From the NCBI RefSeq assembly GCF_030689685.1, contig NZ_JAUYEY010000067.1, forward strand, positions 1 through 64,000: a DNA stretch of 64,000 nucleotides. Direction: 5' to 3'. The stretch's first letter is position 1. Each line of letters starts with the position of its first letter. The notes beneath the pieces are model-generated. The model saw only the letters and a program-made list of their open reading frames with translations. It did not search any database and was not told the DNA's origin. Shown here in pieces: positions 1 to 64,000 of this stretch. Made by a program: the position numbers and the translations under genes. The stretch is from Polaromonas sp. Lineage in GTDB: Bacteria; Pseudomonadota; Gammaproteobacteria; Burkholderiales; Burkholderiaceae_C.

Positions 1-79
1 CATCCATCGTTGTGGCTTGCGAGATCGCTATTTGCGCAATTTCGATCGTCTCATCATCCCCGGTAACTGGACGTGCCAT
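1..79 (-). CDS. 5' end of a CDS running off the left edge (MARPVTGDDETIEIAQIAISQATTMD...), function unknown
   Basis: Open minus-strand frame from ATG at 79 to the window edge with GGAG upstream; only 26 codons visible. Confidence 0.4.
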   Translation of the reverse strand, partial: MARPVTGDDETIEIAQIAISQATTMD

Positions 80-304
80 GACTTTCTCCATCAAGTATGA
101 TGGAGGATATTATTGCACTAATGTTGTGGAAATGGAATAAGGTTAAAAACTCTGGCATCTGCAAGTTGATTGATAGCCCAGGATGCACCTCAAAGAGAGT
201 CTGCGTGAGCTGCTTGATCGGTTGACTCGTAATCAACGAGACGCCAGCCAGCACCATGGCATGGTCATCTGGATCAAGCGCCTCACTGAAATTTGTCCCG
301 GCTC

Positions 305-1543
305 TTACCCCCGCTGCAAATTCTGCACACAGTCCAGCGCCACTGAAACAGCCTCATCGATAGTCACGCGCGCGCCGACTAGCCCGCGACAGGCTCTGAT
401 CAGTGCTTGCGCGTAGTTCATCAGCAGGTTTAGTCGAACGCAGCTTTTAGAGTGCCCAGGGAGAATGCACCATTGCAGCAACCGAGGTGCTGACTCAACT
501 CGCTGAAAGTCAATCGCCTGGATTTGATTCAACAATCGACTGAATTCCAAAAAATCTTCGCTGCGATGAAAGGGGAAAAGTGTTGTCAACCGCATAGCGA
601 ATAGCCAGTCACGGCCAGCCATAGGAAGATTACTCAGACTGAAGATTGGCACATGCGGCAATGCAGGGCATGGAATAGGCCGTAAAACTGTACGCCGATG
701 GGTTGACTTGGTGATGCCGAGATTCGCAAACGTATCTGGCACGCTGTGCCCGTTGAAAAGTGCGTCTTGTACCCGCTGCGCGTCAATTTCGGGTTGGCCG
801 CTGGCAATCAAGTGAAGAACGCCGATTGATTCAGTTCTCAAGGCTTGCAATGCGTACACAACTGCGGTCGGTCCGTGTTGCTTGGCTCGGCTGACTATTC
901 GATTTACCAATGCCATGCTCAGGCTAGGGCGGTGTAGCAGGATGGAATCAAGGGCAGACTCAAGCCCGCCGATAACCCAATGCACAGCCGAGCAGAGTTG
1001 CTCGCGGAGTATTGCCAAAGCCTTGACTTCAATCCTTTTAAGAGCCTCATCATCAACGAATATCTCTTTCCCAAATTCATGGAAGCGCAGTAGCTTAGAT
1101 ATTGAATGGACGCAACGAGGAACGGTTTTGCCACTGGTTGACAACGCATCCCAGAGTTCCGGCTTGATCCAGTTTTTCAGGCAATCATCTGAACCAAGGC
1201 GCAAACTCATGCTGTTAAGCGCTATCGGCGCATGTCGCGCCACCACCAACTTGTTTTCTACTTTTTCCCAAAGTATTTTGGGCTCTTCAAGTGGTGGTTG
1301 GTCGATCCAAATCGCAGCTGCAAAAACTCCGTCCTCTGTGGTGGCTAAACATTTAATCTTGCCTGGTTTGTAGCTGCTACCCAGTGGCAACGGGCCAATC
1401 ATCGCTCGCGAAATTCCGGGTGTTGGGCGATCAACCACCTCAAATGCGTACTCAGCACCCCATGACTCAAGCGGAAATAACGAAAGCTGCCTCGGTTGAG
1501 AGCAACAATCCGCATGTAAATTGAATGCTGTTTCACTGTTCAT
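305..1543 (-). CDS. uncharacterised protein, 412 aa
   Basis: Long ORF with no competing better ORF; no family recognised. Confidence 0.6.
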   Translation of the reverse strand: MNSETAFNLHADCCSQPRQLSLFPLESWGAEYAFEVVDRPTPGISRAMIGPLPLGSSYKPGKIKCLATTEDGVFAAAIWIDQPPLEEPKILWEKVENKLVVARHAPIALNSMSLRLGSDDCLKNWIKPELWDALSTSGKTVPRCVHSISKLLRFHEFGKEIFVDDEALKRIEVKALAILREQLCSAVHWVIGGLESALDSILLHRPSLSMALVNRIVSRAKQHGPTAVVYALQALRTESIGVLHLIASGQPEIDAQRVQDALFNGHSVPDTFANLGITKSTHRRTVLRPIPCPALPHVPIFSLSNLPMAGRDWLFAMRLTTLFPFHRSEDFLEFSRLLNQIQAIDFQRVESAPRLLQWCILPGHSKSCVRLNLLMNYAQALIRACRGLVGARVTIDEAVSVALDCVQNLQRG

Positions 1544-1759
1544 TTCAGAACAGTTTCGTTATTGCTGCGTCAATGCGTGTCGCATACGAATCCTAGGCTG
1601 CCGCCAATCGGGCTCGTTCATCACCTATGAAATTACGGCAACGGTTGTGGAGTCTGCGATGCTTGAGTGGTGGCTACAGGGGTTTGGGGATAGCGTGAGC
1701 AATATCGAGCGTAGTTCACCGCAAATACAATAATTCTCACGAAAACTTGCAAAATCAAC

Positions 1760-2236
1760 ATGGAAAAATTTACGCCTCAACAACTACGCCAACGCGCGTT
1801 TATACGCGCAGCACGGGTTTTGCAACACTACTGGGAGGAGCAACAACACGACACCAAGCGCGATGGAAGCCGAGAAGATGCGAGAGTGCATTCCAGGCTG
1901 TTTGATCCCCTTATTTACGAGAAGTATATTTTTGCAGGCACTTCAACTAAAGGTGGCAGCTATAAAGAGCATCTGGTGCCCTGCGCCATGCTGCGCAATC
2001 GAGCCTTTGAAATGTACTGGGATAAAAAGAGCGTCGAAGAAGTTGCTTCAATGCTTGAGAAATTCTTGCGGGTCGCACACATTACAGCAGAAGAGGCAAG
2101 ACGAATTGATTACCACCACAAGTGGAAAACAACTATGCCAGCAGGATGGAGCTTTGAAACAGGTTCAGTGATGGCACGGCTCACAGGGGCAGATATCGAA
2201 CTCATACCCACGGTTCAGTCTGGCGAAGAACATTGA
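1760..2236 (+). CDS. uncharacterised protein, 158 aa
   Basis: ORF with compositionally normal protein (KEHLVPCAMLRNRAFEMY...); no family recognised. Confidence 0.6.
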   Translation: MEKFTPQQLRQRAFIRAARVLQHYWEEQQHDTKRDGSREDARVHSRLFDPLIYEKYIFAGTSTKGGSYKEHLVPCAMLRNRAFEMYWDKKSVEEVASMLEKFLRVAHITAEEARRIDYHHKWKTTMPAGWSFETGSVMARLTGADIELIPTVQSGEEH

Positions 2237-2299
2237 TGGCCTAGGCAAGACTTTTTACACTCCGCGTTTTTCAACAATTAACCTTTTGCGAGACTGCCC

Positions 2300-2620
2300 A
2301 TGAATACAAAAATTGATTTGCCAAGCAACTGGGTTTGCGATGGCCGCGAGCTGAAACCGAAAAATGGTGCGACGTCATCAAGCACCTGGGTTTTTGATGG
2401 CAAAGAAATTAAACCCAAGTCGGGAGCCACTTCCTCAAATACATGGCTCTGGGACGGGAAAGAGCTCAAACCCAAGAATGGCGCGCTGTCGAGCAATACA
2501 TGGATGGTGGAAGGAAGAAAAATCAAACCAAAAAACGGTGCAATCTCGTCCAATACATATGACATGGATGAGCTGCCCATTCTTGCAGTGGCGGGCAAAC
2601 TGGTTTTGAGGCTCTATTAG
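2300..2620 (+). CDS. small protein built of four 19-aa tandem repeats (W-x-x-[DE]-G-[KR]-x-[LI]-K-P-K-[NS]-G-A-x-S-S-[NS]-T)
   Basis: Repeats read directly: WVCDGRELKPKNGATSSST / WVFDGKEIKPKSGATSSNT / WLWDGKELKPKNGALSSNT / WMVEGRKIKPKNGAISSNT. Confidence 0.75.
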   Translation: MNTKIDLPSNWVCDGRELKPKNGATSSSTWVFDGKEIKPKSGATSSNTWLWDGKELKPKNGALSSNTWMVEGRKIKPKNGAISSNTYDMDELPILAVAGKLVLRLY

Positions 2621-2658
2621 TCATCAACCGTGCTATTTGAAAGCTACGTTTTCCCGCC

Positions 2659-3498
2659 TCAAATGCCGGGAAGATTTTTGAAGCGCAGTGGGTCTCTATC
2701 AAATCTAAGTTGAACCTCACCGGCGATACCATCGCTGAGCTTGTTGAAGCCTAGAGTTACCTTGCCTGCGTCACAGCTTTGAGTCGGGTCGCTGCAAGCT
2801 GCTGGATGAAGAATCATGACGACATCAGCAACTTCACCGATGACCTCGGCCAGGGGATGTCCGTTCAAACCTGGCTGACGTGAATCATCCGCATCAACGA
2901 TGCATGGGATTTGCGTGAGAACCATCACGGCGAGTTGAAATTCCTTGGCAACAAGTTTCAGACTGCGGAGCGTGATTCCTGCGAGCAGCGCGGCTTCGCC
3001 GCCGTTGACCATGCTTGGGCGAATCAATTCGAGAGCATCAATGACCAGCAAACCAAGTCTCGTGGGCTTCAGGGCAAGGGCCAGCTTGAGTACTTTCGTT
3101 CTCAAGCTAGTGGGGGTCAAGCCAATTCCGGAGTGGACATGCAAGCCCCCAGTCTGGAGCTCGGCATAGGCTGCTGCCAATCGGGCTCGTTCATCCTCCG
3201 TCCAAGCACCCGCACGCGTGCCGTGAAGGTCAACTCGCCCCAGGGAACCCAACATCCTTCGAGCCAACTCCCTGCCGCTCATTCGCATGGAAAAAACAGC
3301 CGCCGGATGACATTCCCTGAGCGCGACATGTTCTGCAATATTCAGTGCCAGGGTTGAGGCATGCTCCAAGGACTGACTGGCCAGGACAATCAAATCCCCC
3401 GCGCGCATTCCGGATGTCATGTCATCGATGGCCTTGAAGCCGCTTGAGATGCCTGCTAGGCAACCTGGGTTACTTTCCTGGTCTTCATAGCGGTCCAT
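2659..3498 (-). CDS. DnaB helicase C-terminal (RecA-fold) domain protein, degenerate ATPase site
   Basis: Collinear similarity to the DnaB C-terminal domain (GMRAGDLIVLAS..., GLTPTSLRTKV, LGLLVIDALELI, LRSLKLVAKEF); Walker A GKT replaced by EHA. Confidence 0.75.
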   Translation of the reverse strand: MDRYEDQESNPGCLAGISSGFKAIDDMTSGMRAGDLIVLASQSLEHASTLALNIAEHVALRECHPAAVFSMRMSGRELARRMLGSLGRVDLHGTRAGAWTEDERARLAAAYAELQTGGLHVHSGIGLTPTSLRTKVLKLALALKPTRLGLLVIDALELIRPSMVNGGEAALLAGITLRSLKLVAKEFQLAVMVLTQIPCIVDADDSRQPGLNGHPLAEVIGEVADVVMILHPAACSDPTQSCDAGKVTLGFNKLSDGIAGEVQLRFDRDPLRFKNLPGI

Positions 3499-3722
3499 CC
3501 CTTCGTCGACATATGCATGAATCGGCTGGAAATCAGCCCCCTGACACGACCGCTGTGCCTCTTCTTCAAAAAAAAAAGTGCATCCAGGTCAAAACTCCAG
3601 CTCAAGCGAGATGCTTTTGAAGCGTTGGGTAAAGTCATGTCTGGCTCTGATTCCATAGGGGAGTCCCAGTCTGGCAACCTTCACGTCATTTCATGTCGCA
3701 GCGGGCGATTCTTTCTGCCTGC

Positions 3723-3728
3723 TATAAT
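3723..3728 (+). promoter_or_regulatory. -10 element (TATAAT) of the probable rpsU promoter
   Basis: TGCTATAAT about 90 bp upstream of the rpsU start. Confidence 0.45.
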
Positions 3729-3818
3729 CTCAGGCTTTGCTAGCAAACCCGCGTCTGGCCTGATTCTGATCAAATCTCACGGCTGAACAAGATGCATACT
3801 TTTGGACCCCCTTCATCA

Positions 3819-4031
3819 ATGACGACCATTCGTGTAAAAGACAATGAGCCCTTCGACGTGGCTCTGCGCCGTTTCAAGCGCACCATCGAAAAACTCGGCC
3901 TGCTGACCGACCTGCGCGCTAGAGAGTTTTACGAAAAGCCCACCGCCGAGCGCAAGCGCAAGAAAGCTGCCGCCGTCAAGCGCAACTACAAGCGCATCCG
4001 CTCGATGCAGCTGCCTAAAAAGCTGTACTAA
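3819..4031 (+). CDS. rpsU: 30S ribosomal protein S21
   Basis: [29 protein letters not shown]...; canonical S21. Confidence 0.96.
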
Positions 4032-4054
4032 AAGTACACGCCTTACGGCAAACC

Positions 4055-4087
4055 AAAAGCCCGCACGAGGACGCTCTGCGGGCTTTT
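4055..4087 (+). terminator. Rho-independent terminator after rpsU
   Basis: AAAAGCCCGC...GCGGGCTTTT stem followed by T-rich tract. Confidence 0.8.
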
Positions 4088-4135
4088 GTGTTTTTGAATT
4101 CTTTTTGACCGAAACCTCTTTTCCTGGAGACCCCC

Positions 4136-4597
4136 ATGTCCCTCAAAGACCAGATCACCGAAGACATGAAAACCGCCATGCGCGCCAAGGACAGCGAGCG
4201 CCTGGGCACCATCCGCCTGCTGCTGGCGGCGCTCAAACAGAAAGAAATCGATGAGCGCGTGGTGCTTGACGACGCCGCCGTGGTCGCCATCGTCGACAAG
4301 CTGATCAAGCAGCGCAAGGACTCGATTGAAGCCTTCCAGAAGGCCGAGCGCAAAGACCTGGCCGACAAGGAAGCCGCAGAGTTGCTGGTGCTACAGGCCT
4401 ACCTGCCCGCCCGTTTGAGCAGTGAAGAGGTCGCCGCCGAGGTCAAGGCCATCGTCACGGAACTGGGCGTTGAACTTGGGCGTGCTGTGGGCCCCGGCGA
4501 CATGGGCAAGGTCATGGGCGCGGTGAAAGCCAAACTCGCTGGCAAGGCCGACATGGGGCAGGTGTCTGCTGCGGTCAAGGCGGAGCTGGCGGGATAA
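4136..4597 (+). CDS. yqeY: GatB/YqeY domain-containing protein
   Basis: MSLKDQITEDMKTAMRAKDSERLGTIRLLLAALKQKEIDERV; usual neighbour of rpsU. Confidence 0.93.
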   Translation: MSLKDQITEDMKTAMRAKDSERLGTIRLLLAALKQKEIDERVVLDDAAVVAIVDKLIKQRKDSIEAFQKAERKDLADKEAAELLVLQAYLPARLSSEEVAAEVKAIVTELGVELGRAVGPGDMGKVMGAVKAKLAGKADMGQVSAAVKAELAG

Positions 4598-4608
4598 GCT
4601 TGTCAATT

Positions 4609-4641
4609 GACTTCATTGCATGCATTGCATACAATGAAGTC
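4609..4641. promoter_or_regulatory. inverted-repeat operator upstream of the toxin-antitoxin module
   Basis: Perfect 10-bp inverted repeat GACTTCATTG-N13-CAATGAAGTC. Confidence 0.65.
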
Positions 4642-4665
4642 GCTGTAACTTCAAAGGAGAACGAT

Positions 4666-4899
4666 GTGGCCATGCTGACCATTCGCAACCTCGACGAGTC
4701 TGTCAAAACAATGCTTCGCGTTCAAGCCGCGCAACACGGCTGGGCCATGGAAGAAGAGGCCAGGCGCATCCTGACGCAGGCCACGCAAGGCCAACGGCCT
4801 GAGCTCAAACTTGGCAGCCGCATTCATGAGCGCTTCAAAAAGATTGGCGGGCTGGACTTGCCCGCTCGCCAAAAAACAAGATCAGCCCCGACGTTTTAG
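4666..4899 (+). CDS. FitA/VapB-type antitoxin (ribbon-helix-helix)
   Basis: (V)AMLTIRNLDESVKTMLRVQAAQHGWAMEEEARRIL is the FitA/StbC motif; SD AAGGAG; start GTG 4666 or ATG 4672. Confidence 0.85.
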   Translation: MAMLTIRNLDESVKTMLRVQAAQHGWAMEEEARRILTQATQGQRPELKLGSRIHERFKKIGGLDLPARQKTRSAPTF

Positions 4900-4920
4900 C
4901 CAGAGAAGCGTTAACGCCCT

Positions 4921-5343
4921 ATGTATTTGCTCGATACAAACGTGTTGTCGGAGTTGATGCGCGCCGCGCCCTCACCCGCCTTGCTTGCATGGATGGATGC
5001 GCAAGCTGGCCAGGACTTGTTTATCTGCGCCATCACCCGTGCCGAGATTGAACTCGGCATAACACTCTTGCCCCAAGGCAAGCGCCGCACGGCTCTGGCC
5101 GTTCAGGCCCAGGCCATGTTTGATGAAGATTTTGCAGGCCGGTGCCTGTCATTTGACGAGCGCTGCGCGCCGCTTTATGCGGACCTTGTGGCGTCACGCA
5201 CCCGCCAGGGTTTGCCCATTTCTGTTGAGGACGCGCAGATAGCGGCGATCAGCCTGGCAAATCAGAAGAATCTGGCAACACGAAATACCTCAGATTTTGT
5301 GAAAATCACCGGCTTGTCACTGACCAATCCCTGGCTCACCTGA
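4921..5343 (+). CDS. PIN-domain toxin, FitB/VapC family
   Basis: MYLLDTNVLSELMR...SVEDAQIAAISLANQKNLATRNTSDF; PIN acidic residues present. Confidence 0.92.
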   Translation: MYLLDTNVLSELMRAAPSPALLAWMDAQAGQDLFICAITRAEIELGITLLPQGKRRTALAVQAQAMFDEDFAGRCLSFDERCAPLYADLVASRTRQGLPISVEDAQIAAISLANQKNLATRNTSDFVKITGLSLTNPWLT

Positions 5344-5371
5344 ACACGCGTATTGCCAGCGTGTTTACCCA

Positions 5372-6763
5372 TCAGCTTCCTGCGACCTTCATCCTGTTGA
5401 TCAGGATAGAGCCCACACTTTTGGCGCCGTAGTTGTAGACATCGGCACCCACCGCCTGGATGCCCATCAGCATGTCCTTGAGGTTGCCGGCAATCGTGAT
5501 CTCTTCCACCGGATAGGCAATCCGGCCCTTCTCGACCCAGAAGCCCGACGCACCGCGCGAATAGTCGCCCGTCACGTAGTTCACGCCCTGCCCCATCAGC
5601 TCGGTCACAAACAGACCTGTGCCGAGCTTTTTGAGCATGGCGTCAAGGTCGTCGCCGGCTTTTGTCTGGCGGCTGCTCATCACCAGGTTGTGCGAGCCGC
5701 CGGCATTGCCGGTGGTACGCATGCCCAGCTTGCGTGCCGAGTAGGTGCTCAGGAAGTAGCCGCGCACGATGCCGGCGTCCACCACCGTGCGGGCGCGGGT
5801 CTTGACGCCTTCTTCATCAAAGGGCGAGCTGCCCTTGCCTTTTTTCACGAACGGATCTTCGGTGATGTCGATGTGCGCCGGAAACGCCGGCTTGCCCAGG
5901 CTGTTCAGCAAAAACGTGCTCTTGCGGTAGAGCGCGCCGCCGCTGATGGCCTGCACAAAGCCGCCCAGCAGGCCGGCGGCCAGCGGCGACTCAAACAACA
6001 CTGGGCACTGGGTGGTCTTGATCTTGCGGCTCTTCAGGCGCGCCAGCGTGCGTTCGGCAGCGTAGCGTCCCACGGCCTGCGCGCTGGCCAGCTCACTGGC
6101 GTCGCGCATGGAGCTGTACCAGGCATCGCGCTGCATCTGGCTGCCCTTGCCGGCAATCGCTGCGGCAGAGATGCTGTGGCGCGAACTGGCATACCCACCG
6201 CGAAAGCCGCGCGTGTGCGCGCTGAAAAAATGGCTTTGCTGGGCCGACACGCCCGCGCCTTCGCTGTTGGTGATCAGCTTGCTGGTATCGAAGACCGCGG
6301 CTTCGCATTCCAGTGCCAGGGTGGCGGCGCCAGCAGAGTCGATGGCCCAGGGGTGGAACAGATCAAGCTCGCGATGCACCCGCGCGATGTCGCGGTCGGC
6401 CGGCAGGCCGGAGGTTTTGTCCTCGGCGGTGAAACGCGCAATGTCGTAGGCCGCCTTGACGGTTTGCTGAATCGCGGCTTTGGAAAAATCGCTGGTGGCC
6501 GCGTTGCCGCGTTTCTGGCCGACGTAAACCGTGATACCCAGCGACTTGTCGCGATTGCGCTCGACGTTTTCAAGCTCGCCCTTGCGCACGCTGACACTCA
6601 GGCCGCAGCCTTCGGAGGCCTCTGCCGCAGCGTCGGTGGCGCCGATTTTTTTGGCGTGGGCCAGTGCGCTGTCAACCAGGCCTTCAAAGAAATCGCGGTG
6701 ATAACTGAAGCCCGACTCGGGGCGGGAAGCGGCGGATGTTGTCTTGGGGGTCTTTGGGGTCAT
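5372..6763 (-). CDS. pmbA: metalloprotease PmbA/TldE
   Basis: C-terminal ...NAGGSHNLVMSS...GQGVNYVTGDYSRGASGFWVEKG...EITIAGNL typical of TldD/PmbA; start chosen at MTPKTPK. Confidence 0.93.
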   Translation of the reverse strand: MTPKTPKTTSAASRPESGFSYHRDFFEGLVDSALAHAKKIGATDAAAEASEGCGLSVSVRKGELENVERNRDKSLGITVYVGQKRGNAATSDFSKAAIQQTVKAAYDIARFTAEDKTSGLPADRDIARVHRELDLFHPWAIDSAGAATLALECEAAVFDTSKLITNSEGAGVSAQQSHFFSAHTRGFRGGYASSRHSISAAAIAGKGSQMQRDAWYSSMRDASELASAQAVGRYAAERTLARLKSRKIKTTQCPVLFESPLAAGLLGGFVQAISGGALYRKSTFLLNSLGKPAFPAHIDITEDPFVKKGKGSSPFDEEGVKTRARTVVDAGIVRGYFLSTYSARKLGMRTTGNAGGSHNLVMSSRQTKAGDDLDAMLKKLGTGLFVTELMGQGVNYVTGDYSRGASGFWVEKGRIAYPVEEITIAGNLKDMLMGIQAVGADVYNYGAKSVGSILINRMKVAGS

Positions 6764-6788
6764 ATGGGTAGCTATGATACTGACTGCT

Positions 6789-7376
6789 ATGAACAACAAG
6801 ACTCCCAAGGCCATCAAGGGCTACTGGTCGCACGGCCGCTTCGTCAAACCCGAAGAAATCGCGCTCGAAGAAGTCGGCCCGCCGAGCAAGACCCAGCTCA
6901 AGGCCGAGGCCGATGAAAAGCAAGCCCTCGGCGAAGCCCTGCTGACCCTGCGCGCCGACCTGATGGCGCGCCTGGACCTGCCTGAAAAACTGATTGACGC
7001 GATTGCCCAGGCCAAAAAAATCACCAACTTCGAGGGCAAGCGCCGTCAGATGCAGTTCATCGGCAAGCTGATGCGGCCGCTGGACACCGAACCGATTCGC
7101 GCCGCGATTGACGAGCAGAAAAACGGCTCGGCGCAATTGACGCTGGCGCTGCATTTGGCCGAACAGTGGCGCGACAAGCTGATTGCCTCGGACGACGCAC
7201 TCAGCGACTGGCTGACCGAGCACCCGGACACCGATTCGCAGCAACTGCGCGCGCTGATCCGCCAGGCCCGCAAGGACGCCAAACCCGAAAAGCCCGGCGA
7301 AGCACCGCGCCACGCCAAGTCCTACCGCGAAATTTTCCAGCTGGTGCGGGAAACACTGGCGCAGGAGGACGCGTGA
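6789..7376 (+). CDS. darP: ribosome-associated protein DarP/YjgA
   Basis: RQMQFIGKLMR and overall DUF615/YjgA pattern. Confidence 0.88.
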   Translation: MNNKTPKAIKGYWSHGRFVKPEEIALEEVGPPSKTQLKAEADEKQALGEALLTLRADLMARLDLPEKLIDAIAQAKKITNFEGKRRQMQFIGKLMRPLDTEPIRAAIDEQKNGSAQLTLALHLAEQWRDKLIASDDALSDWLTEHPDTDSQQLRALIRQARKDAKPEKPGEAPRHAKSYREIFQLVRETLAQEDA

Positions 7377-7966
7377 GTGCCAATTACGAGGCAGTAACCA
7401 TCGGCATCGTCTCGGTCAGCGACCGCGCCTCCAGCGGCGTTTACGAAGACAAGGGCCTGCCTGCGCTCAAGGAATGGCTGGGCCGCGCGCTGCGCAACCC
7501 GATCCGTTTTGAAGAACGCCTGATCCCCGATGAAAAAGAACACATCAGCGCCACGCTGATAGCCCTGGTCGACGCCGGCTGCTCGCTGGTGCTGACCACC
7601 GGCGGCACCGGCCCGGCCCTGCGCGACGTGACGCCCGAAGCGACACTGGCGGTGGCGCACAAGGAAATGCCGGGTTTTGGCGAGCAGATGCGCCAGATCA
7701 GCCTGAGGTTTGTCCCGACCGCGATTTTGTCGCGCCAGTGCGCGGTGATTCGCGACCAGAGCCTGATCCTGAACCTGCCGGGTCAGCCCAAGGCAATTGC
7801 CGAGACGCTGGAGGGCCTGAAAAACGCCGACGGCTCGCAGGCGGTAGCCGGCATTTTTGCGGCTGTTCCGTATTGCATCGACCTGATAGGCGGGCCTTAC
7901 CTGGAAACCAACGAAGCAGTCTGCAAGGCTTTCAGGCCGAAATCAGCCGTCCGGCCCGCGCGCTGA
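7373..7966 (+). CDS. mog: molybdopterin adenylyltransferase
   Basis: IGIVSVSDRASSGVYEDKGLPAL..., TTGGTGPALRDVTPEAT; GTG start overlaps darP stop. Confidence 0.92.
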   Translation: MSANYEAVTIGIVSVSDRASSGVYEDKGLPALKEWLGRALRNPIRFEERLIPDEKEHISATLIALVDAGCSLVLTTGGTGPALRDVTPEATLAVAHKEMPGFGEQMRQISLRFVPTAILSRQCAVIRDQSLILNLPGQPKAIAETLEGLKNADGSQAVAGIFAAVPYCIDLIGGPYLETNEAVCKAFRPKSAVRPAR

Positions 7967-7981
7967 GCGGGCAGTCGCCAC

Positions 7982-10840
7982 TCAACGTTTGAGCAGGGCC
8001 TTCAGCGCATTCTGCACGCGCCGTGCATTGCTGGCGTCAAAGCTGGCGGCCAGCACCTTGGCAGCGTCTTCACCCCAGGTCTCTGCCGGTGCAGGCGCAT
8101 TGCGTTTGGTCAGCAACTGCAGCTGTAGCATGCGGCGCGCGCTGATGTGTTCGGCAGGCGTCGGCAACTCGGCGGCGATCTCCAGGCGCAGCAGGGCTTC
8201 AGAAGCGTCTTTGCCAGGCGCGGCACCCAGCGCCTGAACCCAGCTGCTGCGCACCGCTGGCGTGACCAGCTTGCCCAACTCCTGCGCGGCCGGCAATTGC
8301 GCCGGATCGCGTTTTTCCCATGCGCTCAGCAGATTCGTCAGTACCTCACCATGCGCATGCATAGAGAGTTTTTTCAAGGCCTGGTTGGCCGCCTCAAACG
8401 CCTCACGCTGGGCCCGGAAGGCCGCGTCGCCCAGCCGCGGACCACGCTCTTCAAAAGCCGGGCGCTCGCCGCGATCCGGACGCGCCTCAAAACTGCGCTC
8501 CGGGCGGTAAGGCTCAAACTTGTTGTCGGTGCTGGCGCGCGGACCGCCGGGCTTGCCGCCGGGACGCGCATCCTTGCGGTCGCCAAATTTGCCGCCACGG
8601 CCTGTAGATGCAGGATCGGCTTTGCGCATGCCGGGACGGTCGTCGCCCCGCATGGCGACCACCGGTTTCGGGGCCGGCTTGGGCGCGGGCGGCGGCGCGG
8701 CAGCTTCTGGCGCTGTAGCCGCTACTGCCTCCGCCTCCGCCTCCGCTTCCGCTTCCGCTTCCGCTTCGGGCTCTGTAGCGGCATTCCCTTCAGCCGGTAC
8801 AACTTCTGGCGTCTCGGGAGTTGCTATGATTTCGATAGCTGCTTGCGCAGGTACAGCGTGGGCTACAGCCCGATTTTGCTCTGAATCCGGAGTCTCTTCG
8901 GGCATTTGCACTGGAGCTAGAACTTCAGCTAGCGCCGAGGCAACAGGCACCTGCCCGCGAACCACCGCCTCCAGCGCCTTGGCAGCGGCATGAATTTTCT
9001 GCGCATCACCCGTCGCAGCGGCAGCGTCCACCGCTTTGGCGGCTTCCAGCACACGGCGGTCATGCTCACCCAGCGCGGATGCGGCTTTTTCGCGCTCAAC
9101 GGTCTTGCGCTGGAAGGCATCGTCAATCGGCTTGCGGAAGGCATCCCAGAGCTTTTGCTCCTGCTTGCGCTCGATCGGCACGGCCTGCGCCTCGTGCTGC
9201 CAGCGCTGCTGCAGGTGCTTGACCGCATCGATATGCAGTTGCGGCTCGGCGCCCAGCACCTGGGCTTCTTCAATCATCGCCCTGCGGCGCGCCAGGCTGT
9301 CGGCACGCGCGGCTTTCAGCGCGGCATCGGCGGCATCCATCGCGGTCTTCCATTGCGGCTGGATCTCGGCAAAGGCTTTTTCGCTCAGGTGGCCGGCTGC
9401 AGTCCACTTCTCGACAAAACCGTTGAGGCTGCGGATCTGGTGCTTCCAGTCGGTGTTGCCCTGGTTGGCTTCGGCCCAGGTCAGCACCTCGTCGATCAAC
9501 ACGCGGCGCTCGGCCTTGACGGCTTCGCTTTGCTCCTTGACCTTGTCGAGCCAGGCTTCGACGACCTTGTGGGCTTCGTTGCAGGCGTCGTCAAAACGCT
9601 TCCACATGGCGTGATTGGGTGTGCCGCCCTGGTCGCTGGTTTTCCAGAGTTCGCGCATCGCGCGCAAGGCTTCCTGCTGCTTGCGACCGCCCAGGGGTTT
9701 GGCCACCAGGGCTTCGGCCTTGGCCACCAGCTCTTCACGAATCTGGTCGGCACGCCAGCGTTGCCAGCCTTCCAGTTCGCCAGCAGCCGTGAGCGCCGCA
9801 TGGGCGGCGGCCTCCAGGGTGTTGTCAATGTTGCGGATGTTTTCTTTCAGCGCCTGGCGCAACTCAGCGGCCACTTTGGGGGTGGACTTGCCGTGGCCCT
9901 CGGTGACTTCATGCTCCAGCCTGGCGAGCGCAGCCTGCACGATGGCGGTCGATTTTTCGCGCATCTCCTTGAGCACGGCAGGATCGATTTTGGCCTTGGG
10001 CGCGCGCGCGGGATGATCCCCCGCTGCTGCGTCACCGCCGCGTGGTGTGCCGCGTGCTGCGCGCAACTCGTCAGCCCAGACCGGCACGGCCGGCAGCGGC
10101 GCGGCCGCATCTTCGGCGGCGGCCACGGCCAGCGAGAGAGCGCCCTGGAAGGCTTCCCACACGGCCAGCAACTGGCCACGCGAGGCTTCGAGCAGCGGCG
10201 GAAACTTGGCATCCACGCTGGCCCAATTGGCGTCTTGCGCGATCTCGTCGGCCTGGGCCTGCCAGTGCGCCACGTCGGCACGCAATGCGTCCCAGGCGGA
10301 CTGGGCATCGCGCCATGATTTGGTCGACAACACTTCAATGCGCTGCGCAATCAGCACGGCGGCCTCGCGCTGCACCTGTGCGCGGTGCTGCAGGTCTTCA
10401 ATCGTCTTGACGCGGTCAGCGAGTTGGCCCTTCAGGCCGGCCAGGGGTTCGCGCGACAGCGGCGCACCGGCCTTGGCCGCATCACGCTGCCAGGCCAGCG
10501 CGTCGGCCAGGTTGAGTTTTTTCAGCGCCAGCAGGGCCTGGCCTTTTTCAGCCCACTCGGCCGCAACAGCCTCCTGGTTCTTGGCGCGTTTGGCTTCGTC
10601 GAGTTTTTCCTTGAGCGGCTTGGCGGCACCCTTGTCGCGATTCGCCAGGTCTTTAAAAACCTCGGCCATCTGCTCGGCGCTGGGTTCGGTGGCCAGCCAC
10701 TCGCGGATGCGCGCCGTACGCTCACCGGAGGTCGGCGCCGAGAAGGCACCGCCGGTCAGGCCGTCCAGGGGATGGCTGTCGGCCGGTTTGGTGGACGGCG
10801 TTTTCACGGCGGAAGTTTCTGGCTTGGAAGGTTTGGACAT
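7982..10840 (-). CDS. DUF349 domain-containing protein with low-complexity linker
   Basis: Repeated helical segments containing W..F/LW..F motifs typical of DUF349; start chosen at MSKPSKPETS. Confidence 0.8.
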   Translation of the reverse strand: MSKPSKPETSAVKTPSTKPADSHPLDGLTGGAFSAPTSGERTARIREWLATEPSAEQMAEVFKDLANRDKGAAKPLKEKLDEAKRAKNQEAVAAEWAEKGQALLALKKLNLADALAWQRDAAKAGAPLSREPLAGLKGQLADRVKTIEDLQHRAQVQREAAVLIAQRIEVLSTKSWRDAQSAWDALRADVAHWQAQADEIAQDANWASVDAKFPPLLEASRGQLLAVWEAFQGALSLAVAAAEDAAAPLPAVPVWADELRAARGTPRGGDAAAGDHPARAPKAKIDPAVLKEMREKSTAIVQAALARLEHEVTEGHGKSTPKVAAELRQALKENIRNIDNTLEAAAHAALTAAGELEGWQRWRADQIREELVAKAEALVAKPLGGRKQQEALRAMRELWKTSDQGGTPNHAMWKRFDDACNEAHKVVEAWLDKVKEQSEAVKAERRVLIDEVLTWAEANQGNTDWKHQIRSLNGFVEKWTAAGHLSEKAFAEIQPQWKTAMDAADAALKAARADSLARRRAMIEEAQVLGAEPQLHIDAVKHLQQRWQHEAQAVPIERKQEQKLWDAFRKPIDDAFQRKTVEREKAASALGEHDRRVLEAAKAVDAAAATGDAQKIHAAAKALEAVVRGQVPVASALAEVLAPVQMPEETPDSEQNRAVAHAVPAQAAIEIIATPETPEVVPAEGNAATEPEAEAEAEAEAEAEAVAATAPEAAAPPPAPKPAPKPVVAMRGDDRPGMRKADPASTGRGGKFGDRKDARPGGKPGGPRASTDNKFEPYRPERSFEARPDRGERPAFEERGPRLGDAAFRAQREAFEAANQALKKLSMHAHGEVLTNLLSAWEKRDPAQLPAAQELGKLVTPAVRSSWVQALGAAPGKDASEALLRLEIAAELPTPAEHISARRMLQLQLLTKRNAPAPAETWGEDAAKVLAASFDASNARRVQNALKALLKR
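8727..8768. repeat. hexanucleotide tandem repeat (GCCTCC/GCTTCC)7 encoding Glu-Ala repeats
   Basis: Seven consecutive 6-bp units, in-frame in the DUF349 gene. Confidence 0.9.
8821..8877 (+). repeat. ~57-bp palindrome-headed repeat, copy C (inside the DUF349 CDS, antisense)
   Basis: TTGCTATGATTTCGATAGCTGCTTGCGCAGGTACAGCGTGGGCTACAGCCCGATTTT aligns to the other four copies. Confidence 0.8.
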
Positions 10841-11039
10841 GGGAAAACGCAGCATAAAAATTAATAACAGCCGGTCGGATCAACCGTGCTGGCGGTAGGC
10901 CAGCACACGCGGCCAGGAAGGGTAGGGAAGGTGAACGGTCAGCGAAAAAAAAGGGGTCACGGCTCGCAAGGCCTGAACACACCCACGCTTTAAAAATAAA
11001 GCACTGCGGGTATTTTCGCTGTTTTTACGGCATCGCCAA

Positions 11040-11539
11040 ATTAAGCTCCGCACGCGGTGTCCATGGGGGTCGGGCGGCAGCGTTTTGGGGGCGCCCAGAA
11101 AAAGCCGCGCCGGCGCCAGGTCCCGGCTCGCCAGGCGGGCCGGCAGGTAGCCCAGGTAAGGCTGCAGGTCCAACGCACTGAGCCGGAAAGTGGCATCGGT
11201 CTTGCGGGTCTGGGCAAAGGGCGTGCCCTCGGCGGCGGTGTCAAAGCGGCTGCCATTGAGCGTGAAGGTCAGGTGCGGCGCGATTTTGATGTCGCGCTGG
11301 GAGCGCAGCTTGCTCAAAAAAGGCATCGACAGGTTCAGGTCCCGCAGTTCGTGGCGCTTGCGCACGGCCAGGTCGTTGAAGTCGGCTCGGCCGCCGCTGA
11401 GCACCAGGTTGTACAGCGCAAAACGCTGCGGCTTGCCAGCCGGATCATCGGCGGCCGGTTGGAGGCGCTCCAGAATGTCGTCGATGTCGTAGCGCCCTTC
11501 CCCCAGCATAGGCGTCGAGTCTTTCGTGCCCATGCGCAA
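11040..11539 (-). pseudogene. fragment of a DUF748 (AsmA-like) family protein
   Basis: RFALYNLVLSGGRADFNDLAVRKRHELRDLNLSMPFLS...DLQPYLGYLPARL resembles an internal part of DUF748 proteins; both ends missing. Confidence 0.6.
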
Positions 11540-11552
11540 AGGTCAATGACTT

Positions 11553-11655
11553 TTATTGAGCGTTTCAAATCAATCCTTCACCCCACACCTCTCCGCAAGG
11601 GCGAGGGTGAGAGCCGTCCAAATCACTGTCGTGTAATTGAAAAAGATCAATCCGG
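11553..11655 (+). repeat. dispersed ~95-125 bp repeat (CTCACCCC...GAGGGTGAGA...), copy F1
   Basis: TTCACCCCACACCTCTCCGCAAGGGCGAGGGTGAGAGCCGTCCAAATCACTGTCGTGTAATTGAAAAAGATCAAT matches copies at 39.8 and 40.8 kb. Confidence 0.8.
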
Positions 11656-11679
11656 CGATGCCATCAGAACACCCCAAAT

Positions 11680-11711
11680 AAAAAACCCCGGGCAGCTTAG
11701 GCTGACCGGGG
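11680..11711 (-). terminator. Rho-independent terminator (minus strand)
   Basis: CCCCGGTCAGCCTAAGCTGCCCGGGG followed by TTTTTT on the minus strand. Confidence 0.75.
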
Positions 11712-11885
11712 CTGACGGCGAACATGATGCTCATGCCGTCGGGCTTCGCAAAGAAGAGAAGTTCGTCTTCAGTGCGATGAGAGCAAGTGATTGCTCTCAG
11801 GTTTACCGGGAATGGTTACCCAGCGAATGCTTGAGGTACTCAAGCAATTGCAGAATAAACCTCCCGCACGCTGCGGGCAAGTCAA
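11680..11885 (-). ncRNA. candidate structured RNA: successive hairpins ending in the terminator
   Basis: Inverted repeats GACGGC/GCCGTC, GAGAGCAA/TTGCTCTC, GCTTGAG/CTCAAGC and CCCGC/GCGGG in tandem, no ORF over 60 aa on this strand. Confidence 0.35.
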
Positions 11886-12212
11886 TATTTGTAATCAAAA
11901 AAGAGCGGACGATTGCTGTTTTCTGGAAGGTTTTACATCTTGGGGTTTTGTCCTACATACAGTCGGCAACAAACACCGATGAGGTTTTTTTGGCGCCTGT
12001 CTCAATGCTCCAGCGGTTTCTTTAAAAATGCTGCAAGGCCTTGAGCTGCTTCAATTTACTGGAAAAAACTACAGCTATTTCTGAATTTTCTTAAATTCGA
12101 ATTAACTAGAGCGGTCACCCGAAAATCCACAGAATCGGCAGAAACAGGTGGTTGCCGCCTTGAAATTCAGCCTTTTATCCATATATTTATATATCAATTT
12201 TATTTGATATTA

Positions 12213-12242
12213 TTGACAAGTTATTTAGACCGCCCATAGAAT
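12213..12242 (+). promoter_or_regulatory. sigma70-like promoter in an AT-rich block
   Basis: TTGACA-N18-TAGAAT preceded by A/T-rich UP-like sequence. Confidence 0.5.
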
Positions 12243-12401
12243 TCGCCGTTCCAAAGAAAACCAAGGGACAACCCGAACCCGCTGCCGAATCCGGCAAAGT
12301 CAGACAAAGGGGTCAACACCTCAAGGCACGGCCTTGGTTTGATGGCGACCCAATCAAAGCGTGAGAGCTCGAAAAAGCCGCCGCGCGTAGAAAGGAGTGC
12401 T

Positions 12402-13277
12402 ATGACAGCGCTAGGACAATCAAGCCCCGCAGCCACCTTGCGGGCAATTCAGAAAAATGTGGGCAACAGTCTTGCAAGCATCGCAGACGACATTGCTCAG
12501 GGCTTTTTCGAAATCACGCACAACAGTTTTGCACTGGTCGGCCTGGCCGTGGTGTTTGCCGTGATCACACTCACCGCCCGGCCCGACCTGCGTCAGGCGG
12601 GTGAATCGCGTCTGATGACGTGGCTGCAGGAGCGCCAGGAAGCAGCCATCGGCTTTACCGAGCCCGGCGCGATTGACCGCGCCACGGCCGCCAACCCCAA
12701 GGACCTGCCCAAGCAGCAGGCTGCAGTGGCTTTCTGGCTCAGCCGCAAATACGGCATTGCGCCCGAGCCGCTGAGCGTGCTGGTGGCCGAAGCTTTTGAG
12801 ATTGGCCAAAAAGCCAAGCTCGACCCCACCCTCATCCTGGCCATCATGGCCATCGAATCAGGCTTTAACCCCTTCGCCCAAAGCCCGGTGGGGGCGCAGG
12901 GCCTGATGCAGGTCATGACCAAGATTCACCATGACAAGTATGAGAACTTCGGCGGCAAGCTGGCCGCCTTCGACCCGGTGACCAACCTGCGTGTCGGCGT
13001 CAAGGTTCTGCAGGAGTGCATTGCCCGCGCCGGTTCGCTCGAAGCAGGCCTCAAGTTTTATGTCGGTGCGGCCAATCTTGAAAGCGACGGCGGTTATGCC
13101 GCCAAGGTCATGGCCGAACATGCCCGCCTACTGGCCGTTGCCAACGGCCGGGCTCCGGTCTATGCGCCGGTGCGGCCACCGTTGGCTATTCCGGCCTCCA
13201 TGCCGCTCAATTCCGAAAGTCCGGAATTGTCCGGGCCAAAAGCCAGCGAAAAAGTCGCCAGCCTGTCCGTGTCCTGA
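12402..13277 (+). CDS. lytic transglycosylase, SLT domain
   Basis: DPTLILAIMAIESGFNPFAQSPVGAQGLMQVM; start with AAAGGAG upstream. Confidence 0.9.
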   Translation: MTALGQSSPAATLRAIQKNVGNSLASIADDIAQGFFEITHNSFALVGLAVVFAVITLTARPDLRQAGESRLMTWLQERQEAAIGFTEPGAIDRATAANPKDLPKQQAAVAFWLSRKYGIAPEPLSVLVAEAFEIGQKAKLDPTLILAIMAIESGFNPFAQSPVGAQGLMQVMTKIHHDKYENFGGKLAAFDPVTNLRVGVKVLQECIARAGSLEAGLKFYVGAANLESDGGYAAKVMAEHARLLAVANGRAPVYAPVRPPLAIPASMPLNSESPELSGPKASEKVASLSVS

Positions 13278-13330
13278 AGGGTCTGGCCGGCGTCCGATCT
13301 GGGGTTTCGGCAGCGACTCCGTTACACTAA

Positions 13331-13458
13331 GGCGGTGCGCGACTGGCGATAGGCTTGCCCTGATCACGGGGCAAGGCTGACGTGGGATTACCACTGGGAA
13401 GCGCACCGTCGGCTGTCATCGGTGACAGCGGCGTTCAGCCGTTCGCCTGGGCAGCCCT
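13331..13458 (+). promoter_or_regulatory. ZTP (pfl) riboswitch upstream of glyA
   Basis: GGTGCGCGACTGGCGATAGG...GTGGGATTACCACTGGGAAGCGCACC...GCCGTTCGCCTGGGCAG matches the pfl core; GGTGCGC/GCGCACC helix. Confidence 0.9.
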
Positions 13459-13509
13459 TGTTTCATGCACCCCCGTGCCAGGACAGGGACCACGTCTTGA
13501 AGGACTGCC

Positions 13510-14754
13510 GTGTACAACCGAAACATTCTCGTCGAACAAACCGACCCCGAACTGTGGGCTGCCATCCTCGCTGAAAACGCGCGCCAGGAGCACCACATCG
13601 AGCTGATCGCCAGCGAAAACTACGCCTCGCCCGCCGTGATGGCCGCGCAGGGCTCGCAGCTCACCAATAAATACGCCGAAGGCTACCCCGGCCGCCGCTA
13701 CTACGGCGGCTGCGAACATGTGGACGTGGCCGAGCAACTGGCGATTGACCGCGTCAAGAAAATATTCGGCGCAGAAGCCGCCAACGTGCAGCCGCATTGC
13801 GGCGCATCTGCCAACGAAGCCGTGTTTCTGGCTTTTCTCAAGCCCGGCGACACCATCATGGGCATGAGCCTGGCCGAAGGTGGCCACCTGACCCATGGCA
13901 TGGCGCTGAACATGAGTGGCAAGTGGTTCAAGGTGGTGAGCTACGGCCTGAACGACAAGGAAGAAATCGACTACGACGCCATGGAACGCAAGGCTCACGA
14001 GTCAAAACCCAAGCTGATCATTGCGGGCGCCTCGGCTTACAGCCTGCGGATCGACTTTGAGCGTTTCGCCAAAGTGGCCAAGGCCGTCGGTGCGATCTTC
14101 ATGGTGGACATTGCCCACTACGCCGGCCTGGTCGCTGCGGGCGTCTACCCGAATCCGGTGCCGCACGCCGACGTGGTGACATCGACCACACACAAAAGCC
14201 TGCGCGGCCCACGCGGCGGCATCATCCTGATGAAGGCCGAACACGAAAAAGCCATCAACAGCGCCATCTTCCCCGGCCTGCAGGGCGGCCCGCTGATGCA
14301 TGTGATCGCGGCGAAAGCCGTTGCCTTCAAGGAAGCACTGGCCCCCGAGTTCAAGACCTACCAGCAGCAGGTGTTGAAAAACGCACAGGCCATGGCAGAG
14401 ACGCTGACACAGCGCGGACTGCGCATCGTCAGCGGCCGCACTGAAAGCCACCTCATGCTGGTCGACCTGCGCGCCAAGGGCATCACCGGCAAAGAGGCTG
14501 AAGCCGTGCTGGGCAGCGCGCACATGACCATCAATAAAAACGCGATTCCCAACGACCCGGAAAAACCCATGGTGACCAGCGGCGTGCGCATCGGCACCCC
14601 GGCCATGACGACGCGCGGCTTCAAGGACGAAGAAGCGCGTTTGACGGCCAACCTGATCGCAGACGTGCTCGACAATCCCCGTGACACGGCGAACATCGAA
14701 GCGGTCCGCGCCAAGGTCAACGCACTGACCAGCCGTTTCCCGGTTTACCGCTGA
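13510..14754 (+). CDS. glyA: serine hydroxymethyltransferase
   Basis: [42 protein letters not shown]. Confidence 0.98.
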
Positions 14755-14774
14755 ATCCGCAGCACTGCGCAGAC

Positions 14775-14828
14775 GCTATTATTTTTATAGCTGCCTGCGC
14801 ATATCCAACAAGGGCTGGAGGCCAATTG
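14775..14828 (+). repeat. ~57-bp palindrome-headed repeat, copy A (intergenic glyA-nrdR)
   Basis: GCTATTATTTTTATAGCTGCCTGCGCATATCCAACAAGGGCTGGAGGCCAATT. Confidence 0.85.
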
Positions 14829-14853
14829 TGCTTATAAACTCAGGCAAGGCAGC

Positions 14854-15303
14854 ATGAAATGCCCCTTCTGCGGCAACCTCGAAACCCAGGTGGTCGAAAC
14901 CCGGGTGTCAGAAGACGCAGACTTCATACGCCGCCGTCGCCAGTGCGGCGCGTGTGAAAAACGTTTCACCACCTACGAGCGGCCCGACGTCAACTTCCCG
15001 GCCATCGTCAAAAAGGACGGCCGCCGCATTGAGTACAAGCGCAGCAAAATCCTCGGCTCCATGAGCCTGGCCCTGCGCAAACGCCCGGTCAGCACCGAGC
15101 AGGTGGACGCGGCGATAGAACGCATCGAAGAAAAACTGCTGAACCTGGGCCTGCGCGAAGTGCCCTCCACCCGGCTCGGAGAACTCGTGATGCGCGAGCT
15201 GAAAAAGCTCGACAAGGTAGCCTACGTGCGTTTCGCCAGCGTCTACCGCAGCTTTGAGGATATTGACGAGTTCAAGACGCTGGTTGATGAGGTGCGGCGC
15301 TGA
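14854..15303 (+). CDS. nrdR: transcriptional regulator NrdR
   Basis: [31 protein letters not shown]. Confidence 0.97.
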
Positions 15304-15319
15304 GCTGAGCTGCAGTGAG

Positions 15320-15748
15320 CTATTTGTTCCAGCAACTGGCGGCATCTCCCACGCTCTGCCCTTTGACACCAAGATTGGTCAGCGTCAAATTGCCACACAC
15401 AGTGTCCGTCCAGCCAGAGGGCGTTGCAGTCAGGGTAAAAGATGTGGCAGTTGTGGTCCCACTCAATGCCACGTCATATCGTTTTGTACCCGCAGTCGGC
15501 GACAGCGTAAGCGCGGTTGGCAAGGCAGGTGCAACTCCACCGCTGTTAACGTACCGGAAATTGACCGCCCTATACCGCTCCATAAACTGCGCCGCCTCCA
15601 GCAATACAGTTTTCGCACTGGTCCTATGTCCACGCTCAATATAGGACGTGTACGAAGGCAGTGCAATCGCAGCCAAAATGCCGATGATGGCCACAGCAAT
15701 CATTAATTCAATTAGCGTAAAACCACTGGTGTGCTTGCGTGTTTTCAA
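15320..15748 (-). CDS. pilE: type IV pilin, PilE-like
   Basis: [32 protein letters not shown]. Confidence 0.88.
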
Positions 15749-15789
15749 TTTTCTCCCCTCTTGCTGAGATTAATGCGGCCACAAGTCAC

Positions 15790-18700
15790 CTACTTAAGCT
15801 GGCGCCAGATCTGCCGACTAACTCCGCTGCTGGTGCCAGAAGTGGTTGAAGGCCTTAAATTTATCTGGAGCACCTGAGTTTTTCCACAAACCCCATTGAT
15901 GCAGACCGTTTGTTGACCACCAACACTGGTTGAGAAGGTCGTCGTAGAAATAGTGTCATTAAATATAGTCTGACTGATATACAGAGCTGGCGGGCCATTG
16001 TCCTGCAGCACAAAAACACCTCGGGGCGACCCACCGCGAATGCGAACCGAGTTTGCAGTGATATCGCTGAATACTTTTTTGTATCCACCCGTCAAGGCAT
16101 CTACTCCTGTGATCCAAGCATCCAATCCGGCTTCGCAATCATCCACACTCGGAACAATCGAGGTAAACAAAAACGCATCCACTACACCGGAGACGGTATA
16201 ACGTACCGGTGGAGCTATCACCCGCTCCCCTGCGGTGATATTAGCTCCTGTCAACGGTACCACCCATCCTTTCTTTCCTGCCACCGTATACCAATCTGGC
16301 GTTGCGCCCGCTGATGTCGTACGAACGTCACTGGTGACACCCCCGACCGGGGCAGGCATATTGATAGTCATCGACGACAGCGTCGACTCCGCGACGAACG
16401 GCGTGGAACTGAGGGTATGCAGCAAGTCGTCATAAATGCCATACAACGCCTGCACTGTAGTGATGGCCGGGTCCGCCGCGCTCAAATAACTACCCGTTCC
16501 AAAGTAGATCATCTTGCCACCCGTCGTGTTAGCGTGCAAGGGCGCTGCACCGACCTTGATCTCGGCTGTGATAGGTCTTCCCGTCGGGGTGGTGTAAATC
16601 AGGGCGCCGGCACTGCCAGAACTTGGATCAAAGCGCCAGATATTTCCTTTGTAGTCCGCGCCGTACACGTACTCGATCGTGTCTCGGTTGCCCGATGTTT
16701 TTCGAACCAGCTCGACTGCCCCCATACCATTGCTCGTGAGGGAAGCGTTGGTCGGTATGACCCGGAGAATATTACCGTCGCTTAATCTCACGACGTAGAG
16801 ATTCGCTGTTCCCGCGCTGCTGTTGTAGCCATTGCCAAAAATAGCAACCCAAGTTCCGTCTGCCAGCTTGCCGATACCGGGCCGGCCCATGATGTTGCCA
16901 AATGTCGTGCCAACACCAGAGGTGGACGAATTGATTTCCCACAAAATGCTGTTGGCAGAAAATGTTTTTGAACTGGCATTGACAGCAAACACTGTTTTGG
17001 CGCCACTACCGCCAGCAGCAACCACCACGGTCCGCCAATTGGTGGTGGCATCACCGGGCACAGTGATCTTGGCGTGCCCGACAGCGATCGAGCCATCCAC
17101 AAAATTTTGGTGCTGGTAGCCTGGGTCTGCCAAATTTTTAACACTGCCCCTCACCGCCTGCGGCATAAAACCGAGCAATTCGCCGCCGCCAGTTGCGTCC
17201 GGCTCTGCATCAAAAATATGGAAAAATCCGCTGTTTGTCCCCACTGCGAGCGTTTCAAAATTAATTGAACTCAAAAAACTTGTGTAAGTCGAGTCACTCG
17301 CTGCATAGTCCAAATTTTTCGCTGAAATAATTTGCGGATCAGAATTAACAATATCGCCCAATACCGAGCCGTAATCGGCCGCTGCTGTACTGCCGCGGTT
17401 TCGGAAATTGCCCCCTCTTCGCTCCTCTCCAGTTTTGTCGCCTAGAAGGTACTCATAAGTTGGGGCGTTAACAAAGTCAGTTTGCACAGTACCTGGCAAC
17501 GTGGCATAGCCGCCAGAAGTCAAGGCAAGAGGTGCAGTTGCTCCCCCCTGGCCAAGAAACAGCTTGGTGCGCGACGCCGGGACAGGGATTTTTGAAGAAA
17601 CTTCCCAAATAGGTGTGTCAGATACCGCGCCGCTCGTTGCAATGGAAAAAGCGTACAAGCGCGAAGTCCATGTCAGCGAATCGTAGTTGGCCTGGTAAAT
17701 GGCGGCTGATCCCAAGCTCCGCTGCCCCACACCCACCACGCTGGTGCTGGCCACTGCCGCCAATGCAGCAGCAGAACGGAAGGCCTTGGCCATCTGGTCC
17801 GGAAGGTTGGCTGGATTGTTGACTTTGAAATAATTGGTGGGATCACCGTTGGAGTCCAGCAGGCCCGCGCCACCGTATTTGGCGGCGTACCACAAGGTGT
17901 CATGCGGTATGTAGCCTGAGACTGTCGAACTTGCCGCGAAATCCAAGGTGCGGGAAGTGGCAAGGTGCGGCAACACCGTGCTGTTGGCTCGAGACCCGTC
18001 CGCAGGAGCGGGGTCCTGAACCGTCGGAGTCAGGAGCGTATCCAGGTAATACTTGATTTGAGGATTCACTCGAACGCTGGGGTTACCGATTTTGGGCCTG
18101 CTGGACATGTCCAGATATAGGCCGTCTTTGGTCGTTCCGGTGATGGTGTAACCAAGGTGCATTTCAATGTCGGCAGCACTTGTATTGATAGGTGACAGCG
18201 CCACAACCACCTTGCCAGCAGCATTAATACTGACGGTGTAACCAACCACCGCATCGGTTTCGTTGTCGCCGCCAGCGTCGGTGTCAGAAAAGTTCACGAC
18301 AAAAGACATCGTTGGCCGCCCGCCGTTGATGGCTGCGTTGTAGTCGGGCCCCGTGGTTCCGCTGGTGTTGTTGAAAGTGTCCAGGTAAAAGCCGGTGATG
18401 GAACCCGTTGGCTGAAACGCGCCATAGGCTGAACTGCTGACGAGGTTGCTGGGACCTACCGATTTGGAAACAGGAACCATTGAGACTGTTTTACCGTTGT
18501 ATGAAATTTCGATTTTTGGCACTACGCTACCAAGAACCACAGCAATGGTGTCTACTGTTGCGTTGGTCGTCGTCATGGGCACCGATGGGGGGTTGCCAAT
18601 CTGGAAGCCTGTTACTTTTCCAAAACGCGCTATCGCCGCAGAATAAAAACTCCCGCGCGACTGCGTGGCGTCCGGCACATGTCCCTGGAGCTGCGCAAAA

Positions 18701-20490
18701 GAACTGGCAGGTTTCGCCGTAGGGTTTCCGTCACTGAGCGTGCCCGACTGGCCAATGAAGACGTTCCGTGTCCCCAGATTTTCCGACTTTGTAACCGGAG
18801 ACGTCACCGGCGGGGGGCCCCAGATGATGTTGGATTGGGTGGTCACATTCACCCCGGCAAGGTCGCCTTGGGGAGGAGCAAGCGGGTTGCCCATTTGCGC
18901 CAGTACCGGAAAGTACGCCCCCGGAATCCCGTCATTGTCAAATGTGGTCACCGCGTCCGCAATCACCATCTGTACAGGACGCGAACAGATGGGACTGCCC
19001 CCATCCGCTTTGGCCCTGAAAGGGTTTTGCCACGGTGAGGAGCCCGTGCCCATCAATGGCAGTTGAAGCCTTGAGTCCGGTGAATTGTTGACATTGACAC
19101 CATTCGCATATGCCGAAAATCCCGAGCCTTTCCCCGCAAAATAACGTAGCCCTTCGTACATCATTTCCCCGATAGGAGCCCCCCATGAAGGGCAAGCACC
19201 TTCTATCTGCAATGAATTGAAATTGTTATTGCAGTAATATCCGTCCCCTTTCCAGCCATAGATGGAAATGCGGTCGATGGTTCGGGCTATACCGTCAACC
19301 GTCGCCGTGCCTTCGGTCACCTGCCGAAAAACGCCATTGGAAGGAGTTACCTCATCTGAAAATTTGGCAATGTTGCGACGGACAACCCCGCCAGAGTAAT
19401 TGTTCCTGAATGAACCAGTGAGCAAGCCAAATTTCAGTTGGTCGCTGACCGAATAGTCATGCAACACACCCGTTGGCTTCCATATAACAGGTGCCGCTGC
19501 AGGGTACCCCGTACAGCCTGTTTCCCGGGCGCCGCTCAAGGTAACGCAGGCCTCGACCCTAAGGGTGTAGGCTGTACTGGTGATACCAAAGGCAGTACTG
19601 GCGGCAATATTGGCATTGCCATCTGCAGAAGTCCAGTTCCAGATGCGATTGGTAACCTGATCGGCATTAAGTATCACCCGCAGTCTCGGGGCTGGCATTG
19701 GAAATGGATAGACACCCGAACCCGCATTCGCAGGCGTAGTCCCTGATGCGTAAGCATCACTTCTCACGGCAAACAGATGCTGCTTGCCCGCTGCGGGCGC
19801 CGCGAGGTCGGTGTAGTGGGTGATGTTGTAGCTGTCGCGCCCCGTCACCGGCCTGTATTCTTTGCCCCAGACATGGCTGTCCTGGGGAATAAACGCCCCT
19901 TGTAAAACCGTGGTGCCTGACGCTGAGGTGGGGTCTGACACGCGATGACCTCCGTACAGTACGCGGCGAAGCGCATCCATGCGCGAAGTCGTGGCCCAGT
20001 TCAGCCAATTTCCGTGCCACCGCGCGCTTGATGAAGCCGTCAAACACCCGTCACTGCTCTTGGCTACATCTTTAGGACTGAATCTTGAGTTACCCGAGTC
20101 GTACAAATAACAGCGATCCGACGCGAAGTTGCCATAGTAGGTAATGGAGGGCTTGAACCCGACGTCAGGTATGCCGTCGGCATTCAGATCGCTGGCATCG
20201 TTGTAGGCGGCATAAAAAAGTCGATGGTCCTTGCTCATGGTCAACATGACAAGACCAGGCGCACTTTTCAGAGCCAACAGCGGTACACCTGCAATACTCA
20301 CGGTGGTTTGCGCATTTGCGCTTTTCAGCGGCATGCCGCCCAGCGCCAGCGCTAAAACCAGCGCTGCAAGGTACCAGACGGTGGAGACAACCCGCTGCCG
20401 CCAATTCGCTGGCACAGTCCACGCCCTTCGCGGCCCCATGCCCAGGCCAATCACAGGTTTGTTTTCCGAAAAAATTGCTGGCTTGTTCAT
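15790..20490 (-). CDS. pilY1: type IV pilus tip/assembly protein PilY1
   Basis: 1566 aa, C-terminal PQQ-like beta-propeller (EYVYGADYKGNIWRFDPSS), position after pilX. Confidence 0.88.
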   Translation of the reverse strand: MNKPAIFSENKPVIGLGMGPRRAWTVPANWRQRVVSTVWYLAALVLALALGGMPLKSANAQTTVSIAGVPLLALKSAPGLVMLTMSKDHRLFYAAYNDASDLNADGIPDVGFKPSITYYGNFASDRCYLYDSGNSRFSPKDVAKSSDGCLTASSSARWHGNWLNWATTSRMDALRRVLYGGHRVSDPTSASGTTVLQGAFIPQDSHVWGKEYRPVTGRDSYNITHYTDLAAPAAGKQHLFAVRSDAYASGTTPANAGSGVYPFPMPAPRLRVILNADQVTNRIWNWTSADGNANIAASTAFGITSTAYTLRVEACVTLSGARETGCTGYPAAAPVIWKPTGVLHDYSVSDQLKFGLLTGSFRNNYSGGVVRRNIAKFSDEVTPSNGVFRQVTEGTATVDGIARTIDRISIYGWKGDGYYCNNNFNSLQIEGACPSWGAPIGEMMYEGLRYFAGKGSGFSAYANGVNVNNSPDSRLQLPLMGTGSSPWQNPFRAKADGGSPICSRPVQMVIADAVTTFDNDGIPGAYFPVLAQMGNPLAPPQGDLAGVNVTTQSNIIWGPPPVTSPVTKSENLGTRNVFIGQSGTLSDGNPTAKPASSFAQLQGHVPDATQSRGSFYSAAIARFGKVTGFQIGNPPSVPMTTTNATVDTIAVVLGSVVPKIEISYNGKTVSMVPVSKSVGPSNLVSSSAYGAFQPTGSITGFYLDTFNNTSGTTGPDYNAAINGGRPTMSFVVNFSDTDAGGDNETDAVVGYTVSINAAGKVVVALSPINTSAADIEMHLGYTITGTTKDGLYLDMSSRPKIGNPSVRVNPQIKYYLDTLLTPTVQDPAPADGSRANSTVLPHLATSRTLDFAASSTVSGYIPHDTLWYAAKYGGAGLLDSNGDPTNYFKVNNPANLPDQMAKAFRSAAALAAVASTSVVGVGQRSLGSAAIYQANYDSLTWTSRLYAFSIATSGAVSDTPIWEVSSKIPVPASRTKLFLGQGGATAPLALTSGGYATLPGTVQTDFVNAPTYEYLLGDKTGEERRGGNFRNRGSTAAADYGSVLGDIVNSDPQIISAKNLDYAASDSTYTSFLSSINFETLAVGTNSGFFHIFDAEPDATGGGELLGFMPQAVRGSVKNLADPGYQHQNFVDGSIAVGHAKITVPGDATTNWRTVVVAAGGSGAKTVFAVNASSKTFSANSILWEINSSTSGVGTTFGNIMGRPGIGKLADGTWVAIFGNGYNSSAGTANLYVVRLSDGNILRVIPTNASLTSNGMGAVELVRKTSGNRDTIEYVYGADYKGNIWRFDPSSGSAGALIYTTPTGRPITAEIKVGAAPLHANTTGGKMIYFGTGSYLSAADPAITTVQALYGIYDDLLHTLSSTPFVAESTLSSMTINMPAPVGGVTSDVRTTSAGATPDWYTVAGKKGWVVPLTGANITAGERVIAPPVRYTVSGVVDAFLFTSIVPSVDDCEAGLDAWITGVDALTGGYKKVFSDITANSVRIRGGSPRGVFVLQDNGPPALYISQTIFNDTISTTTFSTSVGGQQTVCINGVCGKTQVLQINLRPSTTSGTSSGVSRQIWRQLK

Positions 20491-20510
20491 GGTGAACCCC
20501 TTAAAACTTG

Positions 20511-21125
20511 CTATGGCGTTGTCGTCTGGACATACATGACCTGCACAATGGACTCTGCAGCGCCTGATCCGCCGGTACTGCGTGCAGTCACTCTGTATGT
20601 GCGAGCAGTGGTAGTGGCACCTACCACAGTACTCACTAACTCAATCACATATTTCGCACTCTCGGAGTTGTTGGCATAAGGCGTGCCCACAGACGCAGCA
20701 CAGCTTGTCCAGCTGAACGGGGTCGTTGCAACGCATGCACCTGCTGCAACTGTCGCTCCTGCGCCTTGCGTCCAGAAATTTCCATTGTCACCCTCGCTGA
20801 ATGGGGGGTCGTAATGGCCGAGTGCGGCCGTCGAAAATCCGCCACTCTCAATAACCTGCAAAGCTTCTTTGCCCGCACTTTCGGCGGACTGGAAAGAAAC
20901 ATTTCGATCCAGCAGGTTACCTGTCATGCGTCCGGACAGGGTCGTGTTACGAAAACCAATCATGCCGATTGATATGAGCATGACCAACAAAACCAAACCA
21001 ATAATCAAGGTCATGCCGCGCTGCGATTTCCTCTGGAGCGGAAGGCGACATGAAAACGGTCTTCGCACTAAATCCACAGCGTGCTGGTTTCGAAGGAAAA
21101 TACTTGCAATGTGGCTATCTGGCAT
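20511..21125 (-). CDS. pilX: minor pilin assembly protein PilX
   Basis: RGMTLIIGLVLLVMLISIGMIGFRNTTLSGRMTGNLLDRNVSFQSAESA. Confidence 0.87.
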   Translation of the reverse strand: MPDSHIASIFLRNQHAVDLVRRPFSCRLPLQRKSQRGMTLIIGLVLLVMLISIGMIGFRNTTLSGRMTGNLLDRNVSFQSAESAGKEALQVIESGGFSTAALGHYDPPFSEGDNGNFWTQGAGATVAAGACVATTPFSWTSCAASVGTPYANNSESAKYVIELVSTVVGATTTARTYRVTARSTGGSGAAESIVQVMYVQTTTP

Positions 21126-21142
21126 ATGGTCTGTCCGTCCCT

Positions 21143-22327
21143 CTATCGTGCTGCAACACTGTTGCGCATAACCACGGTAGTGGAAAACTCTTTACGAAGC
21201 CGGTTGGTCGATGAGCCAGTAGGCAGGGAATAGGCTTGCCCCAACAATGTGGGTGTCGTCAACGCAACATCGGGGCTGGTGTGGTCCTCTGCGCTGACCA
21301 TCATCAGCCCTACACGTACTGCAACGATGCGCCCCCAGTCAGTCACAGTTGCCGCAGAGCTACGCCACTCATCAGCGACAAGCGTAGCGGACCCGCTAGC
21401 ATCTACCTGGGTATTTTCACCATAATGCAGTTGCATGCTTTCTACGTTAGACACAAGCTCTTCAGGGTTGGATCTGCTTATGCCATTGAAAGTAATTCGA
21501 TACAGACTAGGCGTGGAAGAACCACTGCGGGTTGCGACATAAAAAAAATTCCATTGCGCCAACATGACAATCGCCCCAGCTCGGGCGCTCGCGCCGGAGG
21601 TGATAGGAGGACCAAACTGGTAGCTGTTGGTGAATGTGTCCGCACTGTTGCCGGTTCCGTCGTGGGCAATGGTTGTAACGCCTGCGCTGGTACTCACCGT
21701 CCCCTCAAAAATGCTGGATGAATTGCAATCAGAAACGATCATGGTGTTTGCACCGCTCCAGCCATACACATTGGAAGAAATAGTCAACGGCGAATTGCCT
21801 GACGGCATCTCCACCGTGACGCCAACAGTATTAGCGCCGCCGCCCGCGAAAAATAGGCTGTCTGTGCCATTGGATGCAGGAACCGCTCCAGACGAGAACA
21901 TCGCGCTTGGCACGCTGTCAAAACCGCGAATGAAATTAAGCGACGTGAAGGGCTGCACCGTCACCTCCGCGTTGCCGGATTCAACAGTTGCCAACGGATT
22001 GGGGCCGCTGATGGTGTTCGGATTTGACGACGCCAGGACATTGCCCGGATAACGAGTCGTCACACCCGCCACCGTCAGCGTCTGGATGCCGGAGCAACCC
22101 GCAAAACCAGCCATGCGAAGCTCTCTTGCGATGGTATCCAGTGCAAAATTCGCGTCTTCCTGCAATCGGCCAGTACTCTCCTGAAAGCGAAAGGCGCTTT
22201 TTACCGCAACATACACCGAAGACAGTCCTATAAGCACGGCCATACTTAACACGAGCGAAATCATTAGCTCGATCAGCGTAAACCCCCTTTGCCCACTGCC
22301 ACGACGACTACTTTGAAATTTCCTCAT
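21143..22327 (-). CDS. pilW: minor pilin PilW
   Basis: [38 protein letters not shown]. Confidence 0.87.
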   Translation of the reverse strand: MRKFQSSRRGSGQRGFTLIELMISLVLSMAVLIGLSSVYVAVKSAFRFQESTGRLQEDANFALDTIARELRMAGFAGCSGIQTLTVAGVTTRYPGNVLASSNPNTISGPNPLATVESGNAEVTVQPFTSLNFIRGFDSVPSAMFSSGAVPASNGTDSLFFAGGGANTVGVTVEMPSGNSPLTISSNVYGWSGANTMIVSDCNSSSIFEGTVSTSAGVTTIAHDGTGNSADTFTNSYQFGPPITSGASARAGAIVMLAQWNFFYVATRSGSSTPSLYRITFNGISRSNPEELVSNVESMQLHYGENTQVDASGSATLVADEWRSSAATVTDWGRIVAVRVGLMMVSAEDHTSPDVALTTPTLLGQAYSLPTGSSTNRLRKEFSTTVVMRNSVAAR

Positions 22328-22854
22328 AGCCGCAACTCAAAAACAAAAGTTTGGAAAGCTGCAACTGAATTATCCGTACACGCGGTGGTCGCGGCTTCAC
22401 TCAAGGTTCCCAGGCAATTGGACCAGCGCACCTCAATCTCCAGTTTGCGAGCACCACCGGAGACGGTATTGGTGATTTTTCCGTCACCCTGCGGCAATTG
22501 AACCGCTAGGGCCTCCAGCCACTCTTTTTTATCCTTCATGGCTATTGTTGTAGGACTGGCGGGCGGCGTGTCTGCGTAAGCCGTAATGTATTGGCTGGTT
22601 GCAGACAATGCCACCGTCGGATTGGCGCGAATCCGGTCAGCCATGTCTGCGGCCAGTTGGCTGGCTTTGGACATAGCTTCGGACGCCGCAGCATTGGATA
22701 TACCCTTGACCAGCAGTCCAGCGACGCCCAACAGTCCAAACGACAGAATCACCATGGTGACCAAAACTTCTATCAAGCTGAAGCCTACCTGCTTATTGGT
22801 CGCCTTGGTAGCGCGTTTTGGTGCACGCGGGAAGAAGTGAGGCTCTTTTGTCAT
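22324..22854 (-). CDS. pilV: minor pilin PilV
   Basis: VGFSLIEVLVTMVILSFGLLGVAGLLVKGI. Confidence 0.87.
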   Translation of the reverse strand: MTKEPHFFPRAPKRATKATNKQVGFSLIEVLVTMVILSFGLLGVAGLLVKGISNAAASEAMSKASQLAADMADRIRANPTVALSATSQYITAYADTPPASPTTIAMKDKKEWLEALAVQLPQGDGKITNTVSGGARKLEIEVRWSNCLGTLSEAATTACTDNSVAAFQTFVFELRL

Positions 22855-22874
22855 ATGAGGTTGCTTCTACACTT

Positions 22875-23522
22875 CTAGTCCGTAGGGCAGCTTGCACCGC
22901 TGGCCACACGGGTGGTTCGTACACGACCTGACACGTTAAGAACAAGACAATGTCGTTCACTGGTATCGTCAAAGAACCAAAACGACCGATTGGCCGACGC
23001 TCCTGTCGTGGTAATCAATCGCCCCACTCCGTTGTAGGTAAAGTAATTGAGTGTTCCCGTTTGCCCTGTGCTGATAGGTCCCGATGGCGCTGAAACTACC
23101 TCCACGCGAGTCACGCCTGTAACGCCCGTCGTATCGGCCGTTGGAGCCACCCCTGCGTTAGCGGTCCCTGTACCATCCACAAATACCGTCCAGCCGTTGA
23201 CCCAGACGCCAGCTACAGTATTTGCTGCAACCGTGACTCGCGCGTCGGCACCGCGCTTGACAGCCTCCGACCTTGCCAGGCTGAGAGACACTTGCAACGC
23301 GGATACCGCTGCGGAAAGACGGTTGCGTCGCAACATGTCGGCAAAAGAAGGCGCGGCGAGGGCTGCCAAAATAGCCACGATCACGACCACTACCATCAGC
23401 TCAATAAGAGTAAATCCCGCCGAAAACCACCCGATTTTCGGCAAAAGTCTGATTCGGGATTGCTGGCCCATATCCCCTAACCCAAACGAAGTTTCTCTGT
23501 CCATATAGAGGATGTTACGCAA
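22875..23522 (-). CDS. fimT: GspH/FimT family pseudopilin
   Basis: [35 protein letters not shown]. Confidence 0.85.
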   Translation of the reverse strand: MRNILYMDRETSFGLGDMGQQSRIRLLPKIGWFSAGFTLIELMVVVVIVAILAALAAPSFADMLRRNRLSAAVSALQVSLSLARSEAVKRGADARVTVAANTVAGVWVNGWTVFVDGTGTANAGVAPTADTTGVTGVTRVEVVSAPSGPISTGQTGTLNYFTYNGVGRLITTTGASANRSFWFFDDTSERHCLVLNVSGRVRTTRVASGASCPTD

Positions 23523-23582
23523 GCGAGGCAGACCAGCGGGTACAGTACCGACGAACGGTTATCGCACCTAGCTAAGCGGCAC

Positions 23583-24704
23583 ATGACAAATTCAACTCAT
23601 CTTGCATTGACCAACGAGACGCAGCAAGCCTTGCAACTGGCATTGCGCGCACGACTGCCCAGTCCACCTAACCCGAGCGTGGGTTGCTTGATCCCAGACT
23701 CTCACGGACGCATTCTCGGCCAAGGCCACACCCAAGCCGCCGGCGGCCCACACGCCGAGATCATGGCACTGCGTGACGCGGCCTTGAAGGGCCACGATGT
23801 TGCTGGCGCCACCGCCTACGTCACCCTGGAGCCCTGCTCCCATCACGGCCGCACCGGCCCCTGCTGCGACGCCTTGATCGCCGCTGGCATCAAAAAGGTA
23901 GTGGCATCCATCGCGGACCCCAATCCGCTGGTTGCAGGACAGGGTTTTGCGCGGCTGCGGGCTGCCGGCATCGCGGTTGAGGTCGGCCCCGGCGCCGCCG
24001 AGTCCCGCGAACTGAACATCGGCTTTTTCAGCCGCATGGTCCGCAAGACCCCCTGGGTTCGCATGAAAGTCGCGGCCTCGCTGGACGGCAAGACCGCGCT
24101 GGACAACGGCGCCAGCCAGTGGATCACGTCGGACACCGCCCGCGCGGACGGTCATGCCTGGCGGGCGCGCTCATGTGCCGTGCTGACCGGGATTGGCACG
24201 GTGCTGGAAGACGACCCCCGCCTCGACGTGCGGCTGGTGGACACGCCGCGCCAGCCGCACCTGGTGGTGGTCGACAGCCGGCTGGAAACGCCGCTGGACG
24301 CGCAGCTTTTCATCCCCGGCCGCACCATCTACATCTACGCAGCGGAGCAAAACGGCGCCAAAAAGGCGGCACTGGAGGCACGCGGCGCCACCGTCGTTTA
24401 CCAGCCGGGCGTCAATGGCAAGGTGGACCTGGCGGCCATGCTGCACGACCTGGCGCGCCGCGAGGTCAATGAGCTGCATGTAGAAGCCGGACACAAACTC
24501 AATGGGTCGCTGATCCGCGAGGGTCTAGTCGATGAGTTTCTGGTCTACCTCGCCCCCAAGCTGATAGGCCAAGGCAGCGGCATGGCCAGCTTTGGACCGA
24601 TTACCGAGCTTTCGCATGCGGTGGAACTGGATTTCCGCTCCAGCGAGCGTCTCGGCCCCGACCTGCGCATTGTCGCCAGGGTTCGCGGGCGCGACTCCTT
24701 TTAA
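23583..24704 (+). CDS. ribD: bifunctional diaminohydroxyphosphoribosylaminopyrimidine deaminase / reductase
   Basis: PNPSVGCLI...GPHAEIMALRDA...YVTLEPCSHHGRTGPC. Confidence 0.97.
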   Translation: MTNSTHLALTNETQQALQLALRARLPSPPNPSVGCLIPDSHGRILGQGHTQAAGGPHAEIMALRDAALKGHDVAGATAYVTLEPCSHHGRTGPCCDALIAAGIKKVVASIADPNPLVAGQGFARLRAAGIAVEVGPGAAESRELNIGFFSRMVRKTPWVRMKVAASLDGKTALDNGASQWITSDTARADGHAWRARSCAVLTGIGTVLEDDPRLDVRLVDTPRQPHLVVVDSRLETPLDAQLFIPGRTIYIYAAEQNGAKKAALEARGATVVYQPGVNGKVDLAAMLHDLARREVNELHVEAGHKLNGSLIREGLVDEFLVYLAPKLIGQGSGMASFGPITELSHAVELDFRSSERLGPDLRIVARVRGRDSF

Positions 24705-24759
24705 GCCCTGATTACGGAGCCGCGCCATACGCTGCGGCAATCTCTGCGAAAATACGCCC

Positions 24760-25395
24760 ATGTTTACCGGAATCATTACCGGCGTGGGGCGCATCGTCGC
24801 TGTCCATCGCCTGGGCAGCTCTTTGGACCACGGCAAGCGCCTCGACATCGAGGCGCCGGCGGGCTACCTCGACGACGTGGGCCTGGGTGACAGCATCGCG
24901 CTCAACGGCGCCTGCATGACGGTCACGACGCTGACTCTCGAAAAAAACCAGTTTTCCATCGAAATTTCTACCGAGTCGCTGAAAAAAACCAGTGGTCTGG
25001 CGGAAGCTGGCCCCATCAATCTTGAAAAAGCCTTGCGCGCCCATGACCGCCTGGGTGGCCACATCGTCGCCGGCCATGTGGACGGCGTCGGCACCATCAC
25101 GCATTTTGCGCAGATAGGGGAAAGCTGGGAATTGCGGATTCTGGCGCCCAGGGAACTGGCCAAATACCTGGCCTACAAGGGCTCCATCACCGTCAATGGC
25201 GTCAGCCTGACGGTCAACCGGGTGGCCGACCTCGACGGCGCGGCGCCCGGCTGCGAGATCAGCATCAACCTGATCAGCCACACCGTGCAGAACACGGCGT
25301 TGGGTCACCTGCGCGTCCAATCGCAGGTCAACCTCGAAATCGACCTCGTCGCGCGTTATGTCGAACGCATGCTCCAAAACGGAAAGAACACCTGA
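24760..25395 (+). CDS. ribE: riboflavin synthase alpha subunit
   Basis: [12 protein letters not shown]...[12 protein letters not shown]...[13 protein letters not shown]. Confidence 0.96.
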
Positions 25396-25398
25396 CCC

Positions 25399-26514
<1,116 letters not shown>

Positions 26515-26516
26515 AC

Positions 26517-26981
26517 GTGTTTGGTGCAGACAAGGGAAAAGCTGACAAGCTCGACGGCAAAAAACTGGCCATCGGCATTGTGCAGGCGCGCTTCAATGAA
26601 GGCATCACCAACGCCCTGGCACAAGCCTGCTGGCAAGAGCTTCTGGCCCTGGGTGTCGAGGAGAAAAACATCACCCACGTCAAGGTGCCTGGCGCACTGG
26701 AGGTGCCAACGGCGCTGCAGGCCCTGGCCGAACGCGACCAGTACGATGCGCTGATCGCGCTGGGCTGCATCATCCGCGGCGAAACCTATCATTTCGAGCT
26801 GGTTGCCAATGAAAGCGGCGCCTCGGTCAGCCGCCTGGCGCTGGACTACCAGTTGCCTATCGCGAACGCCATCCTGACCGTTGAAAACGTGGCGCAGGCC
26901 GAAGCCCGCCAAACCGACAAAGGCCGAGACGCGGCGCGTGTAGCGGTCGAGATGGCCAATCTGCTCAATGAACTGGCGTGA
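26517..26981 (+). CDS. ribH: 6,7-dimethyl-8-ribityllumazine synthase
   Basis: [45 protein letters not shown]. Confidence 0.96.
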
Positions 26982-27008
26982 TGCCTACCCCCCCCACACA
27001 AGAGCGCC

Positions 27009-27527
27009 ATGACTGAAAAGACCTCCAGCAAATCCAAGCGCCCGCCACAAACCCGCACTGGCCTGACCGACACCGGCGTGAAAAAAGCGGCCGACAAATC
27101 AGGCCGCACCCGCGCGCGCGAATTTGCGCTGCAGGCGCTGTACCAGCACCTGGTGGGGCGTAACGAAGCGGCGGCTATTGACGCCTTCACCCGCGACCTG
27201 GTCGGCTTTCACAAGGCGGACTCCGCGCACTACGACGCCTTGCTGCACGGCTGCATCAGCGAAGCGGCTGCACTCGACGACAGCTTCATGCCGCTGCTGG
27301 ATCGCAAGATGGCTGAGATCTCGCCGGTCGAACACGCGGTGCTGTGGATTGGCGCCTATGAATTCAAGCACTGCCTGGACGTGCCTTACCGCGTTGTCAT
27401 CAACGAGTGCATTGAACTGGCCAAGGCTTTTGGCGGTACCGACGGCCACAAATACGTCAACGGCGTGCTGCACAAGCTGGCGCCCAGCTTTCGGGCAGCC
27501 GAAGTGGCTGCCGACAAAAAAGCATGA
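27009..27527 (+). CDS. nusB: transcription antitermination factor NusB
   Basis: [15 protein letters not shown]...[29 protein letters not shown]. Confidence 0.95.
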
Positions 27528-28741
27528 TACGCAGCATGACGCCCCTGCGGATCGCCCGGCGCGCCCAGCGCATTGAGCCTTTTTACGTGATGGAAGTCGC
27601 CAAGGCGGCGGCCAGCCTGGCCAGGGAGGTCGCGCACACGTCCCGGCCCATGATCTTCCTCAACATTGGCGAGCCGGACTTCACCGCGCCGCCGCTGGTC
27701 CAGCAGGCCGCAGCACGCGCCATCCACGATGGCAACACGCAGTACACCCAGGCCACCGGCCTGCAGAGCCTGCGTGAGCGTATCAGCAGTTGGTACGCTA
27801 CACGGTTTCAGGCAGATGTGGCGCCGTCCCGCATCATCGTCACCGCCGGCGCATCGGCGGCGCTGCAACTGGCCTGCCTGGCGCTGATCGAGGCCGGCGA
27901 CGACATCCTGATGCCGGACCCGAGTTACCCCTGCAACCGGCATTTTGTCAGCGCCGCCGAAGGCAATGCGGTGCTGGTGCCGACCACAGTCGATGAACGC
28001 TTCCAGCTCAGCAGCGCCAAGGTGCAGGCGGCGTGGACCGACCACACGCGCGGTGTCCTGCTGGCTTCGCCCTCGAATCCCACGGGCACCTCGATTGCCC
28101 CGGATGAACTGCGTCGCATCCACGAATTTGTGCACAGCCGCGGCGGCATCACGCTGGTCGACGAAATCTACCTGGGCCTGAGTTACGAAGAAGACTTCGG
28201 TCACACCGCACTGGCCATGGGGGATGGCTTGGGCCAAAGCATCATCAGCATCAACAGCTTCAGCAAGTACTTCAACATGACCGGCTGGCGCCTGGGCTGG
28301 TTGGTGGTGCCCGAAGAGCTCGCGCCGGTGATCGAGCGTATTGCGCAAAACCTGTTCATCTGCCCCAGTACGGTGGCGCAGCACGCGGCGCTGGCCTGCT
28401 TCGAGCCCGAGAGCCTGGCCGAATACGAGCGGCGCCGCGCCGAGTTCCGGGCCAGGCGCGACTACTTTATTCCCGAGTTGAATCGCCTTGGCCTGACGGT
28501 ACCGGTGACGCCGGACGGGGCGTTTTATGCCTACGCTGACTGCACGGATGCCGCGAAACGGCTGGGTGTGTCAGGCAGTTGGGACTTCGCTTTCGAACTG
28601 ATGAAGCGCGCGCACCTGGCCGTGACACCGGGCCGTGACTTCGGAACCATGGCGCCCGAGCGCTACATCCGCTTTTCCACAGCCAGTTCGATGGCACAAC
28701 TGAAAGAAGCTGTCGCACGATTGGAGGCGGTGCTTGCTTAA
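27524..28741 (+). CDS. pyridoxal-phosphate-dependent aminotransferase
   Basis: [11 protein letters not shown]...[15 protein letters not shown] (class I/II PLP lysine). Confidence 0.92.
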
Positions 28742-29155
28742 GCCGGCCGCCTTCCAGTGGCCGCTGCGCGTGTACTGGGAAGACACCGATGCCGGCGGCA
28801 TCGTGTTTTACGCCAACTACCTGAAATTTTTTGAACGCTCGCGTACCGAATGGCTCAGATCACTGGGGATTGAACAACAGGCACTGCGCGAGCGTACCGG
28901 CGGCATGTTTGTGGTGACGGAAACCAATGTGCATTATCACCGGCCCGCGCGTCTTGACGACGAACTGATTGTTACCGCCAGCCTGATCGAAAAAGGCCGC
29001 GCGTCCTTGATAATCGGTCAAAGTGCGCTATTAAAATCAGAGCACGCACAGGTGCTGTTGTGTGAAGACACGATACGCATTGGCTGGGTTGACGCCGCTG
29101 TTCTGAAACCTGCAAGAATTCCTGCTCACCTCCTCGACCGTCTGGAAACCACAAC

Positions 29156-29159
<4 letters not shown>
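28734..29159 (+). CDS. ybgC: YbgC-type acyl-CoA thioesterase of the tol-pal cluster
   Basis: RVYWEDTDAGGIVFYANYLKFFERSRTEWLR. Confidence 0.95.
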
Positions 29160-29848
<689 letters not shown>

Positions 29849-29852
29849 GATG

Positions 29853-29945
29853 TGGACCCCCACGCTTTTCACTTCGTGTAATACGCTGCCCCCCGAGGGG
29901 GCTTGCCTTGCTTGGGGCGGCCCGGCGCTGCGGCCGCTCTAGGAG
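29853..29945 (+). repeat. GC-rich mosaic repeat, copy R1 (between tolQ and tolR)
   Basis: CCCCCACGCTTTTCACTTCGTGTAATACGCTGCCCCCCGAGGGGGC shared with 35.1, 43.0, 45.0 and 46.1 kb. Confidence 0.7.
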
Positions 29946-29956
29946 AGGAGACACAC

Positions 29957-30388
29957 ATGCCAGCAGTCAACTCCCGCGGCCGGGGCCGCCGCACCATCAG
30001 CGAGATCAACATGGTGCCCTTTATCGACGTGATGCTGGTGCTGCTCATCATCTTCATGGTGACGGCGCCGCTGATCACGCCCAGCATGATTGCGCTGCCC
30101 AAGGTTGGCAAGGCGCCAGGCCAGCCGCCCAGGCCGATCCAGATCGAAATCAGCAAGGACGAAGTCATCCAGATCAGGTCGGAAGGCCAGTCGGTGCCCG
30201 CACGCCTGACTGAGGTCGGCGCAGCCGTCAAGCGGCTGCAGCCGTCGGTTCCGGCCGGCGAGCAGATCACACCGGTGGTGATCAGCGCCGACAAATCCAT
30301 CAAGTACGAAACCGTGGTCAAGGTCATGGACGCGCTGCAAAAAGCCGGCGTGGCCCGCGTCGGCCTGTCGGTGCAAACCGGCAACTGA
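29957..30388 (+). CDS. tolR: Tol-Pal system protein TolR
   Basis: SEINMVPFIDVMLVLLIIFMVTAPLI. Confidence 0.96.
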   Translation: MPAVNSRGRGRRTISEINMVPFIDVMLVLLIIFMVTAPLITPSMIALPKVGKAPGQPPRPIQIEISKDEVIQIRSEGQSVPARLTEVGAAVKRLQPSVPAGEQITPVVISADKSIKYETVVKVMDALQKAGVARVGLSVQTGN

Positions 30389-30407
30389 CCCGGAGCTCCC
30401 CCCATCA

Positions 30408-31316
30408 ATGCCCAGCCCCGCCGACCGCCTCGACCTTGCGCCGCAACGCGATCCCGGTGCGCTGCGGTCCTTCGGCCTGGCCTTGCTCGTCCATGCGCTG
30501 CTGATAGGCGCGCTGACCTGGGGCATCAACTGGAAGCGCAGCGACCCCGACCTGTCATTTGAAGCCGAACTGTGGTCCAGCGTGCCCCAGGAGGCCGCAC
30601 CGAAACTGGTGGAAGCTCCGCCCCCACCACCGCCCCCTCCTCCCCCGCCGCCCGAGCCCGTGGTCAAGGCGCCGCCACCGCCACCCGCGCCGGATGTGGA
30701 CATCGCGCTTGAGCGCGAGAAAAAACGCAAGCTTGAGCTCAAGAAAAAAGAAGAGGAACTGGCCCAGGCCAAGGCCGAGCAGGACAAGCTGAAAGAGCTT
30801 CAGGCCAAAAAGGAAAAAGAGCAGAAGGCGAAAGAAGAGCTGGCCAAACGCAAGGCTGAGGAAGCGAAGAAACTCGAAGCCAAAAAAGCCGAGGACAAGA
30901 AGCAGGACACGAAAGACGCGGAAAAGCAGAAGCTCGCAGACGCCGCAGCAAAAAGAACGCGTGATGAAGCCATGAAACGCATGAGGGAACTGGCTGGCTC
31001 CACGGGAGGGGCTGACGCCAAAGGCACGGCGCTGGCCTCCAGCGGCCCCTCGGCCAGCTACGGCGGCAAAGTACGCGCCAAGGTCAAGCCCAACATCGTG
31101 TTCACCGAAGACCTCTCCGGTAATCCGACGGCCGAGGTCGAGGTGCGTACCGCGCTTGACGGCTCCATCATCAGCCAGCGGCTGATCAAGTCCAGTGGCA
31201 ACAAAGCCTGGGACGATGCCGTGATCAAGGCCATCATTCGCACCGAGACCATGCCGAAAGACGTGGATGGCCGGGTGCCGACGCCGATGGTGTTGCAATT
31301 CAAGCCCAAGGAGTAA
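30408..31316 (+). CDS. tolA: Tol-Pal system protein TolA
   Basis: N-terminal TM, Pro-rich and Lys/Glu-rich coiled-coil, C-terminal TonB-like domain. Confidence 0.93.
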   Translation: MPSPADRLDLAPQRDPGALRSFGLALLVHALLIGALTWGINWKRSDPDLSFEAELWSSVPQEAAPKLVEAPPPPPPPPPPPPEPVVKAPPPPPAPDVDIALEREKKRKLELKKKEEELAQAKAEQDKLKELQAKKEKEQKAKEELAKRKAEEAKKLEAKKAEDKKQDTKDAEKQKLADAAAKRTRDEAMKRMRELAGSTGGADAKGTALASSGPSASYGGKVRAKVKPNIVFTEDLSGNPTAEVEVRTALDGSIISQRLIKSSGNKAWDDAVIKAIIRTETMPKDVDGRVPTPMVLQFKPKE

Positions 31317-31338
31317 GCTCGGGTCGCAACGATACTAT

Positions 31339-31394
31339 TTGCTATCAATAAAGTAGCTGCTCTCGCCCAACTGGTATGGGCTAGAGCCCGATTT
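31339..31394 (+). repeat. ~57-bp palindrome-headed repeat, copy B (tolA-dnaE intergenic)
   Basis: TTGCTATCAATAAAGTAGCTGCTCTCGCCCAACTGGTATGGGCTAGAGCCCGATTT. Confidence 0.85.
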
Positions 31395-34300
31395 CATTCA
31401 TAAACTATTTTAGCCAGCCCCTGGTCGGCCTGGGCCATCCAGCTTGCCAGCGCCGCATCGGTCGGGAAAAACTTCGCGGCATCACCGAGTTGCAACTCGG
31501 CGACGACGCTGCTGCGCTTGAGGCTCAGGCGCACCGGCAATCCGCGGCTGACTTCACCCTGCTCCGACATTTCCTTGCGCGGCGGAAAGTCCCGCACGAT
31601 GCGCTGCACGTCCGGCGCACTGCCGTTGACCGCCACGCGCAGGTATTTGCCGAAGCGGCAACGCGCCGACTCCAGGCTCCAGACCTGCGTCACCTTGAAG
31701 CGTCGGCCAAAACGCTCAGATGCAGGCTGAAGCGTGCCCTGCACAATCACCAGCTCATCGTCCTTGAGCAGGTTGCGGTTGGCGTTGAAGGTGGCCTCGT
31801 CCACCGAAGCTTCCAGCGTGTCGGTCTTGTCGTCGAGCTTGAAAATGATCAGCTTGCCGCGGTTACCGTTGATCACCCGCAGATCGCTGACGATGGCTGC
31901 CAGCAGGGTCTGATCGCGCGAGTCAATCAAATCGTCGATCGTGCGTTTGACGAACTGCCGCACCTCGGTTTCCACTTCATCAAACAGATGCCCGGAAAGA
32001 TAAAAACCGATGGCGGTTTTCTCCTGCACCAGGCGCGCCTTCACGCCGAAAGGCACGGCCTCGACCAGTGGCGGCTCCTGTGTGCTCGCTGCGTGCGAAT
32101 CCATGTCGAACAAGCCACCCTGATCGACATTGGCTTCGGCCTGGGCGGCAAATTCAAACGCCCGGTCCACCGAAGCCAGCAGTGATGCGCGGTTCAGCTG
32201 CAGGTTGTCGAAAGCACCGGCCTTGATCAGTGCTTCGACCGTGCGTTTGTTCATTTTGGTTTTGTCGACGCGCAAACAGAAGTCGAACAGGGAGGTGAAA
32301 GCACCACCCTCTTCGCGCGCCGCCACGATGGCGGCAATCGCCTGCTGGCCGGTGCCCTTGACCGCGCCCAGGCCGTAACGGATGCTGGTGTTGCTGATCG
32401 GCTCGAAGCGGTAGTGGCCACGGTTGACGTCGGGCGACTCGAAGCTGATGCCCATCTTCTGCGCATCGCCGAAAAGAATCCTGAGCTTGTCGGTGTCACC
32501 TATTTCCACCGTCATGTTGGCGCAGAAAAATTCGGCCGTGTAATGCCACTTCAGCCAGGCGGTGTGATAAGCCAGCAGCGCGTAGGCGGCCGAGTGCGAC
32601 TTGTTGAAGCCGTAGCCGGCGAACTTCTCCATCAGGTCAAAAACCTCGTCGGCCTTCTCCTGCGACAGGCCGTTGAGACCGGCACCCTTGCGGAAAATCT
32701 CCCGCTGCGAGGCCATCTCTTTCTCGTCCTTCTTGCCCATCGCGCGGCGCAGCATGTCGGCGCCACCCAAGGAATAGCCACCCAGGATCTGCGCGGTCTG
32801 CATCACCTGCTCCTGGTAGACCATGATGCCGTAGGTCTCCTCCAGGATGGGCTTGACGCGCGGGTCCGGGTACTCGGGTGTTTCCTTGCCCTGCTTGCGG
32901 GCGATGTAGGTCGGGATCAGGTCCATCGGACCCGGCCGGTACAGCGCGTTCATCGCAATCAGGTCTTCCAGACGGTTCGGCCTGGCGTCGCGCAACATGC
33001 GCTGCATGCCGATACTTTCAAACTGAAAAACGGCTTCAGTCTTGCCTTCCGCAAACAGCGCATAGACCTTGGGGTCGTCCAGCGGCAGGTTCTCGAATTT
33101 GAAGTCCTTTTGCACCGGATGCCGCTGGACGATGAAGTCTTTTGCCAGCTCGAGGATGGTCAGCGTAGCCAGCCCCAAAAAGTCGAACTTGACCAGGCCA
33201 ATCGCCTCGACGTCGTTTTTGTCAAACTGGCTCACCGCAGAGCTGCTGCCGGGTTGCAGGTACAGGGGGCAGAAGTCGGTGAGCTTGCCCGGTGCAATCA
33301 GCACGCCGCCCGCATGCATGCCGACGTTTCGCGTCAGGCCTTCGAGCTTGCGCGCCAGCTCAAGCAGGGTGCGGACGTCTTCTTCCTTGGCTTCGCGCTC
33401 GGCCAGCAGCGGTTCAGCCTCCAGCGCGTAGACCATCTTGTCGTTTTTCTTGCGGTCGGCAGGCACCAGTTGCAGGGTCACGGCCTGGCCGGGCTTGTTC
33501 GGCACCAGCTTGGAGATGCCATCGCAAAAGCCGTAGGAAAAGTCGAGCACACGGCCCACATCGCGAATCGCGGCGCGTGCGGCCATGGTTCCGAAGGTCA
33601 CGATCTGGCTGACCGCCGCATGCCCGTACTTGTCTTTCACATAGTCGATCACACGGTCGCGGTTGGTCTGGCAGAAATCAATATCGAAATCGGGCATGGA
33701 CACCCGCTCCGGATTGAGGAAACGCTCGAACAGCAGGTTGTACTGCAGCGGGTCCAGATCGGTGATCTTCAGCGAATACGCCACCAGTGAACCGGCGCCG
33801 GAGCCGCGTCCCGGCCCGACCGGGCAGCCGTTGTTCTTGGCCCAGTTGATGAAGTCGCCGACGATCAGGAAATAACCCGGGAACCCCATCTTGAGGATAG
33901 TGTTGATCTCGAACTCCAGCCGCTCCACATATTGCGGCCGCTTTTCATTGCGGATCGCCTCATTGGGGTACAGATGCCTCAGCCGCTCTTCCAGCCCCTC
34001 AAACGAGGTATGACGAAAATATTCGTCTGGCGGCATGCGCACGCCATTGACCTCCGGGGTCGGGTATTCAGGCAGCATGGCCTTGCCGAGTTCGAGCTTG
34101 AGGTTGCAGCGTTTGGCGATCTCCAGCGTGTTGTCCAGCGCCGAAGGCAGGTCGGCAAACAACTCGGCCATCTGCGCCGAGGACTTGAAATACTGCTCGC
34201 GCGTGAACTTGCGCACGCGCCGCGCATTGCCCAGGATCTCACCGCCGGCGATACAGACGCGGGCTTCGTGAGCTTCGTAGTCTTCGTAGCCCAGAAACTG

Positions 34301-34900
34301 CACCGGGTGCGTGGCCACCACCGGCAGCTTGAGCCGGGCAGCGAGTTGCACCGCCGCCACCACGTGCTGCTCATCGTCAACCCGCTGGGCGCGCTGCAGC
34401 TCGATGTAAAAGCGGTGCGGGAACAGTCCCGCAAAATACAGCGCACATTCAAGTGCACGCGGGCCATCGCCCTGCAGCAGCGCCTGCCCCACTGCTCCGC
34501 CTTGCGCGCCCGACAGCGCAACCAGGCCCTCGCCAAGCTCCTGCAGCCATTCCAGGCTGATGACGGCCTGGTCGCGCACCACGCCACGGGTCCAGGCGCG
34601 TGTCAGCAGCTCCGACAGATTGAGGTAGCCCTGGCGGTTCTGCACCAGCAGCAGCAGCCGCGCCGGTGGCGCCGTGGCATCCTTGCCGGGCACCTGTACC
34701 CACACGTCCGCGCCTATCAGCGGCTTGACGCCGGCGCTGCGGCTTTCCTTATAAAACTTTACCGTGCCGAACAGGTTGCCCAGGTCGGTGATGGCCAGCG
34801 CCGGCTGGCCGTCGGCGGCTGCGGCCTGCACGATTTCATCGATGCGGTTGGTGCCGTCAACGACGGAAAACTCGGTGTGAAGACGTAAATGGACAAACAT
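31394..34900 (-). CDS. dnaE: DNA polymerase III subunit alpha
   Basis: MFVHLRLHTEFSVVDG...VGPGRGSGAGSLVAY...MPDFDIDFCQTNRDRVIDYV. Confidence 0.98.
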   Translation of the reverse strand: MFVHLRLHTEFSVVDGTNRIDEIVQAAAADGQPALAITDLGNLFGTVKFYKESRSAGVKPLIGADVWVQVPGKDATAPPARLLLLVQNRQGYLNLSELLTRAWTRGVVRDQAVISLEWLQELGEGLVALSGAQGGAVGQALLQGDGPRALECALYFAGLFPHRFYIELQRAQRVDDEQHVVAAVQLAARLKLPVVATHPVQFLGYEDYEAHEARVCIAGGEILGNARRVRKFTREQYFKSSAQMAELFADLPSALDNTLEIAKRCNLKLELGKAMLPEYPTPEVNGVRMPPDEYFRHTSFEGLEERLRHLYPNEAIRNEKRPQYVERLEFEINTILKMGFPGYFLIVGDFINWAKNNGCPVGPGRGSGAGSLVAYSLKITDLDPLQYNLLFERFLNPERVSMPDFDIDFCQTNRDRVIDYVKDKYGHAAVSQIVTFGTMAARAAIRDVGRVLDFSYGFCDGISKLVPNKPGQAVTLQLVPADRKKNDKMVYALEAEPLLAEREAKEEDVRTLLELARKLEGLTRNVGMHAGGVLIAPGKLTDFCPLYLQPGSSSAVSQFDKNDVEAIGLVKFDFLGLATLTILELAKDFIVQRHPVQKDFKFENLPLDDPKVYALFAEGKTEAVFQFESIGMQRMLRDARPNRLEDLIAMNALYRPGPMDLIPTYIARKQGKETPEYPDPRVKPILEETYGIMVYQEQVMQTAQILGGYSLGGADMLRRAMGKKDEKEMASQREIFRKGAGLNGLSQEKADEVFDLMEKFAGYGFNKSHSAAYALLAYHTAWLKWHYTAEFFCANMTVEIGDTDKLRILFGDAQKMGISFESPDVNRGHYRFEPISNTSIRYGLGAVKGTGQQAIAAIVAAREEGGAFTSLFDFCLRVDKTKMNKRTVEALIKAGAFDNLQLNRASLLASVDRAFEFAAQAEANVDQGGLFDMDSHAASTQEPPLVEAVPFGVKARLVQEKTAIGFYLSGHLFDEVETEVRQFVKRTIDDLIDSRDQTLLAAIVSDLRVINGNRGKLIIFKLDDKTDTLEASVDEATFNANRNLLKDDELVIVQGTLQPASERFGRRFKVTQVWSLESARCRFGKYLRVAVNGSAPDVQRIVRDFPPRKEMSEQGEVSRGLPVRLSLKRSSVVAELQLGDAAKFFPTDAALASWMAQADQGLAKIVYE

Positions 34901-35088
34901 GGCTTCATTCTAGGAGCTTGGGCGGCAGAAGGCGTCGAAGCGAAAAGTGGCCCCGACGAGGACAGTTTTTGCCGGGTTTGCAGCCTAATAGCCGTAGCTA
35001 TGGGGCAAAAAGCCGGTGAAAAATGGACCGTCGCGGCCGCTTTGCAGCCGACGTTCCTTCTGCCGCCCAGGCTCCTAGGGGCGATGTT

Positions 35089-35233
35089 GCCCCCACGGTC
35101 GTTCACTGCGTGTAACTCCCGAGGCCTTGCAGGCCGCGGCTTGCGAGACGCTTCGCCTCTGTCGCCTGTCCAAAGCTGCGCAGGCAGCTTTGGAGCCGCA
35201 GACTCCAGCCCCTCAGGGGCCGCTGCGTCTGCT
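35089..35233 (+). repeat. GC-rich mosaic repeat, copy R3
   Basis: GAGGCCTTGCAGGCCGCGGCTTGCGAGACGCTTCGCCTCTGTCGCCTGTCCAAAGCTGCGCAGGCAGCTTTGGAGCCGCAG...; near-match to the reverse complement of 44.9-45.1 kb. Confidence 0.8.
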
Positions 35234-35290
35234 TGAAAAAACCGGTATCCCTGATCGCTGTCCTCCGTTCGTCCTGAGCCTCCTCCTACA

Positions 35291-36085
35291 ATGATCCGCA
35301 TCATGCAGATTCTGAACATTGCTGCCTACAAATTCATCACACTGGACGGCCTGCCGGCGCTGCAGGGCGCGCTGCGTGATGCCGCGCAAAGCCGCGCACT
35401 GCGCGGCACGGTGCTGCTGGCCGAGGAAGGCATCAACCTTTTTCTGGCCGGTGGCAGCAGCGATATTCATGATTTTTTGGCGTGGCTGCGCTTGGATGCC
35501 CGCTTCCAGGACCTCAAGGTCAAGGAAAGCTGGTCGACGGCGCAGCCGTTTCGCAAGCTGCTGGTCAAAATCAAGCCCGAGATCATCCGCATGGACCACC
35601 CGGCCATCCGGCCAGCGGCTGGCCGCGCGCCATCGGTGGACGCGAAGACCCTGAAGCGCTGGCTGGACACCGGACAGGACGACAACGGCCGGCCTGTGGT
35701 GACCCTGGACACGCGCAATGATTTTGAAGCCGATGTCGGCAGCTTCAGAAACGCACTGGACTGGCGCATCAGCAAATTCACCGAATTCCCGCAGGCCCTG
35801 CTGGACCATCGCCATGAGCTGCAAGGCAAGACCGTGGTGAGTTTTTGCACCGGCGGGATACGCTGCGAAAAAGCCGCGATCTTCATGCGCGAAGCCGGTG
35901 TAGAGAATGTGTTCCAGCTCGATGGCGGGATCCTGAAATATTTCGAGGATAAGGGGCATGCACACTTCGACGGCGAGTGTTTTGTTTTCGATGAACGCCG
36001 CGCCGTGGATGCGGCACTGGCGCCCAGGATCGATGTCGGCGCCTTGTCTGACATCCGCCCGGTACAAACCGTGAAATGCTGGTAG
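35291..36085 (+). CDS. trhO: rhodanese-like tRNA uridine hydroxylase/sulfurtransferase (TrhO/UPF0176 family)
   Basis: RGTVLLAEEGINLFLAG...VSFCTGGIRCEKAA. Confidence 0.88.
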   Translation: MIRIMQILNIAAYKFITLDGLPALQGALRDAAQSRALRGTVLLAEEGINLFLAGGSSDIHDFLAWLRLDARFQDLKVKESWSTAQPFRKLLVKIKPEIIRMDHPAIRPAAGRAPSVDAKTLKRWLDTGQDDNGRPVVTLDTRNDFEADVGSFRNALDWRISKFTEFPQALLDHRHELQGKTVVSFCTGGIRCEKAAIFMREAGVENVFQLDGGILKYFEDKGHAHFDGECFVFDERRAVDAALAPRIDVGALSDIRPVQTVKCW

Positions 36086-36103
36086 TTCAATTGACTCCCA
36101 CCC

Positions 36104-37417
36104 GTGGACGCCATGCTTTCACACAAACTGCCGGCAGATGCCACGCTGTCCGGTCTGGCCCGGTGCTTTAGGCAGATACGCGGACAGACGCTCGCACTGA
36201 CCGCACCGCTGAGCGCCGAAGATTGCCAGTTGCAGTCCATGCCGGATGCCAGTCCCGCCAAATGGCATCTGGCCCACCTGACCTGGTTTTTTGAGACCTT
36301 CATCCTCGAGCGCTTCGAGCCGGACTTCAAACCCTTTGACGCGGCTTTCCGGGTGCTGTTCAACAGCTATTACAACGGCATCGGCGATAAATACCCGCGC
36401 CCGCAGCGCGGGCTGATCAGCCGCCCGACGTTGGAGCAGGTGCTGGACTATCGGGCGGAAGTAGATGAACGAATCCTCGCCCTGCTGGCCCGGTATCCGC
36501 ATGATGCGGAGCTGGGAGCGCTGCTCACGCTGGGCCTGCACCACGAGCAGCAGCATCAGGAGTTGTTGCTGACCGATATCAAACACGCGCTGTCCTTCAA
36601 CCCGGCACGGCCGGCGTATGCGCGCCAATGGCCGCTGGCCGGCATCAGCCCGCAGCCGCTGCGCTGGATAGCCTTTGAAGGCGGATTGCTGGAGCATGGT
36701 TTTCAGGAGTCGCTGGACGGCACCTTTGCTTTCGACAATGAAACGCCGCGCCACAAGGTTTATACAGCGCCCTTTGAAATCGGCAGCAAGCTGGTCACCA
36801 ACGGCGAAATGATGGCCTTCATTGAAGGCGGCGGCTACCACCGGTCCGAGTTGTGGCTGTCTATGGGCTGGGACTGGGTACAGGCCACGCGTGCAGCCAT
36901 GCCGATGTACTGGCAGGCGCGCGCCGACGGTGGCGGTTACCAGAACTTCACGCTGCAGGGCGGGGTGCAGGTGGACGCGCACACCCCGGTGTGCCACCTC
37001 AGCTATTTTGAAGCCGACGCTTACGCGCGTTGGGCCGGTGCGCGGCTGCCGACCGAATTTGAATGGGAACTGGCGGCACGCAGCGTGCCAGCCCAGCAGA
37101 TGGCACAGGGCAACTTTGTCGAGGGCGCCGCCTACCACCCGATCCCGCTGCAGCAGCAAAGCCCCGGCAGCCCGGCGCAGATGTTCGGCGATGTCTGGGA
37201 GTGGACGCAGTCCAACTACAACCCCTACCCCGGCTACAAACCCTGGGAAGGCCTGGTCGGCGAGTACAACGGCAAGTTCATGTGCAATCAGTTTGTGCTG
37301 CGCGGCGGCTCCTGTGCAACGCCGCAAAGCCACATCCGCGCCAGTTATCGCAATTTTTTTCCGCCCGACGCGCAGTGGCAGTTCAGCGGTCTGCGCCTGG
37401 CGCGCGATATCGCCTGA
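36104..37417 (+). CDS. egtB: ergothioneine biosynthesis protein EgtB
   Basis: KWHLAHLTWFFETFIL...GLHHEQQHQELLLTDIKH...FGDVWEWTQSNYNPYPGY. Confidence 0.92.
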   Translation: MDAMLSHKLPADATLSGLARCFRQIRGQTLALTAPLSAEDCQLQSMPDASPAKWHLAHLTWFFETFILERFEPDFKPFDAAFRVLFNSYYNGIGDKYPRPQRGLISRPTLEQVLDYRAEVDERILALLARYPHDAELGALLTLGLHHEQQHQELLLTDIKHALSFNPARPAYARQWPLAGISPQPLRWIAFEGGLLEHGFQESLDGTFAFDNETPRHKVYTAPFEIGSKLVTNGEMMAFIEGGGYHRSELWLSMGWDWVQATRAAMPMYWQARADGGGYQNFTLQGGVQVDAHTPVCHLSYFEADAYARWAGARLPTEFEWELAARSVPAQQMAQGNFVEGAAYHPIPLQQQSPGSPAQMFGDVWEWTQSNYNPYPGYKPWEGLVGEYNGKFMCNQFVLRGGSCATPQSHIRASYRNFFPPDAQWQFSGLRLARDIA

Positions 37418-37420
37418 GCC

Positions 37421-38305
37421 TCACTCCGCGATAAAACGTCGCTCAGGCAGCGGAATTAGCTCCGTGTCACCTGGCACCTGACCCATGGTCTGAGCCTCCC
37501 AGTCGCGCGAAGCCTGCACAATGCGCTCCCTGCGGCTGGACACAAAATTCCACCACATGAAGCGGTGACCGTCGAGTGCATCGCCACCTACCACCATCAG
37601 GCGCGTGGCCTGACCGGCCAGCAAGGTCACCGCAGCACCGGGCGCCAGCACCGCCAACCTGTGGGCAGGCAGGTTTTCTCCATCGATCTCGATGTCACCG
37701 TTCACCGCGTACACCGCCAGTTCCTGCGCCAGGGGCGGCAACTCGAACGCGACGCCGGCGGCCAGTTGCACATCCAGATAAACCGTGGGCGCAAAGGTCC
37801 TGACCGGCGACTTCTTGCCAAAGGCCTCGCCGATCAGCACACGCACCTGTGTGCCTCCCCGCACCACCGACGGAATAGATTCAGCCGGCGCATGTTCGAA
37901 GTCGGGCGCCACCTCTTCAAACTCGCGCGGCAGCGCGGCCCAGAGCTGGATGCCGTGGTTGACATACGCGGTGGCTTTCAAGTCCTGGGGCCTGCGCTCG
38001 GAATGCACAATGCCGCAGCCCGCCGTCATCCAGTTGATCGCGCCGGGTGCAATGCGCCGTTCGAAACCCAGGCTATCGCGGTGCATGATGGCACCGTCGA
38101 ACAGATAGGTCACGGTGGCCAGGCCGATGTGCGGGTGCGGGCGCACATCATGCGAGCCGCCCGGAGCAAGGGTGACGGGACCGAAGTGGTCGAAAAACAG
38201 AAAGGGGTCGACCGACTGGCGCTGCTCATCGGGCAGCAGGCGACGCACCTTGAACCCGCCACCGAGGTCCTTGTCGTGCCCGCCGAGTGTCATCAGCACA
38301 CTCAT
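37421..38305 (-). CDS. pirin family protein
   Basis: FLFFDHFGPV...VRPHPHIGLATVTYLFDGAIMHRDSLG. Confidence 0.93.
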   Translation of the reverse strand: MSVLMTLGGHDKDLGGGFKVRRLLPDEQRQSVDPFLFFDHFGPVTLAPGGSHDVRPHPHIGLATVTYLFDGAIMHRDSLGFERRIAPGAINWMTAGCGIVHSERRPQDLKATAYVNHGIQLWAALPREFEEVAPDFEHAPAESIPSVVRGGTQVRVLIGEAFGKKSPVRTFAPTVYLDVQLAAGVAFELPPLAQELAVYAVNGDIEIDGENLPAHRLAVLAPGAAVTLLAGQATRLMVVGGDALDGHRFMWWNFVSSRRERIVQASRDWEAQTMGQVPGDTELIPLPERRFIAE

Positions 38306-38607
38306 GACAGCCGCTGCACCTGCGTGTCAGTCTCTGTGGGGACGGTAACCATGAGTTTGTGCACCGGGCATTTGCTCGCCCCGGCCTCCAGTTCCTGCAA
38401 CTGGGCATCGCTGAGCGCGCCGCGAATCTGCAGGGTCACTGCCAACTTGTAAATTCCGCTGCGCTCTCCAGAAACGTCGTCATGCGGGCTGGGACCGGCG
38501 TCGTCGCCGCCCTCCTTCAGACTGGCATCGGTGATCGGTGAATGGCGATTGATCGCGACAGCTTGTGCAAGCTCGTGGGTTTTGTCGCGCTTGAGTTCAA
38601 CAGACAT
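38302..38607 (-). CDS. OsmC-family protein, internally deleted
   Basis: N-terminal ...EGGDDAGPSPHD joined directly to ...ERSGIYKLAV...KCPVHKLM; central Cys segment absent; overlaps the pirin start. Confidence 0.7.
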   Translation of the reverse strand: MSVELKRDKTHELAQAVAINRHSPITDASLKEGGDDAGPSPHDDVSGERSGIYKLAVTLQIRGALSDAQLQELEAGASKCPVHKLMVTVPTETDTQVQRLS

Positions 38608-38654
38608 AAGGCCTCCTTGAACGCGTGGACAACTCTGGATGGGCGGGGTGTCGC

Positions 38655-39209
38655 TCAGGACTTGAAACGTACGCTGACCTCGGCCACACGCTGGCCGAAA
38701 GCGCGCGCGGACGCCAGGTCGCCGGGCGGCATGTCGCCGGCGCCTACATCTGCCGGAGCCTGGCCGATGGCACCGCTGTAGGAGCCGAGGTAATTCGGGT
38801 CGTTGCGCTGCGACGCCTTGCTGTTGCTGGGCATCACGCCCTGGCTGATCCAGAGGCCGCCATGTTGCATGGCCAGCGTGAACAGGTAGTTCAGCGTCGA
38901 GGATTTGTCGCCATTCATGGCCGCGCTGTGGGTGAAACCGGCGAACAGTTTGTCCTTCCAGCCCTGGGTGTACCAGACCTTGGAGGACGCGTCGGCGAAC
39001 TTCTTGAACTGCCAGCTCACACTGCCCATGTAGGTGGGGGAGCCCATGACGATGGCCTCGGCCGCAGCCAGGGCGTCCCAGCCGCCTTCCGGCAAATTGC
39101 CATCGGCATCGATGGCCAGCAGGTCAGCGCCCGCGCCATCGGCCACCGCCTGCGCCATGCGCTGGGTATGGCCGTAGCCGGAATGGTAAAGCACCACGAC
39201 TGTTGTCAT
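38655..39209 (-). CDS. flavodoxin-fold NAD(P)H:quinone oxidoreductase (WrbA-like)
   Basis: VVVLYHSGYGHTQRMAQAVADGA...AIVMGSPTYMGSVSWQFKKF. Confidence 0.88.
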   Translation of the reverse strand: MTTVVVLYHSGYGHTQRMAQAVADGAGADLLAIDADGNLPEGGWDALAAAEAIVMGSPTYMGSVSWQFKKFADASSKVWYTQGWKDKLFAGFTHSAAMNGDKSSTLNYLFTLAMQHGGLWISQGVMPSNSKASQRNDPNYLGSYSGAIGQAPADVGAGDMPPGDLASARAFGQRVAEVSVRFKS

Positions 39210-39285
39210 TGTTTCTCCTTGGCTGAATCAAAAACACAGACCAACTCAAAGGCTGGCCTGCTCGGGAGGCAACAGCCCGCGCTAC

Positions 39286-39693
39286 TCAGCCTTTGCGGCC
39301 ATCAACACTCCACGCGCCTGGACCCCAGGCAACAATGGTCAGCAGGCCGCCAACGATGGCGATGTTTTTGAAGAACTGTTGCTGCTGAATCATGACCTGC
39401 TCGGGCGGCATCGCCCAGTACTGGTGGAAGATGAAGGTGATCACCGCGGTAAAGAGAGCAATGCCGAGCGCCGCCCAGCGCGTCTGCCAGCCCACCAGCA
39501 GCAGCAAACCCAGGCCCAGTTCAACCGCGATGGCAATGGCTGCACACACCTCGGGAAACGGCACACCCTGGGAAGCGATGTAGCCCACGGTACGGTCAAA
39601 GCCGCCGATTTTTCCGAAACCGAACGGGATGAACAGCAAGGCAATCAGTGCACGTCCGATCAGTGAGAACGGGTTTTGAAGTGAGTTAAGCAT
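39286..39693 (-). CDS. DoxX family membrane protein
   Basis: LIGRALIALLFIPFGFGKIGGFDRTVGYIASQGVPFPEV. Confidence 0.88.
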   Translation of the reverse strand: MLNSLQNPFSLIGRALIALLFIPFGFGKIGGFDRTVGYIASQGVPFPEVCAAIAIAVELGLGLLLLVGWQTRWAALGIALFTAVITFIFHQYWAMPPEQVMIQQQQFFKNIAIVGGLLTIVAWGPGAWSVDGRKG

Positions 39694-39822
39694 GGTGAAT
39701 ATCCTCGGTTAAAAATGATTGAAAAGAAAAAGTGTTGACCCCGGCAGCCGGGGTACGCAAGTCAGTATGCAGCAGGGTGATGAAAGTTGCCTCCTCAGTG
39801 TCATGCCGGCCTGCCTCAGCGT

Positions 39823-39945
39823 GCGCGTTTCATGAAACCATGACAGTCGATACGCTCAAATCCCTCACCCCGACCCTCTCCCAGAGGGCGAGGGTGAGAT
39901 CGGTCCCATTCACTGCCGTGTGATTGGTAAAAGATCAATGGGGTG
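39823..39945 (+). repeat. dispersed ~95-125 bp repeat, copy F2
   Basis: GCGTTTCATGAAACCATGACAGTCGATACGCTCAAATCCCTCACCCCGACCCTCTCCCAGAGGGCGAGGGTGAGATCGGTCCCATTCACTGCCGTGTGATTGG. Confidence 0.85.
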
Positions 39946-40639
39946 CCAGATCGAAAACCAGCACCTCGGCCGCTTTGCCACCGGACAGTTGCAGGCGGCT
40001 CTCGCCCTCTAGCATCGCTGCATCACCGGTGTGCAGTAGCTCGCCATTGACCTCAAGCTCGCCGCGCACCAGATGCACATAGGTTTTCCGCGAGGCATCA
40101 AGCCGCAGGTCGGCAGCCTCTGCGCCGTCAAACAGGCCGGCATACAGCTGAGCATCGGCATGTACCGTTACCGAACCCTGCGCACCATCGCCAGAGGCCA
40201 CTAGCCGGAGCTGCCCGCGCTTGTCGCTGTCAGAAAAGCTCTTTTGCTCGTAGCTCGGCGGTATGCCCGTGACATTGGGCTCTATCCATATTTGCAGAAA
40301 ATGCGTGGTCTGCCCCACGGCGTGATTGAACTCGCTGTGCTGCACACCGGTACCGGCACTCATGCGCTGCACGTCGCCGGGCGGGATGCCCTTGACGTTG
40401 CCCAGGCTGTCCTGATGCGCCAGCTCACCGCTGAGCACATAACTGATGATTTCCATGTCGCGGTGGCCATGGGTGCCGAAGCCCCGGCCCGCAGCAATGC
40501 GGTCCTCATTGATCACGCGCAGATTCCCGAAGCCCATGTGCGCAGGGTCGTAATAGCCGGCAAACGAGAAGGAATGAAACGACTTGAGCCAGCCATGGTC
40601 GGCATAACCGCGTTCGCTGGAACGGCGTTGGGTGATCAT
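39935..40639 (-). CDS. pirin family protein (YhaK-like)
   Basis: GWLKSFHSFSFAGYYDPAHMGFGNLRVINEDRIAAGRGFGTHGHRDMEIISYVLSG. Confidence 0.94.
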   Translation of the reverse strand: MITQRRSSERGYADHGWLKSFHSFSFAGYYDPAHMGFGNLRVINEDRIAAGRGFGTHGHRDMEIISYVLSGELAHQDSLGNVKGIPPGDVQRMSAGTGVQHSEFNHAVGQTTHFLQIWIEPNVTGIPPSYEQKSFSDSDKRGQLRLVASGDGAQGSVTVHADAQLYAGLFDGAEAADLRLDASRKTYVHLVRGELEVNGELLHTGDAAMLEGESRLQLSGGKAAEVLVFDLAPH

Positions 40640-40747
40640 GAATGGCGCCTTTCGAGCGGATCTGTGAATAGCTCCAATGTAGGGGCAGCCAGCAGTCTGG
40701 CCGTTGCGCCGGTTTGATGGCATCATTCAAATTATTTGAATTCCAGT

Positions 40748-40865
40748 GTTGCTCTTTTCCAAATACACGACAATGAATGGGACCGCTCTCCCCCTCGCCC
40801 TTTGGGAGAGGGTTGGGGTGAGGAATTGAGCGTTCCGACTGTCATAAGCGTTTGAAACGCTCATC
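40748..40865 (-). repeat. dispersed ~95-125 bp repeat, copy F3 (inverted relative to F2)
   Basis: Reverse complement GCGTTTCAAACGCTTATGACAGTCGGAACGCTCAATTCCTCACCCCAACCCTCTCCCAAAGGGCGAGGGGGAGAGCGGTCCCATTCATTGTCGTGT aligns with F2. Confidence 0.85.
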
Positions 40866-40873
40866 AGGCAACA

Positions 40874-41821
40874 ATGATCCGAAACCGCGTGCGCGATGCC
40901 TTGACCCCGGAAACCCTGGGCCTGATTGAAGCCGTGCACCGCTCCGGCAGCATGGCAGCGGCCGCACGCGAGCTCGGCGTGGTGCCCAGCGCCCTGACCT
41001 ACCGGATCCGCCAGGTGGAAGATGCGCTGGACGTCCTGCTGTTTGACCGCTCCTCGCGGCAGGCAAAGTTGACCGAAGCCGGCAAGGAACTGCTGCGCGA
41101 GGGCAGCCGCCTGCTGCTGGAGCTTGATGCGGTGGCCAATCGAGTGAAGCGGGTGTCCACCGGCTGGGAGCCCTCGCTGACGCTGGCGGTGGACAGCGTG
41201 ATCTCGCGCACCACGGTGATGGAGCTGTGTGAGGCTTTTTTCGCGCTGAACCCGCCTACCCGGCTGCGACTGCGCGAAGAGGCCTTGTCCGGCACGCTGG
41301 AAGCGCTGACTTCCGGTCAGGCCGACCTGGCCATTGGGGTGGCGATTGAGTCCGGCGTGCACAAATCGGTGCAGAGCAACCCACTGGGCAACATCCACTT
41401 CATTTACGCGGTGGCGCCGCATCATCCGCTGGCGCTGGCCGCCGAGCCCGTGACCGACGCGATGCTGATGCCGCACCGCGCCGTTGCGGTGGCCGACACG
41501 GTGCAGCGCGGCATAGGCGTCACTGTCGGCCTGCTGGGCGGACAGGACATTTTCACCGTGCCCGGCATGCAGGAAAAACTGGCCGCTCAACTGCGTGGCC
41601 TGGGCGGCGGCTTTTTGCCCGAGTACCTGGCGCGGCCACACATCGCCACCGGCCGGCTGGTGGAAAAGCGCGTGCAGCGGACTGCGTGCGTGATGCCGAT
41701 TAGTTACGCCTGGCGCCGCAGCGAAAGCGGCCAGGAGGGGCGCGCCCTGCAATGGTGGCTGCAGCAGTTGGCCCGCCCAGCCACACGCAAGGCGCTGCTG
41801 GAGCGCGACCCCAGTCTGTAA
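40874..41821 (+). CDS. LysR family transcriptional regulator
   Basis: LGLIEAVHRSGSMAAAARELGVVPSALTYRIRQVEDAL HTH. Confidence 0.93.
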   Translation: MIRNRVRDALTPETLGLIEAVHRSGSMAAAARELGVVPSALTYRIRQVEDALDVLLFDRSSRQAKLTEAGKELLREGSRLLLELDAVANRVKRVSTGWEPSLTLAVDSVISRTTVMELCEAFFALNPPTRLRLREEALSGTLEALTSGQADLAIGVAIESGVHKSVQSNPLGNIHFIYAVAPHHPLALAAEPVTDAMLMPHRAVAVADTVQRGIGVTVGLLGGQDIFTVPGMQEKLAAQLRGLGGGFLPEYLARPHIATGRLVEKRVQRTACVMPISYAWRRSESGQEGRALQWWLQQLARPATRKALLERDPSL

Positions 41822-41883
41822 AAACCGGCATCAACCGCCGCTGCGTGTAGAGTGCGTCTATGGTTTTCGTTTAAGGTTGCGTT

Positions 41884-42987
41884 GTGACTACATCCAGAAA
41901 TAACAAAGACATGACTCAAAAATCCCGCCCCCGTCCTGCTACCCCTTCCACGCCCCGCCATATCGCCGTGGTCGGCGCAGGCATGGCCGGCATCACCTGC
42001 GCACGTACTCTGGTGCAGGCAGGCCACCGCGTGACGGTGTTTGAGAAAAGCCGGGGTCCGGGTGGGCGCATGGCCACTCGCAACACCGAGTTCGGCGGAT
42101 TCGATCATGGCACCCAATACTTCACGGTGCGCGACAGCCGTTTTGAAAAAGCCCTGGCCACCAGTGCTGGCCTGGTACGGCCCTGGAGCGCCAACACCGT
42201 GCGCATTCTCGACGAGGCCGGCCGTGTGGTGGCGTCCTCGCTGCCGCCCAAAGAGGCGCACTGGGTGCCGACACCGGGCATGAACGCGCTGGTCAAACAG
42301 TGGGCCCAGCCGCTGGCGGCCGCCGATGCGCTGGTGCTGGAGACCCAGGTGATTCGTATGGAAACAGACAAGCTGCACCCGGAGCGCTGGCAGTTGCAGA
42401 CCGAGGGCCCAGGCGCGCGCCCTCTGGTGTATTCGGGCTTTGATGCGGTGATCCTGGCCGTGCCCTCGCCGCAGGCGCATGCCTTGCTGCTGAGCTCGCA
42501 ACAGGGCAAGGCCCTGATGCCGGCACTCGCCGACGTCAGCATCGCCCCCTGCTGGACCCTGATGCTGGCCTTCCCGCAAGCCCTGCAGCCGACCTTGCCG
42601 CATCTGGGCCCGCAGTGGAATGCCGCGCGCAGCACCCATCACCGTATCGCCTGGCTGGCACGCGAGTCGTCCAAGCCCGGCCGCAGTGCGATCGAACGCT
42701 GGACCGTGCAGGCCAGCCCCGAATGGTCGGAACGCCATCTCGAGGATGACGACGAACGCGTCAAGGCCAAACTGCTGAAAGCCTTCACCGAGGTCACCGG
42801 CATACGCGCACAACCCCCACATGTCGCCGTGCACCGCTGGCGCTACGCCCAGACCACCGAGGTGCTGGGCAAGCCCTTTTTGTGGGACGCCAAATCCCGC
42901 ATCGGCGCCTGCGGCGACTGGTGTACCGGTCACCGTGTTGAAGACGGTTTTGTCTCGGGACTGGAAATGGCACTGAAGATCTGTTAG
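41884..42987 (+). CDS. FAD-dependent oxidoreductase (renalase/amine-oxidase-like)
   Basis: HIAVVGAGMAGITCARTLVQAGHRVTVFEKSRGPGGRMATR. Confidence 0.9.
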   Translation: MTTSRNNKDMTQKSRPRPATPSTPRHIAVVGAGMAGITCARTLVQAGHRVTVFEKSRGPGGRMATRNTEFGGFDHGTQYFTVRDSRFEKALATSAGLVRPWSANTVRILDEAGRVVASSLPPKEAHWVPTPGMNALVKQWAQPLAAADALVLETQVIRMETDKLHPERWQLQTEGPGARPLVYSGFDAVILAVPSPQAHALLLSSQQGKALMPALADVSIAPCWTLMLAFPQALQPTLPHLGPQWNAARSTHHRIAWLARESSKPGRSAIERWTVQASPEWSERHLEDDDERVKAKLLKAFTEVTGIRAQPPHVAVHRWRYAQTTEVLGKPFLWDAKSRIGACGDWCTGHRVEDGFVSGLEMALKIC

Positions 42988-43125
42988 CCCCCACGGTTGC
43001 TCACTAGCGTGTAGCGCCCTGCCCCCCGAGGGGGCCGCTGCGCCTGCGGTCTGGCAAAGCCAGTCCCGCGGCCCCTGCTTGCAGGGGAGAGCGCCTCGCA
43101 TAGTGCTCCCACGCTTTCACTGCCG
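42988..43125 (+). repeat. GC-rich mosaic repeat, copy R2
   Basis: GCCCCCACGGTTGCTCACTAGCGTGTAGCGCCCTGCCCCCCGAGGGGGCCGCTGCGCCTGCGGTCTGGCAAAGCCAGTCCCGCGGCCCCTGC. Confidence 0.75.
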
Positions 43126-43144
43126 ATGAGGCATATTTCTGTCC

Positions 43145-44128
43145 ATGCAAACTTCAGCCAAAGGACTTCCAGCGGGCTACATCGGTCGTTTCGCCCCCTC
43201 GCCCACGGGGCCGCTGCATGCCGGCTCGCTGGTCGCGGCACTCGCGAGCTGGCTGGACGCGCAGGCCCACGGCGGCCAGTGGCTGGTGCGCATCGAGGAC
43301 ATCGACACGCCCCGCTGCGTTCCGGGTGCCGATGCCCTGATCCTGCAACAGCTGGCAGCCTGCGGACTGCTGCCCGATGCGCCGCCGCTGTACCAGTCGC
43401 AACGCAGCGCGGCCTACCAGGCCGCGCTTGATGCGCTGATCGGCAAGCAGCTTGCCTACCCCTGCGGCTGCACGCGGCAGGACATCGCGCTGGCGCTGGC
43501 TGAGGCTGGACAGCCCAAAGCCCGCCATGGCGAGCTGGTTTACCCCGGCACCTGCCGCCACGGGCTGGGCGGCCGCCCTGCGCGCGCCCGGCGCTTCCAG
43601 ACTGGGAATATTGAACAAAATTGGCCTCCAGCCCATGCTGGACATGGGAAAGTAGCTATTAATTTAATAGCAAATCTAGGACTCGACTGGCAAGACAGAC
43701 GCCTGGGCTCGCAGCATCAGGATGTGGCCCAGACCGTTGGAGACTTCGTGCTACAACGCGCTGACGGCCTGTGGGCCTACCAGCTCGCCGTCGTGGTGGA
43801 CGACGGCGCACAAGGCATCAGCGACGTGGTGCGCGGCGAGGATCTCGCCGACAACACCGCACGCCAGATCCTGCTGCAGCGCGCGCTGGGATTGCCGACA
43901 CCGCGCTACCTGCATGTGCCGCTGGTGCGGGGGGCAGACGGCGACAAACTGTCCAAGCAAAATGGCGCGCAGCCGCTGGACACTGGCGCGCCGCTGGCCA
44001 GCCTGAATGCCACAGCGCGATTGCTGGGCCTGCAGGTGGCCGCTGGCGGCGGCGTTGGGGACTGGCTGGCTCAGGCGGTGCAGCAATGGGCGGCCCTGTA
44101 CCCGCCGTCGGTCAACACGCGCCCGTAA
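43145..44128 (+). CDS. gluQ: glutamyl-Q tRNA(Asp) synthetase, carrying an in-frame repeat insertion
   Basis: [29 protein letters not shown]...[37 protein letters not shown]. Confidence 0.94.
43618..43675 (-). repeat. ~57-bp palindrome-headed repeat, copy D (inside gluQ, antisense)
   Basis: Reverse complement TTTGCTATTAAATTAATAGCTACTTTCCCATGTCCAGCATGGGCTGGAGGCCAATTTT aligns to copies A/B/C/E. Confidence 0.88.
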
Positions 44129-44138
44129 AATCACACCT

Positions 44139-44888
44139 GTGACTGAAACAACTTCCCCCGGCGATACCTCCCCTCCTGCGACAGATGCGACGGAGGTCGC
44201 CCACCATCGCAGCATCCGCAGCTTTGTGCGCCGCACCGGCCGCACCACCCTCGGCCAGGCCAAGGCCTTCGAGGACGTGGGTCCAGCCTACCTGCTGCCC
44301 TATGCGCCCGCGCCCGTGGACTTTGCGGCGGTTTATGGACGTACGGCGCCCACCATCCTCGAAATCGGCTTTGGGATGGGCGAGGCCACGGCCCACATCG
44401 CCGCACTGATGCCAGAGAAAAACTTTCTCTGCTGCGAGGTCCACACGCCCGGCGTGGGCGCCCTGCTCAAGCGCATCAGCGAACAGGGCCTGACCAACAT
44501 CCGCATCGTCCAGCACGACGCCGTGGAAGTTCTTCAGCACATGCTGGCGCCGCTGAGCCTGGACGGCGTGCACATTTTTTTTCCCGATCCCTGGCACAAG
44601 AAAAAACACAACAAGCGCCGGCTGATCCAGCCGCCGCTGATCGCGCAGTTGATGACGCGGCTCCAAGCCGGCGGCTACCTGCACTGCGCCACCGACTGGC
44701 AGCCGTATGCCGAGCAGATTCTCGACGTGCTGGCGGCCGAACCTCTGCTGGAAAACACCGCCGACAGCACCGGCGGCGGCTACGCGCCCAAGCCGCACTA
44801 CCGCCCGCTCACCAAGTTTGAAAACCGCGGCATCCAGCTCGGGCATGGCGTCTGGGACCTGGTGTTTACGCGTGTCCAAGCCCCTTAA
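44139..44888 (+). CDS. trmB: tRNA (guanine-N7-)-methyltransferase
   Basis: [16 protein letters not shown]...[22 protein letters not shown] start. Confidence 0.95.
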
Positions 44889-44914
44889 AACTGTAGAAGG
44901 CCAGGCCCATACGG

Positions 44915-45111
44915 CCGCCGAGGCTCTCTCTTCACCAGCAGGGGCCGCGGATCTGGCTTTGCCAGTCCGCAGGCGCAGCGCCACCGAGGGGCTGGAGCCT
45001 GCGGCTCCAAACCTGCCTGCGCAGGTTTGGACAGGCGACAGAAGCGAAGCCTCTGGCGAGCGGCGGCCTGCAAGGCCTCGCGCAGTACGCGAAGCGACAA
45101 GCGTGGGGGCT
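44915..45111 (-). repeat. GC-rich mosaic repeat, copy R4 (reverse orientation)
   Basis: Reverse complement closely matches R3. Confidence 0.8.
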
Positions 45112-45144
45112 CATAAATTCGGCGGCTTGCCCACACGCGAGGGC

Positions 45145-46026
45145 GTGAGCCCAAGCTGTGTCAGCTTGCCCGGCGGCGGCTGGCCGACCTTCACCGATTT
45201 CCTGGTCCAGCGTTTCCCCGAAATTTCGCGCGAAGTGTGGCTGCAGCGCATGGCAGTCGGCGCAGTGATGGACGAGTTCGGCGAGCCCGTCACACCACAG
45301 CGCGCCTACCGTGGCCACATGCGGCTGTACTACTACCGCGCCCTGCCACCCGAAATCCGCATCCCATTCGACGAGGAACTGCTGTTCCAGGACGAGCACC
45401 TGGTGGTCGTCGACAAGCCGCACTTTTTGCCGGTCACGCCTTCGGGCCACTACCTGCAGGAGACGCTGCTGGTGCGACTGAAAAACCGGCTGGGCCTCGA
45501 TGGCCTGAGCCCAATCCACCGCATCGACCGCGAAACCGCCGGCATCGTGCTGTTTTCAGTGAAACCGCAGGAGCGCGCTGCCTACCAGGACCTGTTCAGG
45601 CAGCGCAAGGTGGACAAGCGTTATGAAGCGATTGCACCCTGGCGCGCCGACATCACCTTTCCGCGCGTGCGCCGCAGTCGCATTGTGGAAGGCCAGCCGT
45701 TTTTTCGCCAGGCCGAGGTGGACGGACCGCCCAACAGCGAAACCCTGATTGCGCTGCTGGAGACCCGCAGCACGCTGGCGCGTTACGGCCTGAACCCGGT
45801 CACCGGCAAAAAGCACCAACTGCGTGTGCACATGTATGCGCTGGGCCTGCCCATCGTCAACGACCGCGTCTACCCGCCGCTGGACCCGACGCCCGAGGAC
45901 GACTACCGCTTCCCGCTGCAGTTGCTGGCGCAGGCCATCAGCTTCGACGACCCTTTCACCGGCCAGCGCCGACAGTTCAGCAGCAAGCGGCGGCTGGATC
46001 TGCCAGTGAGTGACTCAGGGTTTTAG
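45145..46026 (+). CDS. RluA-family pseudouridine synthase
   Basis: VVDKPHFLPVTPSGHYLQETLL...SPIHRIDRETAGIVLFSV; start uncertain (ORF open upstream through repeat R4). Confidence 0.9.
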   Translation: MSPSCVSLPGGGWPTFTDFLVQRFPEISREVWLQRMAVGAVMDEFGEPVTPQRAYRGHMRLYYYRALPPEIRIPFDEELLFQDEHLVVVDKPHFLPVTPSGHYLQETLLVRLKNRLGLDGLSPIHRIDRETAGIVLFSVKPQERAAYQDLFRQRKVDKRYEAIAPWRADITFPRVRRSRIVEGQPFFRQAEVDGPPNSETLIALLETRSTLARYGLNPVTGKKHQLRVHMYALGLPIVNDRVYPPLDPTPEDDYRFPLQLLAQAISFDDPFTGQRRQFSSKRRLDLPVSDSGF

Positions 46027-46182
46027 TCAAGCCCGGGCCGCAGGCGCAGCGCCCCCTCGGGGCTGGTGCCTGCGGCTCCGAACCTGCTTTGAGCAGGTTG
46101 GGACAGGCGCCAGAAGCGAAGCCTCTGGCGCGCGGCGGCCTGCAAGGTGCAGCAGCTACACGCAGTGAGCAAGCGTGGGGGC
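46027..46182 (-). repeat. GC-rich mosaic repeat, copy R5 (reverse orientation)
   Basis: Shares CAGAAGCGAAGCCTCTGGCG...GCGGCGGCCTGCAAGG...AAGCGTGGGGGCTCA with R4. Confidence 0.75.
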
Positions 46183-47286
46183 TCAAATTTCTTTGGCCGT
46201 GATCTGGTATTTGAAATCGTCCGGCGCGTAGGAGTCAAAGCGACCGCCCGCATCTTCGGCCACGGGGTACATGAAAAAACCCAGCTTTTCCTGCGTTGAG
46301 TTGGGCAAGGCAATATCGTGCGCGGTGTTGAAAGCCATCCAGTTGCCTTCCCAGCCGCCGAACAGCGCCTTGTTGACCGGAGCGACCACTGGGTTGGTGG
46401 TGTTTTTGATCCAATCGGCGGTTTCCAGGCGCATCACCTTGGCCACGTCGGCGGGGTCCATCGCCACCCAGCCGTAGCCCTTGAGGAAAACTTCCGAGCG
46501 GCAATGCTGCGCGCCCTTGAGGCTGGCCGGGTTGCCGCTGAGTTCCTTGTAATCGAAGGCCGAAGGCACCAGGCGAATGCCATACACATCACGCGCCGGA
46601 ATGCCGACCGAACGGCACAGGCCGACAAACAGCGCATTCAGGTCGGCGCATTTGCCGCCGAGGTTGCCGGTCTCCAGCATGGTCTTGATGTCGCCTTCAC
46701 CGCAGCCGCGCACCTTGGGGTCGCGGTAGGTGTTGGCGACGATCCAGTCGTAAATCTTCTGCGTTTTGTCCACATCGGTCTTCGCGCCGCGTGTGGCTTG
46801 CAGCGCGGTGGTGCGCACGATGCCGTCGGTGGGCAAAAACTTTGTCGGTCGGGTGAAGTAGTGCAGCGTATCGGCATCTTCACGCACCGCAGTTTTTTTC
46901 GACCAGTCGATGGCGCGGCCCTGGGTCTGCACACGGCTGGTCAACTCGACAAAGGGCTGCGCCTGGCCGGCAGAAAATTCGGCGTACAGCATCTTGGCGC
47001 CGTCCACCCCGTCATCGGTCAGGTCGGTTTTGCCGTTGCTGGCAAAGCCGCTGGCCTGCGAGCGCTGGTAGTCGCTGTTGACCGAAGGAATCGGCAGCCA
47101 GACTTTGGTCACGCCCTGGGGCTTGAGGATATCCACGCGCGTCGTGACCTCAAAGGTACGCCAGGCACCGCTTTGGGGTGCAAAGTTGCTGCGCGCCGAG
47201 GTCTGCGCGAAGTTGATGGCGGGAAATGCGGCAGCCATCGCGGCTGCAGCGGTATTTTTGAGGAAGGTACGGCGTACGGTGGTCAT
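46183..47286 (-). CDS. transglutaminase-like domain protein, signal-peptide-bearing
   Basis: GGKCADLNALFVGLCRSVGIPARDVYGIRL; Tat-like N-terminus TTVRRTFLKNTAAAA. Confidence 0.88.
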   Translation of the reverse strand: MTTVRRTFLKNTAAAAMAAAFPAINFAQTSARSNFAPQSGAWRTFEVTTRVDILKPQGVTKVWLPIPSVNSDYQRSQASGFASNGKTDLTDDGVDGAKMLYAEFSAGQAQPFVELTSRVQTQGRAIDWSKKTAVREDADTLHYFTRPTKFLPTDGIVRTTALQATRGAKTDVDKTQKIYDWIVANTYRDPKVRGCGEGDIKTMLETGNLGGKCADLNALFVGLCRSVGIPARDVYGIRLVPSAFDYKELSGNPASLKGAQHCRSEVFLKGYGWVAMDPADVAKVMRLETADWIKNTTNPVVAPVNKALFGGWEGNWMAFNTAHDIALPNSTQEKLGFFMYPVAEDAGGRFDSYAPDDFKYQITAKEI

Positions 47287-47580
47287 CAAAAGAACTCCGA
47301 AATAGTGGGTGGGCGACGTGAACGGGCAGGTGAAGATGCACCGGGATGTCAGTGCGGACTGGAGAAAAAGCCCCCAACCGCAGAACAATTATGGCCGCTT
47401 TCACGCCGCATCGCCGCCGCCCCGAAACGACTCAGGCGTCTGGTGACTTGAGCGTTGTCCCCGTGGGGCTGCCGAAGCGCGGAAACTGGTGCCAACAAGC
47501 GGTTCAATGCCACAATCGAAAGTTCTTTTTGCCCGCCCAGTGCTTCCTCGGCCGCCTTACGCAACGTGTCTCCCAAACCC

Positions 47581-48519
47581 ATGCTTGAATTCCGTCAGCT
47601 CCGCTACTTCGTCGAAATTGTTGACGCCGGCTCACTGACGCGTGCCGCAGGCTCTCTTCACATTGCGCAGTCGGCCTTGAGCCAGCAGATGACCAGCCTC
47701 GAGGAGAGTGTCGGCGTCCGTTTGCTCACCCGCAGCGTCAAGGGGGTCACGGCGACCGATGCGGGCTGGGCGGTCTATCGCCATGCCCAGACGATCCTCA
47801 AACTTGGCGCAGAGACGCGGGACGTCGCACAAGGCGCTGGCGTGCATGCGTCGGGCAGGGTCAGGGTGGGACTGCCTTCGAGTATTGCCATGATCCTCGC
47901 CGCCCCCATGCTCAACGAAGTGCAGAAACGTTATCCCGGCATCCTTGTGGAGTTGTACGAAAGCCCGAGCACCTATCTTGCGGCCCAGCTGTTTGACGAA
48001 CGGGTGGACTTGAGCGTCGTCGTCGACAAGTCGCCGCCTCCCGGTCTGGCGACGATGCCCTTGGTGGACGAACGTCTTTACTTGGTGCAGGCGCGTCCGG
48101 TCAGGAAACTACCGGCAACACCGGTCCGCCTGGCCGACCTGACGGGCACGCCAATGATTCTCACGACGCGAGCAACCACTCTGAGGCATATGGTGGATGC
48201 TGCCTTTGCGGAAGCCGGCGTTACGCCGCAGGTGCAGGCCGAGGCAAGCTCGATTCAGACACTTCTCACCGTGGTCGCACAAGGCGCCCTGGCGACACTG
48301 ATTCCGTTTTCCGCCCTGTCCTGGCATGCGGCGACACGCGCCCTGGCCCAACGTCCTGTCGAGCCTGAAGTCCTCAGACGCGCATCACTCGCCTGGTCAC
48401 GCACGGCCTCAATGACCCAAGCCACCGAATGTGTCCGCCTCGTGATTATCGATGTCGTTCGCGAGATGGTGAGCAGCGGCCGCTGGTGTGGCACGACCCT
48501 GTGCGAGCCGGCGCAGTGA
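47581..48519 (+). CDS. LysR family transcriptional regulator
   Basis: MLEFRQLRYFVEIVDAGSLTRAAGSLHIAQSALSQQMTSLEESVGVRLLTRS. Confidence 0.95.
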   Translation: MLEFRQLRYFVEIVDAGSLTRAAGSLHIAQSALSQQMTSLEESVGVRLLTRSVKGVTATDAGWAVYRHAQTILKLGAETRDVAQGAGVHASGRVRVGLPSSIAMILAAPMLNEVQKRYPGILVELYESPSTYLAAQLFDERVDLSVVVDKSPPPGLATMPLVDERLYLVQARPVRKLPATPVRLADLTGTPMILTTRATTLRHMVDAAFAEAGVTPQVQAEASSIQTLLTVVAQGALATLIPFSALSWHAATRALAQRPVEPEVLRRASLAWSRTASMTQATECVRLVIIDVVREMVSSGRWCGTTLCEPAQ

Positions 48520-48521
48520 CC

Positions 48522-49286
48522 TCAGTTCAGCAGGGCCAGTCGCCGCGCCACCTCGGGTGAGGCCAGCGAGGCCTGATAAGCCTCCCGCCCCTCGGCGTCC
48601 AGCCATGTTCCGGCTGCGAGCCCATCGATATGGCGCTTCATGGAAGCCACGGCGCCGGCTTCACCGGCCATGATGGCCTCGACATAGGCCTCGACGCGCG
48701 CAGGCAATTCGTTCGCCGGCACAAGTTCGCTGAGAAAACCCACGCGCAGCATCTCGGCCGCATCGATCACCTGGCCCGTGAGAAACAGCTTCTTGGTGAA
48801 AGGTGAACCAAGGCGCGACACGAAACGACGCAGTCCGCCCGGGTAGTAGTGCAGGCCGAATTTTGCGGCCGGCATGAACATCCGGCTTCCCGTGACGCCG
48901 ATACGAAAATCGCAACAGATCGCGAAATCGGTGCCGCCGCCATAAACGCTTCCGTTGAGCGCGCAGATGGTCGGCAAAGCCAGTGCTTCCACGCGATCGA
49001 GCATGTTCTCGAAACTGTGGTCAAGCCGCGACTGAATAGCGCCAAGGGTGTAGCCGGAGCAGAAGGTTTTCGATCCGCTGCCCGTGAACACAATTGCCCT
49101 GATAGCTGTGTTGCGTTCGATGTCATCAAGGTGCGCCATCAGCACCGGGATGTCCTCCGGGTCAACGCGGTTGTGCTGCCCGGGGCGGCGCAAGGTTATC
49201 GTCGCACATGCCTCGTTGATGACCAGCACCGGCCGCGTCAGCGCCTCTGGCTCCAGCTCTTCCACCTGGCATTCGCGTTCTTTCAT
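48522..49286 (-). CDS. enoyl-CoA hydratase/isomerase family protein
   Basis: AIVFTGSGSKTFCSGYTLGA...ALNGSVYGGGTDFAICCDFRIG. Confidence 0.9.
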   Translation of the reverse strand: MKERECQVEELEPEALTRPVLVINEACATITLRRPGQHNRVDPEDIPVLMAHLDDIERNTAIRAIVFTGSGSKTFCSGYTLGAIQSRLDHSFENMLDRVEALALPTICALNGSVYGGGTDFAICCDFRIGVTGSRMFMPAAKFGLHYYPGGLRRFVSRLGSPFTKKLFLTGQVIDAAEMLRVGFLSELVPANELPARVEAYVEAIMAGEAGAVASMKRHIDGLAAGTWLDAEGREAYQASLASPEVARRLALLN

Positions 49287-50260
49287 TCCGGCTTGATTCC
49301 CTGGTCTTGCACGACCTTCGTGAACTGCTTGATCTCTTTCGATACCAGTGCGTCAAGGTCGGACGGCGAACCGCCGGATACACGGCCTGCCTGGCTTTCT
49401 ATCTTGGCGCGAACCACGGGATCGGCCAGCGCCGCAAGCGTGGCGAGGTGCAACTTGCGTACGATCGCTTCAGGCGTGCTGCGCGGCACAAAGGTGCCGA
49501 TCCATGTGTCGGACTCATAGCCCGGAACGCCGGATTCGGCAATGGTGGGGACGTCGGGGATCAAGGGGGAGCGTTCCTTCGAGGTGACGGCAAGCGCCTT
49601 CAGCTTGCCGCTCTTGATGTGGGGCAAAGCGCCGCTCAGCGTTCCAATGAGCGCGGGAACCTGATTGCCCATGACGTCGACGATGGCCGGGCCGGCGCCC
49701 CGGTAAGGTACGTGGTTCATGGGTTGTTTGGACATGGACTGCAGCAGCCCGCCCGCGAAATGACCCGGTGAGCCAACACCGCCACTGGCATAGTTGAGGT
49801 ATTTTGGTTCTTTCTTCCCCAGTGCCAGCCACTCCATGAGATTGTTGGCCGGAACGGAGGGATGGACCGCAATCACCTGCGGCAAGGCGCCGATCAAGGT
49901 GACACCTCGCAAGTCACGCTCGGTGTCGAACGGCAGTTTGGGCATGAGCGCCTGGTTGATGCTGTGCGACGACACCGTGAACAGCACGTTGTACCCGTCC
50001 GGCGCAGACTTGGCAACGAAGTCCGTGGCAATGCTGCCGCCAGCGCCCGCCTTGTTTTCAACGATCACCGTTTGGCCAAGAATTTCCGACATCTTGGTGT
50101 TGAGCGATCGGGCAATCGTGTCAGTGCCTCCACCTGGTGCAAAGGTCACGATCAGTTTGACCGGCTGCCTGGAAGGAAAGTCCTGGGCCAGCAGAACTGC
50201 AGGCAGCGAAAAAACGGCGGCGAGGCCTAAGACCGTCCGCGCGCAAAAAAAAGTGTTCAT
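49283..50260 (-). CDS. Bug/TctC family tripartite tricarboxylate transporter substrate-binding protein
   Basis: PVKLIVTFAPGGGTDTIARSLNTKMSEILGQTVIVENKAGAGGSIATDFVAKSAPDGY. Confidence 0.95.
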   Translation of the reverse strand: MNTFFCARTVLGLAAVFSLPAVLLAQDFPSRQPVKLIVTFAPGGGTDTIARSLNTKMSEILGQTVIVENKAGAGGSIATDFVAKSAPDGYNVLFTVSSHSINQALMPKLPFDTERDLRGVTLIGALPQVIAVHPSVPANNLMEWLALGKKEPKYLNYASGGVGSPGHFAGGLLQSMSKQPMNHVPYRGAGPAIVDVMGNQVPALIGTLSGALPHIKSGKLKALAVTSKERSPLIPDVPTIAESGVPGYESDTWIGTFVPRSTPEAIVRKLHLATLAALADPVVRAKIESQAGRVSGGSPSDLDALVSKEIKQFTKVVQDQGIKPE

Positions 50261-51531
50261 ATTGTCTCCGTGTCGTTTTGGTTGGGAATCGATACATGTT
50301 GAAAAACCACCTGATCGCGCATCAACGCATCTATGCGCGACACGGGTACGCCGTAATCCGCCAGGACCTCGCGGGTATGCTGCCCAAACAGCGGGGGCGC
50401 GGTACGCACCGATTTCCCGTTCATTGCATCGAGGCGAATGGGGCAGCCGACCTGCTTGAGCGGCCCCAACGAGGGATGATCGACTTCCTCGACCAGTCCG
50501 CAGTGCACAACCTGTTCGTCGGCGAACACGTCCGCAAGATCGTTGATGGGCCCGGCCGGGATGCCAGCCTCGATGCACAGCCGGGTCCAATGCTCACGCG
50601 TATGTTTTTTCAGCTCAAGCTCCAGCGCGGCCTTGAGTTCGCCGCGACGCTCCACCCGGGCGGCGTTGTCGGCATAGCGCGGATCATTGACCAGTTCATC
50701 AAGACCCAGCAACGCGCACAATTTGCACCACATGTCGGTCGTCGCGGGGGCGATGTTGAATGGCCCGTCAGCGGTTTGGAACACCCCGTATGGCGAGATG
50801 ACCGGATGGGTGTTTCCCACCGGGGAGGGCACTTCGCCCAAGCTCAAATAGCGTTGTCCTTGGACGCTCAGCAAGCCCACGAGGCTGGCGAGCAAGGAAG
50901 TCTCGACCCGCTGCCCGCGTCCCGTGGTCTTTCTTTCAAGCAAGGCCGCCAGCACGCCCATGGCCGCCCACATTCCCGCAGCTTGGTCCCCGATGGCGAC
51001 CCCGACACGCATCGGACCGGACTCTGGCGAGCCGGTGACGCTCATGAGCCCCGAGTAGCCCTGGGCAATCTGGTCGAACCCGGGCCACTGCCCCGCAGGA
51101 CCGGTTCGGCCAAAGCCGGTGATGCCCGCATAAACAAGCGCCGGGTTGTCGGCCACCAGCGTTTCGTAGGACAGTCCCATCGCTTCCATGGTTCCGGGGC
51201 GAAAATTCTCCACGACCACGTCCGACTTGCGTGAAAGCTCGCGCAACAAATCGCTGGCGACAGGGTCGCGGAAATTAAGCGCCATGCCGCGCTTGTTGCG
51301 GTTGCCGCTGAGGTAATAGGCGCTGACACCCCGGTCGTAGGGGCCCCAGTTGCGAATCATGTCGCCGTTGGGACTGGGTTCTACCTTGACAACATCCGCT
51401 CCCAGGTCAGCCAGCACCATGGTGCAGAATGGCCCGGCGAGCGCCCGGGTGAGGTCCAGCACTTTGATGCCTGCGAGCGGCAGGCTGTTTGAAGATGCCG
51501 AAGCTTGGGGTGAATGGAGCGAATCAGTCAT
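50257..51531 (-). CDS. CaiB/BaiF family (class III) CoA-transferase
   Basis: LAGIKVLDLTRALAGPFCTMVLADLGADVVKVEPSPNGDMIRNWGP. Confidence 0.95.
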   Translation of the reverse strand: MTDSLHSPQASASSNSLPLAGIKVLDLTRALAGPFCTMVLADLGADVVKVEPSPNGDMIRNWGPYDRGVSAYYLSGNRNKRGMALNFRDPVASDLLRELSRKSDVVVENFRPGTMEAMGLSYETLVADNPALVYAGITGFGRTGPAGQWPGFDQIAQGYSGLMSVTGSPESGPMRVGVAIGDQAAGMWAAMGVLAALLERKTTGRGQRVETSLLASLVGLLSVQGQRYLSLGEVPSPVGNTHPVISPYGVFQTADGPFNIAPATTDMWCKLCALLGLDELVNDPRYADNAARVERRGELKAALELELKKHTREHWTRLCIEAGIPAGPINDLADVFADEQVVHCGLVEEVDHPSLGPLKQVGCPIRLDAMNGKSVRTAPPLFGQHTREVLADYGVPVSRIDALMRDQVVFQHVSIPNQNDTETI

Positions 51532-51694
51532 GGTCTTCCTGTTGGGGTTCGAGCTTAGGATGAACGGCGTCTTCTGAAAACTACTGAATTCAGAGGTGGG
51601 GTATAAGCGCAATGGATGGGCTTGCAGCCGACAAAAAAAACAGTTGGCATTCGCGAAGCCGCTTACAACAACAGCCAGACAAGGGCCGGAGGCG

Positions 51695-52849
51695 ATGGCG
51701 AGCATGAATCAATCAGGCAAACAATCCGGGCCAGTGGGCGGCGTGCACATCCGTGGGCCGGGCATCGATGACCTCGCGGCAGCGCGGCAGGCCGTGCTAA
51801 CCCGGCTGGACGCGCCAGACCTCGCCCCCCGCGTGCTGAGCGGTGAAGGGGCCGATGCCGCGGGCCGCTTTATCCGCTTCAGCCTGAACGCCGAACAGGC
51901 CGCCGCCTGGGCGCCCGGCTACGACACCCTGCAGCTATGTGACATGCTGCACCTCGACACCGAACACCAACCCGGCGACCTCACGCGCGAAATCGTGCTG
52001 GCCCTGCTGATGGCGCCTGTCCCGGTGGAATTTCCAAGCGCGGATGAACTGGTGTCGGCCGTGCAGATCCGGCGCAACATTGTGCAGGCCGCCCGCAAAA
52101 CCACGCTGGCCTTTCATACCAGCCAGGCCGAGCGGCCGGAGGACTGTTGGACTTACAAGGAAGACTGCGGCTTTGTCATCTTGCCCGGTGTTTCGCTCAC
52201 GGCGGCGCTGGCCAAGGCCACGCAGCCAGAGGTGTCGGGCACGCTGTATTCGTTTTCCTGCTACCGCGCCACCGAGTACGTGATTTTGCTGGGTATTGCG
52301 CAGGAACTGGCGCATTGCCATCCCGATCTTTTCCGCAGCCTGCAAAGCTTTTGGACGCGGCGACCGATCATGTCAGGTGAGTTTCACGAGGTATTTTTGC
52401 GAGAACAAGGCGCCATGGAAGCACCGCTGCCGCCACGTTATTACGTGCCGGGGGACCGGGTGTGGTTTCGCAATCCCGATGAAGCATCTGCGGAAGCCTC
52501 CGGCTACGAAGGGTCCTGGGTCATCTACCTGGGTGCCGGCCTGTTCAGCAATTTCTGGAAGCGGCATCAGCCCTATACGTTGGCCGACAAGTGCCTGGAA
52601 ATTTACCACTGGCGCCATGCACTCTACATTGACGCTGAAGGGCATGAGCGCATCGACGAAACGAAGGTGGAGGCACTGGTGGCCGCCGCGCGGCAGGATC
52701 CCGCCGAAGTCGAGCGCATCCTGGCACTGATGCAGCGTTACCGCGAGCCGCGCGGCGTTTACGTGGACGGCGGCTGCCTGGACACCACGCGTGAGTTTGC
52801 GCGCTGGGTGCATCCGGGTACAACGGATCTTGTAATTCCTGTCACCTAA
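51695..52849 (+). CDS. Tgl-like protein-glutamine gamma-glutamyltransferase homologue
   Basis: RNIVQAARKT...GTLYSFSCYRATEYVILLGIAQEL...YYVPGDRVWFRNPD...GSWVIYLGAGLFSNF collinear with remembered B. subtilis Tgl. Confidence 0.6.
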   Translation: MASMNQSGKQSGPVGGVHIRGPGIDDLAAARQAVLTRLDAPDLAPRVLSGEGADAAGRFIRFSLNAEQAAAWAPGYDTLQLCDMLHLDTEHQPGDLTREIVLALLMAPVPVEFPSADELVSAVQIRRNIVQAARKTTLAFHTSQAERPEDCWTYKEDCGFVILPGVSLTAALAKATQPEVSGTLYSFSCYRATEYVILLGIAQELAHCHPDLFRSLQSFWTRRPIMSGEFHEVFLREQGAMEAPLPPRYYVPGDRVWFRNPDEASAEASGYEGSWVIYLGAGLFSNFWKRHQPYTLADKCLEIYHWRHALYIDAEGHERIDETKVEALVAAARQDPAEVERILALMQRYREPRGVYVDGGCLDTTREFARWVHPGTTDLVIPVT

Positions 52850-53397
52850 CTTTTTAGCAGCGCGTCGATCCATTGAGCCGCGGGCGCACCGGTCCAGTCG
52901 ACCTCGCCCTGCACGCGCTGGCGCGGCCGACCCTGGCGGTCAATCAGCACCGTGGTCGGAAACACCTTGACACCCCAGGCCCGTGCAGTCAGTCCCTGCG
53001 GGTCCAGCAGCACGGGCAGGCTCAGGCCTGTCGTCGCCGCGAACTGGATGGCACGCCTCGGATGTTCTTTGAAGTTAAGCGCCAGCACCAGCAACTTGTC
53101 GGGGCCATAAAGGTCGGCGATTTGCTGCAGTGTGGGCATTTCCGCGCGGCAGGGCTCGCACCAACTGGCCCAGAAGTTAATCAGCACCGCGTGGCCCTTC
53201 AAATCATCCAGACGCCAGGTTTTACCACTGGTGTCGAGCGCTTCAAAAGCCGGCGCTGTCCCTTGCCAGGGTGAAACGGTGTAGGTGGCGTCACCCGCCG
53301 CCATGGCATCGCGCCACAGCACGCAAGCACCGCCTGCCAGCAGTGCGGCCTGTAAAATCCGCCGCCGGGGTTCAATGAAAGGTAAGTCTGGAACCAT
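52846..53397 (-). CDS. TlpA/ResA-like thioredoxin-fold protein
   Basis: VLINFWASWCEPCRAEMPTLQQIAD; N-terminal export signal. Confidence 0.92.
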   Translation of the reverse strand: MVPDLPFIEPRRRILQAALLAGGACVLWRDAMAAGDATYTVSPWQGTAPAFEALDTSGKTWRLDDLKGHAVLINFWASWCEPCRAEMPTLQQIADLYGPDKLLVLALNFKEHPRRAIQFAATTGLSLPVLLDPQGLTARAWGVKVFPTTVLIDRQGRPRQRVQGEVDWTGAPAAQWIDALLKS

Positions 53398-53555
53398 GGT
53401 GAGAACCAAGCGTATCAGGGTCGGGGTATCAGGGTAGCCTGCGGGGCATCTTGCTGCGGTCAATCAACCCCGCTTGCATGCAAAGCGAAACAGTCCTACA
53501 AAGGCAGTTGTCCGGCTTCTTTTAAAGTCCTTTCACTCCATTTAAAAAATTCATT

Positions 53556-54575
53556 TTGAACTTAGCACTCAAGCTCCCCGCGCTGGCTTTGCCAGCAACC
53601 TCGCCGCAGTTCATCAACCGTTACAACGAGACTTCCGGCAAGCAGACGCTCAACATGGTCAGTGAACTGACCGAGGGCCTGAACGCAGCGGCGGCCAGTG
53701 TCTCGCCCAAGTATTTCTATGACGCGCTGGGCTCCAAACTGTTTGAGGCCATCACCGAGCTTGATGAGTACTACCCGACCCGGACCGAGGCCGGGATCTT
53801 CGACGCCGCACACACGTCGATGGCAAACGCCCTCGCCGATGCCGGTATCACCCGCTCATGTCTGATTGACCTGGGGGCGGGCAACTGCGCCAAGGCCAGC
53901 CGGCTGATCCCGCACCTGCAGCCGCAGCAGTATGTACCGGTGGACATTTCAGTGGGCTTTCTTCGCGACGCGGCCGAGCAGGTTCAAAGTACGTTTCCAG
54001 CCCTGGACATCGTCGGTGTCGGCATGGATTTTTCAACGGGGATGGTGCTTCCGGCCGAGGTGCAGCAAAGCGACCGGGTGTTTTTTTACCCCGGCTCCAG
54101 CCTGGGCAATTTTTCGCCCGATCAGGCACTGGCGTTTTTGCAGCGCATGGTGGACCCGGCCCAGGGCGCCGCACGTGGGCTGCTGCTGGGTATCGACCTG
54201 GTCAAGGACCAGGCCACGCTGGAAGCCGCTTATGACGATGCGCTGGGCGTGACGGCCGCCTTTAATAAAAACCTGCTCCGCCACATCAACCGCCTGCTCG
54301 GTTCCGATTTTGATGCGCGCCAGTGGCGCCATCTCGCGCTCTTCAACGAGTCCGAATCACGTATCGAGATGCACCTGCAGGCACAGAAAAATCTGAGCGT
54401 GCACTGGCCCGGCGGTGAGCGGTCTTTTCGTGGCGGTGAGCGTATCCACACGGAAAACTCCTACAAATACACGCTGGCGTCCATGTCCGCCCTGCTGCGG
54501 CGCGCGGGGTTCACGCAGATCAACTACTGGACAGATCCGAAGGACTGGTTTGCGGTTTTTTGGGCTGCGGTTTAG
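53556..54575 (+). CDS. egtD: L-histidine N(alpha)-methyltransferase EgtD
   Basis: SPKYFYDALGSKLFEAITELDEYYPTRTEAGIF...DLGAGNCAKASRLI...FFYPGSSLGNFSP. Confidence 0.94.
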   Translation: MNLALKLPALALPATSPQFINRYNETSGKQTLNMVSELTEGLNAAAASVSPKYFYDALGSKLFEAITELDEYYPTRTEAGIFDAAHTSMANALADAGITRSCLIDLGAGNCAKASRLIPHLQPQQYVPVDISVGFLRDAAEQVQSTFPALDIVGVGMDFSTGMVLPAEVQQSDRVFFYPGSSLGNFSPDQALAFLQRMVDPAQGAARGLLLGIDLVKDQATLEAAYDDALGVTAAFNKNLLRHINRLLGSDFDARQWRHLALFNESESRIEMHLQAQKNLSVHWPGGERSFRGGERIHTENSYKYTLASMSALLRRAGFTQINYWTDPKDWFAVFWAAV

Positions 54576-54626
54576 GCCGGCGCTACCGTCGCACCCTGGA
54601 ACAAGTGCTGCCCCTACACTTGGACC

Positions 54627-55898
54627 ATGGACATCTACATGGTCGGCGGCGCAGTTCGTGATGCCTTGCTCGGCTTGCCCGTGCAGGACCGAGACTGGGT
54701 GGTGGTCGGCGCAACGCCCGAAGAACTGGTGGCCCAAGGTTTTCTGCCCGTCGGTAAGGACTTTCCGGTCTTTCTTCATCCCCAAACTGGGGATGAATAC
54801 GCGCTGGCGCGCACCGAGCGCAAAACCACGCGCGGTTACCGCGGTTTTGAGGTCTACGCGGCCCCTGGCGTAACCCTGGAAGAAGACCTGGCACGGCGCG
54901 ACCTTACTATCAATTCCATAGCTATTCACGCCCGTCTGGTAGGGGCTGAAGGCCAATTTGATATTAAAAACGAGCCCCTGATCGATCCCTGGGGCGGGCA
55001 CGGCGATTTGCAGGCAAAAGTGCTGCGCCATGTCACCTCCGCCTTCCGTGAGGACCCGGTGCGCATCCTGCGGGTCGCGCGTTTTGCTGCGCGTTTTGCA
55101 GACTTCACGGTGGCGCCGGAAACCCTGGCGCTGATGCGCGAGATGGTCGAGGACGGTGAGGCCGATGCACTGGTGGCCGAACGGGTCTGGCAGGAGCTGG
55201 CACGCGGCCTGATGGAGGACACGCCATCGCGCATGTTCGAGGTGCTGCGCGCCTGTGGTGCGCTCAGGAAGCTGCTGCCTGAAGTCGACAAACTCTGGGG
55301 CGTGCCGCAACGCGCCGAGTACCACCCCGAAGTCGATACCGGCGTCCACCTGATGATGGTGCTGGACATGGCGGCCCGACTGCAGGCTGGTCTGGCCGTG
55401 CGATTTGCCTGCCTGGGCCATGACCTCGGCAAGGGCACCACGCCGGCCGATATGCTGCCGCGCCACATCGGCCATGAGGAGCGCGGCGCGCGGCTGCTCA
55501 AGGGCGTGTGCGAACGCCTGCGTGTGCCGACCGACTGCCGCGAACTGGGCGAGGTGGTGGCGCGCGAACACGGCAACATCCACCGCAGCGGCGAGTTCGG
55601 TGCAGCCGCGCTGGTACGGCTGCTGGAGCGCTGCGATGCGTTTCGCAAGCCGCAGCGTTTTGGGCAGGTGCTGCTGGCCTGCGAGTGCGACGCGCGTGGC
55701 CGGCTCGGGCTGGAGGAGTCGGCCTACCCCCAGCGCGAGCGCCTGGGCCGGGTCCTGCAGGCGGCGCAGTCGGTGGCTACCGAGCCCGTGGCCCAGGCCG
55801 CGCAGGCGACTGGCTTGTCGGGTGCAAAAATCGGCGAGATGATCCACAGCACCCGTGTCAAGGCGGTGCAGCAGGCGCTGGACACCGGCGCAGACTGA
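54627..55898 (+). CDS. cca: CCA tRNA nucleotidyltransferase (multifunctional)
   Basis: [34 protein letters not shown]...HD domain GHDLGKGTT. Confidence 0.96.
54905..54960 (+). repeat. ~57-bp palindrome-headed repeat, copy E (inside cca, sense)
   Basis: TACTATCAATTCCATAGCTATTCACGCCCGTCTGGTAGGGGCTGAAGGCCAATTT aligns to copies A-D. Confidence 0.78.
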
Positions 55899-55965
55899 GG
55901 GCCGGTGGCTCGAACACGGCGCCGGCCTACACGTCGCTGGTGAGGAGTCTGCTAAGGTTGCTCCA

Positions 55966-56733
55966 ATGCACATGCCTCAAGAAATGCTTCCCCGGATCAC
56001 CTCCCGCACGGCGCTTTTTCTAGACTTCGACGGAACGCTGGTGGAGATCGCGCCTCGCCCTGACGCGGTGATTATTCCGTCCACACTGACCAGCACGCTG
56101 GCGGCCTTGTACGGCCAGCTCGACGGCGCGCTGGCGCTGGTCTCGGGGCGCCGCTTGCTGGACCTCGACGGTTTTCTCGCGCCGCTACAACTGCCGGTCG
56201 CCGTCGAACACGGCGCCCAGCGCCGCAACGCCCAGGGCCAGATGATCAGCGCACCGGCCACGGATTTACGCCATGTGCTTGCGGCTGCAGACAATTTGCT
56301 GCTGCAGCACCCGGCACTCAAGCTTGAACACAAAAACCTGGCGCTCAGCCTGCATTACCGCCACGCGCCTGAACTCGAAGCGCTGTGCCTGCAGGTGATG
56401 CAGGCAGCGGTGGCCAAAAGCAGCGGCCTGCAACTGATGCAGGGCAAATGCGTGATCGACCTCAAGCTGTCCGGCTTCAGCAAAGGCACGGCGATTGCAG
56501 CGTTCATGGCCGAGGCGCCGTTTGCCGGGCGTGTTCCGGTGTTTGCCGGCGACGACGTGACCGATGAAGACGGCTTCGAGGAAGTGCAGCGCATGGGCGG
56601 GCATGCCGTCAAGGTCGGCGCCGGCCCCACCAGCGCGCTGCACCGCTGTGCCGGTGTGCCGGCGATGGCCGCCTGGCTGCAGTCGGCGCTTGTCCCTTCC
56701 CTGGCTTCACGCGCGGAAAGTCTGCCCTCATGA
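55966..56733 (+). CDS. otsB: trehalose-phosphatase
   Basis: ALFLDFDGTLVEIAPRPDAV...FAGDDVTDEDGFEEV. Confidence 0.95.
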   Translation: MHMPQEMLPRITSRTALFLDFDGTLVEIAPRPDAVIIPSTLTSTLAALYGQLDGALALVSGRRLLDLDGFLAPLQLPVAVEHGAQRRNAQGQMISAPATDLRHVLAAADNLLLQHPALKLEHKNLALSLHYRHAPELEALCLQVMQAAVAKSSGLQLMQGKCVIDLKLSGFSKGTAIAAFMAEAPFAGRVPVFAGDDVTDEDGFEEVQRMGGHAVKVGAGPTSALHRCAGVPAMAAWLQSALVPSLASRAESLPS

Positions 56734-58583
56734 GTGTTTCGAGTTCTTCCTCCCCGTCCGCATCCGCCGCAGTCGATGGTGCCAGCACCTTCGCAGCACC
56801 GGTGCCGCCGTCCCTGTCGCTGGGCGTGATCGGCAACTGCGCCTTCAGCGCACTGATTGATGCGCGTGCGCGCATTGTCTGGTGTTGCCTGCCGCGTTTC
56901 GACGGCGACCCGGTCTTCAACGCCCTGCTGGACCCCAGCGACAACGGCAGCGCCTTTGCCATCGAGATCGAAAACTTCTCGCACAGCAAACAATGGTACG
57001 AACACAACACTGCGGTGCTGCGCACCCAGCTGTTCGACACCAGCGGCCAGGCGGTGGAGATCACCGACTTCGCGCCGCGCTTCTTCCGGCGTTCGCGCTT
57101 TTTCCGCCCCATGACGCTGGTGCGCCGTGTGCGCCCCATTCATGGCGCGCCACGCATCCGCGTGGCGCTGGACATCCGTTACGACTGGGGCCGCACCCGG
57201 CCCGCCGTGACCCAGGGCAGCAACCACCTGCGCTTCATCGGTGCCGCGCTGACCCTGCGCCTGAACACCGACGCTCCGATTGCCCATTTGTTGTCGCGTC
57301 AGCCTTTTGTGCTGACGCGCGAGCACAACTTTCTGCTCGGCGCCGATGAGTCGCTGGTCGACGGCATTGCCGACACCGCGCGACTGTTTGAGGAAGAGAC
57401 CCTGAGTTACTGGCGCAAGTGGAGCCAGCGCCTGCACCTGCCGCTGGAGTGGCAGGAGGCGGTGATACGCGCGGCCATCACGCTCAAACTCTCACTGTTT
57501 GAAGACACCGGCGCCATCGTCGCCGCCATGACCACCAGCATCCCGGAAGCGCCCAACAGCGGACGCACCTGGGACTACCGCTTCTGCTGGCTGCGCGATG
57601 CTTTTTTTGTGGTGCGCGCGCTCAACAGCCTGTCCGAAGTCGGCACCATGGAAGACTACCTGCGCTGGCTCAGCAACGTGGTGGTGCAGGCCGGTGGCGG
57701 CCACATCCAGCCGCTGTACGGCATTGGCCTGGAGCGCGAACTGCCAGAGAAGGTTTACGGCCATCTGGGCGGCTACCGCAACATGGGGCCGGTGCGGGTT
57801 GGCAACCAGGCGCAAGAGCACTTTCAGCACGATGTTTACGGCAACGTGGTGCTGGGTGCGGCCCAGTCCTTTCACGACCAGCGGCTGCTGCATCAAGCCG
57901 GGGAGGCCGAGTTTTTGCGCCTGGAAGCGGTCGGTGAGCAGGCGGTGCGCCACTATGACCAGCCCGATGCCGGCATGTGGGAGCTGCGCACCCGTGCCCG
58001 CGTACACACCTCGTCGGCGCTGATGTGCTGGGCCGCCTGTGACCGCCTCGGCAAGATCGCCGTGACCCTGAAGCAGCCGGACCGCGCCATCTACTGGCAC
58101 GGCCACGCCAACATCATGCGCGAGCGCATCCTGCGCGAATCCTGGAGCGAGGAGCGCCAGGCCTTCGCCGAAAGTTTTGGCGGCCGTGACCTCGACGCCA
58201 GCGTGCTGCTGATGATCGAGGTCGGCTTCATTGACCCGAAAGACCCGCGTTTTGTCGCCACGGTGGATGCACTGGAAAAATACCTGTGCGACGGCCCTTA
58301 TATGCGGCGTTATGAAGCGCCGGACGACTTCGGCAAACCGGAAACCGCCTTCAACATCTGCACCTTCTGGCGCATCGACGCGCTGGCGCGCATCGGCCGC
58401 AAGGAGCAGGCACGGGAGATTTTCGAGACCATGCTAGCCGCCCGCAACCAGTTGGGTCTGCTGTCGGAAGACACCCACCCCGTGACCGGCGAGATGTGGG
58501 GAAATTTCCCGCAAACCTATTCGATGGTTGGCATCATCAATGCTGCGGTTCGGCTCTCAGCGCCTTGGGATAGCCAAGTATGA
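56730..58583 (+). CDS. glycoside hydrolase family 15 protein
   Basis: LGVIGNCAFSALIDARARIVWCCLPRFDGDPVF...GRTWDYRFCWLRDAFF. Confidence 0.94.
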   Translation: MSVSSSSSPSASAAVDGASTFAAPVPPSLSLGVIGNCAFSALIDARARIVWCCLPRFDGDPVFNALLDPSDNGSAFAIEIENFSHSKQWYEHNTAVLRTQLFDTSGQAVEITDFAPRFFRRSRFFRPMTLVRRVRPIHGAPRIRVALDIRYDWGRTRPAVTQGSNHLRFIGAALTLRLNTDAPIAHLLSRQPFVLTREHNFLLGADESLVDGIADTARLFEEETLSYWRKWSQRLHLPLEWQEAVIRAAITLKLSLFEDTGAIVAAMTTSIPEAPNSGRTWDYRFCWLRDAFFVVRALNSLSEVGTMEDYLRWLSNVVVQAGGGHIQPLYGIGLERELPEKVYGHLGGYRNMGPVRVGNQAQEHFQHDVYGNVVLGAAQSFHDQRLLHQAGEAEFLRLEAVGEQAVRHYDQPDAGMWELRTRARVHTSSALMCWAACDRLGKIAVTLKQPDRAIYWHGHANIMRERILRESWSEERQAFAESFGGRDLDASVLLMIEVGFIDPKDPRFVATVDALEKYLCDGPYMRRYEAPDDFGKPETAFNICTFWRIDALARIGRKEQAREIFETMLAARNQLGLLSEDTHPVTGEMWGNFPQTYSMVGIINAAVRLSAPWDSQV

Positions 58584-58594
58584 AGAGCAGGTTC

Positions 58595-58679
58595 ACCCCC
58601 GTCGGCGGCTCACTGCGTGTAGCCTCTTACCCCCTTGACTTATTGACTAACCCCCGTCGGAGGCTCACTGCGTGTAGCC
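58595..58679 (+). repeat. tandem 30-bp direct repeat (two copies, 55-bp period) within a mosaic repeat
   Basis: ACCCCCGTCGG[C/A]GGCTCACTGCGTGTAGCC at 58595-58624 and 58650-58679. Confidence 0.9.
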
Positions 58680-58761
58680 CCTTCCCCCCTTCCTGGGGGC
58701 GATGCCTACGGCCCGGCAAAGCCGGTTCCGTGGCATCTGCTTGTGGTGAAGGTTGTGCCTT

Positions 58762-60144
58762 ATGAGCCGGCTGGTCGTTGTTTCCAACCGGGTCGCCGAT
58801 CCGCGCAAAACGGCGGCCGGCGGCCTGGCCGTGGCGCTCGGTGATGCGCTGTCCGTCAAGGGCGGCCTGTGGTTCGGCTGGAGCGGCACGGTGGTTGAAG
58901 GCGGCACAGCGGGCGAAGGGGCCATGCACACCCAGCAGGCCGGCAACGTGACCTTGGCGACCGTGGACCTGTGCCGGGAAGACCACGACAGTTACTATCT
59001 GGGCTACAGCAACGGCGTGCTCTGGCCGGTGTTTCACTACCGGCTGGACCTGGCGGACTTTGACGCCGGCTTCATCGGCGGTTACCGGCGCGTCAACCAT
59101 ATGATGGCGCGCAAGCTGATGCCGCTGCTGTTGCCCGACGACATCATCTGGGTGCATGACTACCACCTGATTCCGATGGCGGCCGAACTCCGTGCCATGG
59201 GTTGCCGAAACCGCATCGGTTTCTTTTTGCACATTCCGCTGCCGCCGCCGCTGATCCTGGCGGCGATTCCGCAGCATGAGTGGCTGATCCGCTCGCTGTT
59301 CGCCTATGACCTGGTGGGCCTGCAGAGCCAGGCCGATGTGGACCACTTTTCGCGTTATGTCGACCAGGAAGCTGGCGCCGAAGCATTGGACAAACACCAG
59401 TTCCGCGCGTTCGGGCGCACCGTGCATGCGCAGGCCTTTCCGATCGGCATCGATGTCGACGAATTTGCCGCGCTGACCCACGGCAAGGACGCGCGCGAGA
59501 TGTTCGACAGCATGAAGGACGAATATTCGCGGCGGCGCCTGTTGCTGGGCGTGGAGCGGCTCGACTATTCCAAAGGCCTGCCGCAACGCCTGCGCGCGTT
59601 TCGCCAGTTGCTGCAGCAATACCCCGAAAACCTCAACAGTGCCACGCTGATCCAGATTGCTTCACCGAGCCGCGAGGCGCTGGACACCTACTCGGGACTG
59701 CGCCAGGAGCTCGAAAGCCTGTGTGGCTCGATCAACGGCGACTACGGCGAGCTTGACTGGATGCCGGTGCGCTACATCCACCGCAACGTCGCGCGCAAGC
59801 GCCTGCCCGGCCTGTACCGCGTGGCCAGCGTGGCCCTGGTCACGCCGCTGCGCGACGGCATGAACCTGGTGGCCAAGGAATTTATTGCGGCGCAAGACCC
59901 GGCCGACCCTGGTGTGCTGGTGCTCTCGCGTTTTGCCGGCGCGGCCGAGCAGCTCAAGGAAGCGCTGCTGGTCAACCCCTACGACACGCACGGCACCGCT
60001 GAAAGTATCCAGGTCGCGCTGCAGATGCCCCTGGCCGAACGCCAGAAACGTCACCAGAAGTTGCTTGAGCGTATTCGCCAGCAGGATGTGCATTGGTGGC
60101 GCAGGGCCTTTCTGAAAACACTCACCGACATGGCTCCGGGCTGA
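58762..60144 (+). CDS. otsA: alpha,alpha-trehalose-phosphate synthase
   Basis: [13 protein letters not shown]...[16 protein letters not shown]...[18 protein letters not shown]. Confidence 0.96.
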
Positions 60145-60259
60145 GGATGATTTAGAACCGCTGAAGGCCTTTCGGTCTTCGCAATGGGTTCGAGTGTGAG
60201 GCGTGCCGTAAATGCACCCTGAATGGACGCTGCTGCCCTGAGCGGCGGGGCCTGAATGC

Positions 60260-61270
60260 TCAGGCCACCAATGCCAGCGCCGCGTAGTCGCCGACCTTGT
60301 CCTTGAGCCCGGCGGGCACCAGTTCAACGCCATCTGTCAAGGCTGGCAGTCTGCCGCTGAGCTGCGCCTGCAGCCTCGGCAGCAAGTAGTCACGGTGGTG
60401 CCAGAACACGCTGCCGCCGAGGCTGATGCGCTGCAGGTCCAGTGTCACCACCAGGTTGTAAAGCGCGCGCCCCATCACCCGGCAGAGATCGTCCACCAGC
60501 AGCACCGCCTGGGCATCGCCGGTGCGTGCGGCTTCCAGCAGGCCGGCAGCGTCCGCAAAGCCGCAGCTTGCAAAACGCCGCGGCATGGCATTGCCGGCGA
60601 CCAGCGCTTCCACGTCGCCGATGTTGCCGCAGCCGCACAGCGCGTCCTTGTTGTCGCTGACAAACATGTGGCCGGCATGGCCGGCGTTGCCGTTTTTGCC
60701 GTGCAGCGGGCGGCCATCGACGCACAAGCCAACGCCGATGCCTGTGCTCCAAGTCACATAGGCGCAATGCTCCAGGCCCTGCAGCGCGCCCCAGCGGCGC
60801 TCGGCTTCCAACGCGGCAATGCCGTCATTTTCAATCCGCACCTGGCTGAAGACAGCACGCAGCGGTGCCTCCAGCACAGCCGTCGTCCAGGCGTTGGGCA
60901 AACCCCGCGCCGCGCCGGCCAGACCACCGCAGATGTTGGGTGCTGCCAGCTCGACACATCCCTGGTTCAGGACAAACGGTCCGCAAGAAGCGACGCCAAC
61001 AGCGGCCAGGTCGCCCTGGCGGACCTGCGCAGCCGCACAACTGGCGTCAAGCATGCGAAGCACCTGCTGCGCCAGCGCGTCAGAGGCACCTTCCTTGGCA
61101 GTGGGCTCAACCAGCCGGCCCCGAATACCTCGCGGGTCAAGCACGCTGACGGCAACCTTGGTGCCACCGATGTCCACGCAGGCCACCGGCGCCCCACCGG
61201 CGGGCAGGCGCACATCCGGCGCCCCATCGTGTGCGCTCATTGCCTGTGCTTTAACTGGGTCCGTCGGCAT
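60260..61270 (-). CDS. ROK family sugar kinase
   Basis: VACVDIGGTKVAVSVLD...GHAGHMFV...CGCGNIGDVEALVAG. Confidence 0.92.
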   Translation of the reverse strand: MPTDPVKAQAMSAHDGAPDVRLPAGGAPVACVDIGGTKVAVSVLDPRGIRGRLVEPTAKEGASDALAQQVLRMLDASCAAAQVRQGDLAAVGVASCGPFVLNQGCVELAAPNICGGLAGAARGLPNAWTTAVLEAPLRAVFSQVRIENDGIAALEAERRWGALQGLEHCAYVTWSTGIGVGLCVDGRPLHGKNGNAGHAGHMFVSDNKDALCGCGNIGDVEALVAGNAMPRRFASCGFADAAGLLEAARTGDAQAVLLVDDLCRVMGRALYNLVVTLDLQRISLGGSVFWHHRDYLLPRLQAQLSGRLPALTDGVELVPAGLKDKVGDYAALALVA

Positions 61271-61283
61271 CCGTTCTCCGGGT

Positions 61284-61478
61284 TCAAATCAGTTTGCTGA
61301 TCAGGCTCGCCAGCACGCTCAAGAGGAGGAGGGTGGTCAGCGGAATAAACCATTCGCGGCCAAACAACTTGAAGCGAAAGTCACCCGGCATTTTTCCGAA
61401 GCCCAGCTTTTGCAGCAGCGGCGTGAACCAGCTGATCAGGATCAGCGCCAGAAAAATCACCAGCATCCAGCGAATCAT
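61284..61478 (-). CDS. DUF2905 small membrane protein
   Basis: LGKMPGDFR-type motif (GFGKMPGDFRFKLFGREWFIPLTTLLLLSVLASLI). Confidence 0.85.
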   Translation of the reverse strand: MIRWMLVIFLALILISWFTPLLQKLGFGKMPGDFRFKLFGREWFIPLTTLLLLSVLASLISKLI

Positions 61479-61546
61479 AGACCTAGAGTTTGTGCGGACT
61501 GTGTGTGCAAGTGCGAAAGTGGTTAAAGCGGCGCCAGAACACGGCA

Positions 61547-63904
61547 CTACTCCAAGCGCGAGACCGAAGACGGTTTGAAGCCCAAATCAGCCGCCTTGCC
61601 CTTGCGCGCACGCGCGGCCCGTGCATTGTTCAAGCTGCGTATCTCCAGCGTTTCTTCGCGAACCTTGCCGCCGCGTCCCATACCTTCTATCTTCACGCTG
61701 CGGGTGTAGGCCGCCGCGCCGGCCAGGGTGTCCTTGGTATCCAGGTCAATCAACATCAGGCCCCGGCCACCGGCGGACTGGGTCTTGAGTTCACTGATTT
61801 CAAAGGTCAGGATGCGGCCGGCTGTTGATGCGCAGGCCACGTGGGTGGCGGGATTGAGGGGCGTCGAACCGCTGCTGCCCGAGACGTGTGAAGGCTTGCA
61901 GATCGCCTCGCCCTCTGCGCAACTGACGAAAGCCTTGCCGGCTTTGAGGCGCGTGGTCATGTTCTCGACCGTCGCCAGAAAGCCGTAGCCACCGCTGCTG
62001 CTGAGCAGCAGCGTGGCGCTGGACGGGCCGGCGAAATAATGCGCGGGCTGCGTGCCGGACTCCAACTCGATCAGCATGGTGACCGGTTGCCCGTCACTGC
62101 GCGCGCCAGGCAACATCGCGACCGGAATCGAATAAACGCGGCTCGTGCCTTTGGCCACCGTGCCAAACACCAACAGGCTGTCCACCGTGCGGCATTCAAA
62201 GGTGCTGTACAGGCCGTCGCCGGACTTGAAGGCAAAACTCGCAGCGTCATGGCCGTGGCCGCTGCGCGCACGCACCCAGCCCTTGGCGCTGACCACCACG
62301 GTCACCGGCTCGTCGAGCACCTTGACTTCGAGCACGGCTTTTTTCTCGGCCTGGATCAGCGTGCGGCGCGGGTCGGCAAACTGTTTGGCATCCGCCTCGA
62401 TCTCCTTGACCATCAGGCGCCGCAAAGCCGCCGGGCTGCCCAGGATTTCTTCAAGCCTGCCCTGCTCTTCCCGCAGGTTCTTGAGCTCTTGTTCGATCCT
62501 GATGGCTTCGAGCCGCGCGAGCTGGCGCAGGCGGATTTCAAGAATGTCTTCGGCCTGCCGGTCGCTCAGCTTGAACCGCGCGATCAGCGCCGCTTTCGGC
62601 TCCTCGGCCTGGCGGATGATGGCGATCACCTCGTCAATATTGAGCAGCACCAGTTGCCGGCCTTCGAGGATGTGGATGCGGTCCAGCACCTTGTCCAGGC
62701 GGTACTGCGAACGCCGCTCAATCGTGGTCTGGCGGAAGCTGATCCACTCGCTCAGCATCTGCCGCAGGTTTTTCTGCGTGGGCCGGCCGTCGAGACCGAC
62801 CATGGTCAGGTTGATGCTGGAGGAGCTTTCCAGGCTGGTGTGCGCCAGCAAGGTGGTGATCAGCTCGCTCTGGCTGATGCGGCTGGTCTTGGGCTCGAAC
62901 ACCAGGCGCACGGCGGCGTCTTTGCTGGACTCGTCGCGCACCACATCAAGTACGGCCAGCACGGTCTGCTTGAGCTGCACCTGGTCCAGGCTCAGCGCCT
63001 TTTTGCCGGCCTTGATCTTGGGGTTGGTGATCTCTTCAATTTCTTCCAGCACACGCTGCGTGCTGACGCCGGGTGGCAGTTCCTGCACCACCAGTTGCCA
63101 CTGGCCGCGCGCCAGGTCCTCGATCTTCCAGCGCGCGCGCACCTTGAGCGAACCGCGGCCGGTGCTGTAGGCCGCTGCAATGTCGGCCGCGGTGGAGATG
63201 ATCTGGCCGCCGCCCGGGTAGTCGGGCCCGGCGACCAGCGTGTACAACTCGTCATCGCCGAGTTTGGGCGTCTTGATCAGCGCGATGCAGGCGTCGGCCA
63301 CCTCGCGCAGGTTGTGACTCGGGATCTCGGTGGCCAGGCCGACGGCGATGCCGCTGGCGCCGTTGAGCAGGGTGAAGGGCAGCCGCGCCGGCAGTTGACG
63401 CGGCTCCTCAAAAGACCCATCGTAGTTCGGCACGAAGTCGACCGTACCTTCGTCAAGCTCGTCGAGCAGCAGGGTGGTGATTTTCGCCAGCCGCGCCTCG
63501 GTATATCGCATGGCTGCGGCGCCGTCGCCGTCCCTGGAGCCGAAATTGCCCTGGCCGTCGATCAGGGGGTAACGCTGGCTGAAGTCCTGCGCCATGCGCA
63601 CCATCGCGTCATAGGCCGCCTGGTCGCCGTGTGGGTGGTATTTACCCAGCACGTCACCGACCACACGTGCGCTTTTGACCGGCTTGGCGCCGCCGGCGCC
63701 GGAAAAACCCAGCCCCATGCGCGCCATGGCGTACATGATGCGGCGCTGCACCGGCTTCTGGCCGTCGCAGACATCGGGCAGGGCCCGGCCCTTGACCACG
63801 CTCAGTGCGTATTCAAGGTAGGCGCGCTGGGCATAGGCGGCCAGGGATTCCTGGTCAGGCAGCTCGGGGGCGGCGGGCGGGGGGGGGGTGAAAAGATCGT
63901 CCAT
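61547..63904 (-). CDS. parC: DNA topoisomerase IV subunit A
   Basis: [32 protein letters not shown]...[41 protein letters not shown]. Confidence 0.96.
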
Positions 63905-64000
63905 GGGGGTCGGGCGTTGCGCAAGTCAGGAAACAGGGGGGGAAGAAAGCCTGGCAACAGGCGGCCATGCCGCTCAGAAACTGCTGTTACTCGCGGCGCT

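Follow-up and report, generated by a model that had tools for sequence, protein, structure and literature searches.

A dispersed, palindrome-bearing DNA motif of Polaromonas with biased reading frames inside genes, a candidate signal for self-DNA recognition

Results

Motif copies in the window and their host genes

The window, a stretch of 64,000 nucleotides from Polaromonas sp. (contig NZ_JAUYEY010000067.1 of assembly GCF_030689685.1), contains copies of a motif of ~58 to 66 bp with the layout GCTAT-N7-ATAGCTGCTTGCGC...GGGCT..AGGCC.ATTT, which includes two inverted repeats. Its arms, GCTAT-N7-ATAGC, occur seven times in the 64-kb window when up to one mismatch is allowed, compared to 0.54 times in shuffled sequences. 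For copies within genes, S and A denote a gene on the same or the opposite strand as the element, respectively, and a denotes the frame with the codons GCT-ATN-NNN-NNN-ATA-GC. The copies and their host genes are the following.

7982-10855, - strand: DUF349 host ORF, 957 amino acids, uninterrupted, matching DUF349
8821-8878, + strand: focal copy, full 58-column motif, antisense in the DUF349 gene, frame Aa, peptide EQNRAVAHAVPAQAAIEIIA
14773-14830, + strand: intergenic copy, 18 bp past the stop codon of the SHMT gene (glyA) and before nrdR
28734-29159, + strand: 4HBT thioesterase host gene, matching the thioesterase family
28988-29045, - strand: weak copy (26 bits) in the thioesterase gene, frame Ab, TAG avoided (GCTCT arm)
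31339-31396, + strand: copy between convergent genes, ~22 bp past the stop codon of a TonB-like gene
43145-44128, + strand: gluQ host ORF, glutamyl-Q tRNA(Asp) synthetase, 327 amino acids
43616-43673, - strand: gluQ copy, antisense to gluQ, frame Aa
54627-55898, + strand: cca host gene, CCA-adding enzyme/poly(A) polymerase family, 423 amino acids
54904-54961, + strand: cca copy, sense, frame Sa, overlapping the conserved RRDLTINxIA motif

The focal copy has the sequence TTGCTATGATTTCGATAGCTGCTTGCGCAGGTACAGCGTGGGCTACAGCCCGATTTTG, and the translation of the DUF349 ORF includes EQNRAVAHAVPAQAAIEIIATPE. An earlier sequence-only reading of this DNA had described an element copy that lies antisense to the DUF349 gene and shares its frame with the gluQ copy. 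Both statements were borne out, as a full copy lies in the uninterrupted ORF and both copies are in frame Aa, but the list of intragenic copies given at that time was incomplete and lacked the cca copy and the weak thioesterase copy. Five further genomes of the Polaromonas group have a copy at the site orthologous to that of the focal copy (matrix scores, 23 to 45 bits), and five relatives have a match at the position of the weak thioesterase copy. In all element-bearing gluQ orthologs found in Polaromonas and other Comamonadaceae, the copy is present at the same site and in frame Aa. Of the two listed copies outside genes, the one behind glyA has kept its motif positions in relatives while its flank diverged, and the one at 31339-31396 is kept in six relatives.

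The window also holds other features. A ZMP/ZTP riboswitch (13329-13459, + strand; Rfam RF01750, 60.5 bits) immediately precedes the serine hydroxymethyltransferase gene (13510-14754). Another dispersed repeat, unrelated to the motif and of the type CCTCACCCC...GAGGGTGAGA, is present at 11572-11644 and 39859-39931 in copies that are 79% identical, and a GC-rich repeat of ~118 bp with direct and inverted copies (35103-35220, 44962-45097, and 46033-46147) is possibly another repeat family. A minor-pilin operon (15790-23522, - strand) lies in a motif-free stretch of ~14 kb and encodes a GspH/FimT-like protein (22875-23522), a pilin with an N-methylation motif (22324-22854), PilW, PilX, and PilY1.

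Number, composition, and genomic placement of the motif

A position weight matrix of 58 columns was seeded from 32 copies, re-estimated, and used to scan 2.02 Mb, corresponding to 49% of the 4.11-Mb source genome. The scan yielded 299 matches of at least 10 bits and none in the reversed control, which excludes a chance origin of the motif. At a threshold of at least 16 bits, 293 separate copies were obtained, again with none in the reversed sequence; extrapolated from this half of the genome, there are about 600 copies per genome. Weak copies were scarce, only 12 of the 293 scoring below 30 bits. The information content reaches slightly past the 58 columns, from about -2 to +66, and the mean GC content of the motif is 49.5%, compared to 62% for the genome. 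With genes called by a purpose-written codon-usage ORF caller, 151 copies were intergenic, 52 were at gene edges, and 90 (31%) were within genes. Common strings of the motif were not found in print in the part of the literature that was searched.

Intergenic copies favor convergent regions (52 of 161, compared to 15% of intergenic bases) and avoid divergent, promoter-containing regions. Many of them begin 10 to 25 bp past stop codons, and they show no preferred orientation toward the upstream gene (50 copies run with it, 44 against it). Neighboring copies less than 500 bp apart are rarer than expected (2.2% versus 7.2%; p = 0.0005). On the closed chromosome of a relative, G132, copies are evenly spread (strands 53:49; half-chromosome contrast, p = 0.43), with neither strand polarity nor macrodomain clustering. 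The source genome has a slight tendency opposite to the skew (67 of 164 copies agree), and replication polarity was rejected for both genomes. A structured RNA was rejected as well: RNAalifold gave only a weak consensus structure, the arms showed no covariation or compensatory changes, and an Rfam search of the window returned the ZTP riboswitch as its sole match and none to the motif.

Reading-frame bias inside genes

The earlier reading had proposed that the element carries a permissive reading frame or that selection tolerates one frame. We therefore tabulated the frames of the 90 intragenic copies from about half of the genome, using as null expectation how often each frame is free of stop codons among the 151 intergenic copies. 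Observed counts (expected in parentheses) were Aa 46 (24.3), Sa 27 (29.9), Sb 9 (1.1), Ac 5 (21.0), Ab 2 (2.8), and Sc 1 (10.9). Frame use is thus strongly biased and not random (chi2 = 96.6; Monte Carlo p < 5e-6), and the bias persists at scores of at least 55, in high-scoring genes, and in genes of at least 300 amino acids. The idea of a permissive frame holds insofar as the bias is real, but there are two main frames, antisense-a and sense-a, rather than one.

Both the stop codon and the encoded peptide bear on this distribution. The b frames contain a TAG on either strand, and none of the nine Sb copies retains the T of this TAG, compared to 255 of the 284 other copies (p = 4e-9). These nine copies can use the Sb frame only because the stop codon is mutated. 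Among the stop-free frames, a is preferred over c by 73:6 (p = 1.8e-9). The c frames are often open and spell Cys/Ser-rich peptides with residue log-odds of -0.15 to -0.19 relative to the proteome, whereas the a frames spell ordinary Ala-rich peptides with log-odds of +0.11 to +0.12. We sampled 30 host proteins in which all six frames were represented, and every one matched Pfam families; the possibility that these hosts are pseudogenes was therefore ruled out.

Conservation as DNA and lineage dialects

Four orthologous loci were compared across Polaromonas. High-information columns of the motif were 83 to 91% identical, but low-information columns only 44 to 55%, which is as diverged as the flanks, and the correlation between column information and cross-species identity was 0.72 as a mean over the four loci. 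The corresponding values at third codon positions within gluQ were 0.89 and 0.55. Across 11 gluQ genes, the GCC, GCT, and TAGC blocks show little or no variation in the third position of their codons, while outside the element the mean identity of third positions is 63%.

Dialect and retention were measured in depth against one distant relative, G084, which carries 92 copies in 480 kb. Its consensus is ...TGCGCAAaAGgC..., compared to ...AtGGGCTggAGgC... in the genome of the window, with GCGCAAA in place of GGGCTGG. At 14 of 16 shared orthologous loci, G41 is changed to C in this relative. Judged from these sequences, the change is a lineage dialect. That fixed loci changed in concert is better explained by a reader acting in trans, or by conversion among the copies, than by neutral decay. 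The gluQ copy of another genome, G079, bears the same TTGCGCAAG dialect as G084, and from this copy the shift from G41 to C may define a clade. On the G132 chromosome, about half of the perfect palindromes are followed by TAC and not by TGC (GCTAC is approximately as frequent as GCTGC), an apparent further dialect.

Insertion as a unit or origin in place

Homologous host proteins with and without the motif differ in length to very different extents. In GluQ, the motif adds ~22 residues at one loop relative to homologs lacking it. This block is found in Polaromonas, Rhodoferax, Curvibacter, Hylemonella, and Simplicispira-type genomes and is absent from many relatives, and in the AlphaFold2 model residues 157 to 174 form a loop with a pLDDT below 50, the protein being well predicted elsewhere (mean of the whole protein, 81.8). 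The length gain is ~8 residues in the cca product and ~9 in CobU, and there is a difference of a few residues in NadE and in a DAO-family protein. In PurK (copy of 62 bits), the segment aligns to a PDB homolog without a gap, and in NIF3 (63 bits) the gap is one residue at most. At two further loci, C44:48623 and C44:51531, G084 lacks the motif, yet no length difference of 60 to 66 bp is present. Insertion as a unit therefore explains the family as a whole poorly. The motif profile has no visible terminal repeat, and intergenic copies gave no clean empty site at base level in alignments that are only ~75% identical.

The pairwise identity of the 293 copies equals that obtained when columns are shuffled within score bins (standard deviation, 4.45 versus 4.48 +/- 0.04), and the most similar pair scored 52 compared to 50 in shuffled columns. 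Near-identical pairs, recent duplicates, and subfamilies were not seen in this comparison. The copies have no genealogy and resemble independent draws from one motif; those of G084 are close to independent draws too, apart from a slight surplus of similar pairs. Active transposition was rejected on these grounds. The tacit premise of the earlier reading, that mobile copies were inserted into the genes, has become doubtful, given the missing genealogy and the unchanged length of at least two conserved proteins.

Occurrence in relatives and candidate machinery

The strict form of the pattern is present in 18 of 61 genomes of the family, and outside the family the model gave no match in a sample of the order under strict filters. 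Each of the 20 genomes tested for ComEC has it, and each of the seven tested for a GspH-type pilin encodes one. These genes permit uptake of DNA but do not favor this reading, as element-poor relatives have both. No GspH-type pilin other than that of the minor-pilin operon in the window was found in the genome, and this protein is a candidate reader of the motif. A single-copy Y1_Tnp gene has its nearest motif copy 1.6 kb away, and the gene was found both in motif-bearing genomes and in genomes lacking the motif. Mobilization by a RAYT was rejected, the single Y1_Tnp gene lacking flanking motif copies. One genome of another Comamonadaceae genus, G014, contains ~20 matches to Y1_Tnp (IS200-like), and several of these are identical to one another.

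Discussion

The element would be a dispersed, species-group-specific signal in double-stranded DNA that a factor acting in trans recognizes. It may be retained by selection or molecular drive wherever the host sequence tolerates it, that is, past stop codons and in frames that spell harmless peptides. That it acts at the DNA level, and is neither a mobile element nor a structural RNA, is well supported and probably correct. For the fuller statement, in which double-stranded DNA carries a recognition signal that is retained at permissive sites and most likely serves self-DNA uptake, the chances appear evenly balanced. We infer a binding protein, whose function may be self-DNA recognition during natural transformation; this specific role in uptake, judged from the analysis as a whole, is plausible but falls somewhat short of an even chance. 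The main difficulties for it are the long bipartite motif and the scarcity of partial matches, the latter not being an obvious expectation if copies grew gradually by point mutation. Another point against a signal that arose in place is the gluQ copy, which looks like a discrete insertion of ~22 amino acids.

The DNA-level evidence, namely the dialect, spacing, conservation, and missing genealogy, would fit equally well if the motif were the binding site of a nucleoid-organizing or chromosome-maintenance protein, with ~600 long, spaced sites co-evolving with the protein and tolerated by genes. A long bipartite motif with two dyads would even suit a multi-subunit complex. However, the G132 copies show neither the strand polarity nor the macrodomain clustering of KOPS- or matS-like sites, and if all sites must track one essential protein, a change at 14 of 16 loci is more difficult to account for than under uptake. 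We consider a nucleoid role rather unlikely and uptake more likely. Somewhat less probable still is an ancient selfish repeat of the REP, RPE, or MITE kind that spread by insertion, is now inactive, and persists as constrained remnants. The gluQ block that many relatives lack, the discrete, full-length copies with few partial matches, and the enrichment past stop codons and in convergent regions, which is typical of short repeats, would all be accounted for in this way. Such an origin is at odds with the lack of near-identical pairs and subfamilies among 293 copies, with PurK and NIF3, which show no gap (at most one residue in NIF3), with the conservation of the motif at third codon positions, and with the concerted dialect at orthologous loci. 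In addition, the copies avoid one another, and the Y1_Tnp gene has no adjacent copy and occurs irrespective of the motif.

The position of many intergenic copies 10 to 25 bp past stop codons, together with the enrichment in convergent regions, is also what a transcription terminator or mRNA-stabilizing hairpin would show if placed after genes and tolerated within them. This explanation is highly improbable in view of the balanced orientation toward the upstream gene (50 versus 44), the lack of compensatory changes in the arms and of an Rfam family matching the motif, and the 31% of copies that lie inside genes.

If the motif is kept at ~600 places, selection or drive at the DNA level writes peptides, such as xNxPxAHxxxAQAAIxxIA and others, into unrelated proteins, and the sharing of peptides of this kind by unrelated proteins is then no sign of homology. 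One third of the copies are intragenic and lie in functional genes of a family widespread in freshwater and soil. Should the uptake role hold, a new case would stand beside the Neisseriaceae and Pasteurellaceae, and self-DNA recognition in Burkholderiales would be directly testable; should it not, a chromosome-wide binding factor remains to be found.

Comparison with known systems

By description, the motif differs from the beta-proteobacterial repeat element BRE of Polaromonas and Bordetella, which is sometimes located in coding sequences, measures 75 to 91 bp, has a GC content of 69% in Bordetella, is often tandem, and does not exceed 29 copies in Polaromonas sp. JS666 (PMC3110155); length, a GC content of 49.5%, and a number of ~600 copies set the motif apart. 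With REP/REPIN elements and their RAYTs it shares a short, palindrome-bearing form, hundreds of copies, and a frequent position after genes. Unlike these, 31% of its copies are intragenic, the copies repel each other and are neither paired nor clustered, and the RAYT-like gene is not flanked by the motif and is also present in motif-poor genomes. It is unlike MITEs in having no near-identical members or subfamilies. RPEs are palindromic repeats within intact ORFs that can be read as part of a protein (PMC10969869, PMC3767692), and the Polaromonas-group motif likewise bears palindromes and is translated inside intact ORFs. RPEs, however, are insertions of 100 to 150 bp, whereas the motif is ~60 bp long, leaves at least two hosts unchanged in length, and shows no genealogy.

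The closest comparison is with the DNA uptake signals DUS of Neisseriaceae and USS of Pasteurellaceae, which accumulate in situ, have 35 to 65% of their copies in ORFs, show no orientation bias, and have dialects (PMC1939737, PMC3630211, PMC2346458). The motif is unlike them in length and architecture, having 58 to 66 bp and two inverted repeats, compared to 10 to 12 bp for DUS and a 9-bp core plus AT tracts for USS, and its information is spread over about 58 to 66 bp rather than concentrated in a short core of 9 to 12 bp. Its host family, the Comamonadaceae, is different as well. A third independent self-DNA recognition system, with an unusually long bipartite signal, dialects, and dozens to hundreds of proteins reshaped by having to tolerate its sequence in frame, can be proposed for this family only tentatively. 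Hundreds to thousands of dispersed copies, frame preferences, and the presence of type IV pilus and ComEC machinery are shared with DUS and USS (PMC1939737, PMC2346458, PMC3630211). The motif is likewise over-represented on both strands with no chromosome polarity (293 copies versus 0 in the control), lies within genes in 90 of 293 cases with a preference for certain frames, and has lineage dialects (14 of 16 loci).
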